From the NCBI GenBank assembly GCA_947630595.1, contig CANRIG010000031.1:1-34608 (forward strand): a DNA stretch of 34,608 nucleotides, written 5' to 3'. The position numbers were made by a program, and so were the translations under genes. The notes beneath the pieces were generated by a model. It was not told where the DNA came from, did no database searches, and worked only from the letters and a program-made list of their open reading frames with translations. Of the stretch, positions 1 through 34,608 are shown piece by piece; within the stretch, counting starts at the first letter, position 1; each line of letters starts with the position of its first letter. The stretch comes from an uncultured Lachnospiraceae bacterium (GTDB taxonomy: Bacteria > Bacillota > Clostridia > Lachnospirales > Lachnospiraceae).

Positions 1-6
1 TTTATA

Positions 7-97
7 GGAAACGACAAAACGATTTTCGTTTTGCTCGTTTCCCGCGCCGAATTTGCGCTGCGTAAGCAGCATATTTCTGGTGCAAATTCGCGCGCAT
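7..97. repeat. double-hairpin intergenic repeat-like element
   Basis: Two adjacent dyads are visible. Bases 7-22 pair with 26-42 in a stem of about 16 bp with one bulged C and a 3-nt loop. Bases 43-58 pair with about 80-95 (arms centred on GAATTTGC / GCAAATTC), enclosing an inner CTGC-GTAA-GCAG hairpin. A minus-strand reading frame runs through it, but its protein is low-complexity and overlaps the end of the next gene, so I read the stretch as a structured non-coding repeat of REP type. That it is multicopy is inference. Confidence 0.45.
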
Positions 98-145
98 CCC
101 CCGGAGGGACTGTAGCAAACGGAACATATATTTGACGTTTGCTAT

Positions 146-219
146 AGAATCGGTAAAGCCGTATTCCTGGCTCGCAGGGGCCAGAGAATCGTGAAGCTGT
201 ATTCCCGACTCGCAGGGAG
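146..219. repeat. 39-bp period direct repeat, two copies
   Basis: Bases 146-180 and 185-219 are diverged copies of one 35-base unit (shared GTATTCC and ACTCGCAGGG/GCTCGCAGGG cores) spaced 39 bp apart. They lie just downstream of the stop of the minus-strand VWA-like gene. No coding role is apparent. Confidence 0.6.
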
Positions 220-273
220 CAAATGACAGAGGATTCTGCAGCCAGCCCGGAGCTATATTGCGGTCTGCCCCGA

Positions 274-1293
274 TCATTCTTCTGCCGGGGACAGAAAATC
301 GTCGGGCAGGTTGAGGTTGAGGCGGACCGCCCAGCCCGGGATTTCATGCTTTTCCGTCTGCCGGTTCAGAAAGACGAAGGTGGTGTCGTAGGGCGGCGCG
401 GTGCGCGGGAAAATGCCGTCGCCGTCGGTGAAATATAAAAGCCCGCGTAAATGGCGGATTTCCTTTCTGGCGATCTGCCGGTTTAAAAGCTCGAAAACCG
501 GGCGAAAATCCGTGTCGCCCTGGCCCAGGATGCGCAGCTGCTCCAGCGACGCTTCCCATTCTTCGACGCCGGTAAAAATACGGTATTCCTGAATCATCGA
601 GTCGCACTGGATGAAATGCAGTCGCATCCTTGCAAAAAAGTTTTCGCGCTGGCGCAGGATGCTCCACGTTTCCTCGAGAAAGCGGCGCACAATGCGGCCC
701 GAGCAGGAGCCGGAGGTGTCGATGGCGACGGCGAGCTCGTCGAGCCGGTTGACCTCCCGGTATTCGAGGGGCTCGATCAGGGGCAGATTGCCGTAGCGCT
801 CCAGCCCGTAGCAGTAGGGAATGTAATCAAAAGAGGCCATGTCGAGCAGCGGTTCTTCGCGCGGGATGGTGAAGCGGCGCAGAAACTGCCGGTAGTCCAT
901 GGAATCCCTGCGCGCAAGACCGGCCGGCTCGGACTCATCGCCGGGAGAGCGGCCGCGCCGCGAATGGTCTCCGGCGGAATCAGTCCGGTGTTTGCCGGCC
1001 TGCGCCGCCAGCGCGCGCGCCGTATCCGGGGCAAGCCCGTGCAGCTCCAGATAGGTCTGCCGCAGGCGGTCCGGGTCGGTCAGAAACGCTTCGCAGACCA
1101 GAGACGGCTCATAACAGAGCAATTTTTCAGGACGGCCCAGACACAGCGCCTCCGCCATGCCCGGCTGCGCGCAGAGCGGGAAGCGGCCGAAGGTTTCCGG
1201 CGGCAGCGGGGCGCAGACGAGCGCCTCCTCCTGCAAAAGCAGCAGAATCCGGCGGGAAATGGATGCAGTTTCGCGATTTTCCGTGTGCTTCAA
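274..1293 (-). CDS. VWA-like domain protein (DUF2201 family), internally shortened
   Basis: A 339-residue soluble protein. The C-terminal half (about 183-335) is a von Willebrand A-like domain with an intact MIDAS start, DTSGS at 192-196, and a second acidic loop, FTDGDG, near 290. DUF2201 proteins normally carry an N-terminal putative metallopeptidase-like domain with an HExxH-type motif. Here residues 75-86 end in LELHGL and run straight into a charged linker (about 95-130), so this half looks shortened and the motif is absent. Family members usually sit next to a MoxR-type AAA+ ATPase; none is in the window. The start is a TTG preceded by GAGGTAA. Its role is unknown; metal-dependent protein binding or chaperone-like work with an ATPase is inferred from the family. 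Confidence 0.75.
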   Translation of the reverse strand: MKHTENRETASISRRILLLLQEEALVCAPLPPETFGRFPLCAQPGMAEALCLGRPEKLLCYEPSLVCEAFLTDPDRLRQTYLELHGLAPDTARALAAQAGKHRTDSAGDHSRRGRSPGDESEPAGLARRDSMDYRQFLRRFTIPREEPLLDMASFDYIPYCYGLERYGNLPLIEPLEYREVNRLDELAVAIDTSGSCSGRIVRRFLEETWSILRQRENFFARMRLHFIQCDSMIQEYRIFTGVEEWEASLEQLRILGQGDTDFRPVFELLNRQIARKEIRHLRGLLYFTDGDGIFPRTAPPYDTTFVFLNRQTEKHEIPGWAVRLNLNLPDDFLSPAEE

Positions 1294-1335
1294 CTGGTTA
1301 CCTCGTTAATGCGAAAAATTTTTTTCAATTTTTTG

Positions 1336-1364
1336 GTGACAAAAACAAAGACTGATACTATAAT
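1336..1364 (+). promoter_or_regulatory. sigma-A type promoter for the GGDEF gene
   Basis: GTGACA (1336-1341), a 17-bp spacer and a consensus TATAAT (1359-1364). The transcript would have a leader of about 125 nt before the TTG start at 1498. The leader has a possible stem between GCGTCCG near 1373 and CGGACGT near 1422. Confidence 0.7.
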
Positions 1365-1497
1365 ACAAGAGAGCGTCCGTAAGCAATAAAGGTTGTTTTT
1401 CTGAATTATAGCACAGAATCGGACGTCTGTCTGTGGCAAAAGTGTGATCGGCGCGGATTTTGGCGCCGTTGGTCTGACGATAAGAGAGGAACGGGCT

Positions 1498-2400
1498 TTG
1501 GAGAACAGGAACTGTGAATTACTTTTTGATTATCTGCACAGCATTCTGAAGGGCGAAGAGCACCCGTTGCTGGACGTGGAGCAGCTGGAGGAACCATACC
1601 GGAAGCTGGGCCGGGAACTGCACAGCCTTCAGGAAGTGGTCAGCGAGGCGCGGGAGTACGCGGCGGATCTTTCCAGAGGGGATTTGTCGCGGGAGTACCC
1701 GGCGCAGGGAAATTTTCTGTGCACGCATCTGAAGGAGCTGCACTCGAATCTGAAGCATCTGACCTGGCAGGCGAAGCGCGTGGCGATGGGAGACTATTCG
1801 CAGCATGTGTCTTACCTGGGCGAGTTTTCGGATGCGTTCAACGAGATGACGGATCAGCTCAAGGAGCGCGAGGCTTTGCTGGAGGCGGAGCAGGAGCGCA
1901 CCAGACAGCGCATGGCGCAGAAGGCGTATTTCGATCCGGGGACCGGCATTCACAATCGTCTTTATTTTGAGGAATACATGCAGAACGCGCTGCATCAGAA
2001 GCAGGATTTCACGCTCGGCTATATGGATCTGGACGATCTTAAATCAGTGAACGACCGGTTCGGCCACAATGAGGGCGACAATTATATCCGCAATTTTGTT
2101 TCCGTGGTACGGCATCAGTTCCGCGGCACGGACCTGCTGGCCCGCATCGGCGGGGACGAGTTCTGCATCGTCGTCCCGGCGTGCATCGGCAGCATCGTCG
2201 CGAACAAGCTGCAGGAGGCGGAGCGCATCTTTGCCACGAACAACAAAAAGCAGTATCACGCCAGCTTCAGCTACGGCCTGATCGAGGTTCGCGGCGGGGA
2301 GAACACCATGACGCTGGACGAGATCATTCAGCTTGCGGATTCGCGGATGTACCAGTGCAAGCGGGAAAACAAAAAGAAGTATGAAGGGAAAGAAGGATAA
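1498..2400 (+). CDS. diguanylate cyclase with HAMP-like region (GGDEF)
   Basis: Makes cyclic di-GMP from two GTP. The TTG at 1498 is preferred over the upstream in-frame GTG (1444) because AGAGAGGAA lies just ahead of it; this gives 300 residues. Residues about 1-130 are helical and HAMP-like (VAMGDYSQHV, FSDAFNEMTDQL), without an obvious transmembrane segment, followed by a coiled linker. The GGDEF domain spans about 140-297, with DPGTGIHNR at its start, an intact GGDEF active site and an RxxD inhibitory site (RGTD) five residues upstream, so product inhibition is likely. No EAL domain is present. The putP-like gene starts 4 bp after the stop, so the two are co-transcribed. The input sensed by the N-terminus is unknown. 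Confidence 0.9.
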   Translation: MENRNCELLFDYLHSILKGEEHPLLDVEQLEEPYRKLGRELHSLQEVVSEAREYAADLSRGDLSREYPAQGNFLCTHLKELHSNLKHLTWQAKRVAMGDYSQHVSYLGEFSDAFNEMTDQLKEREALLEAEQERTRQRMAQKAYFDPGTGIHNRLYFEEYMQNALHQKQDFTLGYMDLDDLKSVNDRFGHNEGDNYIRNFVSVVRHQFRGTDLLARIGGDEFCIVVPACIGSIVANKLQEAERIFATNNKKQYHASFSYGLIEVRGGENTMTLDEIIQLADSRMYQCKRENKKKYEGKEG

Positions 2401-2403
2401 GCA

Positions 2404-3939
2404 ATGAGCGGTTCATTGGGCTGGATTTTTCTGGCATTTATTCTGTACCTTGCCCTGATGGTAGTGGTGGGTGCGGTTTACGCGAAAACAAATAAGAGCT
2501 CGGAGGATTATTTCCTGGGCGGCCGTAATCTGGGCGGATTTGTGGCGGCGCTTTCGGCGCAGGCATCCGACATGAGCGGCTGGCTGCTGATGGGACTTCC
2601 GGGTTCTGTTTATGCGCTGGGCACGGGGCAGTCGTGGATTGCCATCGGTCTGTTTATCGGCACGGTGTGCAACTGGCTGTTCATTTCCAAGCGGCTGCGC
2701 CGGTATACGATCCGCGCCAACAATTCTCTGACGCTCCCGACCTATTTTGAAAACCGTTTCCACGACAAAAAGCGGATTCTGCTTCTGGTGTCGTCGGTGA
2801 CGATTGTCATTTTCTTCCTGGTCTATACGGCGTCCGCACTGGCGGCGGGCGGCAAGCTGTTCAACCTCGTATTCGGCGTGGACTACCGCGTCGCGATGAC
2901 GATCGGCGCCGCGGTGATTCTGGTCTATACGTTTATGGGCGGCTTTATGGCGGTCTGCACGACGGATTTTATCCAGGGCACGCTGATGCTGGTCGGCCTG
3001 CTGGCGGTGCCGCTCGTGGCTCTGCACTTTGTGGGGACCGGCAATCTGGCTTCCATTATTGAGGAGAGCAATGTGGCGGGAGGCGCTTCTTCCTATTTAA
3101 ATATCCTCCACAACGGAGGAAAGCCGCACCGCTTTATCGATATCATTTCCCAGCTCGCCTGGGGCTTCGGCTATATGGGCATGCCGCACATCCTGGTGCG
3201 CTTCATGGCGGTCAAGGATGAGCAGGAGCTCAAAAAGTCCAAGGGCATCGCAATTTTGTGGGTGACGCTGTCGCTGTTTTTCGCCTGTGTGATCGGCGTG
3301 GTCGGCAGGGCGTACCTGTACCCGAAGGTTCTGGAGGGCGGCCAGACGGAGAACGTCTTCATCGAGGTCATTATCAAAATGTTCACAAGCGACCTGACGA
3401 TGCCGGTGGTCGGCGGCATTTTCCTCTGCGGTATTCTGGCGGCGATCATGTCGACGGCGGATTCGCAGCTGCTCGTCAGCGCCTCCAGCGTGGCCGAGGA
3501 TATTTACCGCGGATTCCTGCGCAAGGATGCGGACAACAAGACCGTCATGCGCGTCAGCCGTATCACTGTGCTGGTGATTGCGGTGCTCGCGTACCTGATC
3601 GCGCTTGACCCGAACAGCTCGATCATGGGCCTGGTGTCCAATGCCTGGTCCGGCCTGGGTTCGGCGTTCGGCCCCACCGTGCTGCTGTCGCTGTTCTGGA
3701 AGCGCACCAATTTCCACGGAGCGGTGGCCGGCATCGTGACAGGCGCCCTGACGGTGATCGTCTGGGATTACATTCCGCTTGTGGGCGGCCAGACGCTGGG
3801 CACGGCGACCGGCCTGTATTCGCTGGTGGTTGGCTTCGGGCTGAGCCTGCTGGCGATTATCGTCGTCAGCCTTCTGACCCCGCCGCCGACCGCGGAGATG
3901 CTGCAGGAGTTTGAGGACGCGAAGAATGGAAACATCTGA
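2404..3939 (+). CDS. putP: sodium/proline symporter (SSS family, PutP-type)
   Basis: A 511-residue integral membrane protein of the solute:sodium symporter family with about 13 hydrophobic segments, matching PutP in length. PutP hallmarks are present: the early QASDMSGWLLMGLPG stretch (about 52-66), which carries Na+/proline-binding residues in the family, and ADSQLLVSASSVAED (about 355-369) for the second Na+-site helix. Proline is the most likely substrate; other SSS substrates cannot be excluded from sequence alone. The ATG lies 4 bp after the diguanylate cyclase stop with GAAGGATAAGC ahead of it, suggesting translational coupling. In gut Clostridia this would feed proline to Stickland-type metabolism or osmoprotection (inference). 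Confidence 0.92.
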   Translation: MSGSLGWIFLAFILYLALMVVVGAVYAKTNKSSEDYFLGGRNLGGFVAALSAQASDMSGWLLMGLPGSVYALGTGQSWIAIGLFIGTVCNWLFISKRLRRYTIRANNSLTLPTYFENRFHDKKRILLLVSSVTIVIFFLVYTASALAAGGKLFNLVFGVDYRVAMTIGAAVILVYTFMGGFMAVCTTDFIQGTLMLVGLLAVPLVALHFVGTGNLASIIEESNVAGGASSYLNILHNGGKPHRFIDIISQLAWGFGYMGMPHILVRFMAVKDEQELKKSKGIAILWVTLSLFFACVIGVVGRAYLYPKVLEGGQTENVFIEVIIKMFTSDLTMPVVGGIFLCGILAAIMSTADSQLLVSASSVAEDIYRGFLRKDADNKTVMRVSRITVLVIAVLAYLIALDPNSSIMGLVSNAWSGLGSAFGPTVLLSLFWKRTNFHGAVAGIVTGALTVIVWDYIPLVGGQTLGTATGLYSLVVGFGLSLLAIIVVSLLTPPPTAEMLQEFEDAKNGNI

Positions 3940-3961
3940 GTTTCGCCGGAAATACGGCTGT

Positions 3962-3988
3962 TTTACCTCTTGCATAAGGGGCTATAAT
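3962..3988 (+). promoter_or_regulatory. probable rubredoxin promoter
   Basis: A consensus -10, TATAAT (3983-3988), lies about 32 bp upstream of the rubredoxin start. The -35 is weak (TTTACC at 3962-3967, short spacing). It suggests rubredoxin can be transcribed separately from putP. Confidence 0.45.
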
Positions 3989-4019
3989 AGAAACAGAAAA
4001 CAGAAAGGTGGTAAAAAAG

Positions 4020-4178
4020 ATGAAAAAATATGTATGTGATCCGTGCGGTTATGAGTATGACCCGGCAGTAGGCGACCCGGACAACGGGATCGCGGCAGGG
4101 ACTGCGTTTGAAGATCTCCCGGAAGATTGGGTCTGCCCGATCTGCGGAGCAGGAAAGGACGAGTTTTCAGAGGCATAA
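4020..4178 (+). CDS. rubredoxin
   Basis: A 52-residue one-electron carrier with a single Fe(Cys)4 centre. Both metal-binding hairpins are present: [12 protein letters not shown] (Cys6, Cys9) and [13 protein letters not shown] (Cys39, Cys42), with the usual aromatic and [11 protein letters not shown] residues between. Length is typical. The ATG follows GAAAGGTGG. Such proteins deliver electrons to rubrerythrin, desulfoferrodoxin or flavodiiron proteins for oxygen and peroxide defence in anaerobes; no partner gene is next to it. It stands between putP and a large inverted repeat. Confidence 0.95.
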
Positions 4179-4224
4179 GCTGGAAAGGCTTTTGTCCGCC
4201 GGAGCCAGACAGTGCGGGGCTATT

Positions 4225-4330
4225 AGAAATACCAGACAGGGCCTGGCACAATCCGGTTGTACACATGTCTGAGACAGATGTAACGAAGACTAGGTGAACA
4301 ACCGGATCGTGCCGGGCCCGCCGTATTTCT
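4225..4330. repeat. large imperfect inverted repeat between convergent genes
   Basis: Bases 4225-4260 and 4298-4330 are inverted copies (AGAAATAC ends, GGGCC and ATCCGGTTGT cores) around a loop of about 37 nt. The element sits between rubredoxin and the convergent hypothetical gene. It is where a bidirectional terminator would be, but there is no T-run on either strand, so it could also be a small MITE-like or structured RNA element. Confidence 0.6.
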
Positions 4331-4335
4331 GCAGT

Positions 4336-4752
4336 TTACAGCCGGTCGATGATCTCCGACGCCCGCAGCGCCCTCTGAATAATGTAGCGGGTCTCCGCCG
4401 ACATATCGGGGGACGCGCTGATGTGGAACGGTTTCCCGTTCAGGAGCGCGATCGAAAGCTGATAGACGTAATACTCGTCGTCCGTCTGCTCCTCCGCGAG
4501 CGCGTCGCCCTTGACGCTCATCTCGCGGGTGTCCTTGTCCTTTCCGAGGCTCATATCGGTCAGCGTTTCCAGCATGACGCAGAAGTGCTTTTCATCCCAG
4601 GCCGACAGGTACACGCATTTACAGACGCCCTTGTTGAAAAAGGGGTAGTGGGAGAAACAGTCCATCAGTTCCTTGAAGCGGGTGCGGTGCCCGGAGTCCT
4701 CAAACATTTTTTCCGCATCCAGCGCCGCAAAACATTTCTCTCTCCAGTCCAT
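4336..4752 (-). CDS. conserved hypothetical protein, 138 aa
   Basis: A soluble acidic protein of 138 residues with no signal peptide, membrane segment or recognised catalytic motif. Visible features are two close cysteines (GVCKCVY, about 47-51), a DKDTRE stretch and a conserved-looking ending, RYIIQRALRASEIIDRL. The ATG at 4752 is chosen because GGAGGGAA sits 5-6 nt upstream; the longer open frame runs through the riboswitch and is not real. A well-spaced promoter lies at 4837-4865. I do not recognise a function. It faces away from the riboswitch-controlled operon with adjacent divergent promoters, which may be coincidental. Confidence 0.75.
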   Translation of the reverse strand: MDWREKCFAALDAEKMFEDSGHRTRFKELMDCFSHYPFFNKGVCKCVYLSAWDEKHFCVMLETLTDMSLGKDKDTREMSVKGDALAEEQTDDEYYVYQLSIALLNGKPFHISASPDMSAETRYIIQRALRASEIIDRL

Positions 4753-4836
4753 ACCATTCCCTCCGTTTGCCGTATGATATTGTCCGCCCGCGTCCGTCTG
4801 CCGGATGCTCCCGCGGGCGAACGGAAAGTAAAATAA

Positions 4837-4865
4837 ATTATAGTAGAAAAAAGTCGAAAATACAA
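4837..4865 (-). promoter_or_regulatory. promoter for the 138-aa hypothetical gene
   Basis: On the minus strand TTGTAT (4865-4860), a 17-bp spacer and TATAAT (4842-4837) lie about 85 bp upstream of the ATG at 4752. Confidence 0.65.
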
Positions 4866-4887
4866 GGTGGCAATGCGGGAAAAGGGA

Positions 4888-4916
4888 TTGAAAATTTGAA
4901 CACAGTGTGCTATAGT
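4888..4916 (+). promoter_or_regulatory. promoter for the cobalamin-riboswitch operon
   Basis: TTGAAA (4888-4893), a 17-bp spacer and TATAGT (4911-4916) lie directly upstream of the riboswitch, so transcription would begin near 4923. Confidence 0.7.
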
Positions 4917-4939
4917 CTGAATAACTGAACAGGGAAGGC

Positions 4940-5105
4940 AACAGGTGTCGGGCTGCTTCGGCAGTCCGGTGAAAAGGGAAACAGGTGTGAATCCTGTGCG
5001 ATCTCGTCACTGTATTTAGGGAGTGCGGGCCATGATGCCACTGGGAAACCGGGAAGGCGGCTGCGCATGATGATCTATGAGTCAGGAGACCTGCCTGCCG
5101 CCGGT
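4940..5105 (+). promoter_or_regulatory. cobalamin (B12) riboswitch
   Basis: The conserved core elements occur in order: GGGAA...GGTG.GAATCC (4976-4994), the CACTGT block (5008-5013), GCCACTGGGAAACCGGGAAG (about 5037-5056) and the B12 box GTCAGGAGACCTGCC (5081-5095). These match the AdoCbl-class consensus. It lies between the operon promoter and the cbiK-like gene, with a terminator-like hairpin just 3'. In this class corrinoid binding normally reduces expression, so the downstream genes should be induced when B12 is scarce. Confidence 0.95.
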
Positions 5106-5111
5106 GCGGGA

Positions 5112-5157
5112 GCGGACGCTCCAAACCACGAGGAATTGGTTTCGCCGTCTTTTTTTA
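5112..5157 (+). terminator. probable riboswitch-controlled terminator
   Basis: CGG/CCG plus AAACCA/TGGTTT stem segments are followed by TC and a run of seven T immediately after the B12 box. It is a plausible expression platform for transcriptional attenuation. A separate AT-rich hairpin at 5196-5224 (CTGATGT/ACATCAG) follows before the cbiK ribosome site. Confidence 0.55.
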
Positions 5158-5267
5158 TTGCTTTGGTGCAGTTCTGTTTTCCGTACCTGAAAAAGCTGAT
5201 GTAATTTATAAATATAAACATCAGAGGACAATGCAGAAGCGTTGCCCTGAAAAAGGAGGAAGACAGA

Positions 5268-6239
5268 ATGAAAAAGAGGACAGGAAAGGCTTTGGTGTTT
5301 GGCATGACGATGGCTGCGATGCTTGCCATGGGCGCAATGACGGCCGGCGCTGAGGAGACGGAGGCCGCTTCGGAAGCGGCGGAGGAGGAGACGGAGGCTT
5401 ACACGGGCGACGCTTCTCTGGACAACGCGAGGAACCAGGATGAGATCGGCGAGAACGAGCTTCTGGTCATCAGCTTCGGGACGAGCTTCAACGACAACCG
5501 GCGCGCGACCATCGGGGCGATCGAGGACGCGATGGAGGCCGCTTTCCCGGACTACTCCGTGCGCAGAGGCTTCACCAGCCAGATCATCATCGAGCATGTA
5601 CTGAGCCGCGACGGCGTCAAGATCGACAATGTCGGCGAGGCTCTGGACCGTGCGATCGACAACGGCGTAAAGACGCTGGTCGTACAGCCGACGCACCTGA
5701 TGAACGGCTATGAGTATACCGATCTGGAGACCGAGCTGGCGGAGTATGCGGATTCGTTTGACAAAATCGCGTTGGGCGCTCCGGTTCTGACGAGCGATGA
5801 GGATTTCGCGGCGGTCGAGAAAGCGATCACCGAGTGGACGGCGGATTACGACGACGGCGAGACTGCGGTCGTATTCATGGGACACGGCACAGAAGCGGAT
5901 TCCAACGCAGTGTACAGCAAGATGCAGGAGCTTCTGACAGCGGACGGATATGAGAACTACTATGTCGGCACGGTGGAGGCGACCCCGTCTCTGGACGATA
6001 TACTGGCGGCGATCGACGGGAAAGGCTACAAGAAGGTAGTGCTGTCTCCGCTGATGATCGTGGCCGGCGACCATGCGAACAACGACATGGCGGGCGACGA
6101 GGAAGGCGCCTGGAAGAAGACGTTTGAGGATGCAGGATATGAGGTAGAGTGTCTGATCCGCGGCCTCGGCGAGAACGAAGCGATCCGCAGCCTCCTTGTG
6201 GAGCATGCGCAGGCGGCGATCGACAGTCTGGCTGAGTAA
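5268..6239 (+). CDS. cbiK: exported CbiK-like sirohydrochlorin cobaltochelatase
   Basis: 323 residues. The chelatase domain (about 62-322) matches anaerobic CbiK: ISFGTSFNDNR at its start, PTHLMNGYEY (His143), MGHGTE (His206) and GDHANNDMAGDEE (His269), the last two histidines being the expected metal-site ligands. CbiK inserts Co2+ into sirohydrochlorin in cobalamin synthesis, normally in the cytoplasm. Here a clear signal peptide precedes it (KKR, hydrophobic 8-26, cleavage likely after AGA at 28), followed by an Ala/Glu-rich spacer (29-46). There is no lipobox Cys. Exported CbiK-type chelatases are known (CbiKP of Desulfovibrio vulgaris is periplasmic). The first gene after the B12 riboswitch, it has a strong AAGGAGG site. 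The substrate outside the cell (cobalt, a corrin precursor or haem) is unknown. Confidence 0.9.
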   Translation: MKKRTGKALVFGMTMAAMLAMGAMTAGAEETEAASEAAEEETEAYTGDASLDNARNQDEIGENELLVISFGTSFNDNRRATIGAIEDAMEAAFPDYSVRRGFTSQIIIEHVLSRDGVKIDNVGEALDRAIDNGVKTLVVQPTHLMNGYEYTDLETELAEYADSFDKIALGAPVLTSDEDFAAVEKAITEWTADYDDGETAVVFMGHGTEADSNAVYSKMQELLTADGYENYYVGTVEATPSLDDILAAIDGKGYKKVVLSPLMIVAGDHANNDMAGDEEGAWKKTFEDAGYEVECLIRGLGENEAIRSLLVEHAQAAIDSLAE

Positions 6240-6380
6240 TTTTTGATTTGACAGCATGGGTATGACAACCGGGACGGATACAGGAATGTGATGGGAGGGA
6301 CACAGCGTGGAGACATGCTGTGTCTGCCTGTTTCAGGGAATAAAAAAGGATCATGGAAAGGAAACAGAAGGAGGAGACAG

Positions 6381-7358
6381 ATGAAAAACAGGAGAAACAG
6401 GATAATTGCGGCGCTGGCTCTGGCGCTGTCCGGCAGCATGGCAATGACCGGGTTCGCGCAGGAGGCGCAGACGGAGGCGGCCGTGGAAGCGCAGGCTGCA
6501 GAGAATGAGTCAGAAAAGGCCGCGGAGACGGAGCTCGCGGAGGCGCAGTCTGAGAAAGCGCAGGCGGACGTTTCGGATCAGGTGGCGACCAAAGATGAGA
6601 TGGCCACGCCGCAGGATGTGGTCAGCGAGGATATGGAGCCGGTCTATGCGGACTCCATCAAGGAGGGAACCTATTCGATCGAGGTGCTTTCCAGCTCCTC
6701 CATGTTCCGCATCATCGACTGCCAGCTCACCGTCGCCGGCGGCGAAATGACGGCGGTGATGACCATGAATGGGGACGGCTATCTGAAGCTGTTTATGGGC
6801 ACCGGCGAGGAAGCGGCCGCGGCTGGGGAGGACGAGTGCATCCCCTTTGAACTGAACGACGACGGAAAGCAGACGTACGAGGTGCCGGTGGAGGCGCTGG
6901 ATATGGGCGTGGACTGCGCCGCGTTCAGCAAGAAAAAAGAAAAATGGTATGACCGCGTGCTGGTATTCAGCGCGGCTTCCCTGCCGCAGGACGCACGGCT
7001 GGATACCGAGATCGTGACGGCGCAGGACCTCGGCCTGGAGGACGGCGCATACACGATCGAGGTGACGCTCGGAGGCGGCTCCGGGAAGGCCGCGGTGGAG
7101 TCGCCGGCGGAGCTGACCGTGGCGGACGGCGCGGCGACGGCGGTGATTGTGTTCAGCAGCCCCAATTACGACTATGTGCTGGTGGACGGCGAGAAATACA
7201 CGACGGTGAACACGGAGGGCAATTCCGCGTTTGAAATCCCGGTGACCATGTTTGACGGGGAGATGCCGATCACGGCGGACACGATTGCCATGAGCACGCC
7301 GCATGAGATCGAGTACACGCTGCACTTTGACTCCGCGACCGCAAAGAAGGCGCAGTGA
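6381..7358 (+). CDS. exported protein with two NEAT-like domains
   Basis: 325 residues. The ATG at 6381 has GAAGGAGGAGACAG ahead of it, better than the upstream in-frame start. A signal peptide (1-26, ending GFA) is followed by a Glu/Ala/Gln-rich spacer (27-90). Two related beta-rich domains follow: about 94-202 (GTYSIEV..., LTVAGGEMTAVMTM) and 219-318 (GAYTIEV..., LTVADGAATAVIVF, SPNYDYVLVDG, ending HEIEYTLHFD). The pattern of a YxIxV strand, 'TVxDGxAxxxIV' and a closing HEYTxxF strand resembles NEAT haem-binding domains; this is by eye. There is no LPXTG, transmembrane anchor or lipobox. Its place between an exported chelatase and an ABC binding protein suggests it captures or hands over a tetrapyrrole or metal ligand. 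Confidence 0.7.
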   Translation: MKNRRNRIIAALALALSGSMAMTGFAQEAQTEAAVEAQAAENESEKAAETELAEAQSEKAQADVSDQVATKDEMATPQDVVSEDMEPVYADSIKEGTYSIEVLSSSSMFRIIDCQLTVAGGEMTAVMTMNGDGYLKLFMGTGEEAAAAGEDECIPFELNDDGKQTYEVPVEALDMGVDCAAFSKKKEKWYDRVLVFSAASLPQDARLDTEIVTAQDLGLEDGAYTIEVTLGGGSGKAAVESPAELTVADGAATAVIVFSSPNYDYVLVDGEKYTTVNTEGNSAFEIPVTMFDGEMPITADTIAMSTPHEIEYTLHFDSATAKKAQ

Positions 7359-8581
7359 TGAGGAAAATGAAACATTACGGGATATGGCTGGCGGCGGCGC
7401 TGCTGCTGGCGGCCGTGCCGGGCGGCGGGAAAACGCTGGCGGCGGAAGCACCGGAGGACGCAGAGACCGCAGAGGCTGCGGAGCAGCCCGGCGCAGAGCC
7501 GGCCGGGCAGGGCGCGGAGCCGGCGGCGGATACCTGGTGCGGCCTCACTTACAGCCACAGCATGGAGCTGGAGTACGCGCAGCAGTTCGCCGTGGACTAC
7601 TACGAGGGCGGCTACGTGCGGATCACGATCGCCGGCGAGGACTGCTTTCTGCTGATACCGGAGGGCGGCGAGGCGCCGCAGGGACTGGACGATTCCGTGA
7701 CGGTGCTGCAAAAGCCCGTGCAGAACATTTATCTGGTGGCGACCTCGGCCATGGACCTGTTCTGTTCCCTGGACGCGCTGGATTCCATCCGGCTGTCGGG
7801 GACGGACGCGAACGGCTGGTACGTGCCCGACGCGAAGGCCGCGCTGGAGGACGGCAGGATTCTCTACGCCGGCAAGTACAGCGCGCCGGATTATGAGCTG
7901 ATTGTCTCGGAGGACTGCGGGCTGGCCATCGAATCGACGATGATCTACCACAATCCAGAGGTGCAGGAAAAGCTGGAGGAGTTCGGCATTCCGGTGCTGG
8001 TGGAGCGTTCCAGCTACGAATCGCACCCGATGGGGCGCGCGGAATGGATGAAGCTGTACGGGGCGCTGCTGGGCCTGGAGGACAAAGCGGAGGAAGTGTT
8101 TGCCGCGCAGACGGCCCGCCTGCGGGAGATCGAATCCTCCGGCTCCACCGGAAAAACGGTCGCGTTTTTCTACATCGGCTCCAACGGCTACGCCAGCGTC
8201 CGCAAATCCAGCGATTACGTATCGATGATGATCGAACTGGCGGGAGGACACTATATCTTTGAACATCTGGGCGACGATGAGAACGCATTGTCCACCGTCA
8301 ATATGACTATGGAAGAATTTTACGCGCAGGCGAAAGACGCGGACTACATCATTTACAACAGCACGATCGACGGGGAGATCAACACGATCGACGAGCTGCT
8401 CGGCAAGAGCGAGCTGCTCGCGGATTTCAAGGCGGTGCAGGACGGCAATGTCTGGTGCACCGGCAAAAACCTGTTTCAGGAGACGACGAGCCTCGGCGAT
8501 ATGATCGCGGACATCCACACGGTGCTGACGGAGCCGGATGTGGACGAGGCGGAGCTCACCTATCTGCACCGGGTCGAATAG
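7358..8581 (+). CDS. ABC transporter substrate-binding protein (cobalamin/Fe-siderophore type)
   Basis: 407 residues; the ATG overlaps the previous stop by one base (TGATG), indicating coupling. The signal peptide (KMKHYG, hydrophobic 9-20, likely cut after LAA near 29) is followed by an Ala/Glu/Pro-rich acidic spacer to about 58. The rest is a class III BtuF/FhuD-type two-lobe binding protein: AIESTMIYHNPEVQEKLEEFGIPV-like first-lobe text near 190, VAFFYIGSNGYASVRKSSDYVSMMIELAGG near 270 and a GKSELLADFKAVQDGNVW-like ending. Gram-positive relatives are usually lipoproteins, but no lipobox Cys is seen in this signal. The ligand is not readable from sequence; the riboswitch and neighbours favour a corrinoid or related tetrapyrrole. 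Confidence 0.85.
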   Translation: MRKMKHYGIWLAAALLLAAVPGGGKTLAAEAPEDAETAEAAEQPGAEPAGQGAEPAADTWCGLTYSHSMELEYAQQFAVDYYEGGYVRITIAGEDCFLLIPEGGEAPQGLDDSVTVLQKPVQNIYLVATSAMDLFCSLDALDSIRLSGTDANGWYVPDAKAALEDGRILYAGKYSAPDYELIVSEDCGLAIESTMIYHNPEVQEKLEEFGIPVLVERSSYESHPMGRAEWMKLYGALLGLEDKAEEVFAAQTARLREIESSGSTGKTVAFFYIGSNGYASVRKSSDYVSMMIELAGGHYIFEHLGDDENALSTVNMTMEEFYAQAKDADYIIYNSTIDGEINTIDELLGKSELLADFKAVQDGNVWCTGKNLFQETTSLGDMIADIHTVLTEPDVDEAELTYLHRVE

Positions 8582-8640
8582 CGGGAATCGTAAAAGACAA
8601 ACGGCAGGAAGTACAAAACAGAAAACACGGGATACACGGC

Positions 8641-9657
8641 ATGAACAAAAAGGCATACAGGCGCTACGCCGTATCGTTTGCGGCGCTGGCGCTGCTGCTG
8701 GCGGCGCTTCTGGTGTGGAACATCAATTCCGGCAGCGTCAGCCTTTCGGTGAGAGAGATTTTTCACATTCTGGTATTTCGCGGCGGCGATGAGACGGCCT
8801 ACAATATTATATGGCAGATTCGGCTGCCGCGGATTCTGGCGGCGATCATTCTGGGCGGGGCGCTTTCCGTGTCCGGCTTTCTTCTGCAGACCTTTTTCGG
8901 CAATCCGATCGCCGGCCCCTTTGTGCTCGGCATTTCGTCCGGCTCCAAGCTGGTGGTGGCGCTGGTGATGGTGTACCTGCTCGGGCGCTCGGTGACCATC
9001 AGCTCCGCCGGCATGATTGCCGCGGCCTTTGTCGGGGCCATGATCTCCATGGGCTTTGTGCTGCTGTTTTCACGCAAGATCAGCCGCATGTCGATGCTGG
9101 TCATCAGCGGCGTCATGATCGGTTATATCTGCTCAGCCATCACCGATTTCGTCGTCACCTTCGCCGACGATTCCAACATCGTCAACCTTCACAACTGGTC
9201 GCTGGGCAGCTTTTCCGGCATGACCTGGGGCAACGTGACGGTGATGGCCGCGGTGGTGGGGCTGGCGTCGGCGGTTACTTTTTTGATGTCGAAGCCGATC
9301 AGCGCCTACCAGCTGGGCGAGGTGTACGCGCAGAACCTGGGCGTCAACATCCGCCTGTTCCGGGTGGCGCTGATTCTGCTGTCCAGCGTGCTCTCGGCCT
9401 GCGTCACAGCCTTTGCCGGCCCGATTTCGTTCGTGGGGATTGCGGTGCCGCACCTGGTCAAGAGCATGCTGAAAACGGCGAAGCCGCTGCTGGTGATTCC
9501 GGCCTGCTTTCTGGGCGGGGCGGTGTTCTGTCTGTTCTGCGACCTGATCGCGCGCACCATGTTTGCGCCCACGGAACTGTCCATCAGCTCGGTCACGGCC
9601 GTTTTCGGCGCGCCGGTCGTCATTTATATCATGGTGCGGAGGCGGAAAACGGTATGA
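8641..9657 (+). CDS. ABC transporter permease, FecCD/BtuC family
   Basis: 338 residues with about nine to ten membrane segments. Family hallmarks are present: IWQIRLPRILAAIILGGALSVSG near the first third, QTFFGNPIAGPFVLGISSGSK, and the C-terminal FAGPISFVGIAVPHLVK that forms the coupling contact with the ATPase. FecCD permeases import Fe-siderophores, haem or cobalamin. The ATG at 8641 is 59 bp after the binding-protein stop and has only a weak ribosome site. The next gene overlaps by four bases (ATGA). With its partners it should form a BtuC2D2-type importer. Confidence 0.92.
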   Translation: MNKKAYRRYAVSFAALALLLAALLVWNINSGSVSLSVREIFHILVFRGGDETAYNIIWQIRLPRILAAIILGGALSVSGFLLQTFFGNPIAGPFVLGISSGSKLVVALVMVYLLGRSVTISSAGMIAAAFVGAMISMGFVLLFSRKISRMSMLVISGVMIGYICSAITDFVVTFADDSNIVNLHNWSLGSFSGMTWGNVTVMAAVVGLASAVTFLMSKPISAYQLGEVYAQNLGVNIRLFRVALILLSSVLSACVTAFAGPISFVGIAVPHLVKSMLKTAKPLLVIPACFLGGAVFCLFCDLIARTMFAPTELSISSVTAVFGAPVVIYIMVRRRKTV

Positions 9658-10766
9658 GTCGGGAAGAATACTACTTTCACACGGAAAAAATGACGGTCGG
9701 CTACGACGGCAAACCCCTGATCCGCGACATTGAGATGTGCGTGAAGCGGGGGCAGATCCTGACGCTGATCGGGCCCAACGGCGGCGGCAAATCGACCATC
9801 TTGAAGAGCATTACGCGGCAGATGAAAACGATCGGCGGCACGGTGTACCTTGACGGCAGAACGCTGCAGGAGCTGTCGGGGCGGGAGCTGTCGCAGAAGC
9901 TGGCGGTGGTGCTGACGGAGCGGATGCGCTCCGAGCTGATGACCTGCGGGGACGTGGTGGCGACCGGGCGCTATCCCTACACGGGGGCGCTGGGCATTCT
10001 CACGGAGGAGGACTGGGCCAAGGTGCGGGAGGCGATGGACCTGGTGCATGCGCTGGAGCTGCAGGAGCGGGATTTCCATGCGATCAGCGACGGGCAGCGG
10101 CAGCGGGTTTTACTGGCGCGCGCGATCTGCCAGGAGCCGGAGATCATCGTCCTGGACGAGCCCACCTCATATCTGGATATCCGTCACAAGCTGGAATTAT
10201 TGACGATTCTCAAGCAGATGGTGGCGCAGCGGCGGGTGGCGGTCGTCATGTCGCTGCATGAGCTGGATCTGGCGCAGAAGATTTCCGATTTCGTGCTCTG
10301 CGTGCACGGGGAATACATTGACCGGGCAGGGACGCCGGAGGAGGTGTTCACCTCGGAGTACATCTGCCGGCTGTACGGCATCACGCGGGGCAGCTACGAC
10401 GCGCTGTTCGGCAGCGTGGAGATGGAGCGCGCGCCGGGCGCACCGCAGGTGTTTGTGATCTGCGGCGGCGGCAGCGGCATCCCGGTGTTCCGCGCGCTGC
10501 AGCGAAAGGGCATTCCCTTTGCCGCGGGCGTTCTGCACCGCAGCGACATCGACTACGAGGCGGCCAGGGCGCTGGCCTCGGCGGTGATTGCGGAGGAGGC
10601 CTATGAGCCGGTCGGCGGGGCGCGCGTGCAGGAGGCGCTGGAGGTGCTGCGCTCCTGCAGAAAGGCGATCTGCTGTCTCGATTCGTTCGGGACGATGAAC
10701 GCCGGAAACCGCCTGCTGCGGGACGAGGCGCGGCGGCTGGGCCTGCTGGAGGACGCCGCCGTTTAG
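9654..10766 (+). CDS. ABC transporter ATPase with extra C-terminal domain
   Basis: 370 residues against roughly 255 for standard FecE/BtuD ATPases. Walker A is GPNGGGKST (about 40-48), the signature is ISDGQRQR (about 145) and Walker B is IIVLDEPTSYLD, followed by the H-loop SLHELDLA. The Q-loop position reads VVLTERM, as in several FecE-like ATPases. After about residue 260 comes an added domain of about 110 residues beginning VFVICGGGSGIPVFRAL, with a Rossmann-like beta-GGGSG-alpha start and a Cys-containing RSCRKAICCLDSFG segment. The extension may be a ligand- or nucleotide-sensing domain that gates uptake (inference). The start overlaps the permease stop by 4 bp. It is the last gene before a terminator. 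Confidence 0.92.
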   Translation: MSREEYYFHTEKMTVGYDGKPLIRDIEMCVKRGQILTLIGPNGGGKSTILKSITRQMKTIGGTVYLDGRTLQELSGRELSQKLAVVLTERMRSELMTCGDVVATGRYPYTGALGILTEEDWAKVREAMDLVHALELQERDFHAISDGQRQRVLLARAICQEPEIIVLDEPTSYLDIRHKLELLTILKQMVAQRRVAVVMSLHELDLAQKISDFVLCVHGEYIDRAGTPEEVFTSEYICRLYGITRGSYDALFGSVEMERAPGAPQVFVICGGGSGIPVFRALQRKGIPFAAGVLHRSDIDYEAARALASAVIAEEAYEPVGGARVQEALEVLRSCRKAICCLDSFGTMNAGNRLLRDEARRLGLLEDAAV

Positions 10767-10820
10767 ACGGATCGTCCGCATACCTTCCTGTTCATACTGC
10801 CGGATTCTTCGGAAAATGCG

Positions 10821-10867
10821 GCCCCGCTTTTGCTCAATGCGACAAAAACGGGGCGTTTCGTTTGCTT
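10821..10867 (+). terminator. intrinsic terminator of the riboswitch operon
   Basis: GCCCCG-TTTT pairs with AAAA-CGGGGC around a loop near 10832-10843, followed by a T-rich tail (GTTTCGTTTGCTTTC). It lies 55 bp after the ATPase stop. Confidence 0.65.
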
Positions 10868-10871
10868 TCGG

Positions 10872-10899
10872 TTGACGAAAGCGGAAAAACAGCTAAAAT
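10872..10899 (+). promoter_or_regulatory. promoter for malic enzyme
   Basis: TTGACG (10872-10877), a 16-bp spacer and TAAAAT (10894-10899), about 42 bp upstream of the TTG start. Confidence 0.65.
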
Positions 10900-10940
10900 A
10901 AGAAGAAAGACGGAACGAACCTACAGGAGGAGAGAGAAGA

Positions 10941-12113
10941 TTGGATTACGCAAAAGAATCGCTGAGACTGCACTATGAGTGGAAAGGCAAGATTGAAGTG
11001 ACCGCGCGGGCGGCGGTGGACAACCGGGAGGCTCTTTCGCTCGCCTATACGCCGGGCGTGGCCCAGCCCTGTCTGGAGATTCAGAAAGATATCAGCAAGA
11101 GCTACGAGCTGACGCGCCGCTGGAATACGGTGGCCGTCGTCACGGACGGAACGGCGGTGCTGGGACTGGGGGACATCGGCCCCGAGGCCGGAATGCCGGT
11201 GATGGAAGGAAAATGCGTGCTGTTCAAGGAATTCGGAGGCGTGGATGCGGTGCCGCTCTGCGTGCGCAGCAAGGATGTGGACGAGATCGTCAACACGGTG
11301 GCGCTGCTGGCCGGCAGTTTCGGCGGCGTCAACCTCGAGGACATCAGCGCTCCGCGCTGCTTTGAGATCGAGCGCAAATTAAAGGAGCGCTGCGATATTC
11401 CGATTTTTCACGACGACCAGCACGGCACGGCCGTGATCACGCTGGCGGGCCTGATCAACGCCCTCAAGCTCGTGAAAAAGGACATCGGCGAAGTGAAAAT
11501 CGTGACCAGTGGCGCCGGGGCGGCCGGGATTGCGATCATCCGCCTGCTGCTGAGCATGGGTCTGAAAAATGTGATCATGACGGACCGGACCGGAGCCATT
11601 TACAAGGGCCGCGAGGGCCTGAATCCGGTCAAGCGGCAGATGGCGGAGATTACGAACGCAGCCTGCGAAAAGGGCACGCTGGCCGAGGTCATCCGCGGGG
11701 CGGACGTGTTCATTGGCGTATCCGCGCCGGGCACGCTCACGCAGGAGATGGTGCGGACGATGAACCGGGACGCGGTCATCTTTGCCTGCGCCAACCCGAC
11801 GCCGGAAATCTTTCCGGACGAGGCCAAGGCCGGCGGGGCGGCCGTGGTGTCCACGGGCCGCAGCGATTTCCCGAACCAGGTCAACAACGTGCTGGCGTTT
11901 CCGGGTATTTTCCGCGGAGCGCTCGACGTGCGCGCTTCCGATATCAACGATGAAATGAAGATCGCGGCGGCCCGCGCGCTGGCGGGGCTGGTCAGCGACG
12001 AGGAACTGAACGCGGACTATATACTGCCCGCGGCCTTTGACCCGCGCGTAAAGGACGCGGTGGCGAAAGCGGTCGCCGGGGCCGCGGTAAAGAGCGGAGT
12101 CGCACGGATTTAA
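10941..12113 (+). CDS. malic enzyme (malate to pyruvate, NAD(P)-dependent)
   Basis: 390 residues, the short bacterial form without a phosphotransacetylase-like tail. Family blocks appear in order: SLAYTPGVAQPC (about 30-41, catalytic Tyr), TDGTAVLGLGDIGPEAGMPV (about 68-87), the NLEDI metal-binding segment near 133, FHDDQHGTAVI (about 156-166) and the dinucleotide loop SGAGAAGIAI near 190. It decarboxylates malate to pyruvate and CO2, giving NADH or NADPH; cofactor preference was not deduced. The start is TTG (10941) with CAGGAGGAGAG ahead; no in-frame ATG fits the family N-terminus. It is transcribed alone and converges on the OmpA-like gene with only 15 bp between stops. The pyruvate made could feed the PFOR at the right end of the window. 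Confidence 0.93.
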   Translation: MDYAKESLRLHYEWKGKIEVTARAAVDNREALSLAYTPGVAQPCLEIQKDISKSYELTRRWNTVAVVTDGTAVLGLGDIGPEAGMPVMEGKCVLFKEFGGVDAVPLCVRSKDVDEIVNTVALLAGSFGGVNLEDISAPRCFEIERKLKERCDIPIFHDDQHGTAVITLAGLINALKLVKKDIGEVKIVTSGAGAAGIAIIRLLLSMGLKNVIMTDRTGAIYKGREGLNPVKRQMAEITNAACEKGTLAEVIRGADVFIGVSAPGTLTQEMVRTMNRDAVIFACANPTPEIFPDEAKAGGAAVVSTGRSDFPNQVNNVLAFPGIFRGALDVRASDINDEMKIAAARALAGLVSDEELNADYILPAAFDPRVKDAVAKAVAGAAVKSGVARI

Positions 12114-12128
12114 TCCGGCGGCTCCTTT

Positions 12129-13073
12129 TTACTGCGCGCGGTCCATGATCTGCTTCAGCTCGTTGATCATTTCCTCGTCCTTGAGGCTGAACTTGATCTC
12201 CACACGCCGGGAGGCGTCCATATTGATCTGCCCGTCCTCGCCGTAGACCGGGTTGCTCATGGAATGGCCGTTGGCCGTGAGCTTCTCGCGGAGACCGGCC
12301 AGCTCCTGGTCGGTCAGGAAGGAACCGGCGCCGGAGAACAGATAGTTGGCGACGGCCAGGGCGCGCTCCTGCGAGAGACGCAGGTTGTAGAGGTAGTCGC
12401 CGCTCGTGTCGGTGTAGCCGTCGATGCGCACCTCGGCCAGGTACTCCTGGTATTTTTCCGACATCAGCACCTTGCAGTAGACCGGCAGGACTTCGCTCAG
12501 CATGGCGTTGCCCTCCTCGGTCAGTTTGTTTTCGTTGTAGCCGAACAGGACGTTGGAATCGAGGGCGATGGAGCCGTCGGCCTCGTCGATGACGACGCTG
12601 AGGCTGTTCTGGTCAAATTCCTGCTTGAGGTCGGCGATCAGGTCGGCCTTGATGCCGATGATCTGCTCGATGCGCTGCTGCTGCTGTTCCATGAGCTTCG
12701 TCTGCTCGTCGAGGGCGGCCTGCTGCTGCGCCATCAGGGAATTCTGACGGTCAAGCTCTTCCTGCTGGGAGAGCACAAGCGCGGCCTGTGCGTCCAGGTC
12801 CTTTTGCTGCTGGGCGGCCAGCGCGCTCTGCTCGTCGAGGGCGGCCTGCTGCTGGGCAAGCAGCCCCTCGCGCTCCTCCAGCTGGGCCAGCAGCTGATCC
12901 TGTGTGAGTCGGTGCGCGGCCTCCTCCGCCAGGCGTTCCTGGTAGTTTTTCTGCGCCTGCATGAACGAGATGCACATGACCAGCACAAAGAGCAGGAGCA
13001 GCCCGGCCATCATATCGGAATAGGATCGCCAGATGTTGTGGCGGTCGTAAGTCTTTTTTCGTTTCGTATACAT
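12129..13073 (-). CDS. MotB/OmpA-family stator-like protein (ZorB-like)
   Basis: 314 residues. A short cytoplasmic N-terminus leads into one membrane helix (about 20-38) whose start, SYSDMMAGLLLLFVLVM, carries Asp20 at the position of the proton-binding Asp of MotB. Residues about 40-150 are coiled coil, including five 14-residue repeats (starting at 71, 85, 99, 113 and 127) rich in QQQ and DEQ. The C-terminus (about 165-305) is an OmpA/MotB peptidoglycan-binding domain, with DGYTDTSGDYLYNLRLSQERA-type text near 220-240. AGGTGA precedes the ATG, 24 bp after the stop of the MotA-like gene, so the two form an operon. No flagellar or chemotaxis genes are near. It probably anchors a proton-driven complex to the wall. 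Confidence 0.85.
   Translation of the reverse strand: MYTKRKKTYDRHNIWRSYSDMMAGLLLLFVLVMCISFMQAQKNYQERLAEEAAHRLTQDQLLAQLEEREGLLAQQQAALDEQSALAAQQQKDLDAQAALVLSQQEELDRQNSLMAQQQAALDEQTKLMEQQQQRIEQIIGIKADLIADLKQEFDQNSLSVVIDEADGSIALDSNVLFGYNENKLTEEGNAMLSEVLPVYCKVLMSEKYQEYLAEVRIDGYTDTSGDYLYNLRLSQERALAVANYLFSGAGSFLTDQELAGLREKLTANGHSMSNPVYGEDGQINMDASRRVEIKFSLKDEEMINELKQIMDRAQ
12654..12863 (-). repeat. coding tandem repeat, 14-residue unit x5
   Basis: Within the OmpA-like gene, codons 71-140 encode five consecutive 14-residue (42-bp) units of the form L-x-A-Q-Q-Q-x-x-L-D-x-Q-x-x, the last one partial. Two heptads per unit fit a continuous coiled-coil rod. Confidence 0.8.
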
Positions 13074-13097
13074 GCTGTCACCTCGCTTTTTGGACGG

Positions 13098-14564
13098 CTA
13101 TTTTTTGCGGCGGCCACGGAACAGGCGCGGCCCGGCAACCAGTTCTTCCAGCTCGTCCAGCTTTTTGAGGGTGCGGGAGAGCATCTCGGTCTGCTCGCCG
13201 CCGCCGGCTGCCATGTCGCGGGAAAGCTCGGCGGCCGTGAACCGTTTCTGGAGCTCCTGAAGCTGGGCGGAAATGGAATCCAGCCCCGCCAGCAGCTCGC
13301 GCGAGGACTGAATCGGGCCCAGACGGGAAATCTCGTCCGAGTAAGCCTGCAGAGACTGGCTGTTTTTCTCCCATACCTCGGAAAACCGTTCAATCGACTG
13401 ATACATAAAGCGGATGTAATCCTGATAAGTGTCCTTCTGCTCGCGGTTGATGCGCAGCGCCTCCTGCTGGGCCGCGGCCAGCTGCTCGACGGTCTCGGCG
13501 TTGTACTGGCCGGTCCGGGCGATGCTGTCCTGGAGGGCCGTAAAGTTCTGCTGCATGCGCAGCATCGAGCGGTCCATGTAGTCCGTATAGGCATTCTGCG
13601 CGTTCTCCAGCTCGGTCACGCTCTGGCTGATTCTGGCGAAGTCGTCCGCGAGCTCCCCGCGCATCTGCTGAATCACGCTCTCGCAGACCTGGGTCATGAC
13701 CTGCGCCTGTGTCTGGGTAAACGTCTGGACGATGCGGTTGATGCCGTCCGTCATCCGTGCGAACGCCGGCGTGACCACCTGCTCGAAGCTGCGGGCCATC
13801 TGCTCCGTGAAAAGGCTGGTCAGCTCCTGCGTCATCTGCTCCTGATCCTTCTGCCGTCCCAGCAGTCTGGCGAGAGAGTCCATCTCATACGGAGGCTGCA
13901 CATTTAAATAGTAGGTGTCCAGAAACTGCTCCGTGAGCGCGGAGAGGTTGCTGAATTCGCTGCGCAGGTCGAACGAGTAGGCCAGCGACAGGGAAATGCC
14001 GTAGATCGAGGTGATGAACGCTACCTTGATGCCGTCGATCAGCGGCGTCACCGAACCGGCCATCTGCTCGTAGCCCGAGGGGTCGAAGCTGCGCAGGCCC
14101 ATGACGAGGCCGACGAAGGTGCCGAGGATGCCGAGGCTGGTCAGAATGTCGGGGATCAGCTCGAGGATGCCGCGGTGCACGTAGGTCTCGATCGCTTCTT
14201 CGTTGATGAAATTGCGGATGTCGCAGGAGGCGTTCGGATTGCGCCTGGCCATGCGGCGGTACTGCTGGTAGCAGTCGTCGAGGAACGTATTCCGGAACAG
14301 CGCCGTGCCGTCGGCCGGCAGGGATTCGTCCCCCGCGGCGTTCTGAACGGCGGCGATGCCGTTTCGCAGCCCGCGGCAGGCGCCCATCAGGCGGCGCAGG
14401 CCGAACAGGCAGGCGGCGAGCAGCATCAGCAGCATGGCCGCCAGAAAGGTGAGATTGAAGAGGATGGAGCTGCGGCTCGCATCCCGGCTGATATATGTGA
14501 TAAAGCCACAGACCCCGATGGAGAGCGCGGCCGCCAGAACCGCAATCAGTCTACGTATGTACAA
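13098..14564 (-). CDS. MotA/TolQ/ExbB-type proton channel protein with long tail (ZorA-like)
   Basis: 488 residues. Four membrane helices are visible: about 5-24, 33-55, 136-158 and 173-197. The last two carry the family pattern, LTSLGILGTFVGLVMGL and LIDGIKVAFITSIYGISLSLA. After the fourth helix comes a cytoplasmic region of almost 290 residues, mostly alpha-helical coiled coil, ending in a basic FRGRRKK. MotA and ExbB lack such a tail; ZorA of the Zorya defence systems has one. The start is TTG (14564) with AGGGGGAA ahead; a promoter lies at 14616-14644. With the downstream MotB-like protein it should form a 5:2 proton-driven stator. What the tail drives is unknown, since no ZorC, ZorD or ZorE is nearby. 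Confidence 0.85.
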   Translation of the reverse strand: MYIRRLIAVLAAALSIGVCGFITYISRDASRSSILFNLTFLAAMLLMLLAACLFGLRRLMGACRGLRNGIAAVQNAAGDESLPADGTALFRNTFLDDCYQQYRRMARRNPNASCDIRNFINEEAIETYVHRGILELIPDILTSLGILGTFVGLVMGLRSFDPSGYEQMAGSVTPLIDGIKVAFITSIYGISLSLAYSFDLRSEFSNLSALTEQFLDTYYLNVQPPYEMDSLARLLGRQKDQEQMTQELTSLFTEQMARSFEQVVTPAFARMTDGINRIVQTFTQTQAQVMTQVCESVIQQMRGELADDFARISQSVTELENAQNAYTDYMDRSMLRMQQNFTALQDSIARTGQYNAETVEQLAAAQQEALRINREQKDTYQDYIRFMYQSIERFSEVWEKNSQSLQAYSDEISRLGPIQSSRELLAGLDSISAQLQELQKRFTAAELSRDMAAGGGEQTEMLSRTLKKLDELEELVAGPRLFRGRRKK

Positions 14565-14611
14565 TGAAATTCCCCCTTTGTCGCAAATATTTTGTAATTT
14601 TATCTGTTAAT

Positions 14612-14728
14612 ATGTATTATAAGGAATATTGTGGGTTCCGTAAAGAGGAAGATTTCTTTAAGAAATGTAGAAATTCTGACGATTTGAAATGGCTGAAACC
14701 ATATCAGAATTATTTGCTGCATGGATAG
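14612..14728 (+). other. possible short ORF or gene remnant, 38 aa
   Basis: An ATG-started frame of 38 codons reads like real protein (charged, aromatic, ending KWLKPYQNYLLHG) but has no ribosome site, overlaps the stator promoter on the other strand and matches nothing I recognise. It lies at the left edge of the AT-rich segment, so it may be the end of a gene lost on integration or rearrangement. Confidence 0.25.
14616..14644 (-). promoter_or_regulatory. promoter for the ZorAB-like operon
   Basis: On the minus strand TTTACG (14644-14639), a 17-bp spacer and TATAAT (14621-14616), about 52 bp upstream of the TTG start at 14564. Confidence 0.6.
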
Positions 14729-14756
14729 GGGTTGTGTAATAGAACGCTGAATTACA

Positions 14757-14785
14757 TTGACCTGAAAAGTAAGTTTTGATAGCAT
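14757..14785 (+). promoter_or_regulatory. promoter upstream of the DUF6809-like gene
   Basis: TTGACC (14757-14762), a 17-bp spacer and TAGCAT (14780-14785). Transcription would start near 14792, directly before a terminator-like hairpin. Confidence 0.5.
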
Positions 14786-14802
14786 GATTTTAGAATCTTG
14801 AT

Positions 14803-14842
14803 AGGAGTATCTTGCAGATTAAGGTACTCCTTGTTTTGTTTG
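14803..14842 (+). terminator. terminator-like hairpin in the leader of the DUF6809-like gene
   Basis: AGGAGTATCTT (14803-14813) pairs over 11 bp, with one G-T, with AAGGTACTCCT (14821-14831) around a 7-nt loop. TTGTTTTGTTT follows. It sits between a promoter and the downstream AAGGAGG, so it may be an attenuator or the end of an upstream transcript. Confidence 0.6.
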
Positions 14843-14882
14843 GAAAGGAGGAGCGACATCATAGACTATGTTTTGCAGAGGT

Positions 14883-15134
14883 ATGGACGAAATAATACGG
14901 GGGTTATATAAAACAATGATAAACGAGAATAATCCAGGCAAAAAAATCAGCCAAAAAACAGAGCAGGAAATTTTATATGCATTGCGGGAAGAAAGAACTA
15001 TAAAAAGCAAAGGCGGCGGAGAACTCCGCGATTTGGTACTGTTTGTATCATCTGGTGCAGAGGAAAACGGGTTTGTGGAAGGTTTTCGGTATGCAGTACG
15101 TCTATATAACGAGTGCTTAAATAACCGGGATTAA
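14883..15134 (+). CDS. small DUF6809-like protein
   Basis: 83 residues from the ATG at 14883 (MDEIIRGLY). This start is chosen because DUF6809 proteins begin with an M-x-E-x-(L/I)-x-x-LY pattern; an ATG at 14868 would add five residues and is nearer the AAGGAGG at 14845-14851, so the start is uncertain. The C-terminal EENGFVEGFRYAVRLYNECL matches the family's conserved 'F-x-x-GF-x-x-(G/A)-x-x-L' end. There is no membrane segment. These proteins are common in Lachnospiraceae, often near XRE regulators, as here, and have no known function. A strong terminator follows. Confidence 0.65.
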   Translation: MDEIIRGLYKTMINENNPGKKISQKTEQEILYALREERTIKSKGGGELRDLVLFVSSGAEENGFVEGFRYAVRLYNECLNNRD

Positions 15135-15174
15135 AAATGCATCCGGTAGCTGTCGTAGCTGCCGGCATTTTTTT
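15135..15174 (+). terminator. intrinsic terminator
   Basis: CCGGTAGCT pairs with AGCTGCCGG (9 bp, one G-T), extended by AATGC/GCATT, and is followed by TTTTTTT. It starts directly after the stop of the DUF6809-like gene and may also serve the convergent XRE gene. Confidence 0.85.
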
Positions 15175-15201
15175 GCCAATAATACAGATAACTGACCTCA
15201 G

Positions 15202-15417
15202 TTATTCATCGAATTCATCTTCCGTTTTTTCAAAAAGATCACCGATAGGACATCCCAATAAAGAGCTTAGCTTGTCAAGGTTTTCAAAATGGATAGAGGT
15301 AGTTTGGTTCGTTATCATGCGGTTAAAATTCTGATAACTCAAATCCATCTGTTTATAAAGCCAGTATTTCGTATGGTTTTGTTCTTTCAGGATTTCCAAT
15401 ATACGCAGCCGAACCAA
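15202..15417 (-). CDS. XRE-family helix-turn-helix regulator, 71 aa
   Basis: A single-domain Cro/CI-type repressor. The TTG at 15417 gives the family-like start M-V-R-L-R-I-L-E-I-L, with AAGGAG 10 nt upstream; the longer frame upstream is AT-rich and implausible. The HTH lies at about 16-50 (TKYWLYKQMDLSYQNFNRMI), followed by ENLDKLSSLLGCPIGDLFE, the typical YozG/XRE ending. No sensor domain is present. It faces the DUF6809-like gene across the terminator. A perfect 14-bp palindrome (15486-15499) upstream is the obvious candidate operator. Confidence 0.85.
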   Translation of the reverse strand: MVRLRILEILKEQNHTKYWLYKQMDLSYQNFNRMITNQTTSIHFENLDKLSSLLGCPIGDLFEKTEDEFDE

Positions 15418-15475
15418 AATACTCACACTCCTTTTTTTTATTATATTTGAAAAATTATTCTTGCATAAATGATGT

Positions 15476-15499
15476 ACAAAGTATATAATGTATACATTA
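15476..15499. promoter_or_regulatory. candidate XRE operator palindrome
   Basis: TAATGTATACATTA (15486-15499) is a perfect 14-bp palindrome between the divergent XRE gene and the secreted-protein gene. ACAAAGTATATA (15476-15487), overlapping it, recurs at 15691-15702 just after the promoter of the secreted-protein gene. The 378-bp gap 15418-15795 is otherwise AT-rich with no gene. Confidence 0.45.
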
Positions 15500-15660
15500 G
15501 CTAATTCGCACAGATAATGAGAATAGTATTTGCATTTTGATAAAAGAATAGTTTTATTATTGGAATGAAAAATAAGGACGTAAACGAATAGTTTTTTTAT
15601 ATAGAGATAAAAAAATAGAGAAAAAGAAAGTAAATTTATCATAAAAATTACTGCGAAACA

Positions 15661-15689
15661 TTGGAACGGGTATTAAGGGATGGTATACA
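15661..15689 (+). promoter_or_regulatory. promoter for the secreted Ig-like protein gene
   Basis: TTGGAA (15661-15666), a 17-bp spacer and TATACA (15684-15689). The leader is about 100 nt and ends in GGAGGT before the ATG at 15796. Confidence 0.55.
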
Positions 15690-15795
15690 AACAAAGTATA
15701 TAGGGGGGGTATATGCCAATGGGATAATATGGACAGTCACCGGAGAGATATAGAAAGATGGATGAAAGAAGATAATGAAATGGAGGTTTACTTAG

Positions 15796-16500
15796 ATGAA
15801 ATGGAAAATTTGGGATAATTGGGGTAAGAAGTATCTGTACTTTGTATTGGCGGCATTTATAGTGCTTGGTATTGCGCCAGTGCAAAAAGTAAGCGCAATG
15901 GCAGACTACTATGTAGAAAATAATTTTAAAAACACGATAATTTATAATAAAAATCCTAAGGAAGATAATGTTTATAACTTTCAGATGCTGGATATATCGA
16001 CTCCCCTGAAAAAAGTGAAAATTACATCCAGTAATACAGCTGTAGCCACTGTAGAAAATGCGGAATGGGATGGTGTCAATCCTCATTTTAAGGTTACATC
16101 CAAAAAGAAGGGTACCACTAAAATTACGGTTACCGGAACGTCAAATGGAAAAAAAATAAGCGTAACAGGAACCGTAAAGGTGGTTAATTATGAAAATCCT
16201 TTTAAGAAGCTGACATTTTGCGGGAAATCCTATCGATCGAAAATAGATTCGGAATATAAATATATCTATTTGTATGATGGAACAGTAATCAACATGGAAT
16301 ACAAGTTAAAACCCGGTTGGAAGATGATTTCTGCCGAAATGGAGGGATTCAAGGATGGGAGCTATAATAAGAAAAAGGTTAAGAGTGGAAAAACGTATCA
16401 GTATCCTTCAGATACAGAGCATGAGGCATGGATAATGCTGTTATGTGAGAACAAAAGCAAAGGTGTTAGACAATCGGTACGTTTTGTTTTAAGAAAGTAA
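15796..16500 (+). CDS. secreted protein with bacterial Ig-like (Big2-type) domain
   Basis: 234 residues. The basic N-terminus and hydrophobic stretch 14-28 form a signal peptide with likely cleavage after VSA (about 34). Residues about 55-130 look like a Big2 domain: KVKITSSNTAVATVENA, then FKVTSKKKGTTKITVTGTSNGKK and ISVTGTVKVV. The C-terminal 100 residues are beta-rich and lysine-rich with no recognised domain. No LPXTG or membrane anchor is present. The ATG follows GGAGGT. Codon use is AT-rich, like the next gene and unlike the rest of the window. It is probably a surface or extracellular protein; its ligand is unknown. Confidence 0.75.
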   Translation: MKWKIWDNWGKKYLYFVLAAFIVLGIAPVQKVSAMADYYVENNFKNTIIYNKNPKEDNVYNFQMLDISTPLKKVKITSSNTAVATVENAEWDGVNPHFKVTSKKKGTTKITVTGTSNGKKISVTGTVKVVNYENPFKKLTFCGKSYRSKIDSEYKYIYLYDGTVINMEYKLKPGWKMISAEMEGFKDGSYNKKKVKSGKTYQYPSDTEHEAWIMLLCENKSKGVRQSVRFVLRK

Positions 16501-16598
16501 TTTATTTCCTTGCCTCATTCATCTGGAATGCCGAATGGTAAGTCTTTGATAAACAGAGATGAAAATAGGAAAAGACTGACTATACAGGGAGGAGAAGG

Positions 16599-19004
16599 AT
16601 GACAGATAAACGAATTTACAGGTATATTTTAAGGGCAATGCTGAGCTGTTTGGGACTCTTTTTGTTCTGGCCCGGTGCATTTTCAGCGTATGCGGCGGGA
16701 GAAACTGTCTATTTTGGCTCATATCCGCAACAAAAGGTGACGAATACCAAACTGCGGTATGAATTGATGAAAGTCAAAGAAGACAAGAATGGCAGATTGA
16801 CTTGGGAAGGAGATTCCTATCAGAAAAGAGGCGAAGACTATTTTCTTGAGGAACCGATCAGTTGGAAAGTTCTAGCGGACGATGGAGCTGCACTGACCCT
16901 GTTGTCAGAAAAAATCCTTGATAACCATAATTATGGAGAAATAAAATGGAGTAACAGCGGAGTACGGACATGGCTGAACGGAGAATTCCTCACAAGGGTC
17001 TTTACGAAGGCACAAAGGGCGGATATTGTCATGACTGAACTGTCAAGCGATGTTATTCCATATCCATATGGCGGCGAGAAACCATTTGTCGAACAGACAA
17101 TGGACATGGTATATCTGTTGGACAAAAATGACCTGATGAATCCGAACTACGGTTTTTCGCCCTTGGAGGGAAAGGATGCTTCCAGAATCGCATATGTGAC
17201 AGATTATGTAAAAGATGCTTATAATGCGACAACGAAAGCCGGCACATATCTTGTGCGAGCTCCGGGCGGCTGGTCGTACGGAAACGGACAGTCGGCGGAA
17301 GTTACCCAGGAAGGAGATATTTCGCGGTATTATTATACATATTCGCGGGGAGTCAGGCCGGTGGTGCGTGTCAAGAAAGGCTCAACATATGTAACTGCGG
17401 AAAAAACGGCTCTTAAGGCCCCTGCTGAGATGTATGAGATTATTCTAAATGCGAACGGAGGAACTCCCCAAAAGCAGCAATATAGTGTAAAGGTTGGTGC
17501 CCAATATGGAAAACTTCCTGAGCCGAGACGATCGGGATATGTGTTTGACGGTTGGTATACAAAGAAGAAAGGCGGGAGCCAGATCAAAAGCAGCACGAAA
17601 GTAACCGCCTCAAAATCCCACACGTTATACGCCCATTGGACGAAAGGAAAATTATTGAACAAAGCCAAAATCTCTGTCGAATCCTGTACATACAATGGGA
17701 AAAAACAGACCCCGAAGGCAACAGTTGAGCTGAACGGAAAGAAGTTGGAACAGACCGCGGACTACACGGTTTCCTATTCAAACAATGTAAATGCTTCAGA
17801 AAAGGCAAAGATTACAATTAAAGGCAAGGGAAAGTATCGGGGTTCCGTATCTGCATATTTTGTGATCAGCAAGGCGGAAAAAACACTTTTGGTGACAAAG
17901 ACAAATGAAGAGCAAGGAAAAAGCTTTGTTTTAAATTTTAAAGCGAAGAAGTATGAACGTTTCAGCAGCACAGACAAAAAAGTGGCTGAACTTTTCAGTG
18001 ACAGCAGCGGAAAACTGAAGGTGAAGATCAAAGGATCAGGTTCTGCAACATGTACAGCTTTTCTTGGGAATGGCAATTATAAAAAAGTCATAGTCAAAGT
18101 TACAGTCGTGAAGGAAACTTTGGACGAAGACGCAGCGGAAAACAAAATTCCTATGGGTAATGTATACAATGCGGCGACGGGACTGGATTTAAACCAGATT
18201 CAAAATAAAGTTCCACAGGGTATCTGCGCGGCGGGCCCTTATTTGCTTGTCTCTATGTACGGGAAAGATGGAGACTGTGTAATCGTTGTTCTGGATGCGG
18301 AGGATTATACGGCGAAAGCGGTTCTCGATCTTCGAGGAAATACCCCGATTTCCAATTTGCAGGCGCATGTGGGCGGATTAACTTATGATGGAAATGATAC
18401 GATCTGGGTTTCGGGTGCATTTGGTACGAATATTTTGAAAATCGGTCTCGAAAGAATCCGAAGAATCGTCAATGCTGCCACTCTGACCGGAAATGTATAC
18501 CAGATGCAGCCGTCACAGGGCGATTATGAAATATTTTCGACAAAGTATCAGGATACGAAAGGAAAGATACAGCATGCGAATCCGTCCTTCTTAGCTTATA
18601 ATAAAAACGACGGTTGCTTATATGTAGGCAATTTTTCCGAGACATCCGAAAGCTATATGAGGGCGTTTAGGGTTAATGGCAATTCACTGGTATATATATC
18701 TGGGAAAGATATTTCCATTCCAGAACAGATTCAAGGTGCTGTATTTGATCAAAAAGGCAATCTTTATCTCAGCCAGTCCTACGGTGCGAAAAATATGTCC
18801 AAGATTTTTTACTATACCTGCAAAAACGGCAGGTATACAGAAAAGAAGGTGTTTGGATTGAAAGCAAGCATGTCGGAGGGCCTGGAGCTTGTGCAGGATA
18901 AGCTGTATGTTTTGTTTGAATCCAGTGCTGATAAGTATGCGTGGAAGGCAGGAAAGCTGAAGCAGGAGAAGATATGGATTTTGGATACAAAAAAGCTAAA
19001 ATAG
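16599..19004 (+). CDS. secreted multidomain protein (DUF6273, InlB repeat, Ig-like, beta-propeller-like)
   Basis: 801 residues with AT-rich codon use. A signal peptide (1-33, cleavage after YAA) is followed by a DUF6273-like domain to about 265 (VYFGSYPQQ, ISWKVLADDG, GVRTWLNGEFL). About 280-350 is an InlB B-repeat/Flg_new module (ILNANGGTPQ, GYVFDGWYTKKKGG, HTLYAHWT). About 355-430 is an Ig-like YDG-type module (TYNGKKQTPKATV, DYTVSYSNN, KGKYRGS), then a short Big-like segment. About 510-800 has repeated beta-strand blades (GICAAGPYLLVSMYG, VGGLTYDGNDTIWVSG, QGAVFDQKGNLYLSQSYG), suggesting a propeller. GGGAGGAGAAGG precedes the ATG. It may be co-transcribed with the gene 98 bp upstream. An adhesin or surface enzyme are both possible. 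Confidence 0.8.
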   Translation: MTDKRIYRYILRAMLSCLGLFLFWPGAFSAYAAGETVYFGSYPQQKVTNTKLRYELMKVKEDKNGRLTWEGDSYQKRGEDYFLEEPISWKVLADDGAALTLLSEKILDNHNYGEIKWSNSGVRTWLNGEFLTRVFTKAQRADIVMTELSSDVIPYPYGGEKPFVEQTMDMVYLLDKNDLMNPNYGFSPLEGKDASRIAYVTDYVKDAYNATTKAGTYLVRAPGGWSYGNGQSAEVTQEGDISRYYYTYSRGVRPVVRVKKGSTYVTAEKTALKAPAEMYEIILNANGGTPQKQQYSVKVGAQYGKLPEPRRSGYVFDGWYTKKKGGSQIKSSTKVTASKSHTLYAHWTKGKLLNKAKISVESCTYNGKKQTPKATVELNGKKLEQTADYTVSYSNNVNASEKAKITIKGKGKYRGSVSAYFVISKAEKTLLVTKTNEEQGKSFVLNFKAKKYERFSSTDKKVAELFSDSSGKLKVKIKGSGSATCTAFLGNGNYKKVIVKVTVVKETLDEDAAENKIPMGNVYNAATGLDLNQIQNKVPQGICAAGPYLLVSMYGKDGDCVIVVLDAEDYTAKAVLDLRGNTPISNLQAHVGGLTYDGNDTIWVSGAFGTNILKIGLERIRRIVNAATLTGNVYQMQPSQGDYEIFSTKYQDTKGKIQHANPSFLAYNKNDGCLYVGNFSETSESYMRAFRVNGNSLVYISGKDISIPEQIQGAVFDQKGNLYLSQSYGAKNMSKIFYYTCKNGRYTEKKVFGLKASMSEGLELVQDKLYVLFESSADKYAWKAGKLKQEKIWILDTKKLK

Positions 19005-19089
19005 GAACCAGAAGGAGGCAGAGTCTGCAATTACTTGTGTTTTAACTCGTTTCTGAAAATATAATTGAAATGTGATGCGTATGTTTTAT

Positions 19090-19172
19090 GCGGAATCGGC
19101 GTTCAGTTTTGCCTGTCTAATCCTGTGATGACCGGCAGTAGGATGATGACCGAAACGCCGGATTCCTGCAGA
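19090..19172. repeat. imperfect inverted repeat in intergenic region
   Basis: GCGGAATCGGCGTT near 19090 is matched in inverted form by AACGCCGGATTCCTGC near 19157-19172. It lies in the gene-free stretch 19005-19484, which otherwise holds only the terminator at 19235 and the promoter at 19400. Confidence 0.4.
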
Positions 19173-19234
19173 GAGCGCTGGGATAAATTTCAGGATCGAT
19201 TAGAGCCGGGTGAAAGAAAGACTGCAAATTTTAG

Positions 19235-19268
19235 GACTGGGGACTTATTGACAGGGCCCCAGTCTTTC
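19235..19268 (+). terminator. intrinsic terminator after the AT-rich secreted genes
   Basis: GACTGGGG (19235-19242) pairs perfectly with CCCCAGTC (19257-19264), followed by TTTCGTTAT. It is 230 bp downstream of the 801-residue gene. Confidence 0.7.
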
Positions 19269-19399
19269 GTTATATATAACTAATACAGACTCGCAGACTC
19301 GATAAAAGGATGCTTTCATTTCTCAGTTTTTATAATTTTAAACAAATCTATTTTAGACACTTTATTATAGAAAATTTCTTTAAGAAATTCCGATATGTC

Positions 19400-19428
19400 T
19401 TGCATTGCCGGGCGAAGCAGGTTACAAT
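19400..19428 (+). promoter_or_regulatory. promoter for the phospholipase C-family gene
   Basis: TTGCAT (19400-19405), a 17-bp spacer and TACAAT (19423-19428), 56 bp upstream of the ATG and 12 bp inside the GC-rich side of the boundary 15-mer. Confidence 0.6.
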
Positions 19429-19484
19429 ATTTGGCGACAGCCGTCAGATACGGGATTTGGCCGCCGCAATCCGGGAGGGACAGC

Positions 19485-20084
19485 ATGCGAAAAAAATCAC
19501 ACATTTCTCTAGCGAAATATCTGGTGCGGGAGCAGGGGCTTCTGCAGCTTCACGAACACAAAAAGGCGTTTTACCTGGGCTCGGTGATGCCGGACCTGAA
19601 TCCCAAAATGCTGCGGGAGCCGCATGAGTTTGAGACGACGTATGAGCCCTGGAAGGAATTGCTGCGGCAGCTTCTGGAGCAGCGTCCGGACGGCGAGATG
19701 AGCGACGCCATGTTCTGGCGCCGGCTCGGCGTCGCCGTCCATTATCTGGCGGATTATTTTACCTTTCCGCATAATGTCACATTTGATGGAAATCTAAAAG
19801 ATCACTGCATGTATGAGAGCGAGCTGAAATATTACCTGCGCGCGTTCGTGCGCAGGCCGGAGGCCGGGCGGATTTTCTGCAGCGCGGCCCGCACGGCCCG
19901 TGAGATCGTTAATCTGGAAGAACTGTTCGCTTATGTGGAGCGCGCGCACCGCGCCTATCTGCCGGGCGCGCACTCGGTCGGCCTGGACTGCCGGAAGATT
20001 CTGGAGGTTTGCGCCACCGTGCTGTCGGCGGTCGTGGCGCTGGCCTGCGCAGAGGAAAGCGGGGCCGGAGTGCGCTGCGCTTAG
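19485..20084 (+). CDS. zinc-dependent phospholipase C family protein
   Basis: 199 residues matching the zinc-dependent phospholipase C fold. Metal-binding histidines and aspartates fall in the expected spacing: KKSHISLAKYL at the start, FYLGSVMPDLNP (about 29-40), GVAVHYLADYFTFPHN (about 83-98), then DHCMYE near 107. There is no signal peptide, so it is probably cytoplasmic, unlike secreted clostridial alpha-toxin; related intracellular members are common in Lachnospiraceae and have no assigned substrate. GGGAGG precedes the ATG at 19485. The last codons (GAGVRCA) run into a tandem repeat that also spans the stop, so the C-terminus may vary between strains. Confidence 0.8.
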   Translation: MRKKSHISLAKYLVREQGLLQLHEHKKAFYLGSVMPDLNPKMLREPHEFETTYEPWKELLRQLLEQRPDGEMSDAMFWRRLGVAVHYLADYFTFPHNVTFDGNLKDHCMYESELKYYLRAFVRRPEAGRIFCSAARTAREIVNLEELFAYVERAHRAYLPGAHSVGLDCRKILEVCATVLSAVVALACAEESGAGVRCA

Positions 20085-20155
20085 TCTGCATGAAAAATCA
20101 GGCCCGGAGTGCGCTGCGCCTAGTCCATGTGAAAAAAATCAGGCCGGAGAGCAGC
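20065..20155. repeat. 39-40 bp tandem repeat across the phospholipase stop codon
   Basis: CCGGAGTGCGCTGCGC...AATCAGG units run 20065-20102 and 20104-20143, with a partial third copy from 20144. A second pair of units with the core CGATCCTGTCTT follows near 20170 and 20204. The first unit includes the last codons and stop of the upstream gene. Confidence 0.75.
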
Positions 20156-20260
20156 ATCCGGTAGGAAAGCGATCCTGTCTTTGCAGAGAGCAGGCGGGAA
20201 AACGATCCTGTCTTCGTAAATTCTCTGAATTCTTTGAAAATTATTCGGGGCAGGCGGTAT

Positions 20261-21505
20261 TTAACGTGCGACCGCCTGGCCCCGGTGATACACCTCCCGG
20301 ATCGCAAGATCCTGTTCCAGCAAAACCATATTGGCATAAGCGCCGGGATTTAAGGTTCCGTAGTCCGGCAGAAGGCCGGCGGCGCGGGCCGGATTGAAGG
20401 CCGCGCATTTGACGGCGGATGCCAGCGGAATGCCCATCTCGAGGACGGCGGTGCGCATGCAGCCCATGAGGCTGGTGACGGAGCCGGCGATGGTGCCGTC
20501 CGCGAGCACGGCGCGCTTTCCTCGGACCGTGACCTTCTGGCCGCCCAGCTCGTATTCCCCGTCCGCCATGCCGGCGGCGCGCATGCTGTCGCTGATCAGG
20601 ATGATGCGTTGATCGCCGAACAGCCGGAACGTGGCGCGGACGGCGGCGGGATGGATGTGCACGCCGTCGCAGATCAGCTCGGCCATGCAGTCCTCATGCT
20701 CCACGGCCGCTCCGATGGGGCCGGGAGCCCGGTGCGTAAAGGGCGGCATCGCGTTGTAGAGATGGGTGATCTGGGAAGCGCCGCAGCGCAGGGCCTCGGA
20801 GGCCGTCTCATAATCGGCCGTTGTGTGCGCGAGCGAGATCGTGACCTGCCCGCGGAGCGCGCGGATGAAATCAAGCGCGCCGTCCGTCTCCGGAGCCACG
20901 ACGACCGTGCGGATGCGTCCGCCGGCGCATTCCTGCAGCCGGGCGAACATCGCGGCGTCGGCGGGATGGATGTAGGCTTCGTTCTGCGCGCCCTTTTTGG
21001 CCGCGCTGATGAACGGCCCCTCCAGATAGAGGCCGCAGAAATCCGCCCCGTCCGGGTCGTGAAAATCGCGCGCCGTGCGGCAGATGGAGGCCAGCACCGG
21101 CTCCGGCATGGTCATGGTGGCGGGAGTGACGGAGGTCACGCCCTGGCGCAGCTGCCAGCGGGCGATGGTGCGGAACGCTTCCGCGGTGCCGTCGCAGCAG
21201 TCGCTGCCCATGCAGCCGTGAAAATGAATGTCGGTGAGCCCCGGAATGACATAGCAGCCGGCGGCGTCGACGACCGTCTCCGCGCCGGGCGCGGCAAGGT
21301 ACTCGTCTTCGGACACGATGCGCTCCTGATACAGGTAAACGGTGCCGGGGACGAAAGAACCGTCCTCGCGGAAAACCAGGCCGTTTTCGATGCGCTGTTT
21401 CTGATTTGTATTGCTCGTAGTTGTCCTATCCATATTGTCTGTATGATCCATAGTATTCACAATATTCATAGCATTTATAATATTTTCAGTACTCGCAGTA
21501 CTCAT
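20261..21505 (-). CDS. nagA: N-acetylglucosamine-6-phosphate deacetylase
   Basis: Removes acetate from GlcNAc-6-P to give GlcN-6-P, the substrate of NagB encoded just upstream. Metal and active-site motifs are present: DIHFHGCMGSD (about 92-102), LYLEGPFIS with KGAQNE, SLAHTTADYE, HLYNAMPPFTHR and LISDSMRAAG. The core is of normal length. The N-terminal 35 or so residues are unusual: a Met/Asn/Thr-rich repetitive string (SEN...INAMNIVNTMDH) encoded by degenerate GAATACTAT-like repeats, with several possible ATG starts (21505, 21469, 21451, 21433) and no clear ribosome site at any. The family core begins near IENGLVFREDG. The true start is therefore uncertain; translation may depend on coupling to nagB, whose stop is 26 bp upstream. 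Confidence 0.93.
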   Translation of the reverse strand: MSTASTENIINAMNIVNTMDHTDNMDRTTTSNTNQKQRIENGLVFREDGSFVPGTVYLYQERIVSEDEYLAAPGAETVVDAAGCYVIPGLTDIHFHGCMGSDCCDGTAEAFRTIARWQLRQGVTSVTPATMTMPEPVLASICRTARDFHDPDGADFCGLYLEGPFISAAKKGAQNEAYIHPADAAMFARLQECAGGRIRTVVVAPETDGALDFIRALRGQVTISLAHTTADYETASEALRCGASQITHLYNAMPPFTHRAPGPIGAAVEHEDCMAELICDGVHIHPAAVRATFRLFGDQRIILISDSMRAAGMADGEYELGGQKVTVRGKRAVLADGTIAGSVTSLMGCMRTAVLEMGIPLASAVKCAAFNPARAAGLLPDYGTLNPGAYANMVLLEQDLAIREVYHRGQAVAR

Positions 21506-21531
21506 TCATATGAAAGTATTTATAGTATTCG
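21425..21531 (-). repeat. degenerate short tandem repeat between nagB and nagA
   Basis: The nagB-nagA junction and the first nagA codons consist of loosely repeated units such as GAATACTAT, AGTACTG and AATATTAT on the minus strand. They give low-complexity peptide and several nested ATGs. Confidence 0.55.
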
Positions 21532-22263
21532 TTACAGAGGACACTTCGACAGGGCCGCCTCGTCCGCCACGATGGTGACGTCGTTGTGGAGCTGGAGGAT
21601 CGAGCCCGGCACCTGCGGGGTCACCGGCCCGAAAAACGCCTGCTGCACGGCGTCGGCCTTGTCCTCGCCGGAGATCACGACCAGGATTTTGTGCGCGGAC
21701 ATGATGGTCTTGATGCCCATGGTGTAGGCCTGGCGCGGCACGTGGCGCTCCGACACGAAGAAGCGCATGTTGGCCTTGATCGTGCGCTCAGAGAGCGACA
21801 CGCAGTGGGTCTCCGTCTCAAAAGCGATGCCCGGCTCGTTGAAGCCGATGTGGCCGTTGTGCCCCAGCCCCAGAAGCTGCAGGTCGACGCCGCCGACGGA
21901 GTGGATGATCTCGTTGTATCTGCGGCAGGCCTCGTCGCTGTCCTCGATCATGCCGTCGGGCAGGTAGGTGCGGCTCTTGTCGATGTTGACCTTGCTGAAC
22001 AGATTTTCATTCATAAAATAATAATAGCTCTGCTCGTTTTCCTTTGGCAGCCCCTTATATTCATCCAGGTTGACGGTAGTGACCTCCGAAAAGTCGAGGT
22101 CGCCTTTGTTATACCATTCGACGAGCTGCCGGTAGGCGCCGATCGGCGTGGAGCCGGTGGCGAGGCCGAGCACGCAGTCGGGCTTCATGATGATCTGTGC
22201 CGAGATGATGTTGGCGGCCTTGCGGCTCATGTCATTGTAATCCTTTGCTCTGTAAATTCTCAT
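21532..22263 (-). CDS. nagB: glucosamine-6-phosphate deaminase
   Basis: 243 residues, the short Gram-positive length. Converts glucosamine-6-phosphate to fructose-6-phosphate and ammonia. Motifs include LGLATGSTPIGAYR (about 32-45, phosphate-binding), TVNLDEYKGL (about 62-71, with the catalytic Asp) and LLGLGHNGHIGFNEPG (about 130-145, with the active-site His and Glu). The ATG has GGAG upstream, and a good promoter lies at 22320-22348. nagA follows 26 bp downstream, so the pair feeds amino sugars into glycolysis. No NagR/GntR-type regulator gene is adjacent. Confidence 0.96.
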   Translation of the reverse strand: MRIYRAKDYNDMSRKAANIISAQIIMKPDCVLGLATGSTPIGAYRQLVEWYNKGDLDFSEVTTVNLDEYKGLPKENEQSYYYFMNENLFSKVNIDKSRTYLPDGMIEDSDEACRRYNEIIHSVGGVDLQLLGLGHNGHIGFNEPGIAFETETHCVSLSERTIKANMRFFVSERHVPRQAYTMGIKTIMSAHKILVVISGEDKADAVQQAFFGPVTPQVPGSILQLHNDVTIVADEAALSKCPL

Positions 22264-22319
22264 AAAACACGTCTCCGTTCTCTAAAAAATCATTAAATAG
22301 TAAAATTTCCCACACAATT

Positions 22320-22348
22320 ACTATAGCATATCTTTTGTTTCTGTTCAA
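22320..22348 (-). promoter_or_regulatory. nagBA promoter
   Basis: On the minus strand TTGAAC (22348-22343), a 17-bp spacer and TATAGT (22325-22320), about 57 bp upstream of the nagB ATG. Confidence 0.7.
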
Positions 22349-22421
22349 CTCTTTCGTTTAGAGCAAAACGCATCTTTCGCGGTAACAGTTCAGCCTTGCG
22401 CGTTCTGAAAGCGCAATGCGG

Positions 22422-22450
22422 TTGTAAAAAAGGAAAAAATCTGTTACTAT
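22422..22450 (+). promoter_or_regulatory. promoter for the SPFH operon
   Basis: TTGTAA (22422-22427), a 17-bp spacer and TACTAT (22445-22450), 58 bp upstream of the ATG. A small TTGCGC/GCGCAA hairpin lies just upstream (about 22396-22416). Confidence 0.65.
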
Positions 22451-22507
22451 GGAGAAAACGGCGGATGCCGGACCCAGAAGATTCTGAATGTTACCGGAGG
22501 TAGAAAA

Positions 22508-23755
22508 ATGGGACTGATCAAAGCGGCGCTGGGCTCTGCGGGCGGGGCTCTCGCGGATACCTGGAAAGAATATTTTTACTGTGACGCCATGGACTCTGAT
22601 ATTTTGGTGCAGAAAGGGCAAAAGCGCGTTTCCGGGCGCTCCTCAAACCGTCGCGGCAGCAGCAATGTGATCACGGACGGCTCGGTGATTGCGGTGGCTG
22701 ACGGACAGTGCATGATGATCGTGGAAAACGGCAGGGTGGCCGAGGTGTGCGCGGAGCCGGGCGAGTTTACGTACGACAGCGGCAGGGAGCCGAGCGTCCT
22801 GGGAGGCAGCTTCGGGGAGACGCTGGAGCGCACCCTGGAGGAGATCGGCCGGCGGTTCGCGTTCGGCGGCGAAAAGGCGGAGGACCAGCGGGTCTATTAT
22901 TTCAATACCAGAGAAATCATCGGCAACAAATTCGGCACGGCGACGCCGGTTCCGTTCCGTGTGATTGACCGCGGCATCGGGCTGGATGTGGACATTTCGC
23001 TCCGCTGCAACGGCGAATATTCGTACCGGATTGCCGACCCGATTCTCTTTTACACGAATGTCTGCGGCAATGTGGACGATGTTTACGAGCGCTCCTCGCT
23101 CGACAGCATGCTGAAAAGCGAGCTGATGACGGCGCTGCAGCCTGCGTTTGCGCAGATTTCCGCGCAGGGCGTGCGCTACAGCGAGCTGCCGGGCCGCACG
23201 ATGGAGCTGGCGGACGCGCTCAACGAGGTGCTTTCCAGAAAATGGAAGGAGCTGCGCGGAATCGTGATCACCTCGGTCGGCATCAATTCCGTCTCGGCCT
23301 CCAAAGAGGACGAGGACATGATCAAGCAGCTGCAGAAAAGCGCCGTTATGCGCGACCCGACGATGGCGGCAGCGGCGCTGGCGGGAGCGCAGGCGGACGC
23401 AATGCGCGCGGCGGCGGCCAACCCCGCGGGCGCGATGAACGGCTTCATGGGCATGAACATGGCGGCGGGCGCGGGCGGAATGAACGCGCAGAACCTGTTC
23501 GCGATGGGGCAGCAGCAGGCGGCCGCGCAGCAGACGGGACAGCGGCAGGCGGGACAACAGGCAGCCGCACAGCAGACGGGACAGCAGGCGGCCGCACAGC
23601 AGGCTGGTTCCTGGACCTGCGCCTGCGGCGCGGTTAATACCGGCAAGTTTTGTTCAGAGTGCGGCGCAAAGCGGCCGGAGGGAAGCTGGACCTGCGCCTG
23701 CGGCACGGTCAACACCGGCAAGTTCTGCTCCGAGTGCGGCGCAAAGCGGCCATAA
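22508..23755 (+). CDS. SPFH-domain protein with two C-terminal zinc ribbons (YdjI-like)
   Basis: 415 residues. Residues 1-285 match the YdjI/virion core type of SPFH protein: MGLIKAALGSAGGALADTWKEYFYC at the start, ILVQKGQKR, then VIDRGIGLDVDISLRCNGEYSYRIADP and a helical region to SASKEDEDMIKQLQKSA. A low-complexity Ala/Gln/Gly linker (about 290-365) leads to two near-identical zinc ribbons, each CACG-x7-FCSECG, in tandem. There is no membrane helix, so it is likely recruited to the membrane by partners. In Bacillus subtilis YdjI works with YdjG and YdjH in the pspA-ydjGHI envelope-stress operon; homologues of both follow here. CCGGAGG precedes the ATG. Confidence 0.88.
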   Translation: MGLIKAALGSAGGALADTWKEYFYCDAMDSDILVQKGQKRVSGRSSNRRGSSNVITDGSVIAVADGQCMMIVENGRVAEVCAEPGEFTYDSGREPSVLGGSFGETLERTLEEIGRRFAFGGEKAEDQRVYYFNTREIIGNKFGTATPVPFRVIDRGIGLDVDISLRCNGEYSYRIADPILFYTNVCGNVDDVYERSSLDSMLKSELMTALQPAFAQISAQGVRYSELPGRTMELADALNEVLSRKWKELRGIVITSVGINSVSASKEDEDMIKQLQKSAVMRDPTMAAAALAGAQADAMRAAAANPAGAMNGFMGMNMAAGAGGMNAQNLFAMGQQQAAAQQTGQRQAGQQAAAQQTGQQAAAQQAGSWTCACGAVNTGKFCSECGAKRPEGSWTCACGTVNTGKFCSECGAKRP

Positions 23756-23912
23756 GGCAGGGCAGGCCGGGTGCGAAGCGGTTGTAAGGCAGAGCAGACC
23801 GGGTGCAAAACGGTCGTAAGGCAGAGCAGACCGGGTGCGAAGCGGCCGCAAGGCAGAGCAGACCGGGTGCAAAACGGTCGTAAGGCAGGGCAGGCCGGGT
23901 GCGAAGCGGGAC
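23753..23912. repeat. five-unit 32-bp tandem array
   Basis: Units begin at 23753, 23785, 23817, 23849 and 23881 with an exact 32-bp period. Each has the form TAAGGCAG-GCAG-CCGGGTGC-AA-CGG with a few alternating substitutions (GAAGCGG or AAAACGG). The first unit starts on the stop codon of the SPFH gene, and the final coding bases (GTGCGGCGCAAAGCGGCC) resemble a unit's 3' half, so the array probably grew from the gene end. There are no spacers, so it is not CRISPR. Confidence 0.95.
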
Positions 23913-23955
23913 TGTGGCGGCGCACGCTGCCGTGAAAAAACTGCGGGAGGCAGAG

Positions 23956-25038
23956 ATGGCGGAAATTTTGGAGTACAAATGTCCGTGCTGCGGGGGAGCG
24001 ATCTCGTTTGACGCCGCTTCCCAGAAAATGAAATGTCCGTACTGCGACACGGAATTTGAAGTCGATACGTTAAGGCAGTTTGAAAAGGAATCGCTGGACG
24101 GGGACCGGGATCCGCAGTGGGACGCGGAAAACGTCGAGCGGGGGCGCGAGGAGCTGGACGGAGAGCAGGAGGGCCTTGTCTCCTATGTCTGCGAGGCCTG
24201 CGGCGGCGAGATTGTGGCGGACCGGAATATGGCGGCCTCGAGCTGCCCGTACTGCGGCAATCCGGTGATCGTGATGCGGCAGCTTACGGGCGCGCTGCGC
24301 CCGGACCTGGTGATCCCGTTCAAGCTGGACAAAAAAGAGGCGGAGGCGCGGCTGAAAGGGCATTTGCAGGGAAAAGTCCTGCTGCCGCCGCTGTTTAAGC
24401 GGGAGAACCGCATCAAAGAGATTAAGGGCGTTTATGTGCCGTTCTGGCTCTACGACTGCGACGCCGAGGCGGATATCCGCTGCCGGGCGACGCGGGTGCA
24501 CAGCTGGGTGTCCGGGGATTACCAGTACACGGAGACGCAGTTTTTCCTGGTGTGCCGCAGCGGCGACATCGGTTTTGACATGGTGCCGGCGGACGGCTCG
24601 GAGCGCATGGACGACGCGCTGATGGAATCGATCGAGCCCTATGATTATTCGGAGGCGGTCGATTTTCAGACGGCCTATCTGGCGGGGTATCTGGCCGACA
24701 AATACGATCAGGACTCCGCTGCTTGCGCGCCGCGCGCCAACGACCGCATGCGCGCGAGCACGGTCAATTCGTTTATGAGCACCATTCTCGGCTATGCCAC
24801 CTGTATGCCGGAGCACACGGACATCCGCATCCGGCAGGGGCGGATCCGGTACGCGCTGCTGCCGGTGTGGCTTCTGAATACGAATTACAGAGGAAAACAG
24901 TACACCTTTGCCATGAACGGCCAGACCGGAAAATTCGTCGGCGACCTGCCGGCGGACCGGCTCCGGGCGCTGGGCATTGCCGGGGCGGTGTTTGCGGCGG
25001 CCGCGGCGCTGTCCTGGCTGGTAATGCTGATGCTTTAG
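23956..25038 (+). CDS. zinc-ribbon membrane-associated protein (YdjG-like)
   Basis: 360 residues. The ATG at 23956 follows GGGAGGCAG; the longer frame enters the repeat array. Two zinc ribbons open the protein: CPCCGG...CPYC (about 9-28) and CEACGG...CPYC (about 79-100). A beta-rich middle region (about 115-320), with VIPFKLDKKEAEARLKGHL, GVYVPFWLYDC and ALLPVWLLNTNYRGKQYTFAMNGQTGKFVG, is typical of TFIIB-zinc-ribbon proteins of the YdjG type. One hydrophobic C-terminal helix (about 338-359) anchors it. It lies 200 bp after the SPFH gene, mostly array, and 14 bp before the TPM gene. It probably helps place the SPFH protein at the membrane (known for YdjG, inferred here). Confidence 0.85.
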   Translation: MAEILEYKCPCCGGAISFDAASQKMKCPYCDTEFEVDTLRQFEKESLDGDRDPQWDAENVERGREELDGEQEGLVSYVCEACGGEIVADRNMAASSCPYCGNPVIVMRQLTGALRPDLVIPFKLDKKEAEARLKGHLQGKVLLPPLFKRENRIKEIKGVYVPFWLYDCDAEADIRCRATRVHSWVSGDYQYTETQFFLVCRSGDIGFDMVPADGSERMDDALMESIEPYDYSEAVDFQTAYLAGYLADKYDQDSAACAPRANDRMRASTVNSFMSTILGYATCMPEHTDIRIRQGRIRYALLPVWLLNTNYRGKQYTFAMNGQTGKFVGDLPADRLRALGIAGAVFAAAAALSWLVMLML

Positions 25039-25052
25039 GGGGATTTGACAGG

Positions 25053-25931
25053 ATGGAACGGACGGATGTGAAGCGGTCTGCGGGCGAAGGGCAGGCGGAA
25101 ATCCGGAACAACAGAATGACGGGCGGCTTGTTCTGCCTCCTGCTGTCGCTGTGCCTGGCGCTGGCGGCGCCGGGGCTGCGCGCGCATGCGAAGCCCAGGT
25201 ATGTGGCGGACCTGGCCGGGCTGCTGAGCAGTTCGGAGGAAGCGGAGCTTTCCGAACGCCTGGAGGAAGTGAGCGGACGCTATCAGTGCGATGTGGCGGT
25301 GGTCACGGTGGACTCCTGCCAGGGCATGAGCGTACAGCGCTACACGGATTACTTTTATTACGAAAACGGCTATGGCTACGGGGATACCTCGGACGGCATC
25401 ATGCTGCTGGTGAGCATCGGCGACCGCCGGTATCACTATTCGACCAACGGCGCGGCCATTGACATTTTTACGGATTACGGGCTGGAAGTCATCGACGGAC
25501 AGGTGGTTTCTTACCTGACGGATGGGGATTTCGCCGGCGGCTTTGAGAAATTCGCCGATCTGGCGGAAGCGTTTCTGGCGGAGGCGGCCTCCGGGAGCGC
25601 CTATGATACGGATCACGTCTACCGGCAGCCGATGAGCGCAGGCGTGCGCGCATTGATCGCGGTCTGCATCGGGCTGGCGGTGTCGGCCGCGGTGATGTTC
25701 GGGCTGGTCCGGCAGCTTCGCTCGGTGCGCGTCCGGAATCAGGCGCGGGACTATGTGCGTCCCGGCAGCTTCCGCATCACGCGCGCAAACGATCTCTTCC
25801 TCTACCGCACGGTGATGCGCACGAAGATCGAGCGCACGCCCACGCCTCCGCCCGGAGGGCATCCGGGAGGAGGCAGCATGACGCACGCCTCGCCGGGAGG
25901 ACAGTCGGGCGGACGCAGCGGGTCGTTCTGA
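25053..25931 (+). CDS. TPM-domain membrane protein (YdjH-like)
   Basis: 292 residues. After a signal or membrane segment (about 23-41) comes a TPM domain (about 48-185): VADLAGLLSSSEEAELSERLEEVSGRYQCDVAVVTVDS-type opening, DYFYYENGYGYGDTSDGIMLLVSIGDRRYHYSTNG and the FAGGFEKFADLAEAFL end. A second membrane helix (about 200-220) is followed by a basic stretch and a Gly/Ser/Pro-rich tail. TPM domains occur as thylakoid/membrane acid-phosphatase-like modules; enzymatic activity is uncertain here. AGGGGGA precedes the ATG at 25053, 14 bp after the YdjG-like stop. Third gene of the YdjI-YdjG-YdjH-like unit, followed by a strong terminator; pspA is absent. Confidence 0.87.
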   Translation: MERTDVKRSAGEGQAEIRNNRMTGGLFCLLLSLCLALAAPGLRAHAKPRYVADLAGLLSSSEEAELSERLEEVSGRYQCDVAVVTVDSCQGMSVQRYTDYFYYENGYGYGDTSDGIMLLVSIGDRRYHYSTNGAAIDIFTDYGLEVIDGQVVSYLTDGDFAGGFEKFADLAEAFLAEAASGSAYDTDHVYRQPMSAGVRALIAVCIGLAVSAAVMFGLVRQLRSVRVRNQARDYVRPGSFRITRANDLFLYRTVMRTKIERTPTPPPGGHPGGGSMTHASPGGQSGGRSGSF

Positions 25932-25986
25932 GTGAGCCGTGCGTACTCGCGGCCACAGGCCGCTCGTGCGCGGGCTGTCGCCCTAT

Positions 25987-26062
25987 AAAAACAGGGACCG
26001 GCTGTCCATGCTTACACCTATGCGGGCATAGGTGTAAGCATGAACAGCCGGTCCCTGTTTTT
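25987..26062. terminator. long bidirectional terminator
   Basis: A 36-bp stem with one mismatch and a loop of about four bases, A-rich on the left and T-rich on the right, lies between the TPM gene (plus) and the ABC-F gene (minus). It can terminate from both directions. The stem is much longer than a usual terminator. Confidence 0.92.
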
Positions 26063-26083
26063 GCACGGCTCATAGCTTTCGCG

Positions 26084-27721
<1,638 letters not shown>

Positions 27722-27821
27722 GTTGGAAACCTCGTGTTATTCATAATATTCGGTGGTCGACGGTGTCGTTTTCTGACGCAGCGGACGGCGGGAAATGCTC
27801 CGCGGGCGGTCATTAAGTCAT

Positions 27822-27849
27822 ATTATACATAAAACCCGGGCGATTTCAA
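27822..27849 (-). promoter_or_regulatory. promoter for the ABC-F gene
   Basis: On the minus strand TTGAAA (27849-27844), a 16-bp spacer and TATAAT (27827-27822), giving a leader of about 95 nt. ABC-F leaders often carry attenuators; no clear one was seen. Confidence 0.6.
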
Positions 27850-27898
27850 GACAAATCGCGTGAAATTCAGTCCCGCCGAAGCGTCGCGGCGGCTGCTG

Positions 27899-27927
27899 TT
27901 GAAAGAAGCCGGATTTTCTGGTATATT
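27899..27927 (+). promoter_or_regulatory. promoter for the TetR-family gene
   Basis: TTGAAA (27899-27904), a 17-bp spacer and TATATT (27922-27927), about 115 bp upstream of the regulator start. The 320-bp gap 27722-28041 holds this and the divergent ABC-F promoter and no gene. Confidence 0.65.
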
Positions 27928-28041
27928 TATGATATGCAATACAGGAGCGCGCAGTATGGAACGATCCGCGGACCTTCATGCACGGCGGCGTTTCGCAGGG
28001 CGGAACATGAGGGTTAATAGCAGAGAAAAGGGGGATATTTC

Positions 28042-28602
28042 ATGGCAGACTCCAATATTACCAAACGGGCGCTGGCGGCTTCTCTGCGGGAACTGATGCT
28101 GGAAGCGCCGTTTGAAAAGATACAGGTGGCGCACATCTGCGACCGCTGCGGCATGAGCCGCAAGAGCTTTTATTATCATTTCAAAGACAAATATGATCTG
28201 GTCAACTGGATTTTTGATACCGGGTTCCGTTCGCTTGCCATGGAGTTTTCCGGCGAGATTCCGGCGGACGACCGCTGGGAGCTGATTGAGAAGGCCTGTG
28301 AATATTTTTATGAGGACAGAGAGTTTTACCGGAAGGCGCTTCAGGTGAAAGGACAGAACTCTTTTTCCGATCACCTCCGGAAATACTGTTTTACGCTTAT
28401 GAAACGCCGTGTGGCCAGCCTGATCGGCGACGAGGCGGCCGATGATTTCACGGTGGATTTTTTCACCGACGCGATCGTCTGCGCCATGGAGCGGTGGCTT
28501 CTGGATAAGACGTGCATGCCTCCCGACCAGTTTGTTTCCAGGATAAAACGGATCATTCAGGGAGGAGCCGCCGTGATTTATCAGGAAATCAATCAAAGGT
28601 AA
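28042..28602 (+). CDS. TetR/AcrR-family transcriptional regulator
   Basis: 186 residues. The N-terminal HTH (about 6-52) has TKRALAASLRELMLEAPFEKIQVAHICDRCGMSRKSFYYHFKDKYDL, the DhaS-like TetR subgroup pattern, split here around the recognition helix MSRKSFYYHF. The C-terminal helical ligand-binding part (about 60-180) has several Phe and Tyr and no recognised effector pocket. GGGGGATATTTC precedes the ATG. It probably controls itself or the radical SAM gene 121 bp downstream; a 15-bp dyad at 28618-28632 is a candidate operator. Confidence 0.88.
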   Translation: MADSNITKRALAASLRELMLEAPFEKIQVAHICDRCGMSRKSFYYHFKDKYDLVNWIFDTGFRSLAMEFSGEIPADDRWELIEKACEYFYEDREFYRKALQVKGQNSFSDHLRKYCFTLMKRRVASLIGDEAADDFTVDFFTDAIVCAMERWLLDKTCMPPDQFVSRIKRIIQGGAAVIYQEINQR

Positions 28603-28617
28603 CAAAAACGGTTCTGT

Positions 28618-28632
28618 GTCCAAATTTAGGAC
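28618..28632. promoter_or_regulatory. candidate TetR operator
   Basis: GTCCAAATTTAGGAC is a 15-bp dyad with one mismatched pair, lying 20 bp upstream of the radical SAM promoter. Its position fits a regulator-binding site; the match to this regulator is inference. Confidence 0.35.
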
Positions 28633-28651
28633 TTCCGCCTTTCTGTGTCCC

Positions 28652-28680
28652 ATGACATTTTCCGGCAGATTTTTTATACT
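28652..28680 (+). promoter_or_regulatory. promoter for the radical SAM gene
   Basis: ATGACA (28652-28657), a 17-bp spacer and TATACT (28675-28680), about 43 bp upstream of the ATG. Confidence 0.6.
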
Positions 28681-28723
28681 CTGATCAAATCAGCCTGGAA
28701 AGGGTGGAAAGGATGAACGTAAT

Positions 28724-30055
28724 ATGAGCAATTCAATCAAAGACAGCATGCAGAATTTTGCTGTCACACAGGCGCTGAAATACATTGAGGGCAACCCGGA
28801 GGAAAACATTCCGAAACTGATGGCGCTGGTAGACAAATTCACGCCAGCCGGCTGGTACGGCAGTCAGCGCGCGGCAATCCGCAATGTCATCGACGAAAAG
28901 AATAACTGGTATCAGCTTATCCTGAAAATATATGATCTTGATCCGGGCATCCGTCAGGCTTTCTTCCAGAATTTCCTGCTCAACGCCAGCCTGAAAGGGA
29001 GCGCGACACAGGAGGAAATAAAGGAAAAGGAGGGCTGCAATGTGCCGTGGGCGATCCTGCTCGATCCGACTTCCGCCTGCAACCTCCACTGCACCGGGTG
29101 CTGGGCCGCGGAATACGGCAACCGCCTGAATCTGAGCCTGGAAACGATCGATTCCATTATCCGGCAGGGCAGGCAGCTCGGCGTCTATATGTATATTTAT
29201 ACCGGCGGCGAGCCTCTGGTGCGGAAAAAGGACCTGATCAGAATCTGCGAAATGCACCCGGACTGCGAGTTCCTTTCTTTCACCAACGGCACCCTGATCG
29301 ACGAGGAATTCTGCCAGGAGATGCTCCGTGTCAGAAATTTTGTCCCGGCGATTTCGCTGGAGGGCTTTCAGGATGCCAACGATGGCCGGCGCGGGCAGGG
29401 CGTGTATCAGAAGGTGCAGAACGCCATGTCGCTGCTGAAGCAGCATAGGCTGCCTTTTGGCGTGTCGACCTGCTACACCAGCAAAAATGTGGACGATGTG
29501 AGCAGCGAGGAATACTTTGACCTGATGGTTGACAGCGGCGCTCTGTTTGTGTGGTTTTTCCACTACATGCCGGTGGGCAATGACGCCGCGGCGGAGCTTC
29601 TGCCTGCGCCCGAACAGAGGGAAAAGATGTACCGGCGCATCCGGGAGTACCGCAGCACCAAACCCATTTTCAGCATTGATTTCCAGAACGACGCCGAGTA
29701 CGTCGGCGGCTGCATCGCCGGCGGCCGCAGCTACCTTCATATCAATGCGAAGGGCGACGTGGAGCCCTGCGTGTTTATTCACTATTCCAACGCCAACATC
29801 CACGAGACCTCCCTGCTGGACGCCCTCAAGAGTCCGTTGTTCATGGCGTACCATGACGGGCAGCCGTTCAATGACAATATGCTGCGGCCCTGTCCCATGC
29901 TGGAGAACCCGGAACTTCTCCGCAAAATGGTCAGGGACACGGGCGCGGTCAGCACCGACTACCAAAGCCCGGAAAGCGCCGATCACCTCTGCGACAAGAC
30001 GGCGCCCTACGCAGAAAACTGGACGCCCACGGCCGATAAGCTCTGGCATGGCTGA
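28724..30055 (+). CDS. radical SAM protein with SPASM/Twitch-like C-terminal cysteines
   Basis: 443 residues. The radical SAM cluster motif is CNLHCTGC (Cys119, Cys123, Cys126), followed by GGEP at 161-164 (SAM amine contact) and SFTNGT near 185. The C-terminal part has four further cysteines (330, 349, 390, 423) in a GDVEPCVF ... LRPCPM setting, compatible with an auxiliary iron-sulfur cluster. Residues 1-105 form a helical N-terminal extension. There is no peptide precursor nearby that would mark a RiPP pathway, and the substrate is unknown; HpnH-like and SPASM maturase-like roles are both possible. It may be controlled by the preceding TetR regulator. The GT2 gene follows after 87 bp. Confidence 0.88.
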   Translation: MSNSIKDSMQNFAVTQALKYIEGNPEENIPKLMALVDKFTPAGWYGSQRAAIRNVIDEKNNWYQLILKIYDLDPGIRQAFFQNFLLNASLKGSATQEEIKEKEGCNVPWAILLDPTSACNLHCTGCWAAEYGNRLNLSLETIDSIIRQGRQLGVYMYIYTGGEPLVRKKDLIRICEMHPDCEFLSFTNGTLIDEEFCQEMLRVRNFVPAISLEGFQDANDGRRGQGVYQKVQNAMSLLKQHRLPFGVSTCYTSKNVDDVSSEEYFDLMVDSGALFVWFFHYMPVGNDAAAELLPAPEQREKMYRRIREYRSTKPIFSIDFQNDAEYVGGCIAGGRSYLHINAKGDVEPCVFIHYSNANIHETSLLDALKSPLFMAYHDGQPFNDNMLRPCPMLENPELLRKMVRDTGAVSTDYQSPESADHLCDKTAPYAENWTPTADKLWHG

Positions 30056-30142
30056 GGCGGAAAAGTTCCCCGTTGCGGCGCCGGGAAAAAAGTGGTAAGC
30101 TAAGATCACAGATTTTCTGACGGACATGGGAGGTGCGGAAAA

Positions 30143-31075
30143 ATGCTTTCGGTCGTGTTGCCGGCATACAACGAGGAGAAAATGATACCAAAGGCAGCGG
30201 AGGTCATCGACCGCCTGCTGCGGGCGGAGCAGATTCCGTATGAGCTGATTTTTGTCAACGACGGTTCGAAAGACCGCACCTGGGAGGAAATCGAGCGCGC
30301 CGCGGCCGCAAACAGCCGCATTGTAGGAGTCTGCTTTTCCCGGAATTTCGGCAAGGAGTCGGCGATGCTGGCGGGGTTGGCCACGGCCCGCGGAGACTGC
30401 TGCGTGGTGATGGACTGCGACCTGCAGCACCCGCCGGAGACGATGGTGGAGATGTACCGCCTGTGGGAACAGGGCTATGAGGTGGTGGAGGGCGTGAAGC
30501 GCAGCCGCGGCAAGGAGAGCGCGGCGCACCGCGCCAGCGCCGGCCTTTTCTATAAAATCATTTCCGGGGCGGTGGGGTTCGACATGAGCCGCGCCTCGGA
30601 TTTCAAGCTGCTCGACCGCCGCGCCGTGGACGCTCTGCTGGCAATGCCGGAGCGCAACGTGTTTTTCCGCGCGCTGTCCTCGTGGATTGGCTTTCGTTCA
30701 ACGTCGGTGGAATTTGACGTGCAGGAGCGCACGGAGGGGGAATCGAAGTGGTCGACGCGGTCGCTGATTCAGTATGCGGTCAAGAACATCGTCTCTTTCT
30801 CGACGGTGCCGATGCAGTGTGTCACGGTGGCCGGCGTGCTGGTCTTTCTGTTTGCCCTGGTGCTGGGCGTGCAGTCGCTGGCGCGCTATTTCAGCGGCCA
30901 TGCGGTGGAGGGCTTTACCACCGTGATCCTGCTGATCCTGATCATCGGCAGTGTCATCATGATCAGCCTCGGCATCATCGGATATTATATCGCCAAAATT
31001 TACGAGGAGGTAAAAGGCCGCCCGCGCTACCTGATCGCCAGGGTGATCGGGCGCGGGGCGGAAAAGCAGTCGTAA
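30143..31075 (+). CDS. membrane-anchored family 2 glycosyltransferase (DPM1/GtrB-like)
   Basis: 310 residues. The GT2 catalytic domain (1-225) opens MLSVVLPAYNEEKMI and has LIFVNDGSKDRTW, the metal/nucleotide motif MDCDLQHPPE (about 94-103) and RASDFKLLDRRAVDAL near 160. Two C-terminal membrane helices (about 232-254 and 268-292) are as in polyprenyl-phosphate glycosyltransferases, so a lipid-linked sugar product is likely. It may act with the pyruvyl transferase-family protein that converges on it, but they have separate promoters. GGGAGGTG precedes the ATG. A terminator hairpin lies directly after. Confidence 0.92.
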   Translation: MLSVVLPAYNEEKMIPKAAEVIDRLLRAEQIPYELIFVNDGSKDRTWEEIERAAAANSRIVGVCFSRNFGKESAMLAGLATARGDCCVVMDCDLQHPPETMVEMYRLWEQGYEVVEGVKRSRGKESAAHRASAGLFYKIISGAVGFDMSRASDFKLLDRRAVDALLAMPERNVFFRALSSWIGFRSTSVEFDVQERTEGESKWSTRSLIQYAVKNIVSFSTVPMQCVTVAGVLVFLFALVLGVQSLARYFSGHAVEGFTTVILLILIIGSVIMISLGIIGYYIAKIYEEVKGRPRYLIARVIGRGAEKQS

Positions 31076-31093
31076 GAAATTTTAAAGTTTTCA

Positions 31094-31124
31094 ATACCCC
31101 GCCCTTACTGCGGGGTATTTGATT
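31094..31124. terminator. terminator shared by convergent genes
   Basis: ATACCCCGC (31094-31102) pairs perfectly with GCGGGGTAT (31110-31118), followed by TTGATTTTG. The stop codon of the minus-strand pyruvyl transferase gene (31107-31105) lies in the loop, so the hairpin overlaps that coding end. Confidence 0.75.
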
Positions 31125-32838
31125 TTGCCTTCGGATGCTCCCAGACCGCTTCCGCGATCATGACGGCGATGTGGTTGACCGGGATGTAGGGAATCGTCTC
31201 GCCGTCCGCGAACAGGCGGATGCGCCCGTGCTTTTTCCGGGAATAGTCGTCCTTGAGCACGAGACGCCCGTTTTCCAGATACCAGAACCAGCGGCGGTCG
31301 ATGCGCAGGCGGACGTTCCATCCGCGGAAACGGAAGCCCCCGAGCACAAAGCCGTTTGCGGCAAAGCAGTGCGTGCCGTCATTTGTGACAGATGCGTCAA
31401 ACGCCTGATATTCATAGGAACCGGAGTCCATCTTCTGCACCGTTCCCCCGGCCTCGTCGTAGGTCCAGGAGAACGGTTTGTTTTTGAGGCGGCTGTTGTA
31501 GTAAAGCGGATAGCGGAGCGCCTTTTTACAGGCGTCGTAGTCCCGGTGCGGCCGTTCGCCGGCCTCGGCCTGGCGGATGGCGCCGAGGATGAAGTCGGCC
31601 GATTCCTTTCTGCGCCGTTTCAGAATCGTGCGGATCGGCCCGTAGTTGATCGGCTTCTCCTGCGCGAAAGCGCGCGGGAAGCAGCGCTTCGCGTATTTGA
31701 GGAGCCGGTTGCGGACCTGTGCGCTGAGGCTGTCGTCCTCCTTTTTGAGGGCGATGTTCGGCAGGTAGCGGTCGAGAAGGCGGAAGGTCTCCAGAAAATC
31801 CGTGACCTTGTCGCTCTTGCGGAAACCGACGTAGAAGTCTTTCTCATAGATGACGGACAGGCAGCAGCCGTGGAAGGAGTTGGTAAAAATGCAGTCGGCG
31901 TGCTTGATGTAGCCGATCCACTCCCCGATGCCGATGTCGTAGCGGAAGGTGTAGTCGAGATTGGAGTACTTTTTGAGCTTTCCGTCCTTGACGGGGTTGT
32001 CCGTGATCTCGATGATTTTCAGGTGGTGCTTCCGCGCGTAGGCCACCGCCTGGCGGATGGTGTCCATGGCCCGCTCCATGACGTAGTAGAGCAGGAGATA
32101 ATGCTCCTCCTCCGGCTTGACGGCGATGCGGTCGTAAAACTCGGGGCCGTTCATCAGCACCGGGTCCAGCACGTGCGCGACCTTCAGCGAAGAATTCTCC
32201 TCCAGATATTGTTTGAGACTTTTCTCGCGGACGGAGATGGCGTCCATGTCGTTCAGGTAACGGAAAAACTGCTCCCGCTCGGCGTCGTTTTTCGCCACGT
32301 AGGCGCCGCGGCTGGCGGAGTAGGCGAATTTCCATTTCTGCTCCATGCAGGTGCTGCCGAGGAAAAAGCCGCGGTCAAAGCCGAAGTCCGGCTGGTTTTT
32401 CCAGATCACGTCGGTGACGCAGATGTAGCAGTCGAAGCCCGGGTCCTCTATCTCCAGCAGGTCGGAGTCGTAGCAGACGGGGGTCTTGATGTAATTCTCC
32501 TCGATGAAGCGCTGCACCTTTTCGTAGCGGACCTCGCGCTCATGGCGCATGTCCTCCCAGGCGGCCATTTTCTTTTTGTAGTAGCGCATCTTTTCTTCTC
32601 GGACCGCGCGCGCCTCCGGCGTGGCCGGCGAAGCGGCCGCGCGTTTGTCGTAGAGCGCTTTGTAGTAGTCGGAGGGATGCAACATATTGAAATTATCGAA
32701 ATAAATCGGTTTGTAATCGATGACGGTACTCTCGACGCCGTTTGCCAGCAGAAACTGCTGGAACGCATAGGTATGCAGCGGGCAGGCAAAATTCAGTCCC
32801 TTGGAGTACATGTTGATGGAGATAAGGCCGATTTTCAT
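31105..32838 (-). CDS. polysaccharide pyruvyl transferase family protein with C-terminal extension
   Basis: 577 residues. The ATG at 32838 follows AGGAGGAAC, ahead of MKIGLISINMYSKGLNFACPLHTYAFQQFL, the family's N-terminal G-x-x-x-x-x-YG-like fold start. Middle motifs include SVREKSLKQYL (about 205), HVLDPVLM near 226 and FTNSFHGCCLSVIYEKDFYV (about 320-340), the conserved 'T-x-x-F/R-x-H' region. After about 385 a charged helical region, then a beta-rich segment of about 190 residues (WTYDEAGGTVQKMDSGSYEYQ, ENGRLVLKDDY) that I do not recognise. The family transfers pyruvate ketals to glycans; an anaerobic surface-polysaccharide role is inferred. No signal peptide is present. Confidence 0.85.
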   Translation of the reverse strand: MKIGLISINMYSKGLNFACPLHTYAFQQFLLANGVESTVIDYKPIYFDNFNMLHPSDYYKALYDKRAAASPATPEARAVREEKMRYYKKKMAAWEDMRHEREVRYEKVQRFIEENYIKTPVCYDSDLLEIEDPGFDCYICVTDVIWKNQPDFGFDRGFFLGSTCMEQKWKFAYSASRGAYVAKNDAEREQFFRYLNDMDAISVREKSLKQYLEENSSLKVAHVLDPVLMNGPEFYDRIAVKPEEEHYLLLYYVMERAMDTIRQAVAYARKHHLKIIEITDNPVKDGKLKKYSNLDYTFRYDIGIGEWIGYIKHADCIFTNSFHGCCLSVIYEKDFYVGFRKSDKVTDFLETFRLLDRYLPNIALKKEDDSLSAQVRNRLLKYAKRCFPRAFAQEKPINYGPIRTILKRRRKESADFILGAIRQAEAGERPHRDYDACKKALRYPLYYNSRLKNKPFSWTYDEAGGTVQKMDSGSYEYQAFDASVTNDGTHCFAANGFVLGGFRFRGWNVRLRIDRRWFWYLENGRLVLKDDYSRKKHGRIRLFADGETIPYIPVNHIAVMIAEAVWEHPKAKSNTPQ

Positions 32839-32905
32839 GGAAGTTCCTCCTGCGTGTACGGATGCTCCGGAATTCTGTCCGTGTCGGTTCAGCAATCTTA
32901 ACATG

Positions 32906-32934
32906 AGTATAGCATTTTTGCGGAAAGCGCGCAA
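32906..32934 (-). promoter_or_regulatory. promoter for the pyruvyl transferase-family gene
   Basis: On the minus strand TTGCGC (32934-32929), a 17-bp spacer and TATACT (32911-32906), about 68 bp upstream of the ATG. Confidence 0.6.
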
Positions 32935-33030
32935 CGCTTTCTTTCCGCGAAAGCGCCGGCGGCTTCGCGCGAAAGGCCTGGGTGTATGAAGAAAAATACA
33001 AAAAAAGCCGGGAAAAAGGGCGAACAGAAA

Positions 33031-33059
33031 TAGACAAAAAAATGAACTTGTGCTAGAAT
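33031..33059 (+). promoter_or_regulatory. promoter for pyruvate:ferredoxin oxidoreductase
   Basis: TAGACA (33031-33036), a 17-bp spacer and TAGAAT (33054-33059), with a TG two bases before the -10 (extended -10 form). Confidence 0.65.
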
Positions 33060-33103
33060 CTAATTTGTATGAAGAGTAATGATGAATTTACTCATGAAAG
33101 TAA

Positions 33104-34608
<1,505 letters not shown>

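Follow-up and report, generated by a model that had tools for sequence, protein, structure and literature searches.

The window, that is, the whole stretch of 34,608 nucleotides analysed here, carries on its plus strand, read 5' to 3', a cobalamin riboswitch followed by genes for an exported CbiK, an exported tandem NEAT-fold protein, a secreted binding protein, a FecCD permease and an ATPase:

4888..4916, plus strand: promoter-like site TTGAAA-17-TATAGT with TG before the second hexamer (consensus scan, weak evidence)
4926..5112, plus strand: cobalamin riboswitch aptamer RF00174 (cmscan 108.3 bits, full model 1-189)
5113..5160, plus strand: possible expression platform, an inverted repeat and then seven T (seen in the sequence)
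5268..6239, plus strand: exported CbiK-family chelatase, 323 aa (PF06180, 269 bits)
6381..7358, plus strand: exported tandem NEAT-fold protein, 325 aa, domains at about 95-205 and 217-323
7358..8581, plus strand: secreted substrate-binding protein of an ABC importer (PF01497, 118 bits)
8641..9657, plus strand: FecCD-type permease (PF01032, 268 bits)
9654..10766, plus strand: ABC ATPase, extended at its C-terminus by about 120 aa (PF00005, 99.7 bits)

At 108.3 bits the riboswitch passes the RF00174 gathering threshold of 31.5 bits. The promoter consensus scan of positions 4700-11000 gave four matches, compared with 2.1 expected in shuffles. Judging from its inverted repeat, the segment at 5113..5160 may act as the expression platform; as for a terminator after the riboswitch, the fold of 5090-5170 was not stabler than shuffles (z 0.07) and the terminator-site scan gave no match at 5113..5160. 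The binding protein starts at GTG 7355 or ATG 7358, and the lipobox cysteine is absent from it in the window copy.

The CbiK is composed of a signal peptide, an acidic linker and a CbiK domain at residues 64-320, and its match to PF06180 (269.3 bits, cut-off 26.2) spans the whole domain. It scored 234.5 bits against the NCBIfam equivalog for sirohydrochlorin cobaltochelatase, under the cut-off of 400, and its relatives in the PDB are 1qgo, 9b86 and 2xvx. Active-site-type residues are present at His143, Glu149, His206 and His269. The His/Glu/His set, whose catalytic roles we take over from Salmonella CbiK, is invariant in all 113 exported CbiKs, in 17/17 without the N-terminal extension and in 4/4 with a long fused N-terminus. 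The export of this protein, proposed in an earlier note on this DNA, is supported by its relatives: an export signal was called in 108 of the 113 distinct exported CbiKs (95 lipoprotein-type and 13 type I) by a test that used only the sequence before the CbiK core, with a permissive lipobox pattern. The core was excluded because its hydrophobic first strand was the main reason why a looser heuristic called a signal in 16 of 20 CbiKs whose N-terminal extension is short or missing; L042 and L055, two of these 20, are true exported proteins. Among the five proteins without a signal call, L047 is cut by a contig end and the other four have a wrongly picked start, with a signal visible at another start. 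The signal peptide is probably functional, because relatives exchange type I for lipoprotein-type signals, and a non-functional one is accordingly unlikely. In a quick tree, the exported CbiKs form a branch separate from cytosolic CbiK (96 SH-aLRT). The fusions on the exported side are CbiK~NEAT (5 proteins) and NEAT~binding protein (8, plus longer forms), and cytosolic CbiK is fused to ABC ATPase (4), CbiL (1) and CbiH (1).

The linkage on which the earlier note had staked its reading is conserved, with the five genes in the same order at 62 of 80 database loci. Rfam detected the cobalamin riboswitch at 40 of the 43 loci scanned out of these 80 (no match at L023, L055 and L032), and 27 of 78 upstream regions contained a strict B12-box motif, where 2.1 were expected. 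The cassette is one B12-controlled unit, as the earlier note had it. A second full copy is present in the same genome, and chance or an isolated oddity is ruled out by the synteny, the riboswitch counts and this second copy. In relatives the cassette stands at the head of the de novo cobalamin operon; L148, for example, has CbiK-NEAT-BP-PERM-ATP-CbiP-CobT-CobU-CobS-CbiB-CobD-CbiC-CbiD-CbiF-CbiG-CbiH-CbiJ on one strand (BP, binding protein; PERM, permease; ATP, ATPase), and similar orders occur in other families of the class. L155 carries NEAT-BP-PERM-ATP before cbi genes with no CbiK, and L128 carries BP-PERM-ATP and a cytosolic CbiK~CbiL fusion with no NEAT; a search for CbiM in the genome of L128 (G008) found none. 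Among 392 genomes from across the class, 25 encode the NEAT-like protein (E <= 1e-15); 23 of these 25 have CbiD, as compared with 94 of the 367 others (p 2.7e-11), and in 16 of them the NEAT-like gene is no more than 6 kb away from CbiD.

We surveyed 120 genomes, each from a different genus of the family. The exported CbiK cassette occurs in 36 of them, 35 with and one without CbiD. Exported CbiK is the only type in 25 genomes, all of which have CbiD and none of which has a short CbiM, the cobalt-type protein, by which we mean a full-length match with its end at profile position 201-202. Cytosolic CbiK is the only type in 29 genomes, 27 of them CbiD+, and a short CbiM is present in 20 of the 27; the comparison of 0/25 with 20/27 gives a Fisher p of 7e-9, not corrected for kinship. 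Both types were seen in 11 genomes (10 CbiD+, 2 with short CbiM). In the 25 exported-only genomes there was no separate CbiX, the CbiX matches being the CbiKs themselves, and CobN was found in 0 of the 29 genomes searched, all 25 among them. In these 25 sampled CbiD+ genera, no chelatase of the CbiK, CbiX or CobN type was found other than the exported enzyme.

Eight partial CbiM matches at E above 1e-8 were left out of these counts, two of them within the 25: the CbiM-family match in G066 is over the cut-off, 29 residues long and at a contig start, and that in G091 is under the cut-off and near a contig end. In G088 one CbiM match lies in a long frame and was given a label of its own; the genome was counted via its other match. 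The exported-type CbiK at G058:C31, which has a long N-extension and no NEAT match nearby, was set aside; counting it would give 12 rather than 11 genomes with both types and a comparison of 0/25 with 19/26. The 38 exported copies include G102:C1:1337230, whose tandem neighbour supplied the NEAT match by which it was counted. The cytosolic set leaves out a 132-base match (G063:C96) and a 501-base fragment (G010:C69), and no signal was seen in any of its members that were read (20 fetched and those at the loci, with G105:C21 outside this group). Five CbiD+ genomes have neither CbiK type: in G003 the NEAT match is preceded by 71 bases of contig, the completeness of G018 and G052 is 78% and 84%, and the CbiD+ genomes G040, G052 and G094 lack CbiK altogether.

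The tandem NEAT-fold protein scored 22.0 bits with PF05031, under the curated Pfam cut-off of 32.8. The fold search identified a NEAT fold for the tandem protein and says little on domain 1 alone. The solved ligands of the relatives found in this way are haem and porphyrins, and the IsdA NEAT domain, among these matches, was crystallised with cobalt protoporphyrin (3qzp). The YxxxY motif, the haem-iron ligand motif of NEAT domains, was present in 0/50 first domains and 5/50 second domains. The family profile of the binding protein lies nearest to Lmo2184 (5joq, E 7.5e-9) and next to IsdE (E 0.0041), both of which have haem roles. The NEAT fold and such a binding protein would suit a planar metallo-tetrapyrrole. 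The same two features are consistent with scavenging of haem iron, in which CbiK would strip iron from haem and the NEAT protein and importer would bring in iron or porphyrin. FetB of Porphyromonas gingivalis (9b86), which we take to be IhtB, is the second-best solved relative of our CbiK (sequence match E 1.3e-41). Going by PMC10913741, IhtB, IhtC, IhtD and IhtE are counterparts of components of the cassette, and that paper proposes for the P. gingivalis CbiK and its system the job of taking iron out of haem. However, B12 control, location in cbi operons and near-restriction to CbiD+ genomes would be unexpected for an iron system, and YxxxY is missing from 50/50 first and 45/50 second domains; we regard haem-iron scavenging as very improbable.

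The permease has FhuB, HmuU and BtuC as relatives in the PDB. Its best-scoring NCBIfam family is BtuC (211.5 bits, under the cut-off of 334), and that of the ATPase is the corrinoid ABC ATPase PRK09536 (198.2 bits, under the cut-off of 537). These scores, the riboswitch at nearly all loci scanned, and L155 and L128, which have the importer without an exported CbiK, would fit a capture of corrinoids: the exported trio would be a surface relay for cobamides or cobinamide, feeding a BtuCD-like importer for salvage by B12 producers, and CbiK would bind or remodel corrinoids. PMC4285132 also describes cobalamin-riboswitch operons with putative ABC importers for corrinoids. Yet auxotrophs should gain from such capture equally or more, and only one of the 36 cassette genomes is CbiD-. 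If the cassette served capture, no CbiK, CbiX or CobN would be left for synthesis in the 25 exported-only genomes; moreover, all 113 exported CbiKs keep their chelatase residues, and the binding-protein profile search found Lmo2184 and IsdE and, at E up to 10, no chain named BtuF. Corrinoid capture seems unlikely to us.

As far as we read it, the Cbi pathway of the genome from which the window comes has no other gap. Its 175-aa precorrin-2 dehydrogenase is over the cut-off of TIGR01470, the CysG N-terminal family (94.7 bits, cut-off 62.3), with the match covering positions 1-145 of 205; Pfam gave the NAD-binding domain only. From this match, a CysG-type chelatase may be present inside the cell; CysG has dehydrogenase and chelatase in one active site, according to PMC7018833. 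A NikA-like ABC system also lies behind a cobalamin riboswitch (C63) in this genome. Cobalt may enter the cell via this system, because PMC2667541 does not count the riboswitch-linked NikABCDE of C. tetani and D. hafniense among the nickel-specific systems. If the cassette served the import of cobalt only, exported CbiK would be a cobalt-binding scavenger and another enzyme, e.g. the CysG-type one, would insert the metal inside. The exclusivity with short CbiM, the score over the CysG N-terminal cut-off, and the L128 importer beside a cytosolic CbiK~CbiL fusion in a genome showing no CbiM agree with this, but the full set of active-site residues in 113/113 does not, nor do the NEAT domains, which are known to bind tetrapyrroles and not ions and whose solved ligands are as given above. 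We consider import of cobalt alone improbable.

The explanation we favour, with a probability of roughly 0.46, is that the cassette forms an arm of de novo (anaerobic) cobalamin synthesis in which cobalt is loaded outside the cytoplasm and the product is imported. At low cobalamin the riboswitch would permit expression of the operon, and CbiK outside the membrane would insert Co(II) into a sirohydrochlorin-type tetrapyrrole. The cobalt-tetrapyrrole would then pass from CbiK via the tandem NEAT-fold protein to the binding protein and be taken in by the FecCD/ATPase importer, after which CbiL and later Cbi enzymes would go on with it. In genomes using it, the cassette would replace cytosolic CbiK and the CbiM-type cobalt importer. 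We infer the substrate, the direction of the reaction, the cargo of the importer and the arrival of metal-free tetrapyrrole outside; no exporter for the latter was found among the five cassette genes. It is possible, more tentatively, that the cell's own sirohydrochlorin is released or exposed, charged with Co(II) outside by a CbiK that is secreted or anchored in the membrane, and retrieved by the NEAT relay and the ABC importer, the intermediate being a cobaltophore with no separate cobalt importer. Several observations count against the cobalt-loading explanation: the CysG-type match, L155 and L128, the 11 genomes with both CbiK types, the best scores of BtuC and the corrinoid ATPase, the riboswitch-linked NikA-like system, G040, G052 and G094 without CbiK, and the partial CbiM matches in G066 and G091.

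The earlier note rightly held that a CbiK outside the cell must have a different job, and listed as candidates the sequestering of cobalt, the insertion of metal into a scavenged tetrapyrrole or its removal, and the scavenging of corrinoids. Among these, metal insertion would fit the data best. De novo synthesis is favoured over scavenging because 35 of 36 cassette genomes are CbiD+, because the cassette heads the cbi operon in relatives, and because 25 of the 36 lack both cytosolic CbiK and short CbiM. In many gut Clostridia with B12 synthesis genes, the only CbiK-type enzyme appears to lie outside the membrane, accompanied by an importer and a protein resembling haem carriers. This suggests that a B12 precursor may receive its cobalt outside the cell before being imported. 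If so, B12 biosynthesis has an extracytoplasmic step, and a biosynthetic intermediate may be a metal carrier; such intermediates could move between gut bacteria. Genome-based B12 reconstruction in PMC6593275 counts CbiK, CbiX and CbiX2 as alternatives, and reconstructions accepting any CbiK as the pathway chelatase would then mask another cobalt route.

In our literature search, which left subscription journals mostly outside, we found no paper joining NEAT domain, cobalamin and riboswitch and no description of the cassette in Clostridia. Compared with known systems, the cassette shares with the Gram-positive Isd/NEAT haem relays (IsdX1, IsdC, IsdE, Listeria Lmo2184) the NEAT protein outside, the haem-receptor-like binding protein and the FecCD-type importer, but adds the cobalamin riboswitch, the cbi linkage and the chelatase, and does not keep YxxxY. 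With cytosolic CbiK and CbiMNQO of the anaerobic B12 pathway it shares the enzyme family, the active-site residues and the pathway slot, whereas that CbiK is in the cytosol, on the other side of the branch and with short CbiM (20/27). Iht of P. gingivalis (IhtA-E) combines a CbiK-like heme-binding lipoprotein with a binding protein, permease and ATPase, according to PMC10913741; the cassette has this set, with exported CbiK. Iht differs in belonging to a diderm, in having a TonB-dependent receptor, of which none is found among the five cassette genes, and in that no NEAT protein is named for it. According to PMC545781, one B12-element controls cbiK-cbiL and btuCDF in Desulfovibrio, and delta-proteobacteria with cbiK are without homologues of known cobalt transporters, a pattern that appears similar to that of the cassette; a difference is that this paper predicts another cobalt transporter, cbtX, beside cbiK. 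Our CbiK matches the CbiK-P structure of Desulfovibrio vulgaris with E 1.2e-37, and 2xvx, 2xvy and 2xvz are structures of this exported, periplasmic CbiK. It differs in residing in a proteobacterial periplasm, and no NEAT protein is known to go with it. Known kin of the cassette exist in P. gingivalis Iht and Desulfovibrio CbiK-P, and the cassette is a variant of their kind.

A promoter-like site precedes a cobalamin riboswitch in the window, and the five cassette genes all follow 3' of the riboswitch on one strand:

4926-5112, + strand, cobalamin riboswitch (108.3 bits)
5268-6239, + strand, CbiK, the first cassette gene after the riboswitch
6381-7358, + strand, NEAT-like protein
7358-8581, + strand, binding protein
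8641-9657, + strand, FecCD permease
9654-10766, + strand, ATPase

The outside genes inspected are ordinary: a diguanylate cyclase and PutP lie upstream of the cassette, and malic enzyme lies downstream. Solved relatives of the window CbiK are 1qgo (CbiK, which we take to be the Salmonella enzyme), 9b86 (FetB) and 2xvx ("chelatase, putative", presumably Desulfovibrio CbiK-P). The window ATPase has a C-terminal extension of ~120 aa (10413-10766) outside its Pfam match, and the cassette ATPases of several relatives are shorter (~250 aa). The draft genome (3.31 Mb, 151 contigs, 99% complete), in which the window is contig C31, holds a second full cassette on contig C36, with a riboswitch of its own.

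The unit is widely conserved. A search of genome contigs with CbiK returned at least 589 relatives, and we kept for comparison 80 loci from records titled Clostridia, Bacillota, or taxa taken to be Clostridia. The five genes stand in order in 61 of the 80 loci, or in 62 counting L030, because the binding-protein frame is present there though given no start; 13 are interrupted by a contig end, and five (L008, L012, L033, L060 and L086) are true departures. A riboswitch lies 5' of CbiK in 18/20, 12/13 and 10/10 loci of the three sets scanned.

N-terminally extended CbiKs number 113 distinct proteins: the signal was called as lipoprotein-type in 95 and type I in 13, and 5 gave no call. The same search found no signal in 17 CbiKs lacking the extension or in 4 whose long N-terminus is a fusion. 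A looser first heuristic, applied to 61 ATPases as a control, scored 1 of them as signal-like. Four active-site-type residues are invariant in all exported CbiKs. In a quick tree, some of whose cytosolic branches are long, one branch (SH-aLRT 96) divides the exported (47 rows) from the cytosolic (21 rows) CbiKs. The fusion partners agree with this split: five proteins join exported CbiK with NEAT, and eight join NEAT with the binding protein, with multi-NEAT forms of the latter besides; cytosolic CbiK is fused to an ABC ATPase (four), CbiL (one) or CbiH (one). At loci L093, L096, L097 and L100 cytosolic CbiK lies behind an ABC ATPase in one protein; this ATPase is probably CbiO, so that cobalt import and insertion would be physically coupled. 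For G026, the genome of L097, the assignment is probable because the contig of the ATPase-CbiK frame also carries a riboswitch and a short CbiM (a full-length cobalt-type match). The CbiK-CbiL fusion (L128:16664-18205) heads a cbi cluster in which the cassette binding protein, permease and ATPase are kept and NEAT is absent.

We then turn to a family sample of 120 genomes from 120 genera, whose statistics are not kinship-corrected. CbiK with a NEAT-like protein downstream occurs in 36 of them (38 copies), and a riboswitch lies within 1.5 kb upstream of 32 of these 38 copies; the corresponding figure for the other CbiK matches is 5 of 45. Of the 36 cassette genomes 35 carry CbiD, and of the 84 others 32 do (p = 1.8e-10, kinship ignored). 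Exported CbiK alone occurs in 25 genomes, all with CbiD and none with a short CbiM; both CbiK types occur in 11 (CbiD in 10, short CbiM in 2), and cytosolic CbiK alone in 29, 27 of them with CbiD. Short CbiM accompanies 20 of these 27, in contrast to 0 of the 25 (p = 7.5e-9, kinship ignored). The cobalt importers compared across the 25 were those of the CbiM family; long CbiM-family proteins, found in seven, are probably of the nickel type, and G066 and G091 have partial matches. In 17 of the 25, the sole cobalamin riboswitch detected by a stricter-filter search lies 0.37-0.80 kb 5' of the cassette CbiK match. In a class draw of 392 genomes, a NEAT-like protein (E <= 1e-15) was found in 25, and 23 of these carry CbiD; the other two are fragmented, and the four other positive members of their genus have it. 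Two of the 25 (the genome of the window, G000, and G027) are shared with the family sample, and the 23 new ones include 21 with CbiD and 16 with NEAT-linked CbiD (kinship ignored).

In relatives, B12 genes lie directly 3' of the cassette. The order at L148, on one strand, is CbiK-NEAT-binding protein-permease-ATPase-CbiP-CobT-CobU-CobS-CbiB-CobD-CbiC-CbiD-CbiF-CbiG-CbiH-CbiJ, and L120, L124 and L175-L178 are arranged similarly. L174 has CbiK and NEAT directly 5' of cbi genes, and at L173 NEAT, binding protein, permease and ATPase are followed by CbiK, a second NEAT and cbi genes. Within the family sample, 10 of the 36 cassette genomes carry a CbiD at most 20 kb 3' of the cassette and in the same orientation. 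The cbi genes of the genome of the window are on contigs C24 and C63, away from both cassettes. CobA, CbiL, CbiF, CbiH and cobyrinate diamide synthase (CbiA) score above cut-off there; CbiG and CbiC are best profile matches below it; CbiD and CbiJ were identified by Pfam, CbiE and CbiT by profile, and HemB, HemL, CobU, CobS, CbiB, CobD, CbiP, CobT, HemA and HemC by reading of the sequences only. Because both CbiKs are exported, the two CbiX matches are those same CbiKs and a search found no CobN, the pathway looks complete but for a CbiK, CbiX or CobN inside. The CbiD of this genome forms one 694-aa protein with a histidine-phosphatase (CobC-type) domain, which lies N-terminal to it (L119:10030-12111). 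Elsewhere in this genome, a strong cobalamin riboswitch (G000:C9:54319-54502, - strand, 105.9 bits) lies ~0.3 kb 5' of a gene on the same strand (L088:12515-13984) that by sequence reading is spoIVA (sporulation coat protein), an odd target for B12 control.

In the anaerobic pathway, as described in PMC7242693, CbiK or CbiX charges sirohydrochlorin and CbiL then methylates it. Export, operon position and the replacement statistics together place the exported CbiK in this cobaltochelatase slot. The simplest path using all five parts would be that exported CbiK charges a tetrapyrrole with cobalt outside, that the product is handed to the NEAT protein and then to the binding protein, and that the permease and ATPase bring it in. 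The metal-free tetrapyrrole would first have to get outside; neighbouring cells are also a possible source. According to PMC10206600, the Km of Salmonella CbiK for Co(II), with sirohydrochlorin, is sub-nanomolar (0.79 nM), so a scarce extracellular Co(II) pool could suffice.

Several observations count against such a role. The genome of the window has a NikA-like ABC importer (L089:623-5606; best NCBIfam TIGR02294, below cut-off) behind a cobalamin riboswitch (G000:C63:225-473). Riboswitch-linked NikABCDE of this kind is set apart from nickel-specific NikABCDE in PMC2667541, and the importer likely carries cobalt. A loose end is the 175-aa precorrin-2 dehydrogenase, which scores 94.7 bits with the model of the CysG N-terminus (cut-off 62.3; model positions 1-145 of 205 covered) and in Pfam matches the NAD-binding domain only. 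A single site of CysG serves both for dehydrogenation and for chelation (PMC7018833), and the protein may be an internal chelatase, which would count against a pathway served by exported CbiK only. The family-sample search found no CbiK at all in the CbiD-positive genomes G040, G052 and G094.

Corrinoid capture as the role of the cassette is a serious rival, favoured by the occurrence of the NEAT/importer part apart from CbiK. The cassette of L155 lacks CbiK, and at L128 the importer stands beside the cytosolic fusion. Giant proteins of ~950-1800 aa, which contain NEAT-like repeats and in some cases end in a binding-protein-like part, have no CbiK adjoining:

L149:2247-5471, giant multi-NEAT protein
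L150:5395-9180, giant multi-NEAT protein
L151:7732-10572, giant multi-NEAT protein
L152:7829-13264, giant multi-NEAT protein
L153:2504-6910, giant multi-NEAT protein
L156:4667-7834, giant multi-NEAT protein

Each is followed by a separate binding protein (by sequence reading), and five of the six by permease and ATPase; a cobalamin riboswitch lies 5' of five of the six loci, with none listed near L156. These loci form a second type of NEAT locus under B12 control and, being without CbiK, indicate that the NEAT/importer part also exists independently of it.

The nearest known systems to the cassette are Iht of Porphyromonas gingivalis, in which the CbiK-like lipoprotein IhtB with IhtC-E is proposed to remove the iron of haem (PMC10913741 and PMC13227078), and the Desulfovibrio cbiK loci. 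According to PMC545781, one B12-element of the latter controls cbiK-cbiL and btuCDF, and a new cobalt transporter, cbtX, is predicted for loci with no known one. The NEAT partner, the position within the cbi operon of Clostridia and the substitution for cytosolic CbiK together with CbiM were not found in the parts of the literature searched. Compared with these exported-CbiK systems, the cassette is of the same kind, a variant with a NEAT partner.
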